Positions 1 through 64,000 of a DNA stretch of 64,000 nt are shown here, in pieces. The translations under genes were made by a program, and so were the position numbers. The notes beneath the pieces are model-generated. The model did no database searches. It saw nothing but the letters and a program-made list of their open reading frames with translations, and had not been told where the DNA came from. The stretch lies in NCBI RefSeq assembly GCF_024362485.1, contig NZ_CP101456.1:186001-250000 (forward strand). The letters run 5' to 3'. The number at the start of each line of letters is the position of its first letter. The stretch's first letter is position 1. Origin of the DNA: Natronobeatus ordinarius (lineage in GTDB: Archaea > Halobacteriota > Halobacteria > Halobacteriales > Natrialbaceae).

Positions 1-20
1 TGAGTCCACACGATACAGGA

Positions 21-293
21 ATGGAGATTACGATCGCCCTCGCGATCGTGAAGACGCTGGCACTGCTCGTCGGTGGGGCGATCACGTACTTCGCGTTCAA
101 GGCGTACCGACGGACCCGCCACCAGGCGCTCGGGCTCCTGACGGCCGGGTTCGCGATCATTACGTTGGGACTGGTACTCGCCGGGCTGTTTCACGAGCTA
201 CTCAACGTGTCGCTGGCGGTCGGCGTCCTGATCGAGAGTCTGCTGGTGCTCGTCGGCTTTCTCATCATCGCCTACTCGCTGTACGTACAGTGA
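21..293 (+). CDS. Small three-helix membrane protein, unknown function
   Basis: A 90-residue protein made almost entirely of three hydrophobic helices (about residues 6-24, 37-58 and 64-87) with a short basic loop (YRRTRHQ) after the first helix. No catalytic motif is visible. It resembles the small haloarchaeal membrane proteins often found near regulators, but I cannot assign a function. The window opens one base inside a codon that reads NTG in this frame, so the true start may be an ATG one base outside the window, adding seven residues (MSPHDTG). The next gene (lpdA) converges on it. Confidence 0.7.
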   Translation: MEITIALAIVKTLALLVGGAITYFAFKAYRRTRHQALGLLTAGFAIITLGLVLAGLFHELLNVSLAVGVLIESLLVLVGFLIIAYSLYVQ

Positions 294-344
294 CGCCACG
301 GGTGTGTCGTCTTCGGCCACGCGTCCGTCGCTGTCGATCCAATC

Positions 345-365
345 CGTTCCCGGCTCACGGGAACG
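345..365. terminator. Perfect 8-bp hairpin between converging genes
   Basis: CGTTCCCG and CGGGAACG flank a 5-base loop, about 50 bases after the stop of the small membrane protein. No T-run follows it, so termination is only a possibility. The rest of the roughly 270-base gap to lpdA holds no supportable gene. Confidence 0.3.
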
Positions 366-565
366 AGTGTGAACCGTTCGTACACACGTTCGACGAACCG
401 GGACCGGAGCTGTACTCCTGTCTTCCCCACGAACGGCGCGGGATGAAGGGAGCAGTCGGCGTCGTCTGAGACCGGCGGTCGCTCCGGTACGGAGGTTCAG
501 CCGACGGCACGAGGCATCAGCACCCGGCGATTCGTCGGTCGACTCGAGCGCAAAAGAACGAACGG

Positions 566-2014
566 CTACCGGTTGAGCGTGTGAATCGCGTGCCCGAGCG
601 CGTTTTCCGCGGCTTCCATCACCGACTCCGCCAGCGTCGGGTGGGCGTGCACCGTCGCCGCGACGTCCTCGAGGGTCGCTCCAAGCTCGATCGCCAGTCC
701 GAGTTCGGCGATCAGCTCGGAGGCTTCGGGCCCGACGATCTGAGCACCCAGCACGAACCCGGCCTCTTCCTCGGCGACGATTTTGACGAAGCCGTCGGCG
801 TGGCCCGTCGTCAGCGCCCGGCCGCTCGCCATGAACGGGAACTTTCCGACGACCGGCTCGAAGCCCTGTTCTTCCGCTTCGGCCTCGGTCAGCCCAACGG
901 TGCCGATCTCGGGTTCGGTGAACACGGCGGCGGGCATCGCCTGGTAGTCGATCGCCGACGGCTCCCCGGCGATCACTTCCGCGGCGACCTGCCCCTCGTA
1001 GCTGCCCGCGTGGGCGAGCATCGGCTCGCCCGCGACGTCGCCGACGGCGAAGATGTGCTCGACGTTCGTCCGCCCGCGGTCGTCCGTCTCCAAAAATCCG
1101 CGATCGTCGGTCTCGACGCCCGCCGCCTCGAGGTCGAGCGTGTCCGAGACGGGGGCACGGCCCACCGCGACCAGCACCTTCTCGGCGTCGAGTTCGAGCC
1201 CGCCGCCGTCGGCTTCGGCCTCGGCCTCGGCCTCCGCGGGCTCGGTGACGACCCGGATGCCGTCGCCGTGCTCGTGCCACTCGCTCGCGGTTTGACCGAA
1301 GTGGAAGTCGACGCCCAGCTCCTTCGCGCGCTTCTTCACGGGCCGTTTGAGGTCGGCTTCGTAGCCCGGCAGGATATCCTCGAGCATCTCGATCACCGTC
1401 ACCTCGGTGCCGAGCTTGGCGAAGACGCCCGCCAGCTCCATCCCGATGTAGCCCGCGCCGACGACCACCAGCGACTCCGGGATCGACTCGAGCGCCAGCG
1501 CCTCTCGCGAGCTGAGTACGGGGTCGTCCTCGTAAGAGAAGTTGGGGATCTCGATCGGCCGCGAACCCGTCGCGACGATCGCGTGTTCGAACTCGATCGA
1601 CTCGCTTCCCTGGCCCTCCCCACCGTGGGAGACCCGGACGGTGTGCTCGTCCGCGAAGTGTGCCGTTCCCTCGAGCAGGTTGACGCCGTTTGCCTTGCAC
1701 AGCTTCTCGACGCCGCTCGTGAGCTGGGTCACGACGTCGTCCTTCCAGCCGACCATTCCTGCCATGTCGACCGCGGGGTCGGCGTGGATGCCCATCTCCT
1801 CGGCGTGGCCAGCTTCGTGGGCGACGTTCGTCGCCGTGATCAGCGCCTTCGAGGGGATGCAGCCGTGGTTCAGGCAGGTCCCGCCGTAGGCCTCCTTCTC
1901 GACGAGCGTCACGTCGAGATCGAGCTGTCCGGCGCGGATCGCGGCTACGTAGCCCGCGGGTCCGGCGCCGATCACCAGTACGTCCGTTCCAGTCGAGATG
2001 TCTCCGACGACCAT
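566..2014 (-). CDS. lpdA: Dihydrolipoyl dehydrogenase (E3)
   Basis: The E3 component reoxidises dihydrolipoamide on E2 and passes electrons through FAD and a disulfide to NAD+. At 482 residues it has the usual length. Visible motifs are the N-terminal FAD-binding GAGPAG (residues 16-21), the redox pair C47/C52 in GTCLNHGCIPSK, a second dinucleotide fold (VVVGAGYIGMELA) and the C-terminal HAHPTLAE with the catalytic His/Glu. It is the last gene of the E1alpha-E1beta-E2-E3 operon. Its ATG shares one base with the stop of the E2 gene (TAATG), which implies coupled translation. Confidence 0.96.
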   Translation of the reverse strand: MVVGDISTGTDVLVIGAGPAGYVAAIRAGQLDLDVTLVEKEAYGGTCLNHGCIPSKALITATNVAHEAGHAEEMGIHADPAVDMAGMVGWKDDVVTQLTSGVEKLCKANGVNLLEGTAHFADEHTVRVSHGGEGQGSESIEFEHAIVATGSRPIEIPNFSYEDDPVLSSREALALESIPESLVVVGAGYIGMELAGVFAKLGTEVTVIEMLEDILPGYEADLKRPVKKRAKELGVDFHFGQTASEWHEHGDGIRVVTEPAEAEAEAEADGGGLELDAEKVLVAVGRAPVSDTLDLEAAGVETDDRGFLETDDRGRTNVEHIFAVGDVAGEPMLAHAGSYEGQVAAEVIAGEPSAIDYQAMPAAVFTEPEIGTVGLTEAEAEEQGFEPVVGKFPFMASGRALTTGHADGFVKIVAEEEAGFVLGAQIVGPEASELIAELGLAIELGATLEDVAATVHAHPTLAESVMEAAENALGHAIHTLNR

Positions 2015-3558
2015 TATTCTAGTAACAGCAGTTCGGGGTGTTCGAGGTACTCCATCACCTTGTTCGTGAAGCTCGCGCCCTCCGCCCCGTCGATCAGTCG
2101 GTGGTCGAACGACAGCGACAGCGTCATCACCGACCGCGGTTCGATCGACTCGGTCCCGTCCTCGTCGGTGACGACGCGGGGCTTGCGTTTGATCTCGCCG
2201 ACCGCCAGAATGCCCGCCTCGGGGTAGTTGAGCACCGGCGTGGCGTACTCGCCGCCGATGCCACCGATGTTCGTGATCGTGAACGTCGAGCCCCGCAGTT
2301 CGTCGGGGGAGATGGTGCGCTCTCGAGCCTTCGTCACCAGCTCGTCGGTCTCCGAGGAGAGCTGGAGCATGCCCTTCCGGTCGGCGTCTTCGACGACGGG
2401 CACCATCAACCCGGCGTCGGTCGCCGCCGCCACGCCCAGGTTGTAGTAGTTCCGGTAGACGATCTCCTCGTTCTCGTCGTCGATCATCGCGTTCATCTCC
2501 GGGAACTCCTTCAGCGACGCCACCACCGCCTTCATGATGAACGGCATGTACGTCAGCCGGATACCCTGCTCCTCGGCGAGCGGCTTGAGCTGCTCGCGCG
2601 TCTCGACGAGCTTCGTCACGTCCACCTCGTCGTGGTGGGTGACGTGTGGCGCGGTGTACTTCGAGCGCTCCATCGCCTCCGCGATCGTCCGCCGGACGCC
2701 CTTGAACGGCTCGCGTCGCTCGCGCGGCCCGGTCTCGCCGGTCGCAACCGTAGCGACGTCCGCTTCCTGGGCCCGACGCTGGGCCTCGGCGTACTCCTGG
2801 ACCGCCTCGGGCGTGACGAACGCCTCGCCGTCGCGCTCCTCGTCGGTCGGCACCTCGTCGATGTCGACGCCTTCCTCCTGGGCGAGCCGACGCGTGGCGG
2901 GTGCCGCCAGCGTCCGGTCTCGGTCAGCCGGTTCGACGCCCGCAGGGACGGCCGTTCCGGCGGTAGTCCCCTCAGCCTCGGCGACCGCATCCGCTGGTTC
3001 CGCCTCCGGCTCTACATCGGTCGCGGCGTCGGCCTCACCGGTCGCAGGTTCGGCGCCCGCAGCCGCTTCCTGGCCCTCTGCGGCGGCGCGCACGTCACCC
3101 TCGGTGATTCGGCCGCCGGGACCGCTTCCCTCGAGCTGGGCGAGGTCGACGCCCTCCTCGCGGGCCAGCCGTCGCACCCGCGGCGGGGCGAAGACGCGGC
3201 CCTCGGGCGTGGCGACCTCCTCGGCGTCAGCCCCGGTCGCGCCCGGGCTGCCTTCCGTCTCGGCCGCCTCGTCCCCGGTGGGTTCCGCGTCGGCCGCAGC
3301 CGCTTCGTCGGGCGCCTCACCCTCGACGTCGTACGTGATGAACAGGTCTCCCACGGGGACGACGTCGCCTTCCTCCCAGTGAAGTTCTCGAACCGTCCCG
3401 TTCACCGGCGAGGGAACCTCGACGAGCGCCTTGTCCGTCTCGACTTCGGCGATCGGCTGGTCCTCTGTAACCTCGTCGCCTTCCTCGACCAGCCAGGAGA
3501 CGAGTTCACCCTCGGCGACCCCTTCGCCGACGTCGGGTAGTTTGAACTCTCGGACCAT
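2014..3558 (-). CDS. pdhC: Dihydrolipoamide acyltransferase E2 of a 2-oxoacid dehydrogenase complex
   Basis: The E2 core forms the scaffold and transfers acyl groups to CoA. The order is a lipoyl domain (1-78, lipoyl-lysine K43 in ETDKA), an Ala/Glu-rich linker, a peripheral-subunit-binding domain (about 123-159, APPRVRRLA...GPGGRITEGDV), a second acidic linker, a second degenerate copy of that domain (about 218-256, AAPATRRLAQEEGVD), then the catalytic domain ending in SFDHRLIDG (H486, D490). The open frame continues 47 codons upstream, but MVREFKLPDVGEG is the natural start and lies 2 bases after the E1beta stop. Whether the substrate is pyruvate or a branched-chain oxoacid cannot be told from sequence. 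Confidence 0.95.
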   Translation of the reverse strand: MVREFKLPDVGEGVAEGELVSWLVEEGDEVTEDQPIAEVETDKALVEVPSPVNGTVRELHWEEGDVVPVGDLFITYDVEGEAPDEAAAADAEPTGDEAAETEGSPGATGADAEEVATPEGRVFAPPRVRRLAREEGVDLAQLEGSGPGGRITEGDVRAAAEGQEAAAGAEPATGEADAATDVEPEAEPADAVAEAEGTTAGTAVPAGVEPADRDRTLAAPATRRLAQEEGVDIDEVPTDEERDGEAFVTPEAVQEYAEAQRRAQEADVATVATGETGPRERREPFKGVRRTIAEAMERSKYTAPHVTHHDEVDVTKLVETREQLKPLAEEQGIRLTYMPFIMKAVVASLKEFPEMNAMIDDENEEIVYRNYYNLGVAAATDAGLMVPVVEDADRKGMLQLSSETDELVTKARERTISPDELRGSTFTITNIGGIGGEYATPVLNYPEAGILAVGEIKRKPRVVTDEDGTESIEPRSVMTLSLSFDHRLIDGAEGASFTNKVMEYLEHPELLLLE

Positions 3559-3560
3559 GA

Positions 3561-4547
3561 CTAGAACTCCATCGCCTCCCTGATTCCCTCGGTGATGCGC
3601 GCCGGTTCGGGCAGGTAGTAGTCCTCGAGCGCGTACAGCGGGAACGGCGTGTCGAAGCCGGTGATGCGCTTGATCGGTGCCTCCTGATAGAGCAGACACT
3701 CCTCCTGGATCGTCGCCGTGATCTCCGCGCCGAGGCCGGCCGTTTTGGGCGCCTCGTGGACGATGGCGCCGCGACCGGTCTTCGTGAACGACTCGACGAT
3801 GGTGTCGGTGTCGATCGGCGACAGCGTGCGCACGTCGACGACCTCGACGTCGATCTCGCCCGCGAGTTCCTCGGCCGCCTCGAGCGTCGGCCGCGTCATC
3901 GCGCCCCAGGTGAAGACGGAGATGTCCGCGCCCTCACGGCGGACGGCGGCCTTGCCGATCGGCACCTCGTAGGAGTCGTTCGGTACCTCCTCGCGGAACG
4001 CCCGGTAGATCAGTTTCGGTTCCAGAAAGAGCACGGGGTCGGGATCGCGGATCGCGCTCGTCAGCAGCCCCTTGGTGTCGTAGGGCGTCGAGGGGACGAC
4101 GACCTTGAGCCCGGGCTGGTGGACGAACATCGCTTCGGTGGATTCGGAGTGGTGTTCGGGCGCGCGGATGCCGCCGCCGTAGGGGGCCCGGATCACCATC
4201 GGACAGGTGTATCGGCCGCGCGATCGCGTGCGCAGTCGCGCGACGTGACTGACGATCTGGTCGAACGCGGGGTAGATGAAGCCCAAAAACTGGATCTCGG
4301 GTACGGGTTTCAGGCCGTAGGCGGCCATCCCGACCGCCGTGCCGACGATGCCCGACTCGGCCAGCGGCGTGTCGATTACGCGATCCTCGCCGAACTCCTC
4401 GTAGAGCCCTTCGGTGGCGCGGAAGACGCCGCCGTTCTTCCCGACGTCCTCACCCATCACTAAGACGTCTTCGTCGCGTTCCATCTCCGCGTGCAGTCCA
4501 TCCCGGACCGCCTGTACCAGCGTGAGGTTTTCCGATTCTGCAGCCAT
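3561..4547 (-). CDS. pdhB: 2-oxoacid dehydrogenase E1 beta subunit (transketolase-like)
   Basis: A 328-residue protein with the transketolase pyrimidine-binding fold (LTLVQAVRDGL, GEDVGKNGGVFRATEGL) and a C-terminal transketolase domain. It pairs with E1alpha to decarboxylate a 2-oxoacid using thiamine diphosphate and acylates the E2 lipoyl arm. The start MAAESENLTL at 4547 lies one base after the E1alpha stop. A longer open frame upstream is only the out-of-frame shadow of E1alpha. Annotated as pyruvate dehydrogenase by convention. Haloarchaea mainly oxidise pyruvate with a ferredoxin oxidoreductase, so the real substrate is uncertain. Confidence 0.95.
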   Translation of the reverse strand: MAAESENLTLVQAVRDGLHAEMERDEDVLVMGEDVGKNGGVFRATEGLYEEFGEDRVIDTPLAESGIVGTAVGMAAYGLKPVPEIQFLGFIYPAFDQIVSHVARLRTRSRGRYTCPMVIRAPYGGGIRAPEHHSESTEAMFVHQPGLKVVVPSTPYDTKGLLTSAIRDPDPVLFLEPKLIYRAFREEVPNDSYEVPIGKAAVRREGADISVFTWGAMTRPTLEAAEELAGEIDVEVVDVRTLSPIDTDTIVESFTKTGRGAIVHEAPKTAGLGAEITATIQEECLLYQEAPIKRITGFDTPFPLYALEDYYLPEPARITEGIREAMEF

Positions 4548-4548
4548 G

Positions 4549-5670
4549 TTACTCCTCCAAGAGCGCGTCGTCGCCGTGTCGTTCGCGAACCGTTTCGAAC
4601 CACTCGAGCTGTTCTTCGAGCCGTCTGGGCATCCCCTCGTAGACGTGTGCGAAGATTTCTTCGGGATCGGGGCGCTCGACGTTCTCGGCGGCGTCGATCG
4701 CCTCGGCGACCCGATCTTCGACACGCGAGCCGACCGCGTCGACGCGTTCGTCGTCGAGCATTCCCTCGTTGCGGAGGAACGTCTCCAGACGCGGAATGGG
4801 GTCTTTCGCCTTCCAGCGTTCGACCTCCTCGTCGTCCCGGTAGACCGAGGGGTCGTCCGCCGTGGTGTGGGCGCCGAAGCGGTACTGGACGGCTTCGATG
4901 AGCGTCGGCCGGAGTTCGTCCTCGTCGGGGTTTTTCGCCTTCTCGACGGCGTCACGGGTGACCTGGTAGACCGCTAGTGGGTCCATCCCGTCGACCTGCA
5001 CGCCCTCGAAGCCGTAGGCGGTCGCCTTCTGGGCCAGCGTCTCGCTCGCCGTCTGGCGCTCGCGCGGCACGGAGATCGCCCACTGGTTGTTGTTACAGAA
5101 GAAGACCGCCGGCACGTCGAAGACGCCGGCGAAGTTCAGCCCCTCGTGGAAGTCGCCCTCGCTCGTGGCGCCGTCGCCGAAGTAACAGAGGAACGCCTTC
5201 TCTTCGTCGCGGAGTTTCGACGCCCACGCCCCGCCGGTCGCGTGGAGAATCTGCGTCGCGATCGGCACCGCGACGGTGAAGACGTTGACGTCCTCGGGAA
5301 TCGCGTTCCCCTGCTCGTGTCCCATCCAGTAGAGCAAGGTTCGCTCGAGGGACATTCCCCGAACCAGGGCAGCCCCGTGCTCGCGGTAGCTCGGATACAT
5401 CCAGTCTTCGTCGTCGAGCGCGAGCGCGCTGGCGATCTGGGCGCCTTCCTGGCCCGACAGCGGCGGATACGTCCCCATCCGACCCTGGCGCTGGAGACTC
5501 ACCGCCCGCTGATCGAAGTGTCTGGCCAGCCGCATCTGTTCGTACATCTCGACCAGCGCGTCCTCTGTGAGGTCCGGTACCTCGGCTCCCTCGAGGACGT
5601 GCCCGGCATCGTCGAGTACCTGTACTCGCTTCCCGGGGTCGTACTGTAGCGTGCTCACGGGTAAGGCCAC
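4549..5670 (-). CDS. pdhA: 2-oxoacid dehydrogenase E1 alpha subunit
   Basis: First gene of the four-gene complex operon, 373 residues. It has the thiamine-diphosphate signature [12 protein letters not shown] ... [10 protein letters not shown] and the typical [12 protein letters not shown] region. The start codon is GTG (V decoded as [14 protein letters not shown]). A second in-frame GTG four codons later is a possible alternative. A TATA-like CTATAACG lies about 30 bases upstream on the minus strand, so the transcript would be nearly leaderless. All four genes are packed with gaps of 2 bases or less. Confidence 0.95.
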
Positions 5671-5698
5671 CTTCGCATACGCTATCGTCTATCGCTCG

Positions 5699-5706
5699 CG
5701 TTATAG
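5699..5706 (-). promoter_or_regulatory. TATA-like element of the dehydrogenase operon
   Basis: CTATAACG on the minus strand, centred about 32 bases before the GTG of pdhA. This fits the usual haloarchaeal spacing for a leaderless or short-leader transcript. Confidence 0.45.
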
Positions 5707-5882
5707 GAGTTTCGTAAATAGCTTACTATGGTCGCTATTCTTGCGAAAGCGTACCAAATCGATGGAGTCTGTCGGGATATGAGTGGTCGTTTGACCAAAT
5801 TTTTCCCTGGCTAGCGGAAATGTACATACGTGGTGAACGATGGCGATAGATAGAGTGGACGAACGAACAGTCCGACGCGTGC

Positions 5883-6140
5883 TCACCGCCTGAAGGCGTT
5901 GTACAGCCAGCCGAGCAGGTAGCCGCCGACGAAGCCGTCGAGGAGACCCCAGGTGACGCCGATCGCCGTGTGCTCCTCGTATCCCAGGTAGAGGTCGGCG
6001 AGCAACTCTCGCCACCCCTCACCCCAGCCGAATCGTGACGTGACACCCAGGAACCCGACGGCGACGGCCCACGTGAGTCCAGCGGCGAGGCCCAGTGCGA
6101 GCGGATCGACCGTCTCACGGTCTCGAGTCGTTCGGCGCAT
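5883..6140 (-). CDS. Holin-like two-helix membrane protein
   Basis: An 85-residue protein with two hydrophobic segments (about 13-33 and 60-80), a conserved-looking LYLGYEEHTAIG motif and the ending WGLLDGFVGGYLLGWLYN. This pattern matches a haloarchaeal family that databases label bacteriophage holin. There is no phage context here, so the label describes shape, not proven role. It lies upstream of the pdh operon on the same strand, separated from it by the helicase-side genes only in orientation. I see no evidence for co-transcription. Confidence 0.7.
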   Translation of the reverse strand: MRRTTRDRETVDPLALGLAAGLTWAVAVGFLGVTSRFGWGEGWRELLADLYLGYEEHTAIGVTWGLLDGFVGGYLLGWLYNAFRR

Positions 6141-6243
6141 CGGCCGGAGGTACGATCCGAAGTGCCGTATAGATGACTGCCCAGTTACACGGTTCGAGAG
6201 ATCGGCGGTTCCTCGAGAAGCGTCCCCGCCACCGAGGGCTCGA

Positions 6244-8589
6244 TCACTCGACCGTGACGACGCGCGTCTCCTCGAGCGGCACCAGCGGTTCGTTCGGGAA
6301 CGCGACGCTCACGGTGAACGCGAGTTCGTTTTCGTCGGCCCCGAAGACGCCGACGGGAACCGTTTCTGACTCGCGGAGGTACGTGCTCGTGGCCGTCATC
6401 TCGACGTCGTTCACCGTGACGCGAATGCCGGCCTGGGCGGGTTCGCCGACGTTCCTGATCGTGACTTCGTGGACGTCGCTCTCGCCACTCGCCACCGAGT
6501 CGGGGAACGCGCCCCACTCGAGTTCCACGGCCGGGAGCGACTGCGCCCCCTCGGAGACCTGTTCGGCGACGCCCTCTGAGAGCCCCGCGTCGATCAGGCC
6601 GGAGACGCCGGCCTCGAGGACGTCTCCAGGGGTCGTCAACCCCTCTTTCGCCAGCTTGCTCGCCCGCCCCGCCGCGACGCCGTCGATGGCCGTGAGCCCG
6701 ACGGCGTCGTCGGCGACGCCGTTTTCGATCCGCGCCTCGAGTCGCCTGGCGAGGTTGGCGTCGTGGGGCGAGGAAAAGCGCTCGAGGAAGGCCCGCAACG
6801 CCGACAGCAGTCGGAGGGCGTTCTGGCGGATCACCCAGGCGTCGCTCCGGAGGTCGGCCGGGGTGGTCCCGCTCGCGGCGCCCCGAAGGATGGCCAGCAC
6901 TTTCCGTTCGCCGGCGTCGAGATCGCCCGTCTCCTGACCCACGAGCACGGCGTTGATCGCGTCGCGTTCTGCCTGGCGCGCGGAGACGGAGTCGAACTCC
7001 ACGGCCGTTGCCACCGCCTCGAGGACGTCCCCCTCCTCGAGATCCTCGCGCTCACAGCACCGGGCGAAGCCGGCGGCCGTCTCGAGGCGCAGGTAGTACT
7101 TCGACGTGAGGACGCCGAGCGGCGTCGCCTCGATCGAGAGGCCGTCCATCTCGACGAACCCCTCCTCGACCAGCCGCTCGAGGCAGTCTCTGACCTTCCC
7201 GCGCAGGTTGGGAAAGTCGTACGCCTCGGGCCTGGACTGGCCGCGCACGTAGTAAAAGGTCGTCTCGAGCCAGTCCATCACGTCCTCGAGGTCGGTGATC
7301 GTCCCCATCGCGATCTCGGCGTTGAGGTGGGTGTCGAGGCTCTCGGCGAGCCGGGACTCGATCTCCTTGCCATCCCGGAGCAGCCGACGGTACCTGTCGG
7401 CGTCGCGGGTGTCACAGACGACCCAGCCGTAGCCGACGTCGTCGTAGCCCGGCCGCCCCGCCCGTCCGAGCATCTGGAGGACGTCGAGCGGGCTCATGTC
7501 GACCTCGCCCTCGAGCGGGTCGTGGTACTTCGTGTCCCGGATCACGACGCAACGGGCGGGCAGGTTGACCCCCCACGCGAGCGTCGAGGTGGAAAAGAGC
7601 AACTCGATCTTGCCCTGCTTGAACCACTCCTCGACGTGGTCCTTGTCGTTCTTCGAGAGCCCCGCGTGGTGGAAGGCAACCCCGTCGAGGACGGAGTTTC
7701 GAAGCGTCTCGTTCTCGAGGGCGTCTTTGGTCTCGGTGTGGAAGTCGTAGTCCCCACGTGGGCCGATCCGCAGGTCGCGCTCGGCGAGTTCGTCCCGGGC
7801 CTTCTTCGCCGCCTGGACGGTGTCCTGGCGGGAGGCAACGAACACGAGCGCCTGGCCGTCCTCGCGCAGGTGGGGCTCGGCGAGGTCGAGCGCCCGGTAG
7901 AGCCGACGGTACTTATCGGCGAAGGAGTTCTCGCCGTGGGTGTACGTCTTCACGCCCGCGTTGAGGTCGACGGGGCGGTACTCGTCGCCGAACTCGAGCG
8001 TCGTTTCCGCACTCGCGTCGAGCCACGCCGCCACGTCGTCGACGTTGGGCATCGTCGCCGAGAGCGCGACGATTCGGGGGTCACAAAGCCGACGCAGCCG
8101 GGAGATGGCGACCTCGAGCACCGAGCCCCGTCGGTCGGCGTCGAGTAAGTGCACCTCGTCGATGACGCAGACGTCGACGTCGGTGACGAAGTCGTAGCGT
8201 CGGGAGTCGTGTTTTCGCGTGGCTGAGTCGAGCTTCTCGGGCGTCATCACGAGGATGTCGGCGTGTCGGGCCCGGCGCGGGTTGAGGTCTCGCTCGCCCG
8301 TGACGACGTACACCGAGTACCCCAGCGCCTCGAAGCGGTCCCAGTCGGCTTCTTTCTCGTTGGTCAGCGCTCGCAACGGGGCGATAAAGAGTGCCGTCCC
8401 GTCATCGGCGAGCGCCTTACAGATCGCCAGTTCCGCCAGCGCCGTCTTTCCCGAGGCCGTCGGTGCGCTGGCGACGACGTTCTCTTCGCGCTCGAGCAAG
8501 GCGGGAACCGCCTCCCGTTGCATCCGGTTGAACGACTCGAACGCGAACGCGTCGGCAAAGTCGGGCAGAACCTCGGCGACCTCCATCAT
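6244..8589 (-). CDS. Ski2/Hel308-type superfamily 2 helicase with Sec63-like C-terminal unit
   Basis: A 781-residue DEAD/H helicase. Motif I APTASGKT (42-49), motif II DEVH (144-147), motif III SAT (177-179) and motif VI QMLGRAGRPGYDD are all intact. After the two RecA domains come a winged helix, a helical bundle and a helix-hairpin-helix (GVAAGRASKLAKEGLTTPG). The last ~95 residues are predicted all-beta with an Ig/FN3 look (HEVTIRNVGEPAQAGIRVTV). That end is typical of Brr2/Sec63-type helicases and is not in plain Hel308. The role in DNA repair or RNA remodelling cannot be decided here. A second ATG one codon in is equally possible as start. Confidence 0.88.
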   Translation of the reverse strand: MMEVAEVLPDFADAFAFESFNRMQREAVPALLEREENVVASAPTASGKTALAELAICKALADDGTALFIAPLRALTNEKEADWDRFEALGYSVYVVTGERDLNPRRARHADILVMTPEKLDSATRKHDSRRYDFVTDVDVCVIDEVHLLDADRRGSVLEVAISRLRRLCDPRIVALSATMPNVDDVAAWLDASAETTLEFGDEYRPVDLNAGVKTYTHGENSFADKYRRLYRALDLAEPHLREDGQALVFVASRQDTVQAAKKARDELAERDLRIGPRGDYDFHTETKDALENETLRNSVLDGVAFHHAGLSKNDKDHVEEWFKQGKIELLFSTSTLAWGVNLPARCVVIRDTKYHDPLEGEVDMSPLDVLQMLGRAGRPGYDDVGYGWVVCDTRDADRYRRLLRDGKEIESRLAESLDTHLNAEIAMGTITDLEDVMDWLETTFYYVRGQSRPEAYDFPNLRGKVRDCLERLVEEGFVEMDGLSIEATPLGVLTSKYYLRLETAAGFARCCEREDLEEGDVLEAVATAVEFDSVSARQAERDAINAVLVGQETGDLDAGERKVLAILRGAASGTTPADLRSDAWVIRQNALRLLSALRAFLERFSSPHDANLARRLEARIENGVADDAVGLTAIDGVAAGRASKLAKEGLTTPGDVLEAGVSGLIDAGLSEGVAEQVSEGAQSLPAVELEWGAFPDSVASGESDVHEVTIRNVGEPAQAGIRVTVNDVEMTATSTYLRESETVPVGVFGADENELAFTVSVAFPNEPLVPLEETRVVTVE

Positions 8590-8710
8590 TCAGAGACGCG
8601 TAGTGGCGGGTCAAAGGCGTTTCCTTCCACTGACTCTGGTTCCCCCGATCCGAAAATGATCGGTGGTCTCGAAACGTTCCCTCGACGGTCGGCGGGGCTG
8701 GCGTCCAGGT

Positions 8711-9001
8711 TTAGACCGTGATTTCGCCCGAGTTGATCTTGCCGGCCTGGATGTAGGCGTCGGCGGCGGCCGCGATGTGAATGAGCGGCGCGAAGAACAT
8801 CATGAGGAACCCGACGAGCAGGAACATCATGATGAAGGTGAAGATCCAGAAGACGACGAGCCCGCCGAGGAAGGCGGCGCCGCGGGTCGTCTGTCCGTTG
8901 TAGATCTGACCAATCCCGGGGATGATGAACGACAGTACTGCCGCGAGGATCTCGTTTACGTCGTCGCTTCCTGTGCCAGCTGCTACTGTTGGGTCTGCCA
9001 T
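8711..9001 (-). CDS. TM2-like small membrane protein
   Basis: 96 residues: a polar N-terminus, then two or three hydrophobic helices. The motif SFIIPGIGQIYNGQTTRGAAFL is the TM2/DUF5683-type signature found in many prokaryotic membrane proteins of unknown role. The C-terminus carries AAAADAYIQAGK, also usual in this group. It stands alone between the helicase and the next membrane protein. Confidence 0.75.
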   Translation of the reverse strand: MADPTVAAGTGSDDVNEILAAVLSFIIPGIGQIYNGQTTRGAAFLGGLVVFWIFTFIMMFLLVGFLMMFFAPLIHIAAAADAYIQAGKINSGEITV

Positions 9002-9100
9002 GGCAGTAGACTGAATATCAAAGAGCCACGACTTATACTTTTCTGCCGATTTTTATTGTTCGTTCATCGTCGAATCCAGTAGAGAAAAACGAGACAGTGC

Positions 9101-9685
9101 CTACTTCTGGACGAGGAGTGTGACGGCAATCGCCCCCGCTGTCGCGAGCACGAGCGGGTAGAGGATTCCTCCGAGGACGGTCGCCGGGGCGAGTTCAGGC
9201 GCTATCGAACCCGAGGCTTCGATGCCGAAGAACTCAGCTTCTGTCGTCGCCTCCGAGACGAACGCACCGACGCCTATCACCACGACGTAGCCGATCGTCA
9301 CCGGCGCGCCGACGGCGACGGCCTCGCCGAGGTGGTACGCCAGGGCCGCGCCGGCGGCCACGAGCACGAGCGGCGGGACGACGTAGAGCACGCTGGCAGT
9401 CGTGCTTCCGGACTGAGCGATGAAGTCGACGGGTTCGTTCCCGCCGAAGCCGCCGATCGAGCCGCTGGCCTCGACGTCGACCAGGTGGGCGTTGTAGTAG
9501 TACCAGGCGACGCCCTTCCAGTCGGCGACGTCGCCGCCGATGCGGGTACGGACCTCACCCACGATCAGGAGATAGGTGAGAAGGTAACCGATTACGGCGG
9601 CGAGGACGCCGAGCCCCGCGCTCGCCGCGACGCTCGAGGCACGCGAGGTCGATCGATTCGGAGTCGTTGACAGGTGGTCGGTCAT
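9101..9685 (-). CDS. Haloarchaeal integral membrane protein, unknown function
   Basis: A 194-residue protein with about four or five transmembrane helices (near 21-45, 93-115, 120-140 and 168-192) and an extracytoplasmic loop carrying twice the phrase EASGSI (VEASGSIGGFGG and IEASGSIAPEL). No transport or enzyme motif is recognised. The start MTDHLSTTPN at 9685 is preferred over the much longer open frame, whose extension crosses the 33-bp tandem repeat and the next gene. Confidence 0.7.
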   Translation of the reverse strand: MTDHLSTTPNRSTSRASSVAASAGLGVLAAVIGYLLTYLLIVGEVRTRIGGDVADWKGVAWYYYNAHLVDVEASGSIGGFGGNEPVDFIAQSGSTTASVLYVVPPLVLVAAGAALAYHLGEAVAVGAPVTIGYVVVIGVGAFVSEATTEAEFFGIEASGSIAPELAPATVLGGILYPLVLATAGAIAVTLLVQK

Positions 9686-9747
9686 GGCATCGGCTTCGGA
9701 GCGGCGTCGGTACAATAGGCTTTGTGGTTTAACAGGTCGATAAGCGG

Positions 9748-9823
9748 CCTCGAGCGGACGGCTTGGCATGCTGACAGGGACCTCGAGCGGACGGCTTGGC
9801 ATGCTGACAGGGACCTCGAGCAG
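9748..9823. repeat. 33-bp tandem duplication plus 10-bp partial third copy
   Basis: Two identical 33-base units (9748-9780 and 9781-9813), each starting CCTCGAGCGGACGG and containing the palindrome GCATGC, then a partial third start (CCTCGAGCAG). They lie in the gap between two membrane-protein genes on the minus strand. Confidence 0.9.
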
Positions 9824-9837
9824 TGATTCGAACCTGC

Positions 9838-10353
9838 TCACGTCCTCGAGGAGCGAGCGTCGGCGGCGTCGAGCTGTCTCGAGAGGATCGTACTCGCCTC
9901 GTGGGGCCGGGGCAGCCGTTCGAAGGTGAGCTCCGGATCGCCGGAGCCGGCGGTGTAGACGGTGAGCTCGCCGTAGCCGAGCAGCCGGCCGACCGTCGAC
10001 TGCCGTAAGCTCGTGTTCTGGACGCGCTCGAGGCGAAACTGGGTGACGTCGCGGGAGACGACGCCGCGTTTCTCGTACAGCTCCGAGGTCGTGATCACGT
10101 ACCGGGTGTTGGTCCAAAAGGCGTACAGGTAGCCGAGCATCGCGGCGCCGACGAGCGCGATCAGCACGCCGACCATCGTCAGAACCTCCGATCCACCGCC
10201 GGTCGTTCCCCAGCCCGCGAGAAAGAGGCCGACGAGGACGAGCGCGACGCCGGCTGGCAGCCCGCGCCCCATCGCGATCGGGTGTGGACGGCTCTCCCAG
10301 ACGACCTCCTCGCCGTCGTTCAGGTGGAGCCAGTTCGGCGACCGGTCGGTCAT
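9838..10353 (-). CDS. PH (bPH2/YdbS-like) domain membrane protein
   Basis: 171 residues: a short soluble start (EEVVWESRPHPIAMGRG), two transmembrane helices (about 33-48 and 60-79) and a C-terminal bacterial PH domain with the usual TNTRYVITTSELYEKRGVVS and QFRLERVQNTSL motifs. The family (DUF304) is widespread in archaea and bacteria and its function is mostly unknown, with links to membrane stress. Confidence 0.85.
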   Translation of the reverse strand: MTDRSPNWLHLNDGEEVVWESRPHPIAMGRGLPAGVALVLVGLFLAGWGTTGGGSEVLTMVGVLIALVGAAMLGYLYAFWTNTRYVITTSELYEKRGVVSRDVTQFRLERVQNTSLRQSTVGRLLGYGELTVYTAGSGDPELTFERLPRPHEASTILSRQLDAADARSSRT

Positions 10354-10440
10354 GGGTCCCCCATATTCCGCTCGAGCCCGTAAAGCTATCGGGAAATAAA
10401 CAACTTCCAGACCGTCCGGATTACGTGACCAACGCGTCCG

Positions 10441-11844
10441 TCAGTCGCCAGCCGCCGACGCGGCCGCCTCGCTCGCCGCTCGAGCGTTCATCCCGTTCGC
10501 CGTTTCGCGCCAGTAGTAGAGGCCGAGCCCGATCGCGGCGGCGACGTTCGAGAGGGTGACCGCCCAGAAGACGCCGACGACGCCCAGCTCGAGTGGGTAC
10601 GCCAGGAGCGCAGCGACCGGCAGTCGAACGACCCAGTACTGTAACAGCGTGGCGACGAAGCTCGTTCGCGTTCGGCTCGCGCCGTTGAACCCCGCCTGCA
10701 GGAGGTACGTCGCCCCGATCGCCCAGTAGCCGTAGGCGAGAATGCGCAGGTACTCGACGGTCAACTCGAGTTCGGCGGCGGTGACGTCGGGCACGAAGAG
10801 CGCGGTGAGCGTCTCGGGGACGAGCAACTGGACGGCGCCGACGACGGTGAGCGCCCCGCCGGCGATGGCGACGCCGGTCCAGGTCGCCTGCCGGGCGCGG
10901 GCCGGCTTCTCGGCGCCGAGATTCTGGCCGACGACGCTCTGGGCGGCCTGCTGAAGCCCCATCGCGGGGATGAAGGCCACGCTGGCGACGCGTGCACCGA
11001 TCGTGTACGCGGCGAGCCCCGCCGAACCGCCGACGGCGACGACGATGGCGACCATCACCACCCGGACCGACTGCCCCGCGAGGAACTGTCCGGCGGTCGG
11101 CCAGCCGACGTCGACGATCTCGGCGACGTCTTCGCGGCGAATCTCGAGGACCGTCCGATCGATGACGAAGTCGTCCCGACCGCGAACGGCCATCCCGATC
11201 GCCAGCAGGAGGCCGCCGGTGTAACCGATTCCGGTGGCGAGTGCGGCGCCAGCGACGTCGAGTTCCGGGAACGGCCCCCAGCCGAAGATGAGGAAGGGAT
11301 CGAGGACGATGTTGATTCCCACCGCGAACACGTTGATGTACAGCGCCGCCCGGGCGTCACCCCAGCCGACGAACCCCGACTCGAGGACGTCACTCGCGGT
11401 GATGATCGGCATCACGAGCGCGTAGACGGCGAGATAGTTGACGGCCATCCGGGCAACCGGTTCGTCGGTGCCGAACAGGCCGACGATGTCCCGCGCGAAC
11501 CAGAACGCGAGGAGGCCAACGGCGAGGCCGACGACGAAGCCGACGGCGAGGCCGTTGACCGCCGCGCGACGACTTCCCTCGAGGTCCTCTGCGCCCGCGC
11601 GCTGGGAGACGACGACCTGCGTGCCGACGGACGCCCCGATGGCGACGGTGGCGAGCAGCCCCAGGATCGGGAAGTTCAGCCCGACGGCGGCGACGGCGTC
11701 GCCCCCGAGTCGGCCGAGCCAGAAGACGTCGACGACCTGCTGGAGGACCTGGACGAGGTTCTGGACGAGCAACGGCGCTGCGAGGACCACGAGGGCTTTC
11801 GGGAGCGAGCCGTCGGTGATCTCTGATCGGGAGATGTCGAACAT
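10441..11844 (-). CDS. MATE-family cation/multidrug exporter
   Basis: 467 residues with twelve predicted helices arranged as two six-helix halves, the standard MATE layout. Typical segments are PLLVQNLVQVLQQVVDVFWLGRLG near the N-terminus, ASVGTQVVVSQ in the first half and GLQQAAQSVVGQNLGA in the second. It would export cationic or hydrophobic compounds, driven by H+ or Na+. Substrate unknown. It is transcribed divergently from lipA, with about 130 bases between the two starts. Confidence 0.92.
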   Translation of the reverse strand: MFDISRSEITDGSLPKALVVLAAPLLVQNLVQVLQQVVDVFWLGRLGGDAVAAVGLNFPILGLLATVAIGASVGTQVVVSQRAGAEDLEGSRRAAVNGLAVGFVVGLAVGLLAFWFARDIVGLFGTDEPVARMAVNYLAVYALVMPIITASDVLESGFVGWGDARAALYINVFAVGINIVLDPFLIFGWGPFPELDVAGAALATGIGYTGGLLLAIGMAVRGRDDFVIDRTVLEIRREDVAEIVDVGWPTAGQFLAGQSVRVVMVAIVVAVGGSAGLAAYTIGARVASVAFIPAMGLQQAAQSVVGQNLGAEKPARARQATWTGVAIAGGALTVVGAVQLLVPETLTALFVPDVTAAELELTVEYLRILAYGYWAIGATYLLQAGFNGASRTRTSFVATLLQYWVVRLPVAALLAYPLELGVVGVFWAVTLSNVAAAIGLGLYYWRETANGMNARAASEAAASAAGD

Positions 11845-11945
11845 CTATCCTCTCGTGACTATCGTATTCAACGGATAACCAGTATAAATTACTGTTGCCA
11901 CACGCGTCTGGTTGTGGCCACCGTTCGAACCACGGAACCACCACC

Positions 11946-11953
11946 GTTTTTCA
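11946..11953 (+). promoter_or_regulatory. TATA-like element of lipA
   Basis: GTTTTTCA lies about 27 bases before the ATG at 11977. This supports that internal start over the longer open frame from 11914. Confidence 0.35.
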
Positions 11954-11976
11954 CCGCTCGAGTCCAGATGTCGGGT

Positions 11977-12930
11977 ATGAGCCTCTCGCGAAAGCCCGAC
12001 TGGTTGAAGATGCGTCCGCCGTCGGGCCGGGAGTTCGCCGGCATTCGGGAGACCCTGCGCGAGCACGACCTCCACACCGTCTGTGAGGAGGCGAACTGCC
12101 CGAATCTGGGGGAGTGCTGGTCCGGCGGCCACGTCGGTGGCGACGACCGCGGTGGGACGGCGACGTTCATGCTGATGGGCGATCGCTGCTCTCGAGGCTG
12201 TAACTTCTGTGACGTGAAAACCGGCGGGATGGAGCCGCTCGATCCGGACGAGCCGGCGAACGTTGCGAGTGCGGTCGCTGAGATCGGCCTCGACTACGTC
12301 GTCCTGACGAGCGTCGACCGCGACGACCTGCCGGACCAGGGCGCGGGCCACTTCGCCGAGACCATCCGCGAGATCAAAGCCCGCCACCCCGGCATCCTGG
12401 TGGAGGTCCTGATCCCCGACTTCCAGGGCGAGGAGGAGCTGGTGCGAAAAATCGTCGACGCCGACCCCGACGTGATCGCCCACAACGTCGAGACCGTAGA
12501 ACGCCTGCAGTTCCCGGTTCGCGACCGGCGGGCGGGCTACGAGCAGTCGCTGTCCGTCCTCGAGTTCGTCGACCGCGAGTCCGACGTCTACACCAAGACC
12601 TCGATCATGCTCGGCCACGGCGAGTACGACCACGAGGTGTACCAGACGCTCGCGGACTGCCGCGAACGCGGCGTCGACATCGTCACGCTGGGACAGTACC
12701 TCCAGCCGTCACGGAGCCACCTCGAGGTGAAACGCTACGACCACCCGCACAAGTACGAGACCTGGCGGCGGGTCGCCGAGGAGGAGCTCGGCTTTCTCTA
12801 CTGTGCGAGCGGCCCGATGGTCCGATCGTCGTACAAAGCTGGCGAGTTGTTCGTCGACGCGGTCCTGCGCGAGGGGAAGTCAGTGGCACAAGCACGCGCA
12901 GAAGCTCACCGCGGACAGCCGTCCGACTGA
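11977..12930 (+). CDS. lipA: Lipoyl synthase
   Basis: A radical-SAM enzyme that inserts two sulfur atoms into octanoyl groups on E2/GcvH to make lipoate. About 317 residues from MSLSRKPDW. Both iron-sulfur sites are visible: the auxiliary cluster CEEANCPNLGEC and the radical-SAM cluster CSRGCNFC, followed by GQYLQPSRSHL and the C-terminal FLYCASGPMVRSSYKAGEL. ATG codons at 11968 and 11914 are in frame, but the N-terminal residues they add are not typical of the family. Its product would modify K43 of the E2 encoded at 2.0-3.6 kb. It is divergent to the MATE gene and no lipB is adjacent. Confidence 0.96.
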   Translation: MSLSRKPDWLKMRPPSGREFAGIRETLREHDLHTVCEEANCPNLGECWSGGHVGGDDRGGTATFMLMGDRCSRGCNFCDVKTGGMEPLDPDEPANVASAVAEIGLDYVVLTSVDRDDLPDQGAGHFAETIREIKARHPGILVEVLIPDFQGEEELVRKIVDADPDVIAHNVETVERLQFPVRDRRAGYEQSLSVLEFVDRESDVYTKTSIMLGHGEYDHEVYQTLADCRERGVDIVTLGQYLQPSRSHLEVKRYDHPHKYETWRRVAEEELGFLYCASGPMVRSSYKAGELFVDAVLREGKSVAQARAEAHRGQPSD

Positions 12931-13028
12931 GCCGCGGATCGATCGAGCGTCGACGACTCATTCCGTTCCGATTTCGGTTGGTGCGAGTGCGTTCGTACCA
13001 TTATTGTTCCCGGAGTGGACGAGACGCT

Positions 13029-13622
13029 ATGTTCCCCGAACGCATCGAAACGGACCGACTGGGTCTCGAACGAATTTCGCACGACACCGTCGACGTCTTC
13101 GAGCTTCACGATCTCTACGCCGACGGCGCCGATACCGAGGAGCTGTTCGAGTACTGGGATTCGTCGCCCCACGAGACGGTGAAAGAGACGTACGACTACG
13201 TGGACGAGGCCGAACGGCTGTGGAACGACGGCGCGGGCGCGAAATACGTGATCCGGCCGAATGAGGGGGAAGACGGGGCGGGCGTCGTCGCCGGGACGAC
13301 GGGGCTGTATCCGGACTGGGAAAAGCGATCCGCCAACCTCGGAATTCTGCTCGACAAGCGATTCTGGGGCCGCGGCTATTCCGGCGAGCGAGCCGACGCC
13401 ATCCTCGCCGTCGCGTTCGACCGACTCGGACTCGAACTCGTCGTCGCCGCCCACGTCGTCGGAAACGAGAAGTCCCGACGGGCGATCGAGAAGTACGTCG
13501 ACCGATATGGCGGCCAGTACGAGGGGCTCCTGCGCAACTGGCTGGCGCTGTCGGACGCCGTCGCCGACGTGCACAGGTATACCATCTCGCGTGAAGAGTA
13601 CCTCGAGGCGACCAATAAGTAG
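13029..13622 (+). CDS. GNAT-family N-acetyltransferase (RimJ/RimL type)
   Basis: 197 residues with the acetyl-CoA-binding signature ILLDKRFWGRGYSGERADAI and the following NEKSRRAIEKY. The N-terminus MFPERIETDRLGLERI is characteristic of RimJ/RimL-like acetyltransferases acting on protein N-termini or small amines. The substrate is not predictable. The start at 13029 is preferred; upstream codons in the same frame lack family character. Confidence 0.88.
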   Translation: MFPERIETDRLGLERISHDTVDVFELHDLYADGADTEELFEYWDSSPHETVKETYDYVDEAERLWNDGAGAKYVIRPNEGEDGAGVVAGTTGLYPDWEKRSANLGILLDKRFWGRGYSGERADAILAVAFDRLGLELVVAAHVVGNEKSRRAIEKYVDRYGGQYEGLLRNWLALSDAVADVHRYTISREEYLEATNK

Positions 13623-13663
13623 GTCACCAGTACTGTCGCCCGTTCAGCGCGTGCCAGCTCCCA

Positions 13664-13840
13664 TCAGACAGAGACGGCGATCGCCTCGAGCCCGCGACAC
13701 TCCATCCAGAAGTGAAACTCCCCGCGGCGCTGGAGGGTGCGTCCTCGTTCCTCGAGAGCCGCTACTGCGTCGGCGTCGGAGGAGCCGTCCGGGGCGACGA
13801 CCCGTTCGCACTCCTCGTACTCGGTTGGGAATCGAGCCAT
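13664..13840 (-). CDS. Small acidic protein, unknown
   Basis: 58 residues starting MARFPTEYEECERVV and ending WMECRGLEAIAVSV, with a central run of acidic residues. The amino-acid composition is typical of real haloarchaeal proteins and unlike the shadows on the other strand. No domain recognised. It converges on the acetyltransferase gene. Confidence 0.5.
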   Translation of the reverse strand: MARFPTEYEECERVVAPDGSSDADAVAALEERGRTLQRRGEFHFWMECRGLEAIAVSV

Positions 13841-14041
13841 GGTAAGGCGCCTCACGCGCCCGAGATATCGATTGAGTGGCCCGAGTGCGGTGGAAAGCCC
13901 AAGCGCGCTGGGCCTGTCGTGAGTGGCTGGGTACCGTCGGCTGCACGGAGGGCAGTGACTGCCGAACGGTCACCAGATAGCTTTTTCAACGCCCATGTTG
14001 CCAACTAGCATGGTGGGCGGTAACGCCACACGTGAGTACAT

Positions 14042-14215
14042 ATGGCAGACGCACACAAACTCGACTGTGAGTCGGTATCGGATACGTGCCGGTTCATTAT
14101 TCAGTCGGAAAACGAAACTGAGGCGGTCGAACTGGCCCAGAAACACATGAAAGAGGTTCACGACACGGAGCTCACCGAGGAGGAACTCCGAGACGAACAC
14201 CTACAGGTCGTCTGA
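14042..14215 (+). CDS. DUF1059 small protein
   Basis: 57 residues. The phrases KLDCESVSDTCRFIIQS and LAQKHMKEVHDTELTEEEL match DUF1059, a small protein family with a conserved Cys pair (C9, C16) suggested to bind metal. The gene is short enough to be missed by a 60-residue cut-off. A T-rich element (CTTTTTCA) lies about 55 bases upstream, and an imperfect dyad (CGCCCA...TGGGCG, 13990-14019) sits before the start. Confidence 0.85.
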   Translation: MADAHKLDCESVSDTCRFIIQSENETEAVELAQKHMKEVHDTELTEEELRDEHLQVV

Positions 14216-14258
14216 CCACGCGTTTAGACGAGAGGAGAGAGAAACGCAGCGCCGGCGG

Positions 14259-15632
14259 TCAGAACGGCCCCATGCCGCCGCCACCTTGCTGTTGCATCTG
14301 CTGCATCATCCGCTGCATCTCCTTTTCCGAGCCCATCCCCTGGAACTGCTTGATCGTCCGCTCCATCATCTTGAACTGCTGAAGCAGCTCGCGGACCTCG
14401 TCTTCGCTCGTCCCCGAGCCGCGGGCGATGCGTCGGACCTGGTTCGCACCGATGGCCTTCGGGTACTCCTTTTCGGCCTCGGTCATCGAGTCCATGATCA
14501 CGCTGAACGTGTGCATCCGGTCCTGGGTGACGTCCATCGCGTCGTCGGGCAGCTGATCCTTGATGCCGCCGCCGAGGCCGGGGATCATGTCGAGCACCTG
14601 GTCGAGCGGGCCCATGTTGTTCATCGCCTCGAGCTGCTTTTGCATGTCGTTGAGCGTGAACTGGCCCGACAGCATGTCCTCTGGGTCCCAGTCGTCTTCC
14701 TCGACGCCCGTCTGCTCCATCGCACGCTCGACGCGTTCGGCGAGCTGGGCGAGGTCGCCCATCCCCAGCAGCCGGGAGATGAAGCCGTTGGGCTCGAAGC
14801 GTTCGACGTCCTCGACCTCCTCGCCGGTGCCGAGGAAGGCGATCGACGAGTCCGTCTGGTCGACGGCCGTCAGCGCACCACCACCCTTCGCGGTCCCGTC
14901 GAGTTTGGTGATGACGACGCCGTCGATGCCGATCGACTCGTCGAACTGGCTGGCCTGGTCTTTCGCCCCCTGACCGATTGCGGCGTCGAGCACCAAAAGC
15001 GAGGTGTCGGGCTCGACGACCGACTCGATCTCCTCGATTTCGGCGATCAGGTCGTCCTCTAAGGCGTGCCGACCCGCCGTGTCCACGATGTGGACCTCGG
15101 CCTCGCTCGTCGCCTCGAGGCCGTCACGGGCGATCTTGACGGGGTCTTCCTCGTCGGGGTCGCCGTAGAAGTCGACCTCCGCGCGTTCACACATCTGCTT
15201 GGCCTGGTCGTACGCACCCGGCCGGAACGTGTCGGTCTGGATCACCGCGGGTCGAAGCCCCTTCGTCGAGAACCACCACGCCATCTTCGCCGACGAGGTC
15301 GTCTTCCCCGACCCCTGCAGGCCGGCGAGCAGGATCGTCTGCTCCTCGAGCGGGAGTTCGGTCGACTCGCCGATGAGGCCGACCAGTTCCTCGTAGACGA
15401 TGCGCAGGACGAAGTCCCGGGCCGGCGTGCCGGCCGGGGGCTCTTCCTCGAGTGCGCGCGTCTTGATGCTGTCTGACAGCTCCATCACGAGCGAGACGTC
15501 CACGTCAGCGGAGAGCAGCGACCGCTGGATCTCCTTGACGACCTCCTCGACGTCTTCCTCCGAGATGCGCGATTTACCTCGGAGCTTATCGAGGGTGCCC
15601 CGCAGAGAACTGCCGAGATCGTCGAGTACCAT
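14259..15632 (-). CDS. srp54: Signal recognition particle GTPase SRP54
   Basis: 457 residues with an N domain, the GTPase G domain ([35 protein letters not shown]) and a methionine-rich M domain that binds 7S RNA and signal sequences, ending in a Gln/Gly/Met tail ([14 protein letters not shown]). It targets nascent membrane proteins to FtsY (22.7 kb here). In other haloarchaea the gene often sits close to ftsY. Here about 7 kb of other genes lies between. Confidence 0.97.
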
Positions 15633-15712
15633 TTGCTGAGGCTATGCGGTGACGGCGTTAAAGGCTTTTTCTCGGGTCGCCGGCGAACCGACGCGCTGGG
15701 ATGGCTCGCATC

Positions 15713-15898
15713 TCACTCTTCGATCGCGTCGTCGGCAGGGTCCGTTCCGAGAACTTGGAACTCGGGATCGTCACAGCAAGACGGATCCGGCACGCCGACC
15801 GGCTGGATCTCCCCCTCCGGCCAGACCCAGACGACGACGGTCTCGCCACACGTCTCACAGATCGCCGCTGACTTGTCGCGTTCGTCGGCGCCTGCCAT
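15713..15898 (-). CDS. Small zinc-ribbon-like protein
   Basis: 61 residues with CETC near position 14-17 and a CC pair near 41-42, separated by a Trp/Val-rich stretch (VVVWVWPEGEI). The spacing suggests one metal site. No function is known. It lies on the same strand just upstream of srp54 and is preceded by a gap of about 70 bases. Confidence 0.65.
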   Translation of the reverse strand: MAGADERDKSAAICETCGETVVVWVWPEGEIQPVGVPDPSCCDDPEFQVLGTDPADDAIEE

Positions 15899-15965
15899 TG
15901 GAATCTACACCGTCCGATATCGACGAACGAACGTAAGAACTCGAGCCCCTGAATGCGCATGGCGG

Positions 15966-16769
15966 TCAAGCGGGATCGGGCGTCCCGACGGCCGACGGAG
16001 TGGCCCGAAGTAAGAGCTTCACACTCGAGAACGACTGCACGATCCCCTCGTTGTCGTATGCGAGGTCGAAGGCCTCGCACGCACCCGGTGGCGGGTTCGC
16101 GAACCGTCGCTCGAGTCGCTCGCGTCGCTCCGGCGGTACCTCTAACGTTGCTACCCAGCGCTCGTACTCGAGAGTCTTTTTCAACAGCTGCGTCTCCTCG
16201 ACCGCGAGCCCCGCGTCGGCGAACCACGACCGCCACTCGCGTTCGGTGTACGAGCGAACGTGCGTCGGATCGCGCAGGCGCTCGACCTCGTTGAGGAAGT
16301 CCTCGAGCGACGCCTCGGGCGGAGCGACGTTGTCCTCGAGCGCGACCGTCCCGCCGGGGGCCAGGACGCGAGCGACCTCGCGGACGAACCGGTCGGGGTT
16401 CGGAAAGTGGTGGGCAGCGATCCGGCAGGTGACGGCGTCGAAGGCGTCGTCGGCGAAGGGTAGTCGTTCGGCGTCCACGACCGTCCCACGGAGGCCGGGG
16501 TACTCCTCGAGCGCCGTCGCCACCATCGTCGGCGAGGCGTCGGCGGCGACGACCGCGTCGACGCCAGCCTCGAGGAGCGCGCCCGCGGCGTGGCCCGCGC
16601 CCGTCGCCACGTCGAGCGCGCAGTCGGCGTCGGCACACCACGAGGCGAGTTGCTCGAGGTCGGCGCCCTCCCGGTGGACGGGGCTGTGGACGTAGGCACT
16701 CGCGTGGTCGTCGAACGAGGCGGCTGCCGCCCGCTTTCGGTCGATGTCGTCGTCGGTCACGTCGATCAC
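15966..16769 (-). CDS. Class I SAM-dependent methyltransferase (UbiE/MenG-like)
   Basis: 267 residues. SAM-binding motif I is LDVATGAGHAAGALLEAG, with a following acidic residue in VVAADAS, then LPFADDAFDAVTCRIAAHHF and ARVLAPGGTVALED. This is the methyltransf_11 arrangement shared with quinone methyltransferases. The substrate cannot be assigned. The protein lies next to the exported ferredoxin but with a gap of over 100 bases. Confidence 0.88.
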   Translation of the reverse strand: MIDVTDDDIDRKRAAAASFDDHASAYVHSPVHREGADLEQLASWCADADCALDVATGAGHAAGALLEAGVDAVVAADASPTMVATALEEYPGLRGTVVDAERLPFADDAFDAVTCRIAAHHFPNPDRFVREVARVLAPGGTVALEDNVAPPEASLEDFLNEVERLRDPTHVRSYTEREWRSWFADAGLAVEETQLLKKTLEYERWVATLEVPPERRERLERRFANPPPGACEAFDLAYDNEGIVQSFSSVKLLLRATPSAVGTPDPA

Positions 16770-16884
16770 TCCCTCGAGCCCCCGCGAGCCGGTGGATCTC
16801 TGGGGTCGTCTCGATCGTTCGCCACGACGAGCCCCAGCCTCACTACAGTACCGGCTCTCGCCGCCGACGGCGGCCCCTGCCCGG

Positions 16885-17394
16885 TCACTCGTCGTCGGGG
16901 TGGGCGACCTCGAGTTCGAAGTCGGCCTCGGGGTAGGCGACGCAGGTCAGGAGCCAGCCCTCGGTGAGCTGATCGTCGTCGAGATACTCGTTGCCGTCGT
17001 GGGTGACGACCTCGGTGGCGTCGCCGTCGTATCGCGCCGTACAGTCGCCACAGGTCCCTACCTCACAGGCGTACGGCACGTCGACGTCGGCGTCGAGTGC
17101 CGGATACAGAATCTCCTCGTCCTCGGCGACCTCGACTGGTGTTTCCTCGTCCTCGAGAAACACGAGTTCGTAGGTGGCCACGTCGTCCGGGTCGTCGTCA
17201 GGGTCCTCGAGCGCGTCGTCGACGTCATCGGCCGGGCCCTCGTCGGCACAGCCCGCGAGGACGACGGCTCCCGTGCCACCGATCGCGGCCAGCAGTCGTC
17301 GACGCTCGAGGTCGGGCAGGTCACGAGGAACGGCGACCGCCACGCGTGACCGATCCGCCGACTGGTCGGGTTCGCTGGTCGAGTGGTCGCCCAT
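16885..17394 (-). CDS. Exported 2Fe-2S ferredoxin with Tat signal and lipobox
   Basis: 169 residues. The C-terminal ferredoxin domain has the plant-type cluster ligands CEVGTCGDC and a last Cys in WLLTCVAYPEADF. Before it come RRRLLAAIGG, a hydrophobic stretch and LAGC, which together read as a twin-arginine signal with a lipobox, then an Asp-rich linker (DDVDDALEDPDDDPDD). The likely product is a membrane-anchored ferredoxin on the outer face, exported folded with its cluster. The electron partner is unknown. The unusual length of 38 residues before the RR is a caution. The start at 17394 was chosen because upstream codons fall in the gap. Confidence 0.82.
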   Translation of the reverse strand: MGDHSTSEPDQSADRSRVAVAVPRDLPDLERRRLLAAIGGTGAVVLAGCADEGPADDVDDALEDPDDDPDDVATYELVFLEDEETPVEVAEDEEILYPALDADVDVPYACEVGTCGDCTARYDGDATEVVTHDGNEYLDDDQLTEGWLLTCVAYPEADFELEVAHPDDE

Positions 17395-17524
17395 ACCGTT
17401 GTCTTCACACCGATCACCCCCGTAAGCGTTTCCGCCGGCTCGAGTGAATTTCGCCCTTTCGAGGCGGTTTTTCGTGGACCTGACGCACACCAGACTGCGA
17501 ATGTGCCGCTAGATTTTCTACCAG

Positions 17525-17677
17525 TTACAGGTCACGTTCAGGCCGTCGTGCGAGACACATAGCGCATATCTTGCACAGAGGCTCCGCGGAATCCAGCTGT
17601 TCAGATCGGTCAATACAGGTGATGCCCGCGAGGAACGAACGGCGTGCTTCGGTGACGTCCGCTATCTCTGTTGTTCG
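17525..17677 (-). pseudogene. Cys-rich coding remnant beside the TnpB element
   Basis: A 50-codon open stretch without a start codon, bounded upstream by TGA. It reads as plausible protein (SFLAGITCIDRSEQLD, then LCKICAMCLARRPE) with a CxxCxxC cluster near its end. It may be the 3' end of a gene cut when the neighbouring element inserted, but no matching 5' part is visible on the other side. The rest of the 17395-17700 gap shows nothing else. Confidence 0.3.
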
Positions 17678-17718
17678 TCACACAGGATCCTAATTATTAT
17701 ACAAAATCGAGGAGAATA

Positions 17719-17738
17719 CCTGACCCTTTAGGGTCAGG
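17719..17738. repeat. Left-end hairpin of the TnpB element
   Basis: CCTGACCCT-TT-AGGGTCAGG, a perfect 9-bp stem with a 2-base loop, about 115 bases before the tnpB start. Sub-terminal hairpins like this are what TnpA recognises in IS200/IS605 elements. Confidence 0.8.
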
Positions 17739-17854
17739 ATGAATCCGACAACGCCTCCACAATCCACCGTCGGTAGCAAGGCCGGATATTCCACCGTTCT
17801 CAACCCAAAACTTTACAATAGAAACGAGTGTAAGAACTTATACAGACGTTCAGA

Positions 17855-19174
17855 ATGCTGGAAGTCCACCGCACTCACCGAGCGAAGATCCGCAACCACT
17901 CACAGGTAGCGGACTCGCTCGACCGACACGGATGGTCAGCCAGCAAACTCTGGAACGTTGCGAACTACCACTCCCGACAACTCTGGGAGAACACGGGCGA
18001 GATACCCGACCACGGCGACCTCAAAGACGAGTTGAAAGGTCACTCCAAATACAAGGGACTACACTCGCAGTCCAGTCAGCGCGTTCTGGAGGAACTCGCT
18101 GAAGCCTTCAACTCGTGGTACGGTAAGAGGAAATCCGACAATCGAGCAAATCCGCCCGGCTACCGCAAGAAAAACTACTACGACAACCAAGGCCATCGTG
18201 TCCACGAAGAACACCCACGCAGCACGGTCACGTGGAAGCAAAACGGAATCAAACACGACGCGAAGAACAACCGCGTCAGGCTTTCGAAGGGTGCAAATCA
18301 CAAGGCACACCCGAAAGCGTGGGAATACATCCTTGTCGAATACGAGACACGCCCCGGCGTCACGGTCGAGAACCTCCAACAGGTTCGTGCCGTCTACGAG
18401 AAGGCAAAGAGGCGATGGGAACTGCATCTCGTCTGCAAAGACGAGATTGAAACACCTACTGCACCCGGCACCGAGACGGCTGGTGTTGACCTCGGTATCT
18501 GTAATTTCGCGGCGGTCGCATACAGCACCGAGGACGCTGACCTCTACCCCGGAAACCGCTTGAAACAGGACGGATACTACTTCCCAAAAGAGATCGCCAA
18601 GTGCGACGATTCTGGTGGAGAGCGAGCCACCAGATTGCACAAGAAGTGGTCGGAGCGCCGCACTCACTTCTTCCACGCCTTAGCGAAACACATCGTTGAA
18701 CGGTGTGTCGAGAAGGAAGTGGGGCGAATCAACATCGGGGAACTCGCTGGAGTTCGAGAGAAAGACACCAGCGAGTCGAAGGACTGGGGCAAACACGGGA
18801 ACCTCGACCTGCACGGGTGGGCGTTCGACCGGTTCTCAACCATCCTCGAATACAAAGCGAAAGTCGAGGGCATAGAAGTCGTAGAAGTGTCCGAGCGAGA
18901 TACATCGAAGACGTGTTGCGTCTGCGGTAGGGAAGACGAGAGTCAGCGAGTTGAGCGTGGCCTATACGTCTGCACGTCGTGTGAGGCGGCGTTCAACGCT
19001 GATATGAACGGGGCGGAGAACATCCGTCTCGACTTGAACCAAAGTAACTCCGAGTCTTCGGCCAGTTTGGACGAGGATAGGAGTACCGGCTGGTTGGCAC
19101 AGCCCGGAGTCTACCTTTACGACTTGTCCAGCGGATTCCAACCGCAGGAACAAGTGGTAGACTGCAAACCGTAA
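17855..19174 (+). CDS. tnpB: TnpB RNA-guided endonuclease, element 1
   Basis: 439 residues. The RuvC triad is complete: D212 (GVDLGICNFA), E296 (INIGELAG) and D383 (FNADMNGAEN). The zinc ribbon (C354/C355-x-C357, C373, C376) sits between E and the last D. The N-terminal half is the RNA/DNA-binding wedge region. TnpB uses an omega RNA copied from the element's right end to cut DNA next to a short motif, which preserves the element. All key residues are present, so it is probably active. The start at 17855 follows the last upstream stop and the frame has no competitor. Confidence 0.95.
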   Translation: MLEVHRTHRAKIRNHSQVADSLDRHGWSASKLWNVANYHSRQLWENTGEIPDHGDLKDELKGHSKYKGLHSQSSQRVLEELAEAFNSWYGKRKSDNRANPPGYRKKNYYDNQGHRVHEEHPRSTVTWKQNGIKHDAKNNRVRLSKGANHKAHPKAWEYILVEYETRPGVTVENLQQVRAVYEKAKRRWELHLVCKDEIETPTAPGTETAGVDLGICNFAAVAYSTEDADLYPGNRLKQDGYYFPKEIAKCDDSGGERATRLHKKWSERRTHFFHALAKHIVERCVEKEVGRINIGELAGVREKDTSESKDWGKHGNLDLHGWAFDRFSTILEYKAKVEGIEVVEVSERDTSKTCCVCGREDESQRVERGLYVCTSCEAAFNADMNGAENIRLDLNQSNSESSASLDEDRSTGWLAQPGVYLYDLSSGFQPQEQVVDCKP

Positions 19175-19237
19175 TATCCCAACTCAGCGGTGCGGTGCCG
19201 TGGGATTCCCGCGACTTCAGGCGCGGGAGGATGTCAA
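19130..19237 (+). ncRNA. Probable omega RNA scaffold at the right end of element 1
   Basis: By analogy with known TnpB systems, the guide RNA spans the end of tnpB and the right end. A 6-bp GC stem (CCCGCG/CGCGGG, 19208-19227, 8-base loop) precedes AGGATGTCAA, after which a guide copied from flanking DNA would begin (TGGGGTGCTGTC). The 5' boundary is a guess. Confidence 0.45.
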
Positions 19238-19299
19238 TGGGGTGCTGTCTCCTCAGACGGCCAAAATACCCGAAAGAGACCAAACTGGGATGGCACACA

Positions 19300-19950
19300 T
19301 CAACAATCCCAGTCGTCTTGCCACTCCTCCATCAATTCGAGCTCTTCTTGCTGGGCGTCGATAATTCCCTCTGCGAGGTCTGCAACGCGCTCAGATGCAC
19401 CGTCGTCAAGGACGTACTCGGACATCACCACGGCACCTTCGTGATGGCGAATCATGTGTTCGGCGAACAGGCAATCGAACTCCTCGTTTTCGGCGCGACG
19501 GAGTTCCCGCCTGTCGTCATGGGTCATCATGTGCTCTCGCGGCATCATCTCCTCCATCTCGTCGGGGTGCATCCCGTCTCCCATGCCATCATCGTGCATC
19601 CCGTCTCCCATGCCATCACCGCGCATCATGCCACCCATCTCATGAGGCAGCATACCGCCCACCTCGTCACAGCCAGTAACCTCGGCTTCGTCGAGCAAGT
19701 CACACATGAGATCGATCTCTGCTTCTTGCTCCTCGATGATCCCCATCCGGATATCGAGTAATTCCTCCCGATCGGTTCGCGCCGGGATGAGTTCAGCCAT
19801 CTGAATCGCCCCCTCGTGATGTGGAATCATCATCCGCACGAACATGATGTCCACAGCGTTGAACTCCTCGTCGTCCTGTGCGAACGTGACCGGTACCTGT
19901 GTCAGTACCAGCCCGCCAGCCACTACTTGTAGTAACTCACGTCTATCCAT
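19300..19950 (-). CDS. DUF305 protein, Met/His-rich, exported
   Basis: 216 residues. The DUF305 four-helix motif occurs twice: MIPHHEGAIQMAEL near the start and MIRHHEGAVVMSEY near the end. Between them is an insert rich in Met, His and Asp with two copies of GDGM(x)DGMH. DUF305 proteins are often linked to copper handling; the HH and Met ligands here fit metal binding. The N-terminus (MDRRELLQVVAGGLVLTQVPVTFAQ) resembles a short twin-arginine signal. Codon use is less GC-rich than in the core genes, consistent with acquisition along with the TnpB element. Confidence 0.85.
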   Translation of the reverse strand: MDRRELLQVVAGGLVLTQVPVTFAQDDEEFNAVDIMFVRMMIPHHEGAIQMAELIPARTDREELLDIRMGIIEEQEAEIDLMCDLLDEAEVTGCDEVGGMLPHEMGGMMRGDGMGDGMHDDGMGDGMHPDEMEEMMPREHMMTHDDRRELRRAENEEFDCLFAEHMIRHHEGAVVMSEYVLDDGASERVADLAEGIIDAQQEELELMEEWQDDWDC

Positions 19951-20426
19951 TGTTAATCAGAACACAGCGGAGTGGTATGCGCTACTTCTGAACACCATGT
20001 ACAGAGGATCGCCGTCCAATCCTGGAACTCAAGGCGATCCAACTAATCAGGTGTTCAAAACGTATGCTGATCACTCATCCGTGTTCTGTCCATAGCAGCA
20101 CGGCTACGAGGTTAATACTCACAGCCAGAGTCCGAGAGTATCACGATGTCTAAACGGTACTATGTACCGGTTAGTTTCGACCTGAGGGTATGAAATAAAC
20201 GGAGTGACGTGCTGCATACACACGCTGGATCTCGCACGCAGTTTCTGACAAGGGATGAATAGACCTCAACCCATCGCGATCCATCCCTCAGCTACACCGA
20301 TCGCTGAGGAATCAATCCTCATCGTCCGCCCCATCGTTCGGCAGCGACTCGAGGACCACCTCCCCACCCGTACACTTCCGGAACCGATCGCAGCAGTATT
20401 TTACGACGATGACGCTAGGAGTGTAT
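19951..20426. other. Gene-free 475-bp stretch
   Basis: AT-richer than its surroundings. It holds a short palindrome (CGGTAC-TAT-GTACCG, 20155-20169) and a TATA element for hicB at 20396-20403. An open frame at 20255-20452 overlaps the hicB start and has no family character. No complete gene is supportable. Confidence 0.5.
20396..20403 (+). promoter_or_regulatory. TATA element of the hicB-like gene
   Basis: TATTTTAC centred about 27 bases before the ATG at 20427. The spacing implies a leaderless transcript and supports the inner start MSNESPDG. Confidence 0.5.
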
Positions 20427-20627
20427 ATGAGCAACGAATCCCCGGACGGTGAGGAGGTCGGCACAGTCACGATCACCCTCGAGGAGGGCGTCCTCTACGT
20501 GGCGACCGACGAGGAGACCGGCGTCTCGAGTCAGGGTCACTCGAAAGCCGAGGCGCTCGAGAACCTCGCGGGAGCGCTCGAGGTGTACGAGGAGTCGACG
20601 ACGGAGACGGAAGACGGCTGGCTCTGA
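20427..20627 (+). CDS. hicB: Orphan HicB-family antitoxin-like protein
   Basis: 66 residues from MSNESPDGEE. The pattern TITLEEGVLYVATDEETGVSSQGHSKAEALENL is split here into its beta core (TITLEEGVLYVATDEE) and the helix SKAEALENLAGALEVY, which is the HicB partial RNase-H fold. HicB normally neutralises the HicA mRNA-cleaving toxin. No HicA-like frame lies directly up- or downstream, so this copy is solitary. It may regulate a distant partner or be a leftover. Confidence 0.75.
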   Translation: MSNESPDGEEVGTVTITLEEGVLYVATDEETGVSSQGHSKAEALENLAGALEVYEESTTETEDGWL

Positions 20628-20721
20628 GTCGTCGCTCGTCGCCGTCCCGTCGCCGAACACGGCCCTCGAACGACAGTGAGCAGGTCCCGGTTATAAGACG
20701 CCGTTCGTGGTCGATCGCACG

Positions 20722-22146
20722 ATGGAGGAGTACGATCTCGTCGTCCTCGGCGGCGGCTCGGGATCGCAGGTCGCAACGGCGGCGGCCGAGGCGGACTGGG
20801 ACGCGGCCGTCGTCGAACCCGGCCCGCTCGGCGGCGCGTGTATCACCAGAGGCTGCGTCCCCTCGAAGGCGCTCGTCCACCGCGCGGACGTGCTCGAGGA
20901 GATCCGCCGTGCGGGACGGTTCGGCATCGACGCCGAGGTTCGGGACGTCGACTTCGGGTCGATCACCGAATCGGTCCACGAGACCGTCTACGCAAAGGCC
21001 GACCGCCAGCGGGCGACCCTCGAGGGCGCGTCGAACGTGACGCTTTACGACGGCGCGGGGCGGTTCGTCGACGATCGGACGATCGCCGTGGAAGACGAAG
21101 ACGGGACCGAGCTCGGGCGACTCCACGGGGAGCACGTCGTGATCGCCGTGGGCTCGCGGCCGACGACGCCCCCGATCGACGGCCTCGAGACGCTCGAGTA
21201 CCTCACCAGCGACGACGCGCTGTTTCTCAAGGAGCGTCCCGACGAGCTCGTGATCGTCGGCGGCGGCTACATCGGCGCCGAGCTGGGACACGTCTTCGAC
21301 GCCTTCGGGACCGACGTCTCGATCGTCGGCCGGAGCGAGGTCCTCCTCCCGCGCGAGGACCGCGACGTGAGTCGGACGGTAACGGCGGCACTCGAGGACC
21401 GCTTCGCGGTCTACACGGGTCACGAGGCGACGGCGGTCGAAGCGCGCGGCGACGGGGTCGCCGTCACCGTCGAAGCCGACGACGAGGCGACCGAACTTAC
21501 CGCCGACGAGGTGCTCGTGGCGGCGGGCCGGACGCCGAACACGGACACGCTCGCGCTCGAGCACACCACCATCGAGACCGACGACCGGGGGTACGTCGAG
21601 ACCGACGCGTTCTTGCGGACCGACGCCGAGGACGTCTGGGCGCTCGGCGACGTCCTGGGCGAGGAGCCGTACAAGCACGCCGCCGACTACGAGGCGCGAT
21701 GCGTGTCGACGAACGTCCTCGAAGACACCCAGCGAACGGTCGACTACGACGCCATGCCCCACGCGATCTTCACGAGCCCGCAGGTCGCGAGCGTCGGCCG
21801 AACGGAGGCCGAACTCGAGGACGAGGGCCTCGAGTTCGAGTCGACGACGGTGCCCTACGACGCCGCGCCGCTGGGGCTGCTCCTCGAGGAGCCGGAGAGC
21901 CTCGTGAAGGTGCTCGCAGGGTCCGACGGCGAGATCCTGGGCTGTCACGTCGTCGGCCAGGAGGCGTCGACGCTGATCCACGAAGTTGTCGTCGTGATGG
22001 GCCGCGGGGGCAGAACGGTCGACGACGTCGCTGATACCGTGCACGTCCACCCGGCGCTCTCTGAGGTCCTGTTGACGGCATTCGACGAACTGTCGACGCG
22101 ACCGTACTCGACCGCACCCGACTGGCGAGAGACGGCGGAGGAGTGA
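20722..22146 (+). CDS. FAD/NAD-dependent disulfide oxidoreductase (Lpd/MerA-like)
   Basis: 474 residues from MEEYDLVVLGGGSGSQ. It has the FAD-binding GGGSGS motif, the redox pair in GGACITRGCVPSK, a NAD-binding GGGYIGAELG and the C-terminal HVHPALSEV with catalytic His/Glu. This is the pyridine-nucleotide disulfide oxidoreductase class I fold. The true E3 of the dehydrogenase complex is the 566-2014 gene, so this paralogue may act on another disulfide such as a low-molecular-weight thiol; gamma-glutamylcysteine disulfide is one candidate in haloarchaea. It lacks the MerA N-terminal metal-binding domain. Confidence 0.88.
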   Translation: MEEYDLVVLGGGSGSQVATAAAEADWDAAVVEPGPLGGACITRGCVPSKALVHRADVLEEIRRAGRFGIDAEVRDVDFGSITESVHETVYAKADRQRATLEGASNVTLYDGAGRFVDDRTIAVEDEDGTELGRLHGEHVVIAVGSRPTTPPIDGLETLEYLTSDDALFLKERPDELVIVGGGYIGAELGHVFDAFGTDVSIVGRSEVLLPREDRDVSRTVTAALEDRFAVYTGHEATAVEARGDGVAVTVEADDEATELTADEVLVAAGRTPNTDTLALEHTTIETDDRGYVETDAFLRTDAEDVWALGDVLGEEPYKHAADYEARCVSTNVLEDTQRTVDYDAMPHAIFTSPQVASVGRTEAELEDEGLEFESTTVPYDAAPLGLLLEEPESLVKVLAGSDGEILGCHVVGQEASTLIHEVVVVMGRGGRTVDDVADTVHVHPALSEVLLTAFDELSTRPYSTAPDWRETAEE

Positions 22147-22240
22147 GCTGGCTCGCTCGAGCCAGCGGCGATCCGGTGAACCACTCACAGCCCGATATTG
22201 CAGGGAGAACGGGTATTCTCACTCGAGGCGAGAAGCGAGT

Positions 22241-22615
22241 ATGGACGTTCAGTCACCCGTCCGCGTTCCCGCCACCCTCGACCTACCGGGCTCGGTCCCG
22301 CTACAGGTCGCCTTCCTGGCGCTCTGGTTCGTCGACATGGTGGCTGCGAGCCTGTTTTTCGTCTTCCCAGAGCCGACCGAACTGAATCCCGTGACCGTGT
22401 TCTTCTTCGAGCTGTTCGGGTTACCGGGCGTCGTGCTCGCGGCCACCTGCTACGCGGCAGCCGTGGTCGCCATTAGCCACGTCCTCTCAGCGCCCGCCGA
22501 CGACCGGTTCCTGATCGTCGTCGTCTCGATGTACACCGCCTTCGTCGGCAACAACGTCGCGTTGCTCGCGTTCGGGAATGCGCCGCTGGGCGATCTGCTC
22601 GCGACGATGCTGTAG
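22241..22615 (+). CDS. Four-helix membrane protein, unknown (DUF5658-like)
   Basis: 124 residues with four hydrophobic segments (about 21-42, 50-58, 61-80 and 88-105). The motif VDMVAASLFFVFPEPTELNPVT suggests the DUF5658-type family of small archaeal and bacterial membrane proteins. No function is known. It converges on ftsY with a 110-base gap. Confidence 0.65.
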   Translation: MDVQSPVRVPATLDLPGSVPLQVAFLALWFVDMVAASLFFVFPEPTELNPVTVFFFELFGLPGVVLAATCYAAAVVAISHVLSAPADDRFLIVVVSMYTAFVGNNVALLAFGNAPLGDLLATML

Positions 22616-22728
22616 GTGTTCGAAAAAGCCGACGTGTCCGGACGACTCCGCAGACGGCCCACTACGGCCCACTGCCTGCCAGTTCTGGCCCAGCCACAAC
22701 CGTACTGGGCTGGAACCGCAACGCCGAA

Positions 22729-24084
22729 TTACTCCTCCTCGAGGAGTCGATCGACCATCTCCTCGGGATCGAACCGCTCGACGTCGTCGTAGCCCTGGCC
22801 GACACCGAGGAACAGAATCGGCTTGCCGGTAACGTGGGCGATCGAGATCGCCGCGCCGCCGTTGGAGTCGGCGTCCGCTTTCGTCAAGATTGCGCCGTCT
22901 ACCTCGATGGCCTCGTTGAACTCCCGGGCGCGGTTGACCGCGTCCTGGCCCGCCACCGCCTCGTCGACGAACAACGTCATGTCGGGGTCGACGACGCGAC
23001 CGATCTTCTCGAGTTGGTCCATCAGCCCCTCGTTCGTGTGGAGTCGCCCCGCCGTGTCCCCGAGGACGACGTCGACGTCGTTGGCCTCGGCGTACTCGAC
23101 GGCGTCGTACAGCACGGCGGCGGGGTCGCCACCCTGCTCGTGGGTGATGAGCTTCGTCCCGAGCGCCTCGGCGTGCTCGCGGATCTGCTCGTTCGCCCCC
23201 GCACGGTAGGTGTCGCCGTTGGCCATCACGGTCGAGTAGCCGCGCTCCTCGAAGTACTGCGAGAGCTTCGCGATCGAGGTCGTCTTGCCGACGCCGTTGA
23301 CGCCGGTGAAGACGATCACCAGGGGTTTGTCCTCGATCGCTACCCGTTCGTCGAAGTCGAACTGACCGACGCTGATCACGTCGTAGATCGCCTCTTTGAG
23401 GGCGTCTTCGACGACCTCGCCCGTCGAGGTGGTAAACGTCCGGGTCTCGCCGATCAGTTCCTCGCGGATGTTGTCGAGGATCTCCTCGGCGACGCTCATC
23501 TCGACGTCACTCGAGAGCAACGCGAGCTCGAGTTCGTGTAACGGTCCCTCGAGGTCGTCTTCCTCGATGACGAACTTCCCGCGGACGAGTGACTTCGCCT
23601 TGTAGCCGAAGCCGAGCGATCGACCCCCGTCCTCGTCGGTGTCGGCGTCTTCGTCGGCGTCCTCGTCGCTGCCGTCGTCGGCCGCCGGCTCGGCTTCCAC
23701 GTCGAGGTCGGGGTCGGCGTCCGAGGGCGACTCGGGCTCGGTCGCGTCGGGCTCCGGCGTCGGCTCGGTCTCTGCGGCGCTCTCGGGCTGCGAGGCGTCC
23801 ATCGCGACCGCCTCGGCCGTCGCCGACGGCTCCTCGACGGGGTCGGTGGCCGCCGGATCGGCCTCGACCGGGTCGCGATCCTCGGTGTCGGCTCGCTCGG
23901 ATGCGGCCGATTCGTGGTCGTCCGCCTCGAGCGTCTCCGTGTCCGCGTCCGCCTCGAGCGTCTCCGCATCGGCGTCCGCAAGCTCCTCGAGTTCCTCCTC
24001 GTCGACGGGTTCGGCCTTCTCTTCAGCCGTCTCCTCGACGTCTTTCCGGAAGCTCCCGAGTTTCTTTTTCAGGCTATCGAACAT
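22729..24084 (-). CDS. ftsY: SRP receptor GTPase FtsY
   Basis: 451 residues. The NG domain has GVNGVGKTTSIAKL, DTAGRLHTNEGL and TKADADSNGGAA. The first ~150 residues form a very acidic Asp/Glu/Ala linker, a haloarchaeal form of the FtsY A domain that touches the membrane. It docks SRP54-ribosome complexes at the membrane. It follows pfdA with a 9-base gap, so the two are probably co-transcribed. Confidence 0.96.
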   Translation of the reverse strand: MFDSLKKKLGSFRKDVEETAEEKAEPVDEEELEELADADAETLEADADTETLEADDHESAASERADTEDRDPVEADPAATDPVEEPSATAEAVAMDASQPESAAETEPTPEPDATEPESPSDADPDLDVEAEPAADDGSDEDADEDADTDEDGGRSLGFGYKAKSLVRGKFVIEEDDLEGPLHELELALLSSDVEMSVAEEILDNIREELIGETRTFTTSTGEVVEDALKEAIYDVISVGQFDFDERVAIEDKPLVIVFTGVNGVGKTTSIAKLSQYFEERGYSTVMANGDTYRAGANEQIREHAEALGTKLITHEQGGDPAAVLYDAVEYAEANDVDVVLGDTAGRLHTNEGLMDQLEKIGRVVDPDMTLFVDEAVAGQDAVNRAREFNEAIEVDGAILTKADADSNGGAAISIAHVTGKPILFLGVGQGYDDVERFDPEEMVDRLLEEE

Positions 24085-24093
24085 GGCACTCCG

Positions 24094-24549
24094 TTACTCG
24101 TCGCGCTCTTGCCCCTGTCCCTGCATTCCCTGCAGTTGCTGCTGGAGTGCTTGCTGCTGGAGCTGCTGGGCCTGGCCCTCGAGCCGGGTACTCTCGGCTT
24201 CGAGTTCGGAGATGCGTTCGGTCACCTCGGCGATGCGGTCGTCGAGCCGGTCGTTTTTCATCTCGAGTGCGGAGACGGCCCCGTCCTGTTCGAACTCCGC
24301 GGCGTAGTCAGCCCCGAGTTCGACGATGACGGCGTCGATGTCCTCGATGGTCGCACGGGCGTACGCCCCGCCCCCGAGGGGGACCTGGACGACCGAGTCC
24401 GTCTCGAGCGTCTCGACGGCGGTGATCGCCTCGTCGACTGCGCGCTGTTCTTCGCGGATGGTTTCGACGACGCCCTGGAGGCTCTCGATGTGACCTTGCA
24501 GCTCCTGAAGTTCCTGGGAGATCGCCTGCAGTTCCTGTTGACCGCTCAT
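24094..24549 (-). CDS. pfdA: Prefoldin subunit alpha
   Basis: 151 residues. The protein is two coiled-coil helices joined by a beta hairpin region (VVQVPLGGGAYARATIED), the standard prefoldin alpha layout, and ends in a Gln-rich tail. Prefoldin hands unfolded proteins to the thermosome. Its ATG overlaps the stop of the short LX-like gene by four bases (ATGA), so translation is coupled. The start MSGQQELQAISQ is clear; the longer open frame upstream is the out-of-frame shadow of that gene. Confidence 0.95.
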   Translation of the reverse strand: MSGQQELQAISQELQELQGHIESLQGVVETIREEQRAVDEAITAVETLETDSVVQVPLGGGAYARATIEDIDAVIVELGADYAAEFEQDGAVSALEMKNDRLDDRIAEVTERISELEAESTRLEGQAQQLQQQALQQQLQGMQGQGQERDE

Positions 24550-24644
24550 GCCTCGACGACCTCCTCGTTCTCGGCGTCGATCGACGGCTCGAGCGCCGCG
24601 TCGCTGTCGCGGTCTTCGAAACCGGTGACGACAAACTGGCTCAT
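24546..24644 (-). pseudogene. rpl18a: Shortened ribosomal protein LX (L18a/eL20-like), 32 residues
   Basis: The frame reads MSQFVVTGFEDRD, then PSIDAENEEVVEA and stops with TGA overlapping pfdA. Haloarchaeal LX proteins sit at this place (before pfdA-ftsY), are about 58 residues long, begin MSQFxVTG and contain a DAxNEDV motif. They then continue with a basic stretch (REH...GSxHGLKRTQI) that is absent here. The simplest reading is an in-frame loss of roughly 25 codons that kept both the start and the stop/start overlap. It may be non-functional, or kept only for coupling to pfdA. The family match rests on synteny and short motifs. Confidence 0.6.
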
Positions 24645-25088
24645 GGTCCATCATCCGTCGGGCAGTCGGAAGAATGTTCCCGTTCGCGTCGGCGCTGTTT
24701 TTCGCCTCCGGCGAACGCTTTGCCGTCAGCGAATCCGACGGCCGGTCACAGCGCGATCGAGTGGTTACTGACTGTTGTCCAGTAGTATCAGGAGGCGTGC
24801 TCGTCGCCAGCGGCCTCGCCGCACCGGTGCTCACCGATAGGTCTACCGGTGGCACGAGATAACCGAACGAGACGAGCGGCGATGGCCGAGTGAACAGCAT
24901 GCAATATTGAGCCACTATTTAATTCGCCATCCGCCTCACGGAAGTCCCCCACGGTCAAATTAAAGGCACCTTTGTGCCGAATAGCCGATAATACACCAGT
25001 ATCCAAATCAACAGCGTTATGTATAGTGTTGTTCAATATTTACAATACTGCCCAACGCTGAACGTTCACGTGGGCAGGACTACGTACA
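24645..25088. other. AT-rich intergenic stretch at the LX breakpoint
   Basis: No gene seen. The first 240 bases are GC-rich. From about 24895 to 25080 the sequence is markedly AT-rich and holds a 10-bp palindrome TGAACGTTCA (25059-25068) close to the start of the 25089 gene. This stretch must supply promoters for both the LX-pfdA-ftsY set and the divergent exported-protein gene. Confidence 0.5.
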
Positions 25089-25571
25089 ATGAATCGAAGG
25101 ACATTCCTCACGAAACTCGGCGTCGGCACCGCCACCGGCGGAGCCGCCCTCGCGACGACGAACGCCGTTGCGGCCGAAACCGACGACGACTATCAGCTCG
25201 AGCTGGAGCCAGGAACGACCGTCTCGTTCGCCGAGACGTATTTCGGCGAATCGTTCATCTACGCGCCGCTTTCCGACGGCAGCACCTACTACCTGTTCCT
25301 GAACCGGAACGGCTGCTGTCAGGTCGACCAGGTTGTCATGGTACTCGCGGATACTGGCGAAGTGCTATACCTCGAGAGTCTCGACGGCGTGCTGTACACC
25401 GTCGACGAGATCGGCGAGATGGCCGACCGGATCGGCGAGATGGCCGATCGAATCGTCTACACCGAGGAACTCATCGTCGAGACGGAGTACCTCATCGTCG
25501 ACGTCATCAAATACACACAGGACAGCACGCTCGAGTTCGTCGACATGCTGAACCCGCTCAGCTACGCGTGA
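25089..25571 (+). CDS. Exported protein with GEMADRI heptad repeats
   Basis: 160 residues. The N-terminus MNRRTFLTKLGVGTATGG with a cut near AVAAE is a twin-arginine signal. The middle is beta-rich with a GCC motif. The C-terminal third is an amphipathic helix with tandem heptads IGEMADR-IGEMADR and then TEELIVETEYLIVDVI, a likely coiled coil or membrane-surface helix. I do not recognise the function. The gene sits on the opposite strand inside what is normally an unbroken eIF6-LX junction in haloarchaea. Confidence 0.75.
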   Translation: MNRRTFLTKLGVGTATGGAALATTNAVAAETDDDYQLELEPGTTVSFAETYFGESFIYAPLSDGSTYYLFLNRNGCCQVDQVVMVLADTGEVLYLESLDGVLYTVDEIGEMADRIGEMADRIVYTEELIVETEYLIVDVIKYTQDSTLEFVDMLNPLSYA

Positions 25572-25619
25572 ACGTTTTAGCAACGTTCCCTCCGTCGTAA
25601 CCCGCAACGATTCTCGAAA

Positions 25620-26282
25620 TCAGATGTAGCCCAGCGCGTCCTCGATCCGGCCCAGTTCCGGGCCCGTCGTGTCCTCCCCGACGACGTAGCCCGACTCGTT
25701 GGCGATCAGGCCCGAACCGACGAGTGGCGCGCCGTAGTTGATCGTGCCGACGTCGGCGCGGACGTCGAGGACGTCCTCGAGATGATCGAGTTCGGCGTCG
25801 GTCGCCTTCGGGTGACAGAGCACGCCCGCGTTGGTCGCGACGGCGGCAGTGCCGACCGTGCGAACGCCCGCGAGGTCGCCCCGGTCGACGGGCACCTCGA
25901 GCGTCTCTTTGACGACCTGGATCGCTTCCCGGGTGAGGTCGGAGTGGACGTAGGCCCCGTAGTCGTTCGCGAGGACGACGTTTCCAGCGGCGTTGATACT
26001 GCCCGGGAGTTCGGCGATCGGGAGCTCGACGAGCTCCTCGAGGCGCTCGCGCTCGTAGTCGAGAACACGGCTGCTGACGAGCAGGCCGTTCTCGTTGCCG
26101 GTGGCGAGCGCGCCGACCGTCGAGGCGCCCCCGACGGTCGTCGGATGGACGGGAACCTCGAGTTCGTCCTCGAGTTCGGCGCGCAGGTCGTCGTCGACGT
26201 CGGGCCGGACGAGGGCGCAGTCGTTCGTCGCGCGTGCGAAGACGCCGACGTACGCCGAGCCGGCGAAGGCGGCGCGGAGCAA
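25620..26282 (-). CDS. eif6: Translation initiation factor 6
   Basis: 220 residues of the pentein-fold anti-association factor that binds the large ribosomal subunit. The N-terminus [20 protein letters not shown] is as expected, and five pseudo-repeats with [27 protein letters not shown] and NESGYVVG can be picked out. The start codon is TTG, one base after the stop of rpl31e. A TTG start fits because no ATG or GTG precedes the conserved first residues in this frame. Confidence 0.95.
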
Positions 26283-26283
26283 G

Positions 26284-26562
26284 TTACTCGGCGAATTCGG
26301 CTTCGACGACCGATTCGCCCGCCTCGTCGAAGCGTGCCGCGCGGACGCGGAGCTTCCGTGGTGGGTTCGAGCGGCCGTTCGCCCAGATGGCCTCGTTGAT
26401 CGAGGGGTCGAGCCGGATCGCTCCTTCGTCGACCGCGAAGTGTTTCGCGAGGTGTGCGCGGACGATCGTCATCGCCCGGTCGGCCGCCTCGTGGTTCGCT
26501 CCAGCTTTCACGTCTCGGAGCGGGACCGTGACGACCCGCTCTTCGAAATCACTTGCACTCAT
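26284..26562 (-). CDS. rpl31e: 50S ribosomal protein L31e
   Basis: 92 residues: [15 protein letters not shown] near the start and [20 protein letters not shown] in the middle are diagnostic of eL31. It lies at the exit-tunnel rim of the large subunit. Its ATG shares a base with the stop of rpl39e (TAATG), so the trio rpl39e-rpl31e-eif6 is translationally coupled. Confidence 0.97.
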
Positions 26563-26714
26563 TATTCGTCAGTGTCGCTGCGCCGCCAGTTGCGCTGCTT
26601 GTGGTTTCGCACCGTGTTCATGTCGGTCTTCAGCATGACCCACGCCGGAACCCGGCTGTTCTGCTTCTCGAGTTTGGCAAGCCGCTTTTTCTTGCCCTTC
26701 GACTTCTTGCCCAT
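26562..26714 (-). CDS. rpl39e: 50S ribosomal protein L39e
   Basis: 50 residues, very basic: [19 protein letters not shown], then PAWVMLKT and [15 protein letters not shown]. This is the complete eL39, which lines the exit tunnel. It is the first gene of the rpl39e-rpl31e-eif6 operon. A TTTTAAG promoter element on the minus strand lies about 30 bases before the ATG. Confidence 0.96.
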
Positions 26715-26740
26715 AGTGGCCGGACGTAGCCCACGCTGGC

Positions 26741-26748
26741 TTAAAATC
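26741..26748 (-). promoter_or_regulatory. TATA element of the rpl39e operon
   Basis: GATTTTAA on the minus strand, about 30 bases before the rpl39e ATG, giving a leaderless transcript. The rest of 26750-27009 contains no gene, only the opposite-strand promoter (ACCTTTACC) of the next gene. Confidence 0.5.
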
Positions 26749-27009
26749 TTGTCCATCTGGGCGGATGGCCGCTCGACACACCGCGTCGGCCGGAGCCGTG
26801 GGCAGTTCCGGCCGCTGTCGCAGTGCGTTACAGTAGCCACTGAACGTCGATGCCCACCTGCTCGCGACTCAGCGGTCAGTACTGGCCGTTTCGCTGCGAG
26901 CAGTGTGTAACCCGTTTCAGTTGTGACCTAGGTCGTTCGAAGACGTCGACGCTCGTCGGCGCCCGTCGAATCCTACACCTTTACCACCGATACGGACCGC
27001 AGTACAGCC

Positions 27010-28650
27010 ATGAAGGTTGCTAACGAGATTATCACGTGTCTGGTGTCGAACGACATCGAGACGCTGTTTGGAATCCCCGGGAAGCAGTCGCTGCCGCTGA
27101 ACGAGAGCATCAGCGAACGAGACGACATCGAGTTCGTCATGGCCCGACACGAGACCGCCGTCTCACACCAGGCGTGGGGATACGCGGAGACGAGTGGGAA
27201 GCTGGCTGCGACGGTCGTCATCCCCGGACCCGGAGACATGAACGCGATGAACGGGCTGAAGAACGCGTTGAACGACTGCACGCCGCTCGTACACATCGCG
27301 GTCGAGACCGAACCCGAGATCCGGGGCGGGGACGGGATTCACGAGACGCCGCCGGACACCTACGACAACGTCGTTAAAGAGAACGTCACCGTCGAGACGC
27401 CCCAGAGCACCGTCGCCGAACTGCAACGGGCGATCGACGTGGCGCGCACGCCCCCGATGGGTCCCGTCCGCGTCGGAATTCCGAAAAACTTCCTCAAGAT
27501 GGACGTCGAGCTCGCCGAACCCGGCGAGACCGAGCGACGATCGGTCGCCACCGCTCCCGGAACGAAGGTCGAACGCGCCGCCGACCTCCTCGCGGACGCG
27601 TCGGCACCGATCGTCATCGCCGGTGGCGGCGTCCGAGCGTCGAACGCGAGCGACGAACTGCGACGCGTCGCCGAGCGCCTCGAGGCGCCGGTCGTGCTCA
27701 CGTACAAGGGGAAGGCGGTGTTTCCCGACGATCACGAGCTCGCCGGCGGCGTCCTCTGTGGCGCCACCGGGACGGCCCAGAAAGCGCTCATCGCCGAGTC
27801 GGACGCCGCGCTGGCCGTCGGCACCGACCTCGACGCGGTGACCATGCAACACTGGACGATCGACATCCCGTCCGACCTCGTTCACGTGACGCTCGAGGCG
27901 AGCGACGTCGGGAGAGGCTACGAGCCGGCAGTCGGCATCGTCGCCGACGCCGAACAGACGCTCGAGGCGCTCGACGACGCCCTCGCCGACCGATCGATCG
28001 ACGGCACTGGGGGAGAGCGCGCACGAGCGGCGCGCGACGCGGTCGACGACCGGCTCTCGGCGTTGCGCGCGGTGACGGACGCGCCCCTGACGTCCGTGAG
28101 CGCGCTCGAGGCGATCCGGGAGGGGACGCCCCGCGACGCCATCGTCGCCGTCGACGCCGGTGGGTTCCGACTGTGGGGGCTTCTCACGTTCCCGACGTAC
28201 GAACCACGAAAGTACGTCAATCCGGGCTCGTGGGCGACGATGGGGTCGGGGCTGCCCTCGGCGATCGGTGCGAAGAAGGCGAACCCAGACCAGGACGTGG
28301 TGGCGCTCACCGGCGACGGTGGGTTGCTCATGTGTCTGCACGAGCTCCACACGCTGGTTGGTGAAGGGATCGACGTGACGGTGGTCGTGCTGAACAACAG
28401 CGACTACGCGATCATCAGCGAGGAGGCGGGCCGAAACTACCGGATGGAGCCGGGAGAGTACGGGTGGGAGTCGGCGCCGGTCTCGTACGCGACGGTTGCA
28501 GAGGGGCTCGGACTGGAGGCGATGCGCGCCGAAACCACCGACGACGTCGCGGCGACCGTCGCCGAGGCGATCGACAGCGAGGGGCCGACGCTCGTCGAGA
28601 TCCCGACCGATCCAGCGGAGCCCCAGGCGAGCGTCTTCATGAACGAGTAG
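27010..28650 (+). CDS. Thiamine-diphosphate enzyme (acetolactate synthase-like)
   Basis: 546 residues with the three-domain POX/ALS layout. The N-terminal pyrimidine domain has the catalytic Glu in MARHETAVSHQAWGYAE. A central FAD/Rossmann-like domain follows, and the C-terminal diphosphate domain has LTGDGGLLMCLHEL and NNSDYAII. Haloarchaea have several such paralogues, and the usual regulatory ilvN partner is not adjacent, so this may be a decarboxylase or oxidase rather than a biosynthetic acetolactate synthase. The substrate is open. The TATA-like ACCTTTACC lies about 30 bases upstream. Confidence 0.88.
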   Translation: MKVANEIITCLVSNDIETLFGIPGKQSLPLNESISERDDIEFVMARHETAVSHQAWGYAETSGKLAATVVIPGPGDMNAMNGLKNALNDCTPLVHIAVETEPEIRGGDGIHETPPDTYDNVVKENVTVETPQSTVAELQRAIDVARTPPMGPVRVGIPKNFLKMDVELAEPGETERRSVATAPGTKVERAADLLADASAPIVIAGGGVRASNASDELRRVAERLEAPVVLTYKGKAVFPDDHELAGGVLCGATGTAQKALIAESDAALAVGTDLDAVTMQHWTIDIPSDLVHVTLEASDVGRGYEPAVGIVADAEQTLEALDDALADRSIDGTGGERARAARDAVDDRLSALRAVTDAPLTSVSALEAIREGTPRDAIVAVDAGGFRLWGLLTFPTYEPRKYVNPGSWATMGSGLPSAIGAKKANPDQDVVALTGDGGLLMCLHELHTLVGEGIDVTVVVLNNSDYAIISEEAGRNYRMEPGEYGWESAPVSYATVAEGLGLEAMRAETTDDVAATVAEAIDSEGPTLVEIPTDPAEPQASVFMNE

Positions 28651-28691
28651 TGGGTCATCACACCCCAACTGGCGAGTCGAACTCGCGCCGG

Positions 28692-29288
28692 TCACTCCCC
28701 GGCCGTCGACTCGAGGGCCGACTCGAGTTCGTCCTCGACGCGCTCGAGCACCGCGTCGGGCGACCGGCTGGCGTCGACGCGAACGAACCGGTCGAGATCG
28801 CGCTCGAGTAGCCGTTCGTAGTTCTCGCGAACCGACGCGAGATACTCCGCGTGTTCGAACTTGTTGGTCGCCCCCGCACGTTCGGCCGCCGTTTCCGGGC
28901 CGAGGTCGAAGTAGATCGTCAGGTCGGGGTCGATCGTGAACGGGCGGTGGACGTCCATCACGTACTGCACTGGATCGGCGAGGACGCCCTCGAGGGTCGC
29001 CCCCTGGTAGGCGTACCGGGAGTCCGAATAGCGGTCAGAGATGACGAGGTCGCCGGCTTCGAGGGCGGGTTCGATCAGCCGCGAGAGGTGATCGGCGTGG
29101 TCGGCGGTGTAGAGGAAGAGTTCGGCGAGGGGGTCGGCGTCGTCGTCGGCGATCGAGCGGTAGACGGCGTCGCCGTACCACGAGGTCGTTGGCTCGCGGG
29201 TGAACGTCGCGTCCGGGTACGTGTCGTGAAGCGCCTCCCAGACCGTCGTCTTGCCGCTGCCGTCGATCCCCTCGAGCGTGACGAGCAT
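28692..29288 (-). CDS. tmk: Thymidylate kinase
   Basis: 198 residues. It has the P-loop GIDGSGKTT, the DR(Y/H) motif in [14 protein letters not shown] and the TREPTTSW region. It phosphorylates dTMP to dTDP for DNA synthesis. [10 protein letters not shown] is the natural start; the nine codons upstream in the open frame are not family-like. It is divergent from the NDUFA9-like gene. Confidence 0.95.
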
Positions 29289-29388
29289 GCCCGTGAATCG
29301 CGGTGGAGGGTACAAGGATGTGTCGGGCTGACGGGACGGACGACCGCAGCCTCTCGCTGGCGGCCCCGACCTTACAGTGTAGCCGCGC

Positions 29389-29396
29389 AGTTATTT
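29389..29396 (+). promoter_or_regulatory. TATA element of the NDUFA9-like gene
   Basis: GTTATTTA centred about 29 bases before the ATG at 29422, the usual leaderless spacing. Confidence 0.45.
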
Positions 29397-29421
29397 ACCG
29401 CTCCGAGTACATATCTCGGAT

Positions 29422-30333
29422 ATGAAGGTACTCGTCGCGGGCGGAACCGGATTCATCGGACGGCACCTCTGTGCGGAGCTGGTCGACCGGGGCCACGAGG
29501 TGACGGCGCTCGCACGCGATCCCGACGTATCGGGCCTTCCCGCAGGAGTGAAGACCGCGATGGGTGACGCAACCGCGTACGACTCGATCGCGGGGCCGGT
29601 CGCCGACCACGACGCGGTCGTCAACCTCGTCTCGCTCTCGCCGCTGTTCGAGCCCCCGGCGGGAACCTCCCACGAGGAGGTCCACCTCGGCGGAACCGAG
29701 AACCTCGTGCGCGCCGCCGAGGCGGGCGGTACGTCGCGATTCGTCCAGATGAGCGGCCTCGACGCGGACCCGAACGCGAAGACGGCCTATCTCCGGGCGA
29801 AGGGGAAGGCCGAGCAGGTCGTTCGCGAGTCGAACCTCGAGTGGACGATCGTTCGGCCCTCGGTGGTCTTCGGCGAGGGCGAGGAGTTCGTCCCGTTCAC
29901 GAAAAAGCTGACGACGCCGTACGTGACCGGCCTGCCGGGTGGCGGGGAGACGCGTTTTCAGCCCATCTACGTGGACGACCTCGTCCCGATGCTCGCGGAC
30001 GCCCTCGAGGTCGACGACCACGTCGGGCAGACCTACGAGGTGGCCGGCCCACAGGTGGTGACGCTCGCTGACGTGGCGGAACTCGCCTACGAGGCCGAAG
30101 GGAAGTCCGTGTCAGTGCTCCCGGTCCCGATGCCGGTGGCGAAACTCGGGCTCGCGGTCGCGGGCCCGATTCCGTTCGTCCCGTTCGGCCCCGACCAGGC
30201 GCGTTCGCTCGAGCTCGACAACACCGTCATCGAGAACGACGTGACCGCTTTCGGCCGGACCGAAGCAGAACTGACGACGCTCCGTGAGTACCTCGGCATC
30301 GACCGTCCAGTCGCAGCTCGCGGCGGAAGCTGA
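29422..30333 (+). CDS. NDUFA9-like NAD(P)H-binding epimerase-fold protein
   Basis: 303 residues of the atypical short-chain dehydrogenase family. The Rossmann motif is VLVAGGTGFIGRHLCAEL. The usual YxxxK is altered (LDADPNAKTAYLRAKGKAEQ, Tyr and Lys present with unusual spacing), followed by TIVRPSVVFGEGEEF. This is the complex I NDUFA9 subfamily, thought to be a structural or regulatory NADPH-binding protein; in archaea the function is untested. Confidence 0.85.
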   Translation: MKVLVAGGTGFIGRHLCAELVDRGHEVTALARDPDVSGLPAGVKTAMGDATAYDSIAGPVADHDAVVNLVSLSPLFEPPAGTSHEEVHLGGTENLVRAAEAGGTSRFVQMSGLDADPNAKTAYLRAKGKAEQVVRESNLEWTIVRPSVVFGEGEEFVPFTKKLTTPYVTGLPGGGETRFQPIYVDDLVPMLADALEVDDHVGQTYEVAGPQVVTLADVAELAYEAEGKSVSVLPVPMPVAKLGLAVAGPIPFVPFGPDQARSLELDNTVIENDVTAFGRTEAELTTLREYLGIDRPVAARGGS

Positions 30334-30555
30334 CGGCGTGAGGAACGAATCCGACCGGACGAATCGGGCTAGCTACATATATAAAACGCGAGTCGGTACA
30401 GGTAGCCGTCGGTCTGCGAAGCGGCGCCAACAGCGCCAGACGGCCACGCTATCGGACGGTCGCGAGGACGTCCACGGTTTCGTGAAATTCAATTCATCAC
30501 AAGCTTTATGTCCCCTTTCGCTCTGTCTCAATGCAACGGAGCCCCCTGACTAACA

Positions 30556-31740
30556 ATGAAGCTGGCGATGATCGGATTCGGACAGGCCGGTGGGAAAATC
30601 GTCGATCGATTTCTCGGGTACGACGAGCGAACGGGTAGCAAGATCGTCCGTGCGGCGATCGCCGTCAACTCGGCGAAAGCAGACCTCATGGGTCTCGAGA
30701 AGATCCCACAGGAGAATCGCGTCCTCATCGGCCAGGCCCGGGTGAAGGGCCACGGCGTCGGTGCGGACAACGAACTCGGCGCGGAGATCGCCGAGGAGGA
30801 CATTGACGAGATCCAGAACGCGATCGATCAGATCCCGACCCACGAAGTCGACGCGTTCCTGATCGTCGCCGGGATGGGCGGCGGAACGGGCTCGGGCGGT
30901 GCGCCCGTCCTCGCGAAACACCTCAAGCGCATCTACACCATCCCGGTCTACGGACTCGGCGTCCTGCCGGGAACGGACGAAGGTGGCATCTACACGCTGA
31001 ACGCCGCCCGCTCGTTCCAGACGTTCGTCCGCGAGGTGGACAACCTGATGGTGTTCGATAACGACTCCTGGCGCAGCGCCGGCGAGTCCGTCGAGGGCGG
31101 CTACGACCAGATCAACGAGGAGATCGTTCGTCGCTTCGGCATCCTCTTTGGCGCCGGCGAGGTCGGCGAGGGACAGGACGTCGCCGAGAGCGTCGTCGAC
31201 TCTTCGGAGATCATCAACACGCTCTCGGGCGGCGGCGTCTCCACTGTCGGCTACGCCTCCGAAGAAGTCGATCTCAACACCGGCGGAGGGCTCCTCTCTC
31301 GGTTCACGAACAACGGTGGCGGCGGGATCGACGACGAACTCGACGCCGCGAACACGACGAACCGCATCACGAGCCTCGTGCGCAAGGCCGCCCTCGGGCG
31401 ACTCACCCTCCCCTGTGAGATCGAAGGAGCCGAGCGCGCCCTGCTCGTTCTCGCCGGGCCGAGTGAGTACCTGAACCGGAAAGGAATTGAGCGCGGCCGG
31501 AAGTGGCTCGAAGAGGAAACCGGCAGCATGGAGGTCCGTGGTGGCGACTTCCCCCGGGAGGTTCCGGAGGTATCCGCGGCAATCCTGCTCGCCGGCGTCA
31601 CGAACGTCCCGCGCATCAAACGCCTCCAGCAGGTCGCGATCGAAGCCCAGGACAACATCGAAGAGATCCAGGCCGAAAGTCAGGAGAACCTAGAGAGCCT
31701 CGTCGACGACGGCGAGGACGAACTCGAGCCGTTGTTCTAA
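30556..31740 (+). CDS. cetZ: CetZ tubulin-like cell-shape GTPase
   Basis: 394 residues. It has the tubulin/FtsZ GTP-binding G-box GMGGGTGSGGAPV (108-114 core) and starts MKLAMIGFGQAGGKIVD, as in CetZ rather than FtsZ. CetZ proteins control cell shape and motility in haloarchaea instead of division. The C-terminal end is acidic (ENLESLVDDGEDELEPLF). A TATA element (GCTTTATG, 30503-30510) lies about 50 bases upstream, so there is a short leader with GGAG 13 bases before the ATG. Confidence 0.94.
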   Translation: MKLAMIGFGQAGGKIVDRFLGYDERTGSKIVRAAIAVNSAKADLMGLEKIPQENRVLIGQARVKGHGVGADNELGAEIAEEDIDEIQNAIDQIPTHEVDAFLIVAGMGGGTGSGGAPVLAKHLKRIYTIPVYGLGVLPGTDEGGIYTLNAARSFQTFVREVDNLMVFDNDSWRSAGESVEGGYDQINEEIVRRFGILFGAGEVGEGQDVAESVVDSSEIINTLSGGGVSTVGYASEEVDLNTGGGLLSRFTNNGGGGIDDELDAANTTNRITSLVRKAALGRLTLPCEIEGAERALLVLAGPSEYLNRKGIERGRKWLEEETGSMEVRGGDFPREVPEVSAAILLAGVTNVPRIKRLQQVAIEAQDNIEEIQAESQENLESLVDDGEDELEPLF

Positions 31741-31830
31741 CGACGTTTTTCTCCACGTCCGATCACGCTCGAGTCGCCAGCGACGGTCGCTTCGACGCGT
31801 TTTTGCCCGTGTGTCGGCAACTCAGTCGAG

Positions 31831-32484
31831 ATGCACGTCGTCGTTCCGTTCGCCGTCGACGCGCCGAAGACGCGCCTTTCGTCCGTCCTCGAGCCACGCG
31901 AGCGCGTCGCGTTCGCTCGAGCAATGCTCGCGGACGTCCAGTCGGCGATCCGGCAAACGGGACGCGAACCGACGGTGCTGGCGACGGCTCCCGCCGACGT
32001 CGAGTCGCCGGTCGTCGTCGACGACCGGCCGCTCGACGACGCAGTCAACGCCGTCCTCGCGTCGGCGACGGAGCCGGTCGCGGTCGTGATGGCCGACCTC
32101 GCGCTGGCGACGTCCGATGCGCTCGAGGGACTGTTCGCGGCCGACGGCGACGTCGTACTCGTGCCGGGACGCGGCGGCGGCACGAACGCGTTCGTCGCCC
32201 GCCACCCGGCGTTTCGCGTCGACTACCACGGCGCCTCCTACCGGGATCATCGGCGGATCGCGCACGACCTCGACGCCGAGCTCGAGACGGTGGACTCGTT
32301 TCGACTCTCGACCGACGTCGACGAACCCGCCGACCTCGTCGAGGTGCTCCTCCACGGCGGGGAGCGCTCGCGGACGTTCCTCGAGGACGCTGGCTTTCGC
32401 CTGGAGACGACCGATGGTCGGGTGACGGTGAGTCGAGACACCGATCGAAACGCGGCTATCGACTCACGGGGGAACTCGACGTGA
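31831..32484 (+). CDS. cofC: 2-phospho-L-lactate guanylyltransferase CofC
   Basis: 217 residues. It has [20 protein letters not shown] at the start (nucleotide-binding motif PxKxRLs) and [16 protein letters not shown] in the middle. The enzyme makes lactyl-2-diphospho-5'-guanosine, an intermediate of coenzyme F420. It follows cetZ by 90 bases on the same strand. In many haloarchaea cofG comes next; here a gene-free gap and an opposite-strand phosphatase follow instead. The last 30 residues are extended and polar. Confidence 0.9.
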
Positions 32485-32622
32485 GACGCTCGAGTCGATA
32501 GAGTCGCCGTACCGACCACTGGAGCTCTCGACACAGAAAAAATACCGACCAATCGAGTGGAAAAAACATACATTTAATATCCTCCGGTTCTTACCAATGA
32601 CTGGCGATCTGAGACACTGTCG

Positions 32623-32649
32623 CCACCCCCCCACCCCCCCAATCCCCCA
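32623..32649. repeat. Poly-C tract
   Basis: Three C runs separated by single or double other bases (CCACCCCCCCACCCCCCCAA then TCCCCC) in the gap between cofC and the PAP2 gene. Long homopolymers are uncommon in this genome. Confidence 0.85.
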
Positions 32650-32743
32650 CTTTTGCCGACGCAGCACGGGAAGTTGTGACGCCGAGTCGATGAGTGAGCA
32701 CCGTACCGGGGTCGGTTAACGGTCACGTCGAGCGATTGCTCGT

Positions 32744-33664
32744 CTACGTCGATCGTCGGTCGGTCGGATCGATCGTGCGGCCGCGGAAGGGAAGTCGCTC
32801 CTGTAGCCACTCGACCGGTGGCCAATCGTTGAGCCGTTCGGCGACGACGGGAACGACGATGATCGCACCCGTCGCGGCCGCATAGCCAACGATTTCGACG
32901 CTCCAGTGGAGCCCCCAGAGGAGCGACGCCGCCCGGAGCGCGATCACGACCGGCAGACAGAGGTACGCGAGCAGGAGGATCGACGCCCCGTGCGGCCTGG
33001 TCAGGCGACCGTCGACGGCCGTCCAGGCGAGTGTCGCGCCGACCGAAGCGCCGATCGTCAACGTCGTGTACTCGGTCGAACCGAGGGCGAACGAGCCGGC
33101 GGCGATCACACCCGCGAGCGCGAACACGAAGCCGGGCTCGGGCTCGTCGTCCCGGATGACGAGCGCGACGAACAGCAGGCCGATCACCACGCCGACGACG
33201 ACGTCGCCGAGGTAGTGGACGCCGATGACGACCCGCGAGAACGCCACGAGGCCGATGATCGTTCCGGCAACCGCGTACCGCTGCCGTCGGCTCCCGGTGT
33301 CAGCGACGGCGGCCAGCGCGCCGTAGAAGGCCGCCGCCCCGAGCGCGTGAGCGCTCGGAAAGCTGTAGCCCGGATAGTTTTCGGGAGCGAACGCCAGCTC
33401 CGGACGCGGCCGCACGAAGATCCCTTTCATCCCGGCGCTGATCGCGAGCGCGCCGACCCCGATCGCGATCACGAGCGCCCGCTTTCGCTGGCGGGACTCG
33501 GCGCCGAACCAGTACAGCAGCGTCGCCAGGATCACCAGCGTCGCGCCGTCGCCGAGGTGGGTGACGAGTTCGAGGAACGTGATCGCGTGGTCGGGTAGCG
33601 CCGACCGAATCGCCTCGTTCGTCGACTCGTCGAACAGGACGCTCTCGAGCGTCGACCCTGTCAT
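32744..33664 (-). CDS. PAP2-family membrane phosphatase
   Basis: 306 residues with six or more membrane helices. The three PAP2 motifs are present: KGIFVRPRPELAF, FPSAHALGA (Ala in place of the usual Gly in PSGH) and SRVVIGVHYLGDVVVG with the catalytic His and Asp. Such proteins dephosphorylate lipid phosphates or undecaprenyl/dolichyl pyrophosphate on the outer face. The specific substrate is unknown. Confidence 0.88.
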   Translation of the reverse strand: MTGSTLESVLFDESTNEAIRSALPDHAITFLELVTHLGDGATLVILATLLYWFGAESRQRKRALVIAIGVGALAISAGMKGIFVRPRPELAFAPENYPGYSFPSAHALGAAAFYGALAAVADTGSRRQRYAVAGTIIGLVAFSRVVIGVHYLGDVVVGVVIGLLFVALVIRDDEPEPGFVFALAGVIAAGSFALGSTEYTTLTIGASVGATLAWTAVDGRLTRPHGASILLLAYLCLPVVIALRAASLLWGLHWSVEIVGYAAATGAIIVVPVVAERLNDWPPVEWLQERLPFRGRTIDPTDRRST

Positions 33665-33808
33665 GAACTCAATAGTCGGACAGAGGCCTCAATAAACGCC
33701 GTGATTGCGCAGTTGACACGACTGGAACCGTTCACAGAAGCCGACGGCGAGACGACGAGGGACACCGAGAAGACAAGACCTATCGGGGTACTGGTCCCAG
33801 GATGAGCC

Positions 33809-34759
33809 ATGAGCGAGCTCCGTGCGCCGGCCGAGACGGCCGTGTACCAGTGTCTGAACCTCGAGGAGGGAGAATCCTGTGTCATCGTCACTGACGACGA
33901 GCGCCTGCCGATCGGCGAGGCGTTGTACGAGGTGGCGAGCGAGCGCACCGACGACGCCGTGATCGTCCGGTACCCGCCGGGGGAGACCCACGGCGGCGAG
34001 CCGCCGGCGCCGGTTGCCGCGGCGATGGCCGGCGGCGACGTCGTCCTCGCGCCGACGACGAAGAGTCTGAGTCACACGCGCGCCCGAACGGACGCGAACG
34101 AGGCGGGTGCCCGCGTCGCCACCCTCCCCGGCATCACCGAGGAGGTGTTCACGACGGGGCTCGACGCCGACTACGAGTCGATCGCAGCCCACTGCGACGA
34201 CGTCCGCGAGCAGGTCGACGACGCCGAGGAGATCCGCGTCACGACCGACAGGGGTACCGACATCACGTTCGAGGTCGGCGACCGGGCGTTCCTCTCGGAC
34301 ACCGGCATCGTCCACGAGCCCGGTCAGATGTCGAACCTCCCCGCCGGCGAGGTGTTCGTCAGCCCCGAGACCGCCAACGGCACGTTCGTCGTCGACGGGA
34401 CGATGCGCCCGCACGGGTTGCTCGAGGACGACCAGGAGCTCACCTTCGAGGTCGAAGACGGCCTCGTCACGCACATCTCGGACGACGAGATCCGCGAGAC
34501 GGTCGAGAACGCGGCCGAGGAAGTGGGTGAGGCGGCGTACAACCTCGCCGAACTCGGCATCGGGACGAACGTCGCCGTCACCGAGCTCGTGGGGAGCGTC
34601 TTACTCGACGAGAAGGCCGCTGGCACCGTCCACATCGCGATCGGCGACGACGCGGGCATCGGCGGCGACGTCGAGGCGCCGATTCACCTGGATGGCATCC
34701 TCCGCGAGCCGACGGTGCTCGCCGACGGCGTGGAAGTCGAGCTCCCGCGAGCGGAGTAG
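33809..34759 (+). CDS. Aminopeptidase-like protein (M29 family)
   Basis: 316 residues. It contains the conserved stretches QMSNLPAGEVFVSPE, GDDAGIGGDVEAPIHLDG and an N-terminal Rossmann-like half. These match the haloarchaeal proteins called leucyl aminopeptidase or M29-like metallopeptidases. The metal ligands (Glu, His, Asp in these motifs) seem present, but relatives include non-peptidase dioxygenases, so the activity is not certain. Confidence 0.78.
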   Translation: MSELRAPAETAVYQCLNLEEGESCVIVTDDERLPIGEALYEVASERTDDAVIVRYPPGETHGGEPPAPVAAAMAGGDVVLAPTTKSLSHTRARTDANEAGARVATLPGITEEVFTTGLDADYESIAAHCDDVREQVDDAEEIRVTTDRGTDITFEVGDRAFLSDTGIVHEPGQMSNLPAGEVFVSPETANGTFVVDGTMRPHGLLEDDQELTFEVEDGLVTHISDDEIRETVENAAEEVGEAAYNLAELGIGTNVAVTELVGSVLLDEKAAGTVHIAIGDDAGIGGDVEAPIHLDGILREPTVLADGVEVELPRAE

Positions 34760-34816
34760 GAACGCCAAACGCTTCGATTCTCGAGTGTCCACCACCCAAG
34801 AGCCGCCGCCCTGGAC

Positions 34817-35617
34817 TCACCTGAGCGCCTCGGGCGGGTCGGGCAGCCGCTCCTGGTCTGCGGGGTCGTGGTGGACGATCACGTCGGCGTCGGTCAGCCG
34901 CGCCCGGTCGCGAACCGTCTGGATGGACTCGAGCGAGGCCTCGAGCGACCAGGCGAACGACGCGACGAGGCCGTTCTCGTAGCCCGGCCGGCTGTTGGCG
35001 ACGTCGGCGGCGAGGATCACGGTCGACGACTCGAGGTCGACCGCGAGCGACTGGTGGCCGGGGGTGTGTCCCGGCGTCGGGAACGCGACGACGCTGCCGT
35101 CGCCGAAGAGGTCGTACTCGCCCGTGATCGCAGTCACGTCGTACTCGTGGCTCCGAAGCGGCGAGAAGTCGCCCTCGAGATAGAACAGCGACTGGACGCC
35201 GTCGGGCCAGAACGCGTACCGCAGTTCCGCCTTCTGGACGATAAACTCGGCGTCGGGGAACGAGTCGATGTTCCCCGCGTGATCGGTGTGAAGGTGTGAG
35301 AGTACCACGTAGTCGACGTCGTCGGGTACGTAGCCCAGCGCCGCGAGGTGGTCGGTCGGCGATTGGCCGACCTCGAGGTCGAGCGTCTCGAGCAACTCGA
35401 CCATGTGCGGCGCGCCGTTCGGGCCGTACGTCGTCGGGTCGGCCGCCATCTCGCGGCTAACCCCCGTGTCGAAGAGGACGAGTCCCTCGGGGTGCTCGAG
35501 CAAATAACACGGACACCAGCCGGGGTAGGGCTCACCCGGCTGCTGGAGCTGCGTCGCGGCGCTGTAATCGAGGGTCCACTCGGCGGTGTTCAGGCGATAG
35601 AGGCTGGTAACTGTCAC
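34817..35617 (-). CDS. Metallo-beta-lactamase fold hydrolase, lactonase-like
   Basis: 266 residues. It has the metal motif HLHTDHAGN, a second ligand His in FPTPGHTPGHQSL, Asp in ILAADVANS and the last His in HHDPADQ. The pattern is closest to AiiA-type N-acyl-homoserine lactonases. In haloarchaea the natural substrate is unknown. It is convergent with the aminopeptidase gene. Confidence 0.85.
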   Translation of the reverse strand: MTVTSLYRLNTAEWTLDYSAATQLQQPGEPYPGWCPCYLLEHPEGLVLFDTGVSREMAADPTTYGPNGAPHMVELLETLDLEVGQSPTDHLAALGYVPDDVDYVVLSHLHTDHAGNIDSFPDAEFIVQKAELRYAFWPDGVQSLFYLEGDFSPLRSHEYDVTAITGEYDLFGDGSVVAFPTPGHTPGHQSLAVDLESSTVILAADVANSRPGYENGLVASFAWSLEASLESIQTVRDRARLTDADVIVHHDPADQERLPDPPEALR

Positions 35618-35671
35618 TGGTGAGTTCTTCGCTCGAGCAACTATAAGGGTATGTGCTACCGAAGGCCAGAC

Positions 35672-37636
35672 TCAGTCAACCGTCCCGGCCTGTGGCTCGT
35701 CCGTCGACCGCTCGGGGTAGATGTCCGCGACCTCTTCTGCGAACTTCTCGAGGATGACCCGGCGTTTTTTCTTCATCGTGGGAGTGAGCATCTCGTTTTC
35801 CTCAGTGAACTCCTGCGGAACGAGCTGGAACTCCTTGATCCGTTCGTGCGGTTCGAAGCCCTCGTTGACCGTGTCGACTTCCGCCTGGACGAGTGCCTGA
35901 ACCTCCTCGTTGTCGACGAGGCGCTCGTGGTCGTCGACGTCGACGACGGCTGTGAGATACTCGAAGTTGGGGACCATGAGCGCGGCGACGAACTTCTCGC
36001 CGTCGCCGATCACCATGCACTGTTCGACGATCTGGCTGTCGGCGAAGGCGTCCTCGATGGGAGCGGGGGCGACGTTCTTGCCCGTCGAGAGCACGAGGAT
36101 CTGCTTGGCCCGTTCGTGGAAGACGAGGTAGTCGTCCGGGCGGATGGTGACGATATCGCCCGTACGGAACCATCCTTCCTCGGTGAACGCCCCCGCGGTC
36201 TTCTCGGGTTTGTTCCAGTAGCCCTCGGTCACGTTCGGGCCCCGCACGAGCAGTTCCCCGACCTCCCCGAGAGTTCCGTCGGTCGTCTCCTCCGGGACGA
36301 CGGACTTGTCGACTGTCACCTCACAGCCCTCGACGGGGACGCCGATCGTGCCGATCTTCGGCTCCTCGGGCGGGTTGGTCGTCACTACGGGGGACGTCTC
36401 GGTGAGGCCGTAGCCCTCGTAGATCGGCAGCCCCATGCCGTGATAGAGCGTACAGAGGTCGGCCGAGAGCGTCCCGCCGCCGCTGACGAGAAACTCGACG
36501 TTGCCCCCGAGCGCCGACTTGACCTTGCCGAACACCAGTTTGTCCGCGAGACTCATCTTCAGCTTGAGGACCGTCCCCGGATTGGTCGACTCGTGGTACT
36601 CCCTGCTGACCGCAGTCGCCCATTCGAAGATCCGACGCTTCACGTCCGACTCACTCGCCTGCTCGCGGATCGCATCGTAGATCTTCTCGTACACCCGGGG
36701 GACGCTCGTCGCGGTCGTCGGCCCGACGAGGCCGAAGTCCTCCTTCAGGGTGTCAGCGCTCTCGGCGTAGGCGACGCAGGCGCCGCTTGCGAACATGAGG
36801 AAGTGTCCCGCCGTCCGCTCGAAGACGTGCGCCAGCGGCAGGTACGACACCGTCTGCGTGTCGCCGTCGATCGACGGTGCCCCCTCTGGCTTCCCCGGCC
36901 GGGGACCGTAGCGTCGATACACCTGGTTGACGTTCGCCCGGAAGTTCCGGTGGGTCAGCTGCACGCCCTTGGGGTCGCCGGTGGTCCCGCTCGTGTAGAT
37001 CAGGCTCGCCAGGTCGTCGAGGTCGGGTTCGTCGACCCACGACTCGTACGCCTCCAGCTCGAACGTCTCCTGCCCGCGTTCGTAGACCTCTGCGAGCGTG
37101 TAGACGTCCTCGCGGTCGGCGTACTCGGAGGAAACCTCGTCCATCACGACGACGAATCGCAACTCGAGTGAGTCTGCGGCTTCGAGCACGCGCTTTGCGT
37201 GATCCTCACCCTGGGCGACGACGCCGATCGCACCCGGGTCCTCAAGGAGGTACGCCACCTGCGCGGGCGAGGAACTTTCGTACACTGTGGTGACGACCGC
37301 GCCCGCGGCGAGCAACGCGAAGTCACACTGGGCCCACTCCATGCGGGTGTCCGCGAAGATCGCGACGCGCTCGCCGGCGTCGACGCCGAGGTCACGAAAG
37401 CCGGCCGCGAGGTTACGGACGATATCGCGCATCTCGCCGTAGGTCAGCGTCGCGTACTCGCCCGGGGGTGCCGGGTCGAACGCCGTCCCCGCGAGCGTCC
37501 GGTCGTAGATCCCACCCTTGTACTGCTGGGCTGGCTGGTCGACGTTCCGTTCGGCGCTCTCCTCGAACAGTCTCCCGAGCGTGTCGAGCTCGATCACCTC
37601 GTTGTCGAACGCCCGTTCTGACTCTTTCCAGTCCAT
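35672..37636 (-). CDS. Long-chain fatty-acid-CoA ligase 1 (FAA1 type)
   Basis: 654 residues of the AMP-forming adenylate family. It has LIYTSGTTGDPKGVQLTH (ATP-binding P-loop), YEGYGLTETSPV, WFRTGDIV and the C-terminal STGKNVAPAPIEDAF. It activates fatty acids to acyl-CoA. A close paralogue lies directly upstream on the same strand (37923-39863), with nearly the same domain order. The start MDWKESERAF is clear. Confidence 0.94.
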   Translation of the reverse strand: MDWKESERAFDNEVIELDTLGRLFEESAERNVDQPAQQYKGGIYDRTLAGTAFDPAPPGEYATLTYGEMRDIVRNLAAGFRDLGVDAGERVAIFADTRMEWAQCDFALLAAGAVVTTVYESSSPAQVAYLLEDPGAIGVVAQGEDHAKRVLEAADSLELRFVVVMDEVSSEYADREDVYTLAEVYERGQETFELEAYESWVDEPDLDDLASLIYTSGTTGDPKGVQLTHRNFRANVNQVYRRYGPRPGKPEGAPSIDGDTQTVSYLPLAHVFERTAGHFLMFASGACVAYAESADTLKEDFGLVGPTTATSVPRVYEKIYDAIREQASESDVKRRIFEWATAVSREYHESTNPGTVLKLKMSLADKLVFGKVKSALGGNVEFLVSGGGTLSADLCTLYHGMGLPIYEGYGLTETSPVVTTNPPEEPKIGTIGVPVEGCEVTVDKSVVPEETTDGTLGEVGELLVRGPNVTEGYWNKPEKTAGAFTEEGWFRTGDIVTIRPDDYLVFHERAKQILVLSTGKNVAPAPIEDAFADSQIVEQCMVIGDGEKFVAALMVPNFEYLTAVVDVDDHERLVDNEEVQALVQAEVDTVNEGFEPHERIKEFQLVPQEFTEENEMLTPTMKKKRRVILEKFAEEVADIYPERSTDEPQAGTVD

Positions 37637-37853
37637 GAGTTGTCACACCATACCACCGATACACTATAAATTGTTTGATTGTTCACGATTCTGTTCAGCA
37701 GTCGAGGTCTGAAAATAGGACGCAGACGGACGGCGACCCACGTCGACCACCGCCGACAGGGCAGAGCTGTCTACCTCGAGTCGATCGACGGGTCGGGCGT
37801 TCGAGGCGTTCACCGCGTCGAACGCTCGAGGATGAGTACGAGAACCTGGCGCG

Positions 37854-37920
37854 CTCGAGACCGAGTACGCAAATCCGGCACACTCGAGACCGAGTCCGCG
37901 AATCCGGCGCACTCGAGGTC
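37854..37920. repeat. 29-bp tandem repeat between the two acyl-CoA ligases
   Basis: Two 29-base units (37854-37882, 37883-37911), each CTCGAGACCGAGTNCGC(A/G)AATCCGGC(A/G)CA, and a partial third CTCGAGGTC. They abut the stop codon of the upstream ligase gene. Confidence 0.85.
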
Positions 37921-37922
37921 GG

Positions 37923-39863
37923 TCACTCGGCGTACATCTCCTCGACCCGGTCCTCGAAGCGGTCCATGATCACCCGGCGTTTCTTCTTCATCGTGGGGGT
38001 GAGCATCTCGTTTTCCTCGGTGAACTCCTGGGGGACGAGACGGAACTCCTTGATCGTCTCGTGTCGCTCGAAGTCCTCGTTGATCCGGTCGACTTCTTCG
38101 CCGATGTACTCGACGACGCGCTCGTCCGCACAGAGCGCCTCGGGATCGCCCGGGAGGTCGATCCCCTCGGCTTCGGCCCACGACTCGAGGTGGTCGACGT
38201 TGGGGACGAGCAGCGCGCCCACGAACTTCCGGCCGTCGCCGACGACCATCGACTGCTCGACGACCTCGCTGGCGGCGAAGGCGTCCTCGATGGGGGCGGG
38301 GGCGACGTTCTTGCCCGTCGAGAGCACGAGGATCTGTTTCAGTCGCTCGCGGAACTCGACGTAGCCGTCCGGACGCAGGTGGACGATGTCGCCGGTTCGG
38401 AACCATCCCTCCTCCGTGAACGCCCGGTCGGTCGCCCGCGGGCGGTTCCAGTAGCCGTCGCTCACGTTCGGGCCGCGGACGAGCAACTCGCCGACCTCGC
38501 CGGGGTCGTCGAAGGCGTCCTGGTGGACGACCGACCCGTCGATCTCGAGTTCGACGTCGACGACGGCGGGACCGATCGTCCCGATCTTCGGCTCCTCCGG
38601 CGGGTTCACGGTGACGACGGGGGCGGTCTCGGTGAGGCCGTAGCCCTCGTAGATCGGCAGTCCCATCGCGTGGTAGAGCGTGCAGAGCTCGGCCGAGAGG
38701 CTCCCGCCGCCGCTGATCAGGAGTTCGATGTTGCCGCCGAGGGCCTCGCGAACCTGCGCGAAGACGAGTCGATCGGCGATCGCCTGTTTCGCCCGCAGGA
38801 CCGCCCCGGGCGAGTCGGCTTCCTGGTACTCGCGGCCGACCTCGACGGCCCACTCGAAGATGCGCTGTTTCGTCGACGACTCGCTGGCCTGCTCGCGGAC
38901 CGCGTCGTAGATCTTCTCGTACACCCGGGGGACGCTCGTCGCCGTATTCGGACCGACCGCGGCGAAGTCCTCCTGGAGCGTGTCGGGATTCTCGGCGTAG
39001 GCGACACACCCGCCGCTCGCGAACATGACGAAATGCCCCGCCGTTCGCTCGAAGACGTGTGCCAGCGGCAGGTACGACACCGTCTGCGTGTCGGTGTCGA
39101 TGACCGGCAGCTCCTCGTCTTTGTCCGGCCGCGGGCCGTACCGCGCTCTGATCTGGTTGACGTTCGACCGGAAGTTCCGGTGAGTCAGCTGTACGCCCTT
39201 GGGCTCGCCGGTCGTCCCACTCGTGTAGATCAGACTCGCCAGATCGTCGAGGTCGGGGTCGTCGACCCACGACTCGTAGGCCTCCAGCTCGAACGTCTCC
39301 TCGCCGCGTTCGTAGAGGTCCGCGAGCGTGTAGACGTCCTCGCGGTCACCGTGCTCGGCGAGTCGGTCCATCGAGACGAGGAAGTCGAGGTCGAGGCCGT
39401 CTTCTACCTCGAGGACGTCCTCGAGCAGTTCCTCGTTCTCGACGACGACGGCGGTCGCGTCCGGATCGTCGAGGAGGTACTGGACCTGCTCGCGGGAGGA
39501 GCCGGTGTAGACGGTCGTGACGATCCCGCCCGCCGCGAGCAGCGCGAAGTCGGTCTGGGCCCACTCCATCCGCGTGTTGGCGTAGATGCCGACCCGGTCA
39601 CCCGTCTCGAGTCCGAGGTCGCGAAAGCCGGCCGCGAGTTTGCGGACGACGTCGCGCATCTCGCCGTAGGAGACGGCGTGAAACTCCCCGGCGGGGGCTG
39701 CCGGAAGGATCGACTCGGTGAGCGACCGATCGTAGATCCCACCTTTGTACCGCTGGGCCGGCTCGTTCACGTGACGGTCGGCCGCATCCTCGAACAGCCG
39801 GCCGAGTGTCGTCTCCCCGATGACTTCGTCCGTGTACTCCCGTTCGGCCTCGCGCCAGTCCAT
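37923..39863 (-). CDS. Long-chain fatty-acid-CoA ligase 2 (paralogue of ligase 1)
   Basis: 646 residues with the same motifs as ligase 1: YTSGTTGEPKGVQLTH, YEGYGLTETAPVV, WFRTGDIVHLRPDG and STGKNVAPAPIEDAF. Both share stretches such as GRLFEDAADR/GRLFEESAER near the start, so they arose by tandem duplication. A different chain length or regulation may explain keeping both. The start at 39863 (MDWREAEREY) matches ligase 1; the longer open frame is not coding. Confidence 0.93.
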   Translation of the reverse strand: MDWREAEREYTDEVIGETTLGRLFEDAADRHVNEPAQRYKGGIYDRSLTESILPAAPAGEFHAVSYGEMRDVVRKLAAGFRDLGLETGDRVGIYANTRMEWAQTDFALLAAGGIVTTVYTGSSREQVQYLLDDPDATAVVVENEELLEDVLEVEDGLDLDFLVSMDRLAEHGDREDVYTLADLYERGEETFELEAYESWVDDPDLDDLASLIYTSGTTGEPKGVQLTHRNFRSNVNQIRARYGPRPDKDEELPVIDTDTQTVSYLPLAHVFERTAGHFVMFASGGCVAYAENPDTLQEDFAAVGPNTATSVPRVYEKIYDAVREQASESSTKQRIFEWAVEVGREYQEADSPGAVLRAKQAIADRLVFAQVREALGGNIELLISGGGSLSAELCTLYHAMGLPIYEGYGLTETAPVVTVNPPEEPKIGTIGPAVVDVELEIDGSVVHQDAFDDPGEVGELLVRGPNVSDGYWNRPRATDRAFTEEGWFRTGDIVHLRPDGYVEFRERLKQILVLSTGKNVAPAPIEDAFAASEVVEQSMVVGDGRKFVGALLVPNVDHLESWAEAEGIDLPGDPEALCADERVVEYIGEEVDRINEDFERHETIKEFRLVPQEFTEENEMLTPTMKKKRRVIMDRFEDRVEEMYAE

Positions 39864-39948
39864 ACCTGCCTGACAGAACCTCCCACCGGATAAAATGTGT
39901 GGGAACTCACCGCACACAATCTCGCGTTTATTCGAGTTCGACGACCGA

Positions 39949-40725
39949 TCAGGCAGTGTGCAGGTCGCCGCCGTCGACGACGATCGACTCCGCGGTGACG
40001 TAGCCCGCGAGGTCACTCGAGAGGAAGGTGACGACGTTCGCGACGTCTTCGGGCCGGCCGAGCCGCCGAAGCGGGTTCGTCTCCTCGAGCGCCTCGCCCT
40101 CTTCGGTGCCGACGATCGGGAAGTCGGCGCGGGTCATCTCGGTCTCGATGACGCCCGGGTGGACGGCGTTGACCCGAATCCCGTGGGGACCGAGTTCCGC
40201 GGCCAGCGAGTACGTCAACGACCGAATGCCGCCCTTCGCGAGGCTGTACGGTGCGATGTTCGCGTACCCGACCATCCCCGCGACGCTCGACATGTTGACG
40301 ATGCTCCCGCCGTCGCCCCGGTCGATCAGCCGCTCGGCGGCTACCTGACAGCCCGTGAGGACGCCGTCGATGTTGATCTCACGGAGGCGGTCGTACTCGT
40401 CGGGGTCGAGGTCGGTGATCGGTCCGACGGGGCCGACGATCCCCGCATTGTTCACCATCACGGACAGCCCGCCGAACGAGTCGGCCGCGTCGGCGGCCGC
40501 CTCGAGGTCCGCACGGTTGGTGACGTCGCAGTCGACGAACGTCGCCTCGGCGTCGGTCTCCTCGCGGATCAGTTCGTGCGTCGGCGTCCCGTCGTCGCGC
40601 GGTTTCTCGACGACGTCGGCGACGACGACGTCCGCACCGTGTTCGGCGAACGTCCGGGCGATCGAACGGCCGATTCCACTCGAGCCACCGGTGACGACGG
40701 CGGCCTCTCCACTGAGTAGTGCCAT
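39949..40725 (-). CDS. Short-chain dehydrogenase/reductase, FabG-like
   Basis: 258 residues with the cofactor motif TGGSSGIGRSIA, NNAG, catalytic Ser (NMSSVAG) and YxxxK (YSLAK), and the C-terminal VDGGDLHTA. It probably acts on 3-hydroxyacyl or sugar/alcohol substrates with NAD(P). Its position just upstream of the fatty-acid ligases suggests a role in lipid or fatty-acid metabolism, but this rests on context only. The start MALLSGEAAVV is natural. Confidence 0.9.
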   Translation of the reverse strand: MALLSGEAAVVTGGSSGIGRSIARTFAEHGADVVVADVVEKPRDDGTPTHELIREETDAEATFVDCDVTNRADLEAAADAADSFGGLSVMVNNAGIVGPVGPITDLDPDEYDRLREINIDGVLTGCQVAAERLIDRGDGGSIVNMSSVAGMVGYANIAPYSLAKGGIRSLTYSLAAELGPHGIRVNAVHPGVIETEMTRADFPIVGTEEGEALEETNPLRRLGRPEDVANVVTFLSSDLAGYVTAESIVVDGGDLHTA

Positions 40726-40806
40726 ACGATAGCATTGTCCGCAGACGGGATGAATGTTCACCCGCCTGATCACGAGCAGGTGTGATGACGGGCAGTGACT
40801 ACTCGC

Positions 40807-41214
40807 TCACCCGACGAGCGGAGCGTGTCGGTGGCGAAGCGCCAGGTACGGCAGCCCGACGAACAGCGGGGCGAGAACCAGGAGCGGGTGAGGCGTAACG
40901 TACACCGGGACGACGGCGATCGCAGCCAGGCCGGTGAGGAGACCACGATTCGGAGCCCACGCGCTCACGTCCGCGACGTACCGGCTGTCGAGGTAGACCG
41001 CGATTGGGAGGGAGAAGGCGATGAAAAACAGCAACCCGGAGCCGGCCAGCACGATCACGGGCGTCGAGAGCGGGTCGTCATAGACGAGCCTAGAACTCAC
41101 GCGCACGACGGCGAGGACCGCGACGACGGCGACGACGTGCCACCAGTTGTCTCGATACGACGACTGCTCGGCGACTGATGCCTCGAGCGAACCAACTGAC
41201 TCGGAACTGGACAT
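40807..41214 (-). CDS. Four-helix membrane protein, unknown
   Basis: 135 residues with four hydrophobic segments (about 25-39, 50-72, 91-105 and 108-125). There is a Trp pair (NNWWHVVAVV reads DNWWHVVAVV here) at the first helix. No family motif recognised. It lies upstream of the SDR on the same strand and downstream of the second TnpB element. Confidence 0.6.
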   Translation of the reverse strand: MSSSESVGSLEASVAEQSSYRDNWWHVVAVVAVLAVVRVSSRLVYDDPLSTPVIVLAGSGLLFFIAFSLPIAVYLDSRYVADVSAWAPNRGLLTGLAAIAVVPVYVTPHPLLVLAPLFVGLPYLALRHRHAPLVG

Positions 41215-41266
41215 ATTCGATAGCTATCCAAACAGCAGATAATTATTTTGATTCGAGAGTGAAGTA

Positions 41267-41288
41267 CCACGGGTCGGGTGACCCGTGG
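41267..41288. repeat. Right-end hairpin of element 2 (3' of tnpB)
   Basis: CCACGGGTC-GGGT-GACCCGTGG, a perfect 9-bp stem. It lies 10 bases beyond the tnpB stop on the minus strand. In this position it would also cap the omega RNA scaffold. Confidence 0.85.
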
Positions 41289-41297
41289 CGTCCGTGT

Positions 41298-42638
41298 CTA
41301 CCCTGTAGTCGGGGCAACGGTCTTTAATTCCTCTCGCGCTTGACTCTGCGAGTCTCGCGCCGACTTTCCGTGTCGGTAAACACCCGAAGCGAAAACTGCT
41401 CCGTGAGAGTCGGCCTCTTCACACAGGCCCGATGCCGTCCGTCTCACCTTCCGAACACTTGGAAGGGTTTCGAGAGACGGCACATTCTCATTCTGCTCGT
41501 GGAACCATTCTTGCGCCACACAAACCGCTGCTTTCCGGTCAGCGTGGTCTTGGAAGTCGCACTCCATACATTTGAACCGCTTCCAACGCCGATTCGCTCG
41601 CTCGGTGTGCAAGCATTCCGTTCGCGGACAGCGTTGACTCGTGTACGCCGGGTCAACATCGTCTGAGGGGATTCCACCCCAAGCGGCTTTGTACGTCACC
41701 ATATCTCGGAGTGCGGCGAACGGCAAGGAGTGCAAGCGCCGGTTCATTCGCGTGCCGTAATCGATTGAGTCTCGCATGTCTTTGAGGTCTTCAAAGACGA
41801 TTACCGGTTCGTTGAATTGCGAAACCCATCGTGTTACGTCGCGCGATACTTTATGGAGTTGGTCGTGAACGAAGTCTTGTTCTTCGGTTTGGACCACGTT
41901 CTCGAACGCGGATTGTCCGACTTTCTGCATCCGCTTCCGTTTGGTGAAAAACTCGTGGCGAACTCGTTTGATGTCGGGGTACTCGATGACGACTGAATCG
42001 AGTACGTCACCAGTAGCTCTATTCAGCGCGGTGAGTGCCACGCAGTCCTCGTTAATGTCCACACCAACTACTGTCTCTGCGTAGTCTGGAGACGCTACGG
42101 TGCGTGTCTTGTGGGTGACTGTGACGTGTACTCGCCATTCGTCGTGTTTATACACGAGTTCAGCTACGCCCACTCTCCACGAGTCAGAGTTAAGAGCGTT
42201 CTTGACTCGTTCGAGGTGGTTGGGACTACCGCGAAGTACGCCTTTGACGTGGTTGTACGGTTTGTAACTGACTCTGAAGCGAACATCTCCCGAATCATCT
42301 ACAGTGAGGGCGTATCCTTCGTTGTGATTCATCCGCATTGGATACGTCTCGTCAATGTAGGGAAACGGTCGGCCCCACTCGTTGTCTTTGTGGTCGTGGT
42401 ACGTCTCTATCTCACCCAGTGCTTTCTGGACGAGGAGTTGAGTCGTGTTTTTCACGAGGTTGGCGTTATCCACTACGGTGTCGTGGATGTCGTCCCAGTC
42501 CCATCCCTCACGGTCGAGGCGGTTGACTTCGTTGCGAACTCGTCGGGCTTCGAGACACCCTTTGTACAAGTTGTCAGGACTACCCGTTTGGATGGTTAAT
42601 CCAAAAGAAAGCGTCTGGGTCAGTCCTGCATCTTGCAT
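41298..42638 (-). CDS. tnpB: TnpB RNA-guided endonuclease, element 2
   Basis: 446 residues from MQDAGLTQTLSFGLTIQTG. The RuvC triad is D194 (GVDINEDCVAL), E283 (IVFEDLKDMRD) and D367 (DHADRKAAV). The zinc ribbon is C337-x4-C342 and C357-x2-C360, an unusual x4 spacing in the first pair. It lacks several blocks found in element 1 and has a long polar C-terminal tail. Key residues are intact, so cutting activity is plausible. The open frame begins 19 codons earlier, but that part overlaps the left-end region. Confidence 0.92.
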   Translation of the reverse strand: MQDAGLTQTLSFGLTIQTGSPDNLYKGCLEARRVRNEVNRLDREGWDWDDIHDTVVDNANLVKNTTQLLVQKALGEIETYHDHKDNEWGRPFPYIDETYPMRMNHNEGYALTVDDSGDVRFRVSYKPYNHVKGVLRGSPNHLERVKNALNSDSWRVGVAELVYKHDEWRVHVTVTHKTRTVASPDYAETVVGVDINEDCVALTALNRATGDVLDSVVIEYPDIKRVRHEFFTKRKRMQKVGQSAFENVVQTEEQDFVHDQLHKVSRDVTRWVSQFNEPVIVFEDLKDMRDSIDYGTRMNRRLHSLPFAALRDMVTYKAAWGGIPSDDVDPAYTSQRCPRTECLHTERANRRWKRFKCMECDFQDHADRKAAVCVAQEWFHEQNENVPSLETLPSVRKVRRTASGLCEEADSHGAVFASGVYRHGKSARDSQSQAREELKTVAPTTG

Positions 42639-42691
42639 CGTCAATAAATTGTCGTGAATCGTTGTAAGTGTAGTGATTTGTCGGCATTCAC

Positions 42692-42713
42692 CCACGGGTC
42701 AGGTGACCCGTGG
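42692..42713. repeat. Left-end hairpin of element 2
   Basis: CCACGGGTC-AGGT-GACCCGTGG, the same 9-bp stem as at the other end with one loop base changed. It lies about 55 bases before the tnpB start on the minus strand. Confidence 0.85.
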
Positions 42714-42761
42714 TACTCTGCCTTGACCGCTGATAGAACGCCAGAACCGACAGACGGGACG

Positions 42762-43688
42762 CTACCGGGAGTCGCGCCAGTCGAGGTAGCCCAGCACGCC
42801 GCGGGTGTTCATCTTCCGCTCCTCGCGCGCCTTGCGCTCGCCCCACTCCTCGACCATCTTCGGCCGATCGGCGAAGTGCTCGACCACCGCCTCGTCGTCC
42901 CCGAGTTCCTCGCGTTTTTCCTCGACGACCTCGACCCACTCGGTGAGCACCCGGCCGTACTCCTCGAGTGCGTCCTCGGCTTCGTCGCCGACGTACCGCG
43001 GGCCGAAGTGCGGGTAACAGAAGACGTCCGGGTCGATCGCCTTCAGCGTCTCGAGGTCCTCGAGGCAGCCGTCGAAATTGAACTGCGAGGGCGGCGACGT
43101 CTCCATGATCACCTCGCGTCCGGGGACCCACAGGCCGGCGGCGTCGGCGACGAAGACCACGTCGTTTGCGGGCTCCTCGAAGACGAAGTGGTGGGGGGCG
43201 TGGCCGGGGGCGGCGTGGACGCGCAGCTCCTGGGTCCCGAGGTCGATCACGTCGCCGTCCTCGTACTCTACCGTGCGCTCCTCGGGCAGGGGTTCGGGCT
43301 CCGTGTAGTACTCCCACTGGTCACCCACGGCCGCCTTCGTCCCCTCGACCAGCCGCTCGGGGTCGTAGAGGTGCCGGGCCCCCACCGCCGGGACGTACAC
43401 CTCCGCGTTCGGACAGGCGTCGGCGATCAGCCCCGCCCCGCCCGCGTGATCGAGGTGGATGTGCGTGACGGCGATCACCTCGAGGCCGTCGCGGCCGATG
43501 CCGACCTCATCGAGGGCCTCGAGGACGTACTCGTAGTTGGTTCCCAGCCCCGTATCGACGATGGCCGGTCGGTCGTCGTCGATGAGGTAGACCGCGCCGT
43601 AGCCGCTCGTGCCGAACAGCCCGACGTCGACGTAGAAGAGGTCGGTACAGTCGCCTTCCGTGACTTCGCGAACGTCACCTTGATCCAT
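42762..43688 (-). CDS. Metallo-beta-lactamase fold hydrolase
   Basis: 308 residues. It has HIHLDHAGG, a second His in HAAPGHAPHH, Asp in VVFVADAAG and His in CYPHFGPR, a complete dinuclear metal set. The domain is followed by a helical tail rich in Glu and Lys. Substrate unknown; the general fold includes glyoxalase II and lactonases. The start MDQGDVREVTEGDC at 43688 is preferred over a 67-codon extension into the promoter region. Confidence 0.87.
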   Translation of the reverse strand: MDQGDVREVTEGDCTDLFYVDVGLFGTSGYGAVYLIDDDRPAIVDTGLGTNYEYVLEALDEVGIGRDGLEVIAVTHIHLDHAGGAGLIADACPNAEVYVPAVGARHLYDPERLVEGTKAAVGDQWEYYTEPEPLPEERTVEYEDGDVIDLGTQELRVHAAPGHAPHHFVFEEPANDVVFVADAAGLWVPGREVIMETSPPSQFNFDGCLEDLETLKAIDPDVFCYPHFGPRYVGDEAEDALEEYGRVLTEWVEVVEEKREELGDDEAVVEHFADRPKMVEEWGERKAREERKMNTRGVLGYLDWRDSR

Positions 43689-43862
43689 AGTCGAGTGGGT
43701 GCGACCCGGTTTGATAAAGGCTGTCGTCTCGCGTGGCGCGTGCCCGCGGTCCGACAGTGGCCTGCCTCGAGTCGGTGTGAACGCCATCGAAGCGCCCACG
43801 CGGACGCTCCCCCGACGCTCACGCGTAACGTTCATTAGATCGGTCTGAATAGTCGAGCGTAT

Positions 43863-43920
43863 CCGGGCGATGGGGCCCGCCCAACCCAACCGCCGGGGAA
43901 GCCGGCTGACGGTCCCTGCT
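43863..43920 (+). ncRNA. Fluoride riboswitch (crcB motif)
   Basis: The sequence follows the crcB-motif plan. GGGCGATG (43865-43872) is followed by GGGGCC and CCGCCC; GGGC pairs with GCCC (43879-43882). A second stem GCCGG/CCGGC has loop GGAAG (43892-43906). Then TGAC and GGTCCC, which pairs back with GGGGCC (43872-43877, one G-U). This matches the layout and much of the sequence of the known Thermotoga aptamer (GGGCGAUGAGGCCCGCCC). It lies 93 bases before the first of two fluoride-channel genes, which is exactly where this riboswitch is expected. Confidence 0.88.
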
Positions 43921-43945
43921 CACAGACGGATCGTTGTACTGTGTC

Positions 43946-43981
43946 ACCGGTGATCGCTGCACCGTTCGAGCGATCACCGGT
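43946..43981 (+). promoter_or_regulatory. Strong hairpin between the riboswitch and crcB1
   Basis: ACCGGTGATCGCT and AGCGATCACCGGT form a perfect 13-bp stem with a 10-base loop. It starts 26 bases after the aptamer and ends 31 bases before the ATG. There is no T-run after it, so it is unlikely to be a standard archaeal terminator. It is a candidate expression platform or processing site. Confidence 0.6.
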
Positions 43982-44012
43982 ACCGAATCACAGCAGACCG
44001 TCTCAGCCAGCC

Positions 44013-44408
44013 ATGTCCGACGCCCACCCCCTCGCCCGACTCGAGACGATCGCCCTGGTCGCCATCGGCGGCTTCGCCGGTTCGAACCTCCGCTTTTTCG
44101 CGCTCGGACACCTCACCGAGGTGCAGGCCGTCCTGGTCGCGAACGTCCTCGGGAGCCTCCTGCTGGGATTCATCGTCTACGAGGCGCAGTACACCGGGAT
44201 CGTCGACCCCACGGCCGGCGTCGTCCTCACGACGGGCTTTCTCTCCTCGTTAACGACCTACAGCACGTTCGCCGTCCAGACGGCGCTCGCGACGGGCCTG
44301 CTCGGCACGGGTGCGATCGTCGCCGCGAACTACGGACTCGGCTTCGCGGGCGTCCTCGTCGGTCGCGGGCTCGCCCGCCGAATCGGCCGCCAGGGTGATC
44401 GGCCGTGA
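44013..44408 (+). CDS. crcB1: Fluoride channel subunit FluC/CrcB 1
   Basis: 131 residues with four helices. The family features are GGFAGSNLRFF at the start, ANVLGSLLLGF (the pore Asn) and TTYSTFAVQ (the Phe/Thr track). FluC channels export fluoride as dual-topology dimers. Here two different subunits lie in tandem, which implies a heterodimer with fixed opposite orientations. The ATG at 44013 is the first codon of family character, and the aptamer and hairpin fill the leader. Confidence 0.94.
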   Translation: MSDAHPLARLETIALVAIGGFAGSNLRFFALGHLTEVQAVLVANVLGSLLLGFIVYEAQYTGIVDPTAGVVLTTGFLSSLTTYSTFAVQTALATGLLGTGAIVAANYGLGFAGVLVGRGLARRIGRQGDRP

Positions 44409-44848
44409 GCGTGCTCGCTCTCGCCGAATCGAACGTGACCGCTCTCGCTGTGCTGATCGGTCCGTGGCTGGCCGCCCTCTCGACGATCCCGCTCGAGCCC
44501 GAACCCGCTCACCTCGTCGGGACGGGCGGGGCGCTTGGAGCCGTCGCACGCCATCTGGTCTACCGACACGTCACCTGGGAGGAGCTTCCGGCAGCGACGC
44601 TCACGGTCAACGTACTCGGGAGCTTTCTCTTCGGCCTGCTCGTCTTCGCCGGCGCGAGCGAGTCGACGACGCTCCTGCTGGGCGTCGGCTTCTGTGGCTC
44701 GTTCACCACCTTCTCGTCGTTCTCCGTCGAGACGGTCCAGCTCTGGGAACGCGGCGACCAGCGGCTCGCGCTCACGAACGCGCTCGCGAACCTCCTCGTC
44801 TCGCTCGTGGCCATCGGGCTGGCGTGGCTGCTCGTCGCCGCCGTCTGA
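44405..44848 (+). CDS. crcB2: Fluoride channel subunit FluC/CrcB 2
   Basis: 147 residues with four core helices and an extra N-terminal hydrophobic stretch. Motifs are GGALGAVARHLVY, TVNVLGSFLFGL and CGSFTTFSSFSVET. The start is GTG, overlapping the stop of crcB1 by four bases (GTGA), so both subunits are made from one riboswitch-controlled transcript. Its shared motifs and different flanks fit a heterodimer partner. Confidence 0.93.
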   Translation: MSVLALAESNVTALAVLIGPWLAALSTIPLEPEPAHLVGTGGALGAVARHLVYRHVTWEELPAATLTVNVLGSFLFGLLVFAGASESTTLLLGVGFCGSFTTFSSFSVETVQLWERGDQRLALTNALANLLVSLVAIGLAWLLVAAV

Positions 44849-44853
44849 CCGGC

Positions 44854-45043
44854 CTATGCGTCGCCGTCCGCCGACCCCCCATCTCGCGCCCCGCGAACGA
44901 CCGTTACCGGCACGGCCGAGCGCCTGACGACCGACTCGGCGGTGCTCCCGAGGAGGTATCGCGCCGGCCCCTCCCGGCCGTGGGTCCAGATGACGATCCC
45001 GTCGACGAAGCGTCCGCGCACGACTCGAGCGATCCCGTGGCGG
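44854..45043 (-). pseudogene. C-terminal fragment of a universal stress protein (UspA)
   Basis: On the minus strand the frame reads FVDGIVIWTHGREGPARYLL, then STAESVVRRSAVPVTVVRG. This is the nucleotide-binding end (GxxGxxxxGS) of UspA proteins. The N-terminal ~90 residues are missing and the frame runs straight into the ilvA stop region. A GTG at 45021 could start a 55-residue product, but a decayed gene is more likely. It lies just upstream of the stop of crcB2, converging on it. Confidence 0.7.
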
Positions 45044-46255
45044 TCAGACGATGACCTCGACCGCGTATCCGTCCGCTTCCATCGCTTCGATCACCTCCTC
45101 GACGTGCTCGAGGCCACGGGTCTCTAAGTCGATCTCCACCTCGGTGTCGCTCATGCCGATATCTCGGGAGGTGCGGTCGTGCTGGATCGCGAAGATGTTC
45201 GCACGATAGGCGGTGAGGATCCCGAGCAGGTCCTCGAGCGCGCCCGGCCGATCTTTCAACACCGTCCGGATCTTCAGGTAGCGCCCGGTCTCGACCAGCC
45301 CACGGACGATGACGGTCGTCAGTGTGTTGAGGTCGATGTTGCCGCCCGAGACGACCGGAACGATCGTCTCGCCCTCGTCGTAGGCGAAGTGGTCGAACAG
45401 CAGGGCCGCGAGCGGGACGGCACCGGCACCTTCGACCAGCGTCTTCGAGCGCTCTAAGAGGTGGACGACGGCCATCGCGGTCTCCGAGTCGGGGACGGTG
45501 ACGACCTCGTCGACGTACTCCTCGATGACGGCGAACGTCTTCGAGCCGACGCTCCGAGTGGCGATGCCGTCGGCGACCGTGTCGACGCCGTCGATGGTGA
45601 CGCGCTCACCTTTCTCGAGGGAGGGGACGAGGCTCGAGGCCCCCTCGGCCTGGACGCCGATCACGCGGACGTCCGGGTGGGACTCCTTGATCGCGACGGC
45701 GATGCCGGCGATTAGCCCGCCGCCGCCGATCGGGACGACGACGGTGTCGACCTCGGGACAGTCATCGAGAATCTCGAGGCCGATCGTCCCCTGGCCGGCC
45801 ATCACGTCCTCGTCGTCGAAGGCGTGGAGGTAGGTTCGACCCTCCTCGCGCTCGAGTTCGTGGGCGTGCTCGGCAGCCTCGGCGTAATCAGCCCCGTGGA
45901 GGACGACTTCGGCGCCGTAGGACTGGGTCGCCTTGACCTTCGCGATGGGCGCGTTCTCGGGCATGACGATCTTCGAGTCGACGCCCGCCCGCGTGGCCGC
46001 CAGGGCGACCCCCTGGGCGTGGTTTCCCGCACTCGCAGTGACGACGCCAGCTGCCTTCTCGGCGTCTGAGAGCGTCGCGATCCGGTTCGTCGCACCACGG
46101 ATCTTGAACGCGCCCGTCCGCTGGAAGTTCTCCAGTTTGAGGTGGACGTCGGCACCCGTCATCTCCGAGTAGGTGTAAGAGTACGAAAGTGGCGTGTGCC
46201 GGGAGGTCTCCCGGACTCGCTCGTGCGCCTCGAGAACGTCGGCCCGTCCGAACAT
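45044..46255 (-). CDS. ilvA: Threonine ammonia-lyase with ACT domain
   Basis: 403 residues. The PLP-lysine is in RTGAFKIRGATN, the phosphate loop is GGGGLIAGIAVA, and TASAGNHAQGVA and SGGNIDLN are as in threonine deaminases. A C-terminal ACT domain (TVLKDRPGALEDLLGIL) would sense isoleucine. It makes 2-oxobutyrate for isoleucine synthesis. The start MFGRADVLEAHERVRET is clear. Confidence 0.95.
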   Translation of the reverse strand: MFGRADVLEAHERVRETSRHTPLSYSYTYSEMTGADVHLKLENFQRTGAFKIRGATNRIATLSDAEKAAGVVTASAGNHAQGVALAATRAGVDSKIVMPENAPIAKVKATQSYGAEVVLHGADYAEAAEHAHELEREEGRTYLHAFDDEDVMAGQGTIGLEILDDCPEVDTVVVPIGGGGLIAGIAVAIKESHPDVRVIGVQAEGASSLVPSLEKGERVTIDGVDTVADGIATRSVGSKTFAVIEEYVDEVVTVPDSETAMAVVHLLERSKTLVEGAGAVPLAALLFDHFAYDEGETIVPVVSGGNIDLNTLTTVIVRGLVETGRYLKIRTVLKDRPGALEDLLGILTAYRANIFAIQHDRTSRDIGMSDTEVEIDLETRGLEHVEEVIEAMEADGYAVEVIV

Positions 46256-46290
46256 ACGCCCGAGTACTCACTCGGTCGTGATTAAGGGTT

Positions 46291-46312
46291 GTGCTGCCGG
46301 CGATGGCAGCAC
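46291..46312. other. Hairpin in the ilvA upstream gap
   Basis: GTGCTGCC and GGCAGCAC with a 6-base loop, about 36 bases before the ilvA start on the minus strand. It could be a regulatory dyad. The remaining ~200-base gap to the GGCT gene has no gene. Confidence 0.35.
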
Positions 46313-46433
46313 GACAGGGAATACAGGGGATGCACGGCGTGTGACGTGCGAATGTACACGGGAACGCAGAGTACATAAACCTCATGGCCGCGGGGTGAAA
46401 GTGAAATTGGGCGATAGCGGCCGTCTCCGGCGA

Positions 46434-46455
46434 GCGTCTGACGGAGGGCAGACGC
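46434..46455 (-). terminator. Hairpin just after the GGCT-like gene
   Basis: GCGTCTG and CAGACGC with an 8-base loop, starting 3 bases beyond the stop on the minus strand. No T-run follows. A weak terminator call. Confidence 0.3.
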
Positions 46456-46458
46456 ACG

Positions 46459-46980
46459 TCATTCGAGATACGGTGGCGTGTGACTAACCACCATGGCAGC
46501 ATCTCGCTCGACCGTCCGCCGAACGCGATCGGCGAACGGACCGCTCCCCGGCCAGGTGACGCGGTCGGCAACGCCCAGCCGATCGGGGCGGCCGACGTAC
46601 GTCCAGGCCGAGTCGGCCTCGAGCGATTCGTCCGGTCCCTCGAGCGGAACCGCGATCCGGACGTACAGCCCCGCGTCGACCCCTTCGTAGGCGTCGACCG
46701 CCTCGAGGCCGCTGCGATCGACCGCGAGCAGTCGTCCCTCGACGGACCCGCCAGGGGCAAGCGTCGGATAGCGTCCGTCGACGCGGTGACAGCCCTCGAG
46801 AGTGGCTCGAGCCGCGAACTCGTACTCGAGCCCCTCGAGTACGGCCGCGACCCGTTCGGAATCGGTGAGCGTCCCGTAAACGAACGTGAGCACGGCCGTC
46901 CGTTCGCGTCCGTCGCCCGTACGTTCGTCGGTCTCGTTCGACGATCGGACCGAAACCTTGACCGCCTCAGGGTCGTCCAT
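46459..46980 (-). CDS. Gamma-glutamylcyclotransferase-like protein
   Basis: 173 residues. VYGTLTDSERVAAVLEG and the conserved Glu in AYEGVDAGLYVRIAV are the GGCT/AIG2 fold signatures. Members act on gamma-glutamyl peptides or amines. Haloarchaea use gamma-glutamylcysteine as main thiol, which gives a possible substrate. The start MDDPEAVKVS is 6 bases from the divergent enoyl-CoA hydratase start. Confidence 0.82.
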   Translation of the reverse strand: MDDPEAVKVSVRSSNETDERTGDGRERTAVLTFVYGTLTDSERVAAVLEGLEYEFAARATLEGCHRVDGRYPTLAPGGSVEGRLLAVDRSGLEAVDAYEGVDAGLYVRIAVPLEGPDESLEADSAWTYVGRPDRLGVADRVTWPGSGPFADRVRRTVERDAAMVVSHTPPYLE

Positions 46981-46986
46981 TGCGGT

Positions 46987-47766
46987 ATGCGCTACGAAAC
47001 CATCACGATCGATCACGATGGGTACGTCGCCACCATCACCCTCGACCGCCCCGGGTCGATGAACACGTTCAGCACGCAGCTGGCGCTCGACCTCGACGAC
47101 GCGCTCGAGGCCCTCGAGGCGAACGACGACGTTCGAGTGATCGTCGTCGAGGGGGCGGGAGACGCCTTCTCGGCCGGCATCGACCTCACAGAACACGGAG
47201 CGCACGAGGGAGCGGCCGAGTACGAGACGTGGGTCTCCCGGATGGAAGAGCCGTTCCGGACGCTCGTGGGGATGACCACGCCGGTGATCGCGTCCGCACA
47301 CGGCTTCGCCGCCGCCAACGGGCTGGGGCTGGTTGCCGCCTGCGACCTGGCCGTCCTCGCCGAGGGAACGAAACTCGGCGCGACCGCCCCGAAGGTCGGG
47401 CTGTTCTGCATGGGCCCTGCGGTGCCGATCATGAACTCGGTCACCGAGAAGCGCTGTCTCGAGCTCTTGCTGACGGGCGAGCTGATCGACGCCGAGACGG
47501 CCGTCGAGTGGGGGCTCGCCAACCGCGTCGTTCCCGAAGACCGGCGCCGGGAGGCGACGATGGACCTGGCCGAGTCGATCGCCGAGAAGAGCCCCGTCGC
47601 CGTCCAGCGGGGCAAGCGGGCCTACTACGAGATGGCCGACATGGGTTACGAGGAAGCCCTCGAGTACTCGAACGAGCGGTTCGCCGCGCTCTGTGTCACC
47701 GACGACGCGGCGGAGGGGATCGAGGCGTTCCTCGAGGGTCGCGAGCCGGAGTGGCCGGGCCGGTAA
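46987..47766 (+). CDS. Enoyl-CoA hydratase/isomerase family protein
   Basis: 259 residues of the crotonase fold. ITLDRPGSMNTFSTQL, then FSAGIDLTEHG (oxyanion hole) and GFAAANGLGLVAACDLAV. The catalytic Glu pair of true hydratases is not obvious; Leu/Val replace parts of it (KVGLFCMGPA), so hydratase, isomerase or thioesterase activity is possible. Likely in fatty-acid or amino-acid breakdown. The start MRYETITIDHDG is natural. Confidence 0.87.
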   Translation: MRYETITIDHDGYVATITLDRPGSMNTFSTQLALDLDDALEALEANDDVRVIVVEGAGDAFSAGIDLTEHGAHEGAAEYETWVSRMEEPFRTLVGMTTPVIASAHGFAAANGLGLVAACDLAVLAEGTKLGATAPKVGLFCMGPAVPIMNSVTEKRCLELLLTGELIDAETAVEWGLANRVVPEDRRREATMDLAESIAEKSPVAVQRGKRAYYEMADMGYEEALEYSNERFAALCVTDDAAEGIEAFLEGREPEWPGR

Positions 47767-47822
47767 GGGCGGAGACGACGCTTACCGACGGGTCGAAGTG
47801 TGAGAAACTGCGATTCGAGCCG

Positions 47823-48965
47823 TTACCGATCCTCGAGCGCGACGAACTCGGTCTCCTCGGGGTCGGGACCGACGTAGCGGCTGCGCGGGCGGATCAGGCG
47901 GTTGTCGTCGTACTGCTCTAGGACGTGGGCGATCCAGCCGCCGGCGCGGCTCATCGCGAAGATGGGGGTGTAGAGGTCGACGGGGATGCCCATCTGGTAG
48001 TACGTCGAGGCGGAATAGAAGTCGACGTTGGGTGCGAGTCCCTTTTCCGTTGCGAGGTGTTCCTCGATGGTGACGCTCATCTCGTACCAGCGCATGTCAC
48101 CGGCGGCCTCACCCAGCGCCTCGGATTTCTCGCCGAGGATGTTCGCGCGCGGGTCTTTGACGTTGTAGACGCGGTGGCCGAAGCCGGGGACGCGACGGCC
48201 CTCCTCGAGGGCGGTCTCGACCCACTCGAGGGGATCCATCTCGCTGCCGTCGACTTCTTTGAGCATCTCCATGACGTCCTGGTTGGCGCCGCCGTGGAGG
48301 CTCCCGCTGAGGGTGCCGATCGCGCTCGTGATCGCGGCGTGGAGGTCCGCGAGGGTGCTCGCGGTGACCATCGCGGAGAACGTCGAGGCGTTCAGGCCGT
48401 GGTCGGCGTGGAGGACGAGCGCCTGGTCGAACGTCTCGGCGAGCACCTCGTCGGGCTCCTCGCCGTTTAACATGTAGAGGAAGTTCGCGGCGTGGGAGAG
48501 ATCCTCGCGCGGGGCGACGATCTCTTCGCCTCGACGGGTACGCTCGAAGGCGGCGAGGATCGTCGGAATCTTCGCCGTGATCCGACGGCCCTTGCGGAGG
48601 TTGGCGTCCTCGTCGGTGGGGTCGGCGTCGGCGTCGGGATCGAACGCCGACAGCTCCGAGACGATCGTCCGGAGCGCGGCCATCGGGTTGGCGTCGGCCG
48701 CAGCGAGCGTCTGTGTCGTCTCGAGGACGGCTCCATCGACGTCGCGTTCGGCGGCCATCGCGGTTGAAAACTCCTCGAGTTCGGCCTCGTCCGGGAGGTG
48801 GCCGTTCCAGAGCAGGTAGAGCACCTCCTCGTAGCTCGCCCCGCGGGCGAGCTCCTCGATGGTGTACCCGCAGTAGACCAATCGGCCTTCGTCGCCGTCG
48901 ATCGAGCTGAGTTCGGATTCAGCGACTAGCACACCCTCTAGCCCTTTTTTGAGATCGTCAGCCAT
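47823..48965 (-). CDS. gltA: Citrate synthase
   Basis: 380 residues, matching characterised haloarchaeal citrate synthase (~379). Catalytic His and Asp are seen in LHADHGLNAST, LSGSLHGGANQDVM and GFGHRVYNVKDPRA. It starts the TCA cycle from oxaloacetate and acetyl-CoA. MADDLKKGLEGVLVAES is the start. A TATA-overlapping inverted repeat lies 23-45 bases upstream. Confidence 0.96.
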   Translation of the reverse strand: MADDLKKGLEGVLVAESELSSIDGDEGRLVYCGYTIEELARGASYEEVLYLLWNGHLPDEAELEEFSTAMAAERDVDGAVLETTQTLAAADANPMAALRTIVSELSAFDPDADADPTDEDANLRKGRRITAKIPTILAAFERTRRGEEIVAPREDLSHAANFLYMLNGEEPDEVLAETFDQALVLHADHGLNASTFSAMVTASTLADLHAAITSAIGTLSGSLHGGANQDVMEMLKEVDGSEMDPLEWVETALEEGRRVPGFGHRVYNVKDPRANILGEKSEALGEAAGDMRWYEMSVTIEEHLATEKGLAPNVDFYSASTYYQMGIPVDLYTPIFAMSRAGGWIAHVLEQYDDNRLIRPRSRYVGPDPEETEFVALEDR

Positions 48966-48987
48966 GGGAGGGGTTTTCGCACGCCAC

Positions 48988-49010
48988 TGGAAAAGGATTG
49001 TCTTTTTCCA
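48988..49010. promoter_or_regulatory. Inverted repeat over the gltA promoter
   Basis: TGGAAAA-N9-TTTTCCA. On the minus strand it covers the spot where the TATA box of gltA should be (about 28 bases before the ATG). It could be an operator. Confidence 0.4.
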
Positions 49011-49210
49011 TGCAAAACAGACGAGAGATTGTCGACGAACGTCGTTATCTCCCCTCGGCACGTGGCGTTCGAGCGACGGGTATCGCGTCAATCGTCGAAC
49101 TCGAGGTCGCCACGTTCCCTCCCGGACGTGACGAGATCGGGGCGCCCGGCGGTCGTGTCGCCACAGTCCTCCGGCAACGTTTTTCTCGTGGCCCATACAA
49201 GTCGACGAAC

Positions 49211-50422
49211 ATGGATACGTCCCACGAGGTCGAGTACCGCCCCGTCAGCGTCAAGGAGGTGCTCGCCGAGATGAAAGACACCGCCGAGTTACTCATCGAT
49301 CTGTCGTACTCAGCGGTGCTGTTCGGTAGCGAGGCGGTTGCCGAGGAGGTGCTCACGCTCGAAGAGCGAATGGACGTCCTCCAGTTGCAGGCCCGGATGA
49401 GCCTGCTGATGGCCGCCCGAACCACCGACGACGCAGAACAGCTCGCCCCGGTGCTCGGCGTCGTTGGCGCGGCGGAGAAGATCTCTGACGCCGCTGGCGA
49501 CGTCGCGAAGGTGGTCTTAGAGGAGATCGGTCTCCCGGACGCGATGCGGGCCGCGCTGCCCGAGGCAGTCGAGCCGGTCGTGCGTGCGACCGTCGAGGCG
49601 GAGTCGCGCTTCGCCGACCGGAGCCTCGGCGACCTCAACCTCGAGACCGAGACCGGCGTTCGCGTGATCGCCATCCGGCGTCGCGGCAAGTGGTTGCTCA
49701 ACCCCAACGTCGATACGGTCCTCGAGGCCGAGGACGTGATCCTCATGCGCGGCTTCGAGGAGAACCTCGGGCCGGTCTACGAGACGGTCACGGGCGAGCC
49801 CTACGAGACGCCTGAACCCGTCGAGCCGGGCATCGCCGACCTCGAACGGGCGGTCGACGCCATCGTGCTGATGAAGAACATGAGCGAACTCGCCGTCGAC
49901 CTCGCCTACGGTGCAGTGTTGTACGATAGCACCGATCTCGCCGAAGAGGTCGCTGCGCTCGAGGCCGAGGTCGACCAGCTCGAGTCGCGCCTGGAGGCGT
50001 GGACGCTCCAGGCTGCAGCGCGCGTCGACGACCCAGTCGACCTGCGTGGACTGGTTCACCTCGCGGGGAGCACGGAGGTCATCAGCGACGCGGCCCTCGA
50101 AATCAGTGAAGGTGTGCTTCGTGGGCTGGGAACGCACCCGGTCGTCGCCGAGGCGGTCTCAGAGAGTGACGAAGTGATCGTCCGGCGAACCGTCGCCGAG
50201 GGGAGCACCCTCGATGGGGGCACCCTCGGCGAGACGATGGTCCGAACGGAGACGGGAATGCGAGTCATCGGCGTGCGACGACCGCGTGGCTCTCCCAGCG
50301 TCGAGGACGACGAGTGGGAGATCCAGCCCGGGCCCGAGACGGAGCTTCGCGCCGGGGACGTCCTGCTCGCAAAGGGGACCAGGGCGGGCGCCGAGCGGCT
50401 CGAGGAACTCGTCGGTTCGTAG
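49211..50422 (+). CDS. PhoU-like plus TrkA-C protein, two tandem modules
   Basis: 403 residues in two similar halves (about 1-200 and 215-403). Each half has a helical PhoU-like part (ELLIDLSYSAVLFGS / ELAVDLAYGAVLYDS) followed by a TrkA-C ligand-binding part (TGVRVIAIRRRGKWLLNP / TGMRVIGVRRPRG...). This is the haloarchaeal potassium channel/regulator type. It may gate K+ uptake, which is central in salt-in halophiles, but has no pore itself. A T-rich promoter element lies about 27 bases before the ATG. Confidence 0.85.
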   Translation: MDTSHEVEYRPVSVKEVLAEMKDTAELLIDLSYSAVLFGSEAVAEEVLTLEERMDVLQLQARMSLLMAARTTDDAEQLAPVLGVVGAAEKISDAAGDVAKVVLEEIGLPDAMRAALPEAVEPVVRATVEAESRFADRSLGDLNLETETGVRVIAIRRRGKWLLNPNVDTVLEAEDVILMRGFEENLGPVYETVTGEPYETPEPVEPGIADLERAVDAIVLMKNMSELAVDLAYGAVLYDSTDLAEEVAALEAEVDQLESRLEAWTLQAAARVDDPVDLRGLVHLAGSTEVISDAALEISEGVLRGLGTHPVVAEAVSESDEVIVRRTVAEGSTLDGGTLGETMVRTETGMRVIGVRRPRGSPSVEDDEWEIQPGPETELRAGDVLLAKGTRAGAERLEELVGS

Positions 50423-50495
50423 GTCGAGAGGTGGACGATCGCGAGCGGTGTGCTCGCCGGTGGTCGCTAGTTCCGTCCAGAACGAACCTGTGGCC

Positions 50496-50693
50496 CTAGA
50501 ACTCGTGCTCTACTTCGTCCTCGTCGGCTTTCTGGATAATGATCTTGCCATCTCGGACGCGGACGAATACCTCGTCACCGATGTCCATGCCCGCGACTGC
50601 AAGTTCGTCCTCGTGGAGGTTGAGGTGCACGTTGTGGTAGTTTCCGTCCTCGTCTTTCGCACCGCTTGGACTCAACTTCTTTTTCCGTACCAT
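50496..50693 (-). CDS. Small AbrB/MazE-like basic-start protein
   Basis: 65 residues. The N-terminus is lysine-rich (MVRKKKLSPSGAK), then NYHNVHLNLHEDELAVAGMDIGDEVFVRVRDGKIIIQ is split as a swapped-hairpin fold (GDEVFVRVRDGKIIIQK) like SpoVT/AbrB or MazE. No toxin partner is adjacent. A DNA-binding regulator is likely. Confidence 0.65.
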   Translation of the reverse strand: MVRKKKLSPSGAKDEDGNYHNVHLNLHEDELAVAGMDIGDEVFVRVRDGKIIIQKADEDEVEHEF

Positions 50694-50933
50694 CGCGGGA
50701 TTCTACCACGAACTTCGCCGTAGGATGTACTTAAGTGTTTTCTACGTCACGGCGACTGACTCTGACTCACACAGGTCGCCACAGAGCCGGCTCGTCAGGA
50801 AGTCGGCTCCCTCTGTCGATGTTGCGGAGAAGTGGTGAGTCGAACGTACTTAAAGATACCGGCGCTTTCGGTCGGTTTTCGGGGATATCTTTATGTCGGA
50901 CCCTGTGCTGGTTTGCCATGGAGGCCAAAAACC
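50694..50933. other. Divergent promoter region of the AbrB-like and mc1 genes
   Basis: No gene. CTTAAG-type elements occur twice (near 50730 and 50854). ATATCTTTATG (50885-50895) and a GGAGG Shine-Dalgarno-like motif 8 bases before the mc1 ATG (50920) are visible. Confidence 0.45.
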
Positions 50934-51242
50934 ATGGTACGTGAAGACGGTAAGCGAAACTTCGCCTTGCGCGATTCCGACGGTACCGAAGAGAGCGTCT
51001 TCTCGGGGAACACCCCGAGACAGGCGGCGCTGAAAGCGGCTCGACGGCTCGAGCCGGCCCCGAGTGAGGACGACGCGGAGATGACCGAACTCAGGCTCCG
51101 CGAGAAAGGCACCAGCAAGGTTCACATCTACGACGGCTGGGCCTGGGAGGAGACGGCTCCGGACGACAAACCCGACTGGATGCCCGGCGAGATCACCGAG
51201 GCGAACGTCTCGAAGAAGGGCATCGAGCACCTCGACGAGTAG
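50934..51242 (+). CDS. Chromosomal protein MC1
   Basis: 102 residues. KRNFALRDSDGTEESVFSGN, then RQAALKAARRL and KVHIYDGWAWEE match the MC1 family, which bends DNA sharply and compacts the chromosome in methanogens and halophiles. The ATG at 50934 follows a GGAGG motif, which is unusual here because most genes look leaderless. Confidence 0.93.
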   Translation: MVREDGKRNFALRDSDGTEESVFSGNTPRQAALKAARRLEPAPSEDDAEMTELRLREKGTSKVHIYDGWAWEETAPDDKPDWMPGEITEANVSKKGIEHLDE

Positions 51243-51353
51243 TGGGACTGCCGACGAATTCTACCCTTCGAGCATCGTGCAACAGTCGAGCGTCGGGTTC
51301 GATACGCGATCGCTCTCGACGCGCTTTTCCCACCCTGCCTGCTACAGAGCGAC

Positions 51354-52160
51354 ATGATCGCAGTCACGCTGGGTCCCGAAGGAACGTATTCCCATCGAGC
51401 GACGCGCGCGGTGGCCGACGAGATCGACTTCCGGCAGTCGGTCACCGAGATCGTCGACGCGGTCGCAAGCGGCGAGTACGACCGCGGCGTCATCCCCGTC
51501 GAGAACAGCATCGAAGGAAGCGTCACCGAGAGCCTGGATGCCGTCGCCGAGTACGACGTCGCCGTCGTCCGTGAGATCGTCACGCCGATCCGTCACGCCC
51601 TGCTCGCCCAGCGCGCCGACTTCGAGACGGTCGCCAGCCACTCCCAGGCGCTCGCCCAGTGTCGTTCCTACCTCGAGTCGGCGTATCCCGACGCCACGCT
51701 CGAGGCCGTCGCGAGCACGGCCAAGGGCGTCGAGCGCGCCCGGGACGATCCGACAGTCGCCGGCATCGGCCACCCCGACAACGCCGGCGACGGCATCGAG
51801 GTGCTCGCCGAGGACATCCAGGACCAGACGTCGAACGCGACGCGATTTTTCGCGCTCGCGCCCGTCGAGGAGCGCTCGGAAGCCGGCGGAAAGACCTCGC
51901 TCGTCATCTACCCGAACGCGAACTACCCCGGGATGTTGCTCGAGTTGCTCAAACCGTTCGCAGAGCGCGACATCAACCTCACGCGCCTCGAGTCGCGACC
52001 GAGCGGGACGCGACTGGGCGACTACCTCTTTCACTTCGACGTCGACGCCGGGCTGTACGAGGAACGGACGAAAGCGGCGCTGGCCGACCTCGAGGAGCTC
52101 GTACCTAACGGCTGGGTCCGTCGGCTCGGTTCATACGACATCGAACACGTCGTGGAGTGA
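51354..52160 (+). CDS. pheA: Prephenate dehydratase
   Basis: 268 residues. LGPEGTYSHRA at the start, the catalytic Thr-Arg-Phe (SNATRFF) and a C-terminal ACT domain with ESRP (TRLESRPSG) that binds phenylalanine. It converts prephenate to phenylpyruvate for Phe synthesis. A CGCTTTTCC element lies about 30 bases upstream. Confidence 0.96.
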   Translation: MIAVTLGPEGTYSHRATRAVADEIDFRQSVTEIVDAVASGEYDRGVIPVENSIEGSVTESLDAVAEYDVAVVREIVTPIRHALLAQRADFETVASHSQALAQCRSYLESAYPDATLEAVASTAKGVERARDDPTVAGIGHPDNAGDGIEVLAEDIQDQTSNATRFFALAPVEERSEAGGKTSLVIYPNANYPGMLLELLKPFAERDINLTRLESRPSGTRLGDYLFHFDVDAGLYEERTKAALADLEELVPNGWVRRLGSYDIEHVVE

Positions 52161-52271
52161 CCCCTCGGTCGTGGCCAGGCGGTGGGCGCAGCGAGTGACG
52201 CGGCGCCGCCGGTAAAAGCGAGCCGTTCTCGAGTCGAAACCCCGAAAGCCGTCGACGTCCTCCCGTCGACC

Positions 52272-52763
52272 ATGAACGAGCAGACGGACACGGACGAGAA
52301 GACGGGAACGTTCGTCGTGACGCACGCCGAGGAGGCGTCGGCGATGATTCGCGACGTCGATACCGCCCAGGTCCACACGCTCTCGTCGAACCCCGGCCTC
52401 GAGGCGCGTGACGTCCTCGAGGCGACCGTGGCGCCGGAGCCGCCCCTCGAGGTTACGTGGCAGGTGGTCGACGTCGAGTCACGGCGGCAGGTCGACGTGA
52501 TCGACAGCGACCTCGAGCCGACGCAGGCGTCGCAGGAGACCGCGGCGGACGCCGACGTCGGCGACGTCGTGCGGAGCGAGCGAGCCGGACGGGGCGAGAT
52601 CCACGTCCTCGCAGTCCCGCCGGAGGGAGCCGAAGAGACGGCGCGAGAGATCTGCGAGGACCTCGAGACGGTCGCGCGGGCAGCCCGACTCGAGGCGGTC
52701 CGGGTGGAGGTTCGCTGTGCGCCGGCGGCGGGCGTCGTGAGCGTTCGGTACCTGCCCGACTGA
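52272..52763 (+). CDS. DUF5812 protein
   Basis: 163 residues. TGTFVVTHAEEASAMIRD, VHTLSSNPGLEARDVLEATV and the ending AGVVSVRYLPD match DUF5812, a haloarchaeal family of unknown function. It is predicted soluble, beta-rich and very acidic. It lies between pheA and larE on the same strand. Confidence 0.85.
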   Translation: MNEQTDTDEKTGTFVVTHAEEASAMIRDVDTAQVHTLSSNPGLEARDVLEATVAPEPPLEVTWQVVDVESRRQVDVIDSDLEPTQASQETAADADVGDVVRSERAGRGEIHVLAVPPEGAEETAREICEDLETVARAARLEAVRVEVRCAPAAGVVSVRYLPD

Positions 52764-52842
52764 CCGACGCACGTCGACCGGTCGACCGCTCGTCGAAGCC
52801 GCATACAACGTCCTTTTGCCCGTTCGCGCCGAACGACGGGAC

Positions 52843-53706
52843 ATGCCCACGGTCGAGCAGAAACTCGATGCCGCCCGCGCCGACCTCGCCGACCGCGACG
52901 GGGTGCTCGTCGCCTTCTCCGGCGGGGTGGACTCGAGCGCCGTCGCCGCGATCGCCCACGACGCCCTCGGCGAGCGAGCGGTCGCCTGCACGGCGAGAAG
53001 CGAGACGCTCCCCGAAGCCGAACTCGCCGAGGCGAGACGGGTCGCCGACGAGATCGGCATCCGTCACGAGATCGTCGAGTTCTCCGAACTCGAGAGCGAC
53101 GACTTCGTCCGGAACGACGACCAGCGGTGCTATCACTGTCGGACGATGCGACTCGGCGAGATGTTCGAGGCCGCCCGCGAGCTCGGAATCGAGACGGTCT
53201 GTGACGGGACGAACGCCGACGATCCGAACGCGGGCCACCGGCCGGGACTGCAGGCGGTCGAGGAACTCGCCGTCCACTCGCCGCTGCTGGCCCACGACAT
53301 CGGCAAGGACGAGGTGCGAGAGATCGCCGACCGCTACGGCCTCTCGGTCGCCGAGAAACCCTCGATGGCCTGTCTCTCCTCGCGCATCCCGACGGGCCTC
53401 GAGGTGACCGAAGAACGGCTGAGCCGCGTCGAACGCGCCGAGACCCTCCTTCGAACCTGGGGCTTTCGGCGCTTTCGCGTCCGCGACCACGACGGCCTCG
53501 CTCGCATCGAGGTCGCTCCCGACGAACTCGAGGACGCACTCGACCCCGCCTTCGTCGAGGCGGCCCGCGAGGAGCTGACGCGGATCGGCTTCGAGTACGT
53601 CACCCTCGACCTCCACGGCTACCGCACCGGCAGCGTTAGCCCCGGCGGGGAGTCACCAACCGTCGACGATCGGGACCGTGCCGAGTCGGAACTCGACGAC
53701 AGCTGA
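52843..53706 (+). CDS. larE: ATP-dependent sulfur transferase LarE
   Basis: 287 residues. The PP-loop SGGVDSSAVAA is intact. CYHC and the later Cys in SMACLSSRIP form the three-Cys pattern of LarE forms thought to carry a 4Fe-4S cluster rather than the single-Cys, sacrificial form. LarE adds sulfur to the nickel-pincer cofactor of lactate racemase-type enzymes. No larA, larB or larC is nearby, so the target could be another thiolation. MPTVEQKLDAARADL is preferred as start. Confidence 0.9.
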   Translation: MPTVEQKLDAARADLADRDGVLVAFSGGVDSSAVAAIAHDALGERAVACTARSETLPEAELAEARRVADEIGIRHEIVEFSELESDDFVRNDDQRCYHCRTMRLGEMFEAARELGIETVCDGTNADDPNAGHRPGLQAVEELAVHSPLLAHDIGKDEVREIADRYGLSVAEKPSMACLSSRIPTGLEVTEERLSRVERAETLLRTWGFRRFRVRDHDGLARIEVAPDELEDALDPAFVEAAREELTRIGFEYVTLDLHGYRTGSVSPGGESPTVDDRDRAESELDDS

Positions 53707-53770
53707 CGTGCGTCCAGTTGTCCTCGAGTGAACCGACGTATTAGTAAGTGTATTTGGACTTTTTAGACAC

Positions 53771-53820
53771 GATAGCGTACGTTCGTGCGCTATCCTCTGG
53801 TTCAGGTGGACAATATTGTC
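53771..53820. promoter_or_regulatory. Two dyads upstream of the 53.9-kb gene
   Basis: GATAGCG-N10-CGCTATC (53771-53794) and the perfect 12-bp palindrome GACAATATTGTC (53809-53820) lie in an AT-rich gap. The second is about 11 bases before a TATA-like TTTCTATA and about 45 before the ATG, a normal operator or activator site. Confidence 0.45.
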
Positions 53821-53863
53821 ATAACAGGCCGATTTCTATACGTACTCGGTGTATCCGCCATCG

Positions 53864-54253
53864 ATGACCGAGGACCTCCCGTCCGCGTGGTGCTGCGACG
53901 GAACCGACACCTATCGGCCGACCCCGGGTGCACGACCCCGACGGTTCACGACGTACGTCCACGACACCGGCGACGTCTCGCTACGGATCGCTCCGGCGAC
54001 GCTCGCGGCGCTCGAGCGACCGGGCTACGAACTCGCCGTTACGACGTTCCCCGGACTCGAGTTCGAGCAGCGCGAGGTGGTCAGGACGGCGACGACGCAC
54101 GAAAGCTGTGACCGATTCGCCCGCAAGTTCATGTCGCTGTTCGAGGGCGTCTGCGAGCGTCCGGCCGACGTCGAGTCGGCGGTCGCGTACGCGACCGAAC
54201 ACCTGAAGCCCTCGAGCGCGAACGACGACGTCGTCGTTCCGACGACGGAGTGA
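53864..54253 (+). CDS. Small haloarchaeal protein, unknown
   Basis: 129 residues from MTEDLPSAWCCDGTD. It has a CC pair near the start, a beta-rich middle and a helix near the end (CDRFARKFMSLFEGVCERPAD is split as FARKFMSLFEG). I do not recognise it. The promoter dyads before it suggest regulated expression. It converges on tatC. Confidence 0.7.
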   Translation: MTEDLPSAWCCDGTDTYRPTPGARPRRFTTYVHDTGDVSLRIAPATLAALERPGYELAVTTFPGLEFEQREVVRTATTHESCDRFARKFMSLFEGVCERPADVESAVAYATEHLKPSSANDDVVVPTTE

Positions 54254-54311
54254 CGATCACCGATCTCGACCGGTAAGCAACGGTCGATCGTCCGGTCGAG
54301 ACGCGACGTGG

Positions 54312-55304
54312 TCACTCCCGGCCGGTCCACTTGAGCAGGAGCAGGGTCCCCTCGAACAGCAGGATCATCACGATCGCCACGATGATCGGCGCCATCATCG
54401 TCGGGTCGACGGTGAACATGAACGCGAGCCCGAAGAAGGCCGCCCAGAAGTAGAGGCGCTTCTCGGCGAGCCACGCACGCGTCGTGACGCCCATCATGAT
54501 CGCGAGCATGATAAAGAGCGGGATCTGGAAGACGATCGCCAGAAAGCCCGTGAGCGTGATGATCAGCCCGAACGTCTCGCCGAGTGCGTAGGCGATCTCG
54601 GCGCTGCCTTCGGCGTAGAAGGTAAAGTACGAGAAGAGGATCGGCAGGACGACGACGAACGAAAAGAGCATCCCGACCCCCGCGAGGACGACGCTCGTCG
54701 GCACCGCCGCGAGGTAGTACTTGCGCTCGTGGGGGTAGAGGCCAGGCCGCATGAACAGGTAACACTGGTAGACGAACACGGGCAACGCGACGATGATGCC
54801 GAGCAGCGCGGCGACCTTGATCCGGGTCAGCCACAGCTCGAGTGGGTAGTAGATGTGCGCCGGCTCGTCGACGCCCGCGGGGAAGACCCGGCTCCAGATG
54901 ATGTCGATCGCCTCGGTCGCTCCGAGGAGTCCGATCGCGGTGAACGCCGAGCCGACGAGGAGAACGACCGCGAGCCGCAGGATCATCTCCTCGATGTGGT
55001 CGGCCAGCGGCATCTCCTCGTCGTCCGGCGGGGTCGAGATGCCGCCGATATCGTCGTCCGGGTCCGGGAAGGTGGGCTCGTCACGGTCGCGCTCGGGAAG
55101 GTCGTCGGCGAGTCCTTCGCCGTCGGTCTTCGCCTCGCGCGGCTCGGAGTCGGCGTCAGTCGCGTCGTCGGCGGTGGTGGACTCGTCACTCCCCTCGGCC
55201 GCTTCGGCCCACTCGTCAGGGTCCTGGGACGCCTCCTCGTCGAGCGAGGCCTCCGACTCTCTGGGCTCGCCGGCGTCAGCACCCTCGTCCGACTCGTCCG
55301 CCAT
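54312..55304 (-). CDS. tatC: Twin-arginine translocase subunit TatC (single, TatCo)
   Basis: 330 residues. The first ~95 are an acidic, low-complexity extension (Glu/Asp/Ser/Ala); six helices follow from MPLADHIEEMILRLAVVLLV, with the TatC motifs FMRPGLYPHERKYY and FTVDPTMMAP. It recognises twin-arginine signals and forms the translocase core with TatA. Halophiles export most proteins through Tat, and haloarchaea typically have this gene divergent from the double TatC, as here. Confidence 0.94.
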   Translation of the reverse strand: MADESDEGADAGEPRESEASLDEEASQDPDEWAEAAEGSDESTTADDATDADSEPREAKTDGEGLADDLPERDRDEPTFPDPDDDIGGISTPPDDEEMPLADHIEEMILRLAVVLLVGSAFTAIGLLGATEAIDIIWSRVFPAGVDEPAHIYYPLELWLTRIKVAALLGIIVALPVFVYQCYLFMRPGLYPHERKYYLAAVPTSVVLAGVGMLFSFVVVLPILFSYFTFYAEGSAEIAYALGETFGLIITLTGFLAIVFQIPLFIMLAIMMGVTTRAWLAEKRLYFWAAFFGLAFMFTVDPTMMAPIIVAIVMILLFEGTLLLLKWTGRE

Positions 55305-55657
55305 CTATCGAGAGATAGATAGGCCGCCAGTTATAGGCCTTTTTCTTACGATCACACACAGCAAGCGAGAACGCGACGCCAGCAGGCGGTTCCGACGGGG
55401 CGGTCAAACGGAGGCCTCGGGCGGTCAGCACCCATCGCTCCTCGAGTGGCGACTCCGTACGGCCGGCGAACCGTTCGCCACCCGACTGACGGCCACCGTC
55501 ACCGACCGAGGCGACGTCCAACCGACGGTCACCTTCATCGGACCGAGACGACGTCGAGCGTCTCGAGCGCGAGGCCAGCGAATCGCTAGCCGACGGCGGT
55601 CGGTACTCGCGTACTCGAAAGGTTGATAACTGGATGTAAGTTATCCACGACCACCAA
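55305..55657. other. Divergent tatC-tatC promoter region
   Basis: About 350 bases without a gene. It has an AT-rich TATA-like TTATAGGCC near the single tatC start and GTTGATAACTGG near the double tatC start. No other structure is seen. Confidence 0.5.
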
Positions 55658-58000
55658 ATGAGTTCGACCGTCGGCGAAGAGACGGTTCAGGCGGTCAGCG
55701 CTGGCCGTGAAACTCTCGGGGCGATCTTCTCGAGTGCACAGGCGCACCTCCAGAAGATCTTCATCGTCTTCGTCATCGGCTTCATCGGCTCGTTTTACGC
55801 CCTGCGGATCTGGATCTGGGACTTCCTCGAGGCGACGGCGAAAGCGGAGATGGCTCCCGAGGTCGCGGAAGCGACCGACCTCATCACGCGAACTCCGTTC
55901 GAAGTGATCCTCCTGCAGGCGAAGATCGGCCTGATCGTCGGGATCATCCTCGCCATCCCCGCCGTCCTCTACTTCTCCCGCGAGGCGCTTCGCCGACGAG
56001 GAATCCAGTCGGTCGTCCCGATCTCCCGGGCCTACATGGCCGGCTTCGCGGCGACGGCGTTTCTCCTCTTCTGGGGCGGCGTGATCTACGCCTACGCCGT
56101 CTTCTTCCCGTACGCGTTTGGCTTCCTGGGCGACGTCACGTACGAAACGGGAGTCAAGCCGAGTTTCGGCATCACCGAGTTCACCGAATTCATCGCTCTC
56201 CTGACGCTCTCGTTTGGCCTCGCCGCCCAGCTCCCGCTGTTCATGAGCGTCCTCTCGTACACGGAGATCGTCCGGTACGAGACGTTCCGGGACAAGTGGC
56301 GTTACGCGATCATCGGCATCTTCGTCTTCGGCGCGTTCTTCTCGCCCCCGGACCCGTTCACGCAGATCATGTGGGCGGCGCCGCTGATCGTCCTCTACGT
56401 GTTCAGCCTCGGCCTGGCGAAGCTCGTCACCAACATCCGACGGAAGGGAGCCGCACAGACCGGAAGCGGAACCGCTCTCGTGAAACGGCGAACGCTCCAG
56501 TTCGGCGTCGTCCTGGGGCTCACGTTCGTCGCCGTCACCGCCGCCATCAACCAGGGCGCGTTCGCCCTCCTCGAGGACGAGGTCTACCCGCTGCTCGGCC
56601 GATTCGAGCCCGCCGGCCCGACCAGCCTCGAGGTGCTCGCCGCCGACCACGGACTCCTCGGCGAGGCCGCTTCGGGTCTGCTCATCGCGCTCAGCCTCGG
56701 CGTGTTCTTTCTCTTGCTCTACACGCTGAAGGTGCTCCAGAGCCCGGTCTACCCCCGCGAAGAAGCGCTGATCCACGCCACCGATCCCGACGACGTCGAC
56801 TTCGAACTGCTCGACGCCGACAGCATCGACGACCTCTCGGCCGACGTCTTCCTCGCGATGGAAGAAGACCAGGCGCTCGAGCTGGCCCGCGAGGCGATGT
56901 ACGACGACGACCGCGAGAAGGCCGAGGCGATCATCACCCGGTTCGACAGGCTCCAGGAGCAAGCGGCAGCCAGCGCCGCCGAGGACGGCGCCGAGGGAGA
57001 CGGTGTGGCCTCGAGCGAGTCGGCAGCCGCCTCGGCCGACACAGCGGACGAATCGGAAGGGGGGCTGTTCTCGAGCACCGCGGCGGGGATGATCGATCCG
57101 TTCACCGAAGACGAGACCACCGAGGAAGACATCGGCGGCTACGCCTACGACCTGATGTTCATCCTGCGCAGCCTCACCTCGAAGATGTTCCGCATCGTCG
57201 CGGTGTTCATGATCGTCCTCGGTGGGTCGTTCTTCTGGATGTACCAGGGCGGGCTCCGCCAGATCCTGCTGGCGTTCCTCGACCGCGTCCCCGAACACGT
57301 CCTCCACGAGGTAGCCGTCCGCAACGAGGTCGATCCGGAGGGGATGACTCTCGGCACGCTCATCGACGAGATGGGAGTCGTCATCGCCCTCCACCCGGTC
57401 GAAGTGCTGATCTTCATCGTGAAGGTGAGCACGCTGGCGGCGATCATCTCGATCCTGCCGATGGTCTGTTACTACGGCTGGCCCGCGGCCAAAGAGCGCG
57501 GGCTGGTCCGGGGCGACCGCCGGCTGTTCATCGTCTGGGGCGGCTCACTGCTCGCAGGGTTTGCCTTCGGCACCTACCTCGGCTTCTTCTGGATCGCCCC
57601 CGCAGTCATCTCCTACCTGATCGCCGACGCCATCAACGCCGGAATGGTCGTCTCCTACCGGATGAAGAGCTTCTTCTGGCTCGTGATCTTCACCACCGTC
57701 GGCATCGGCTTCCTCTTCAACATGATCGTCACCATGGCGCTGTTCCACGTCGGCGGCATCGTCTCCTACCGGCGGATGCTCTGGGCCTGGCGACCGATGG
57801 TCGTCGCCATCTTCACCGTGGCGGCGTTCGTCAGCCCGCGGGGCATCCTCACAATGCTCGTGCTCGCGATCCCGGTCGCGCTGACGTACATGCTCGGGCT
57901 GGCCGTCCTCTACGTGCTCACCGCCGGCGGCCGGCTGTTCGGCGGCGGTGGCGGCCGCGAGACCGAGCCCGAGCCCGAAGGCGGGCTCACCACCGACTGA
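55658..58000 (+). CDS. tatC: Fused double TatC (TatCt)
   Basis: 780 residues with two TatC domains in one chain. The first six helices (about 35-270) have FGITEFTEFIALLTLSFGLAA split by its conserved Glu, and FFSPPDPFTQ. Two further helices and an acidic linker (about 370-510) follow, then a second TatC set (about 510-765) ending ALTYMLGLAVLYVL. TatCt is specific to haloarchaea, where it is essential in at least one species. It may form one half of an unusual Tat receptor with the neighbouring single TatC. Confidence 0.95.
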   Translation: MSSTVGEETVQAVSAGRETLGAIFSSAQAHLQKIFIVFVIGFIGSFYALRIWIWDFLEATAKAEMAPEVAEATDLITRTPFEVILLQAKIGLIVGIILAIPAVLYFSREALRRRGIQSVVPISRAYMAGFAATAFLLFWGGVIYAYAVFFPYAFGFLGDVTYETGVKPSFGITEFTEFIALLTLSFGLAAQLPLFMSVLSYTEIVRYETFRDKWRYAIIGIFVFGAFFSPPDPFTQIMWAAPLIVLYVFSLGLAKLVTNIRRKGAAQTGSGTALVKRRTLQFGVVLGLTFVAVTAAINQGAFALLEDEVYPLLGRFEPAGPTSLEVLAADHGLLGEAASGLLIALSLGVFFLLLYTLKVLQSPVYPREEALIHATDPDDVDFELLDADSIDDLSADVFLAMEEDQALELAREAMYDDDREKAEAIITRFDRLQEQAAASAAEDGAEGDGVASSESAAASADTADESEGGLFSSTAAGMIDPFTEDETTEEDIGGYAYDLMFILRSLTSKMFRIVAVFMIVLGGSFFWMYQGGLRQILLAFLDRVPEHVLHEVAVRNEVDPEGMTLGTLIDEMGVVIALHPVEVLIFIVKVSTLAAIISILPMVCYYGWPAAKERGLVRGDRRLFIVWGGSLLAGFAFGTYLGFFWIAPAVISYLIADAINAGMVVSYRMKSFFWLVIFTTVGIGFLFNMIVTMALFHVGGIVSYRRMLWAWRPMVVAIFTVAAFVSPRGILTMLVLAIPVALTYMLGLAVLYVLTAGGRLFGGGGGRETEPEPEGGLTTD

Positions 58001-58073
58001 GACGAATCAACGTCATCGAATCGACGGTCCCATCGCCGGACAGTATAAGAACAGCGCCTTCGAACCACCGGCC

Positions 58074-58250
58074 ATGCCCAAGATCAGCGTCGAAATCCCC
58101 CAGGAGCTGCTCGACGACCTCGACGAACACGTCGGCGACGACGGCAAGTTCGTCAACCGCAGCGACGCCATCCGCGCCTCGATCAGGAAGACCCTCGACA
58201 TCTTAGACGAGATCGACGACCGACACGGCCGCCTCGAGGACGAAGCGTGA
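58074..58250 (+). CDS. Ribbon-helix-helix regulator (CopG-like)
   Basis: 58 residues: MPKISVEIPQELLDDLDEHV followed by NRSDAIRASIRKTLDIL. This is the classic RHH strand plus two helices. It is probably a dimeric DNA-binding repressor. TATAAGA at 58043-58049 is about 28 bases before the ATG, giving a leaderless mRNA. No partner toxin is next to it. Confidence 0.85.
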   Translation: MPKISVEIPQELLDDLDEHVGDDGKFVNRSDAIRASIRKTLDILDEIDDRHGRLEDEA

Positions 58251-58306
58251 GTCGCTCGCGAAACCGGCGACCGTTCGACGTGGGCGAGACCGTGTATCGA
58301 CGGTGG

Positions 58307-61258
58307 TTACACGACAGGCTCGCCGCTTCGCCAGTGATCGATCACGTCTCGTAACAGGTCGGTGTCGATCACCCCGCCGCGCCAGTCGTTGATCGCTTTG
58401 CGGAGGCCGTCGGTTTCGACGACGTCGTCCTCGCCCGCGTACTGCTCGAGGGCGGACTCGTCGTCGTCATCGTCGTCGCCTTCCGGTTCCCACGCCAGTT
58501 CCGGATAGTCGTCCGGGTCGTCGACGACCCGCCAGACGTCGTCGAAGTCGAACTCGAGGTGGAAGTAAACGCTATCGCCTTGCATCTGGTCGGTCGACAG
58601 GCCGGTCGCGTCACCCGCCGTCGACTCGAGGCCGGAGGCTTCCTCGTCCCAGTAACAGTCTTCTTCCGTGTCGCTGCTCCCGGCGAAGCCGCCGATATCG
58701 TCACCCTCGACCGTTCCAATGGAGTACGACGTCTCGATCGTCCCGCTGTTGTTCCCGACGAAGCCGCCGACGTCGTCGTCGCCCACGACGTCGCCCATCG
58801 CGTAGGCGTCCTCGATCGTCTCCCGGTTGCGCCCGACGAAGCCGCCGACCCTGCCCGCCTCCTCGGCCGTCACGTCAGCCGTCGAGAACGACTCCGTGAT
58901 CGTCCCGTTGTTTCGAGCGATCAGCCCGCCGACGTCCGCGAAGCTGCTTCCGCTCTCGGACTCCACGGTGCCGCTGACGAACGATCGCTCGATCGTTCCG
59001 GCGTTGGAGCCGGCCAGTCCGGCGGTGGTGCTGTTGCCGACGATCTCGACGTCGACCAGCCGCACCCGTTCGATCGTCGCCGACATCACTGTGTCGGCGA
59101 ACAGGCCGACGTCGTTTTCCTCCGGCCGGTCGATCGTCAGTCCCGTAATCTCGTGGCCGTTGCCATCGAGGTGGCCGGCGAACGCCTCGACCGGCTCGAA
59201 GCCGTCACCTGCCTCGACATCCGCCTCGAGTTCGTAGAACGCGATCCGGTCGGTCGCCATCGCCTGGAGGTGGTCGACCGCCGTAACTACGTACGGATCT
59301 TCGGCCGAACCGTCGCCCTCCAGCGTCGGTAGTGCCGCCCGGCGTTCGTCGGGGCGGACCGCGAGCTGGTCGGCGTCGTCGATCGCCGCCAGCACCGGGT
59401 ACTCGCCCGCAACGGTCTCCCAGGCCGAGTCGAAGTCAAAGCCCGCCAACAGGCTTTCTGCATCCTCTCCCTGCATCTCGTCGGTCGTCCGGCCGGTCGC
59501 GTCACCCGCCGTGAACGCGAGACCGGAGGCTGCCTCGTCCCAGTAACAGTCGACTTCCGTGTCGCTGTTCCCGGCGAAGCCGCCGACGTCCGGCCCACCG
59601 ACGATCCCCGTCGCGTACGACGTCTCGATCGTCCCGCTGTTGTTCCCGACGAAGCCGCCGACGTCGTCGTCGCCCACGACGTCGCCCGTCGCGTAGGCGT
59701 CCTCGATCGTCTCCCGGTTGCGCCCGACGAAGCCGCCGACTCTCCCCGCCTCCTCGGCCGTCACGTCAGCCGTCGAGAACGACTCCGTGATCGTCCCGTT
59801 GTTTCGAGCGATCAGCCCGCCGACGTCCGCGAAGCTGCTTCCGCTCTCGGACTCCACGGTGCCGCTGACGAACGATCGCTCGATCGTGCCGCCGTTGGAG
59901 CCGACCAGTCCGGCGGTGGTGCTGTTGCCGACGACCTCGACGTCGACCAGCCGCACCCGTTCGATCGTCGCCGACATCACCGTGTCGGCGAACAGGCCGA
60001 CGTCGTTTTCCTCCGGTCGGTCGATCGTCAGTCCCGTAATCTCGTAGCCGTTGCCGTCGAGGTGACCGGCGAACGCCTCGATCGGTTCGAAGCCGCCACC
60101 TGCCTCGACGTCCGCCTCGAGTTCGTAGAACGCGATCCGGTCGGTCGCCATCGCCTGGAGGTGGTCGACCGCCGTAACTACGTACGGATCTTCGGCCGAA
60201 CCGTCGCCCTCCAGCGTCGGTAGTGCCGCCCGGCGTTCGTCGGGGCGGACCGCGAGCTGGTCGGCGTCGTCGATCGCCGCCAGCACCGGGTACTCGCCCG
60301 CAACGGTCTCCCAGGTCGAGTCGAAGTCGAAACCAGTCAGGTTGTCCGTCCCGTCTGCTCCCTGCATCTCGTCGGTCGACAGGCCGGTCGCGTCACCCGC
60401 CGTGAACGCGAGACCGGAGGCCTCCTCGTCCCAGTAACAGTCGACTTCCGTGTCGCTGCTCCCGGCGAAGCCGCCGACGTCCGGCCCACCGACGATCCCC
60501 GTCGCGTACGACGTCTCGATCGTCCCGCTGTTGTTCCCGACGAAGCCGCCGACGTCGTCGTCGCCCACGACGTCGCCCGTTGCGTAGGCGTCCTCGATCG
60601 TCTCCCGGTTGCGCCCGACGAAGCCGCCGACTCTCCCCGCCTCCTCGGCCGTCACGTCAGCCGTCGAGAACGACTCCGTGATCGTCCCGTTGTTTTCAGC
60701 GACCAGCCCGCCGACGTCCGCGAAGCTGCTACCGCTCTCGGACTCCACGGTGCCGCTGACGAACGATCGCTCGATCGTTCCGGCGTTGGAGCCGGCCAGT
60801 CCGGCGGTGGTGTTGTTGCCGACGATCTCGACGTCGACCAGCCGCACCCGTTCGATCGTCGCCGACGCCTCCGTATCGGCGAACAGGCCGACATCGTTTT
60901 CCTCCGGCCGGTCGATCGTCAGTCCCGTAATCTCGTAGCCGTTGCCGTCGAGGTGACCGGCGAACGCCTCGATCGGTTCGAAGCCGCCACTCCCGCCGAC
61001 GTCGCTCGCGTCGACGTCGTCACCGAGTTCGTAGTGTGCATCGGGTTCGCTCGCGATGCCCTGTAGCTCGGTCGCGTCGGTGATGACGTACGGATCGTCC
61101 GCGGAACCGTCTCCCTCCGCGGACACGAGCGGCTTCGACTCGGCGTTGGACTCCGGGTCGTCCGAGGCAACGGCCGTACTCGAGAGGGCGGCGAATCCGG
61201 CTAGACCACAACCCGTGGCCCGCAAGAGCTCGCGTCGGTTGAATGTGGCGTTACCCAT
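58307..61258 (-). CDS. Giant GLUG-repeat surface protein with Tat signal and dockerin-like end
   Basis: 983 residues. The start MGNATFNRRELLRATGCGLA, then AALSSTAVAS, is a Tat signal. Three ~297-residue modules follow, each with the lead GDGSAEDPYVVTAVDHLQAM and many GLUG-type strands (GGFVGNNSGTIETSYATG) that form a beta-helix. The C-terminal 40 residues (LRKAINDWRGGVIDTDLLRD) resemble a dockerin/EF-hand type end seen in haloarchaeal surface proteins. Likely a cell-surface adhesin or polysaccharide-binding protein. A GTG at 61267 is a possible alternative start. Confidence 0.88.
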   Translation of the reverse strand: MGNATFNRRELLRATGCGLAGFAALSSTAVASDDPESNAESKPLVSAEGDGSADDPYVITDATELQGIASEPDAHYELGDDVDASDVGGSGGFEPIEAFAGHLDGNGYEITGLTIDRPEENDVGLFADTEASATIERVRLVDVEIVGNNTTAGLAGSNAGTIERSFVSGTVESESGSSFADVGGLVAENNGTITESFSTADVTAEEAGRVGGFVGRNRETIEDAYATGDVVGDDDVGGFVGNNSGTIETSYATGIVGGPDVGGFAGSSDTEVDCYWDEEASGLAFTAGDATGLSTDEMQGADGTDNLTGFDFDSTWETVAGEYPVLAAIDDADQLAVRPDERRAALPTLEGDGSAEDPYVVTAVDHLQAMATDRIAFYELEADVEAGGGFEPIEAFAGHLDGNGYEITGLTIDRPEENDVGLFADTVMSATIERVRLVDVEVVGNSTTAGLVGSNGGTIERSFVSGTVESESGSSFADVGGLIARNNGTITESFSTADVTAEEAGRVGGFVGRNRETIEDAYATGDVVGDDDVGGFVGNNSGTIETSYATGIVGGPDVGGFAGNSDTEVDCYWDEAASGLAFTAGDATGRTTDEMQGEDAESLLAGFDFDSAWETVAGEYPVLAAIDDADQLAVRPDERRAALPTLEGDGSAEDPYVVTAVDHLQAMATDRIAFYELEADVEAGDGFEPVEAFAGHLDGNGHEITGLTIDRPEENDVGLFADTVMSATIERVRLVDVEIVGNSTTAGLAGSNAGTIERSFVSGTVESESGSSFADVGGLIARNNGTITESFSTADVTAEEAGRVGGFVGRNRETIEDAYAMGDVVGDDDVGGFVGNNSGTIETSYSIGTVEGDDIGGFAGSSDTEEDCYWDEEASGLESTAGDATGLSTDQMQGDSVYFHLEFDFDDVWRVVDDPDDYPELAWEPEGDDDDDDESALEQYAGEDDVVETDGLRKAINDWRGGVIDTDLLRDVIDHWRSGEPVV
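58480..61120. repeat. Three-copy 891-bp tandem repeat within the GLUG gene
   Basis: The same landmarks recur exactly 891 bases apart: 60609, 59718 and 58827 for one, and 60223 and 59332 for another. Copies are nearly identical in DNA, with a few changes such as ATG for GTG-type codons and one Arg/Glu swap in the linkers. This points to recent duplication or gene conversion. Confidence 0.9.
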
Positions 61259-61624
61259 CGACGCCACCCCTGAACGAGTCCTGCGACGGTTCAGAAATAG
61301 CCCTTGATTTGTGAGACCAAGGCACCCACAACGTTGATTCTAACACAGTTATTGTATTATGCATACAAAGAAAGTCTGGATCTATTATATTTAAGTGTTT
61401 TACTATATGCTTCGGACTCATGATAACGATGGCAGGACGAGCTGACGAGGCCGGCTCGACGCCGGGCGCCAAAACTGATCGGTCGTCGGATACATCACGC
61501 CGGATCGCACCCGCTCACCGACCAGGACGGGTGTTTCGCAGATCGCGTTGAGAGCCTCGTTCCTCGAGGACCACGGCGTGAACGAGGCGGTGCTGACGAG
61601 AGATAGTATTCGTTGAACCGAGTT

Positions 61625-61698
61625 ACACCCGGCCACAGCCGAGCGGTCTGCCTCGGCCTCGTCGACGAGGCAGACCGCCGATGGTCGTGACCGGGTGT
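61625..61698. other. Long nested hairpin
   Basis: The inner stem is 13 bp (GCGGTCTGCCTCG with CGAGGCAGACCGC, 61643-61678, 10-base loop). The outer stem is 8 bp (ACACCCGG with CCGGGTGT). It could be a folded small RNA, the end of a decayed element or a terminator. Confidence 0.55.
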
Positions 61699-61804
61699 GC
61701 AATGACTATCAACGGTTACTATAGTAGATGGTGGCGGTTTCGATCGGTAGGAGCCGAATAGAAGCTGCGTCTTGGGTCTGCGTCGAGTTGTGGCGTTACG
61801 TATC

Positions 61805-61832
61805 GCTCGTCGAGTTCACGTTCTCGACGAGC
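61805..61832 (-). terminator. 10-bp hairpin after rlmE
   Basis: GCTCGTCGAG and CTCGACGAGC with an 8-base loop, 17 bases beyond the rlmE stop on the minus strand. No T-run follows. Confidence 0.4.
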
Positions 61833-61848
61833 ACACAACGCGCCTGGT

Positions 61849-62625
61849 TCACTCTCGATCGAGCTTCTGTGCGAACCCGAAGTTCGGCTTGACGTCCTCG
61901 ACGCGAACCCTGACGACGTCGCCTTCCTCGGCGTCGGGGACGAACAGTTTGTAGCCCTCGACCGAAGCGATTCCGTCGCCCTCGCTCCCGATGGCTTCGA
62001 TCTCGACCTCGAGTTCGTCACCCACGCTGACGGGCGCGGTAAGTCGCCCTTTCGCGATGAGGTAGATCTCCGAGGACTGCTTGCGGGTGGCGTCCGGCGT
62101 CGTCGCCCGGACGTACTGGAACTCTTCTTCGAGGCTGGCCCGGAACTCCTCGACGTCCGGTCCCTGGAACACCTTCACGACGAAGTCGCCGCCCGAATCG
62201 AGCAACTCGAGGGCGGTCTCGGCGGCCCGCTGGGCGAGGTACAGCGAGCGGGCCTGGTCGAGTGAGTACTCGCCGGACATGTTCGGCGCCATGTCCGAGA
62301 CGACGCAGTCGACGGTCCCCCCGGCGGCGTCGACGACGCGCTCGCGGGTCCGATTCTCGGTCATGTCCCCGCGGATCGTCTCGACGTGGTCGTGTTCCTC
62401 GAGTGGTTTGATCCGCTGGAGGTCGACGCCGATCACCGTCCCCTCGGGGCCGACTTCCTCGGCGGCGACCTGGAGCCAGCCGCCGGGGGCGGCTCCGAGG
62501 TCGACGACGGTGCCGCCGCTTGGGAGGACGTTCTCGAGCTCGTCGAGCTGTTGGAGCTTGTAGGCCGCCCGACTCCGGTAGCCTTGCTGTTTCGCCTTGT
62601 TGTAGTACTCGTCGCGGCGCGTCAT
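61849..62625 (-). CDS. rlmE: 23S rRNA 2'-O-methyltransferase RlmE/FtsJ with TRAM domain
   Basis: 258 residues. KQQGYRSRAAYKLQQLDE, the SAM motif VVDLGAAPGGWLQVA, SDMAPNMSGEYSLDQ and VVKVFQGPD give the K-D-K-E type FtsJ site. A C-terminal TRAM domain (LEVEIEAIGSEGDGIASVEG) that binds RNA is added, as in other archaea. It methylates the ribose of a uridine in the 23S A-loop. MTRRDEYYNKAKQQG is the start. Confidence 0.94.
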   Translation of the reverse strand: MTRRDEYYNKAKQQGYRSRAAYKLQQLDELENVLPSGGTVVDLGAAPGGWLQVAAEEVGPEGTVIGVDLQRIKPLEEHDHVETIRGDMTENRTRERVVDAAGGTVDCVVSDMAPNMSGEYSLDQARSLYLAQRAAETALELLDSGGDFVVKVFQGPDVEEFRASLEEEFQYVRATTPDATRKQSSEIYLIAKGRLTAPVSVGDELEVEIEAIGSEGDGIASVEGYKLFVPDAEEGDVVRVRVEDVKPNFGFAQKLDRE

Positions 62626-62773
62626 GGGAACCTCACCGAGCGTATCGACACCGGTCGCGAATCGCCGACGGATTTCATACACCGTATGACGGGGCCTACC
62701 CAAAAAGGCACATCGATAGGTTTCGGCTCTGGCGTTACATCTATTGTGTATCGTAACGTACTCGATCGTAACG

Positions 62774-63067
62774 ATGAAGACGGTCACCACGCGCATCCCG
62801 GAGGACGACGAGGAGGCGCTCGCCGAACTCGAGGAGGCGATGAGTGCCGACCGGTCCGAGGTGCTTCGGCGCCTCATCCGGCAGGGGCTCGACGACTGGC
62901 GCAAGGAGCGAGCACTCGAGCAGCTCCGGGAGCACTCGATCACCCTCCGGAAGGCGGCCGACCTCGCGGACGTGTCGTACGTCGAGATGCTGACCCTCGC
63001 AGCCGAGGAAGGGATCGACGTGGGATACACGACCGACGACTTAGAGCGCGACCTCGACCGAATCTGA
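62774..63067 (+). CDS. UPF0175 protein, likely antitoxin
   Basis: 97 residues. The N-terminus has a ribbon-helix-helix-like start (MKTVTTRIPEDDEEALAELE, then RSEVLRRLIRQGLDDW). The C-terminal half ITLRKAADLADVSYVEMLTL is the UPF0175 winged/helical part. It lies directly before a PIN nuclease gene with overlapping stop and start (TGATG). UPF0175 plus PIN pairs are known as toxin-antitoxin modules. Confidence 0.85.
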   Translation: MKTVTTRIPEDDEEALAELEEAMSADRSEVLRRLIRQGLDDWRKERALEQLREHSITLRKAADLADVSYVEMLTLAAEEGIDVGYTTDDLERDLDRI

Positions 63068-63555
63068 TGGTCGTCGTCGATTCCTCCGCGCTGATTCCAC
63101 TCGCGTGGGTCGGTCGGCTCGACCTCGTCTCGACGACGTTCGACGACGTTCGGACGACGGAAGCGGTTCGGGAAGAAGTGCTGACCGAGGGAAAACGTGG
63201 TACCGCGGCGCTCGACGAGTTTCTGGAAGGCGTGACGATTCACGAAACGCAGGCGGAAGCCGGCGAGGTGGCGTCGCTGGAGGGAGTAGCGGTGGCCGAT
63301 GCCTCCGTGATTCTACTGGCAGCGTCCGACGAAGAGAGGCTCCTCGCCAACGACAAAGGACTGATCGAGGTCACCCGGAGTCACGGCGTCGAGTGCTGGT
63401 GGGTGACGACGCTGTTACTTCGGTGTACGAACGAAGGGGACCTGTCGGCGGACGAGGCGACCGACGTCCTGTACGAGCTCGTGGACGAGGGAATGAACCT
63501 CCACCCGAAGGTCTACGCGCAGGTGCAGAAGAAACTCCGAGAACTGGGCGGGTGA
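63067..63555 (+). CDS. PIN-domain (DUF3368-like) toxin
   Basis: 162 residues. The acidic residues D5 (VVVDSSALI), E37, D78 (AVADASVILLA) and D96 (LLANDKGL) form the PIN nuclease site. The C-terminal stretch SADEATDVLYELVDEGMNLH is typical of DUF3368 members. The probable target is RNA such as tRNA or mRNA. It is translated with the UPF0175 gene. Confidence 0.85.
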   Translation: MVVVDSSALIPLAWVGRLDLVSTTFDDVRTTEAVREEVLTEGKRGTAALDEFLEGVTIHETQAEAGEVASLEGVAVADASVILLAASDEERLLANDKGLIEVTRSHGVECWWVTTLLLRCTNEGDLSADEATDVLYELVDEGMNLHPKVYAQVQKKLRELGG

Positions 63556-63700
63556 CTCCGCGCCCACTCGAGTGGTCGAACGGGACGTTCAGACCGTCTC
63601 CGAGAGCCGGTCGCAAGCAGACGGGCGACGAACGCTGCCGCGGACGCGGGACGCAGCCCTTCGACACCCTTTACCGGCGCGAGAGCCGACGGAAGAGTGA

Positions 63701-64000
63701 ATGCCACCGGCCATCGAGACGAACGGGCTCGTCAAGGAGTACGGCGACCTCAGGGCACTGTCGGGGCTGAACCTGACCGTCGAGGAGGGCGAGTTCTTCG
63801 GCCTGCTCGGTCCCAACGGCGCGGGCAAGACGACGTTCATCAACACCCTCGTCGGGCTGGTCCGCAAGACGGGCGGCGAGGCGCGCGTCTTCGGTCACGA
63901 CGTCGAGACCGAGTACCGCGAGGTCAGGGACGCGATCGGGCTCGCGCCCCAGGAGTTCAACGTCGATCGCTTCTTCCCTATCCGAGAGGTGCTGATGCAC
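63701..64000 (+). CDS. ABC transporter ATP-binding protein (5' part)
   Basis: The gene runs off the window. The first 100 residues show the Walker A motif LLGPNGAGKTTFINTL and the Q-loop in GLAPQEFNV. The arrangement ALSGLNLTVEEGEFFGLLG and VRKTGGEARVFGHDV fits an ABC-2 type exporter ATPase. A CCTTTACC promoter element lies about 30 bases upstream. The substrate and permease cannot be told from this piece. Confidence 0.9.
   Translation, partial: MPPAIETNGLVKEYGDLRALSGLNLTVEEGEFFGLLGPNGAGKTTFINTLVGLVRKTGGEARVFGHDVETEYREVRDAIGLAPQEFNVDRFFPIREVLMH

Follow-up and report, generated by a model that had tools for sequence, protein, structure and literature searches.

The window analysed here is a 64,000-nucleotide stretch of the Natronobeatus ordinarius genome (contig NZ_CP101456.1, positions 186,001 to 250,000). 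It contains a minus-strand group of genes in the order rpl39e, rpl31e, eIF6, a 32-codon ORF that we refer to as the stub, pfdA and ftsY, with a plus-strand ORF encoding a Tat signal lying between eIF6 and the stub. The features of this locus, in window coordinates, are as follows.

22729..24084, minus strand: ftsY, SRP receptor GTPase, next gene in the presumed transcript (PF00448, 3.1e-69)
24094..24549, minus strand: pfdA, prefoldin subunit alpha, 151 aa, ATG at 24549 (PF02996, 4.8e-20; TIGR00293, 3.4e-25)
24546..24549, minus strand: 4-nt ATGA overlap of the stub stop and the pfdA start (sequence)
24546..24644, minus strand: the stub, an LX (rpl18a/eL20) remnant and proposed pfdA leader ORF (LX-only HMM, alignment)
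24558..24569, minus strand: deletion junction AACGAGGAGGTC (N-E-E-V), where 25 codons are missing relative to LX (alignment with LX-bearing relatives)
24559..24565, minus strand: in-frame Shine-Dalgarno (SD) motif AGGAGGT, 9 nt before the pfdA ATG (sequence)
24618..24623, minus strand: second in-frame loss, an Arg codon between G8 and F9 (DNA alignment with the LX gene of G010)
24668..24681, minus strand: promoter-like motif GGGAACATTCTTCC (BRE/TATA-like), with the 'A' of ATTCTTCC 31 nt before the stub ATG
25089..25571, plus strand: Tat-signal ORF, 160 aa, inserted between eIF6 and the stub (TIGR01409 match)
25620..26282, minus strand: eIF6 (aIF6), ancestral upstream neighbour of LX (NF003128, 2.6e-120)
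26284..26562, minus strand: rpl31e (NF002258, 1.2e-32)

A sequence-only reading of this DNA had placed the stub at an operon break. The break is real, as the Tat-signal ORF parts eIF6 from the stub, but it is a separate event that is common to an LX-bearing relative, G010 (locus L012). Since the same ORF in G010 is inserted at the same site and adjoins an intact LX gene, the operon break preceded LX loss and did not cause it. The LX-pfdA pair has its own promoter throughout the Natrialbaceae. The Tat-signal ORF has no Pfam family; copies that are about 80% identical occur on Natribaculum megaplasmids as well as at the G010 site, and a mobile or plasmid-borne spread is suggested for this ORF. 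In FtsY, at the other end of the locus, the SRP54_N domain is preceded by a very acidic N-terminal stretch of some 150 residues.

Ancestry of the stub and absence of LX

The stub runs from an ATG at 24644 to a TGA ending at 24546 and is translated as MSQFVVTGFEDRDSDAALEPSIDAENEEVVEA. Aligned with ribosomal protein LX (eL20/L18Ae), this product is recognisable as its N-terminal half, with MSQF, TG and IDAENE retained; haloarchaeal LX itself is resolved as chain 6 in the 50S structure 4v9f. As an independent test of ancestry we used an LX-only HMM trained on 37 intact Natrialbaceae LX proteins with the stub excluded. The stub scored 34.2 bits, against 8.5 bits for the highest of 1400 shuffled sequences, a resemblance beyond chance. 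The earlier reading's observation of a small gene that resembles LX at both ends and keeps the overlap with pfdA, which is indeed an ATGA, is confirmed. The alignment with LX that it proposed shows the stub to be LX with in-frame losses, and by BLASTP the stub shares 19 of 30 residues with the LX of a relative (E 5e-11). Common ancestry is thus supported by the N-terminal half together with the synteny before pfdA and the shared start site. While the stub resembles LX (L18Ae/eL20, PF01775) in these respects and in its pfdA overlap, it differs in the absence of 25 residues that include the conserved C-terminal block, GSxHxxKRT, and it escapes both the Pfam and NCBIfam models. Specifically, it does not reach the curated PF01775 cut-off of 22.9 bits and gives no match to that model even at E<=10.

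The earlier estimate of about 25 missing residues agrees with the alignment, which puts the loss at 25, covering the AREH helix together with the GSxHGLKRT block and IELE, and adds an Arg codon that followed TG. The recognisable N-terminal half, with its retained motifs, might be taken to mean that the 32-residue protein still binds the ribosome as a reduced LX. We regard this as very improbable, given that the GSxHxxKRT block and the helix are lost, that related stubs are free to diverge, and that 3 of 12 near-invariant N-terminal positions are changed in addition to the Arg deletion, whereas intact LX breaks none or one. That so few positions are broken is at the same time consistent with recent loss of LX. 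The stub has probably ceased to encode a ribosomal protein.

The search for a full-length rpl18a elsewhere, as the earlier reading proposed, covered the whole N. ordinarius genome (4,208,668 bases in 2 contigs, 99% complete). No full LX was found with PF01775 at E<=10, a model that detects intact LX of family members at about 1e-11 to 1e-16. A Natrialbaceae LX profile returned the stub, a match by construction as the profile included the stub, and a single 15-bit chance match. The latter sits in an unrelated protein, which looks like a member of the OsmC family, and relocation of LX is therefore rejected with both the Pfam and the family profile. The N. ordinarius ribosome very probably lacks LX, and the suggestion that this lineage tolerates the loss of a ribosomal protein is upheld by both searches.

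At the DNA level, comparison with LX of G010 shows one 25-codon block and one Arg codon to be missing, both in frame. In LX-bearing relatives the missing segment lies between two imperfect in-frame repeats, AACGAGGACGTC and CTCGAGGAGGTC, which agree with each other in as many as 9 of 12 bases (mean 7.3, background 3.6). The 25-codon loss probably arose by recombination between these imperfect direct repeats; a deletion between AACGAGGACGTC and CTCGAGGAGGTC would give exactly the junction AACGAGGAGGTC and would spare the reading frame, the SD motif and the ATGA. Such a repeat-mediated origin would also explain why N. ordinarius (G000) and G017, which are apart on the tree, have the same kind of stub, the one in G017 being nearly identical to that of N. 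ordinarius and probably derived from an independent deletion. An assembly artefact is unlikely, given this near-identical stub and the many other genomes that carry short ORFs in this position.

These observations also bear on the reading that the stub is a passive relic, in which LX was deleted recently and what remains has no role. Repeats of this kind would make an in-frame deletion easy, G017 appears to have undergone nearly the same one, and both the frame and the ATGA are inherited. As the ATGA frame is ancestral, a young in-frame deletion retains the overlap for free. What speaks against this reading comes from older losses in other genomes.

Fate of the LX locus across haloarchaea

We compared 125 Natrialbaceae genomes and 293 genomes of the order Halobacteriales (at least 90% complete), of which 82 and 216, respectively, pass the PF01775 cut-off. 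The 78 Natrialbaceae loci comprise 37 with LX, 28 with a stub, a frameshifted LX or a diverged ORF, and 13 with no ORF. All 28 of the stub, frameshifted or diverged ORFs overlap the start of pfdA by 4 or 1 nt, and in all 13 loci that have no ORF it is the ATG of pfdA itself that lies at +31. Outside the Natrialbaceae, where classes were assigned by script plus inspection, the 53 LX-less genomes comprise 24 with leaderless pfdA, 28 with an overlapping ORF of 12-25 aa and one exception. Altogether, among 94 genomes with absent or eroded LX, the pfdA ATG stands at the promoter in 37, an overlapping ORF precedes pfdA in 56 and one departs from both arrangements. This exception (G058, locus L048, family f11) has no promoter motif; its pfdA begins about 36 nt after eIF6 at a different start and fits neither class.

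LX has been lost or eroded in about a dozen Natrialbaceae groups and in several other haloarchaeal families, counts that are approximate as they rest on a FastTree phylogeny of eIF6, pfdA, ftsY and L31e with weakly supported deep nodes. Four GTDB genera (g3, g8, g18 and g28) each include genomes with intact LX alongside others in which it is lost or eroded. The earlier reading had considered such a loss unusual. This does not hold, as the Halobacteriales have repeatedly lost LX and ended up with either a coupling ORF or a leaderless pfdA.

Many degrees of erosion are represented. For example, G003 and G007 have only an N-terminal trace of LX, while the short ORFs of g12, g6, G015 and G026 contain no recognisable LX sequence; such unrelated short ORFs before pfdA are 12-33 aa in length. 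Nothing at all lies between the promoter and pfdA in g2, in eight of nine g3 genomes and in four Natrialba. In three other Natrialba genomes (G100, G101 and G104) LX is frameshifted; at loci L085, L086 and L089 of this genus the frameshift follows GYAA and the frame stays open for 62 codons, through a run of Thr codons, with ATGA and SD restored before pfdA. Full-length or near-full-length degraded LX is present in five g28 genomes and two g18 genomes, where 6-11 of 22 near-invariant LX positions are broken as compared to 0-3 in intact LX. The g28 loci (L043, L045 and L078-L080) are full length with changes such as GSxH to ESRC and a pN/pS of 0.59; this LX is possibly in mid-decay or has moved to another role. 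A separate peculiarity is seen in prefoldin alpha of f12, f6 and f17 (e.g. L226, L225 and L211), which has a poly-glycine start, MSLGGGGGG or MMGGG, that is absent in the Natrialbaceae.

Promoter, Shine-Dalgarno motif and reading frame

A motif of the form GGGAA[G/C]ATTCTTCC, with few changes, lies upstream in 78 of 78 Natrialbaceae loci, and in every one the first ATG is exactly 31 nt past the 'A' of ATTCTTCC. This first ATG belongs to LX wherever LX is intact. Also invariant relative to it at all 78 loci are AA at -34/-33, TCTTCC from -29 to -24, A at -10 and a pyrimidine at -1, the last being found before the internal pfdA ATG in just 3 of 65 cases. Leaderless promoters of Haloferax have a BRE at -34/-33, a TATA element from -29 to -25, WW near -10 and a pyrimidine at -1 (PMC3986360). 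The Natrialbaceae LX/pfdA promoter matches this published signature, with BRE, TATA, -10 and -1 pyrimidine elements all at a fixed distance from the ATG. Outside the Natrialbaceae the promoter-to-ATG spacing is 30-34 nt. The extended motif has one perfect match in the N. ordinarius genome, located at the stub promoter. The element is moreover near-palindromic (GGAAGGGAA[G/C]ATTCTTCC, 24668-24685, minus strand), is kept at all Natrialbaceae LX/pfdA loci examined and, in the form ATACTTCC, occurs in further families of haloarchaea; a dedicated regulator could recognise it.

SD motifs just before the pfdA start were scored as matches to AGGAGGTGATCC with a threshold of at least 5 nt. Among Natrialbaceae genomes this threshold is reached in 36 of 37 with LX, 17 of 18 with stubs and all 3 with frameshifted LX. 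It is reached in none of 7 with diverged ORFs, all of which have 4 nt, and in none of 13 with leaderless pfdA. Weak SD motifs of about 4 nt characterise most of f17, G026 and the diverged g28 and g18 ORFs, a point against the coupling model set out below.

Selection on the short ORFs was assessed from relatives, as the genus of the window is represented by one genome in the set. Short-ORF pN/pS is 0.91 in g6, 1.03 in g12, 0.94 in f6, 1.32 in f14 and 1.35 in f17, while in the same comparisons pfdA gives 0.17-0.35 and intact LX 0.05-0.34. With values near 1 in five groups, the residues of the short ORFs are not conserved. This bears on the idea that the stub is a regulatory leader peptide that senses an amino acid, an antibiotic or the state of the ribosome in the manner of an attenuator. 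A short translated leader ahead of an operon has that form, but the peptides are wholly different between genera and evolve at the near-neutral rates just given. The relatives' short ORFs also show none of the attenuator hallmarks looked for (shared regulatory codon repeats, an arrest motif or a conserved peptide), and we find this explanation scarcely credible.

The reading frame behaves differently from the residues. With substitutions counted along minimum spanning trees, the short and frameshifted ORFs would be expected to have 7.9 nonsense changes under no constraint but have none (P about 4e-4); furthermore, length differences among the short ORFs are all multiples of three. The chance of the observed overlap, from shuffled interiors and a random frame, is 0.03-0.31 per short-ORF lineage, with a product over nine lineages on the order of 1e-7 that presumes independence and disregards the ancestral ATGA frame. 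For these two reasons we give the nonsense test more weight than the overlap product. By these comparative measures the reading frame of the short ORFs is conserved and their residues are neutral.

It is these older ORFs that make a passive relic unlikely in our view. Those of g6, g12, f6, f14 and f17 are without any LX sequence and nonetheless keep the start position, the stop overlap and the frame; nonsense and frame-changing differences are absent from them; and where the ORF is gone, pfdA occupies +31 and is never found behind an untranslated leader. We infer that selection, beyond inertia, keeps the stub in N. ordinarius as well.

Proposed ribosome delivery to pfdA and related systems

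In E. coli, the final 15 nt of an upstream gene is enough for coupling. In Haloferax volcanii, nine of nine overlapping or near-abutting gene pairs are strictly coupled, with an early stop in the upstream gene abolishing downstream translation, and an SD motif starts no de novo translation (PMC6728339). Additionally, about 20 nt between stop and start nearly abolishes coupling in Haloferax (PMC10666635). Because of these results, a haloarchaeal gene behind a leaderless promoter would have two routes to translation, either its own first ATG or coupling to an ORF that carries one. The LX locus shows both routes and almost nothing else, and we therefore propose that the stub serves as a leader ORF from which ribosomes pass to pfdA. 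Both features of coupled pairs are present, an ATGA-type overlap (of 4 or 1 nt wherever a stub occurs) and an SD motif, AGGAGGT, inside the upstream ORF.

We consider it very likely that LX decayed to a leader ORF whose ribosomes reach pfdA through termination-reinitiation. According to this model, the LX gene decayed through in-frame deletions and no longer codes for a ribosomal protein. Transcription would start at or within one base of the stub ATG to give a leaderless mRNA. A ribosome would then initiate at this ATG, read 32 codons through the internal SD, terminate where the TGA and the pfdA ATG overlap, and presumably reinitiate on pfdA. The 32 codons would persist since pfdA, and perhaps ftsY too, are translated through them, with the peptide sequence itself under no selection. 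The suggestion in the sequence-only reading that a stub is kept for coupling thereby gains support, mainly from the overlap, neutral residues and kept frame of the relatives, with coupling itself extrapolated from Haloferax.

More broadly, it seems likely that across the Halobacteriales the LX gene repeatedly dies as a protein gene and survives as an amino-acid-neutral ORF for ribosome delivery, as a haloarchaeal gene behind a leaderless promoter needs either the first ATG or coupling; as part of the same claim, the LX locus would constitute a natural experiment in which two outcomes are allowed and hardly any other occurs. Our verdict is that the gene decay is ordinary and its outcome unusual as well as very regular, namely the conversion of a ribosomal protein gene into a translation launcher, many times over. 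If true, this provides a clear path from a protein gene to a purely translational element, as well as comparative evidence from some 90 genomes against internal or post-leader ribosome entry at the LX/pfdA operon. A ribosomal protein that is present in most archaea would be dispensable many times over, and ORFs of 12-33 codons before pfdA are likely to be dropped or misnamed by annotation pipelines.

Loss of the same protein has precedent, as the portion of Yutin et al. (2012, PMC3353972) consulted here places L18ae in 78 of 87 archaeal genomes with several probable independent losses. Unlike the present analysis, that portion makes no mention of stubs, promoter spacing or coupling ORFs. A search of open-access papers turned up LX loss (PMC3353972) and the idea of short ORFs that deliver ribosomes (PMC12548453), and no report on the LX-stub locus. 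A functional parallel comes from Haloferax volcanii, where coupling by termination-reinitiation (Huber et al. 2019, PMC6728339; 2023, PMC10666635) likewise involves an ATGA overlap and an intragenic SD in a haloarchaeal host. Both partners of those pairs are functional genes, whereas the LX stub has lost its protein role and apparently keeps coupling alone. In mycobacteria, short leaderless upstream ORFs have also been proposed to deliver ribosomes, and MIRU ORFs couple at -4 nt (reviewed in PMC12548453). The LX stub shares with these a short ORF that is proposed to hand over ribosomes, but it is archaeal and arose through the repeated decay of a ribosomal protein gene.
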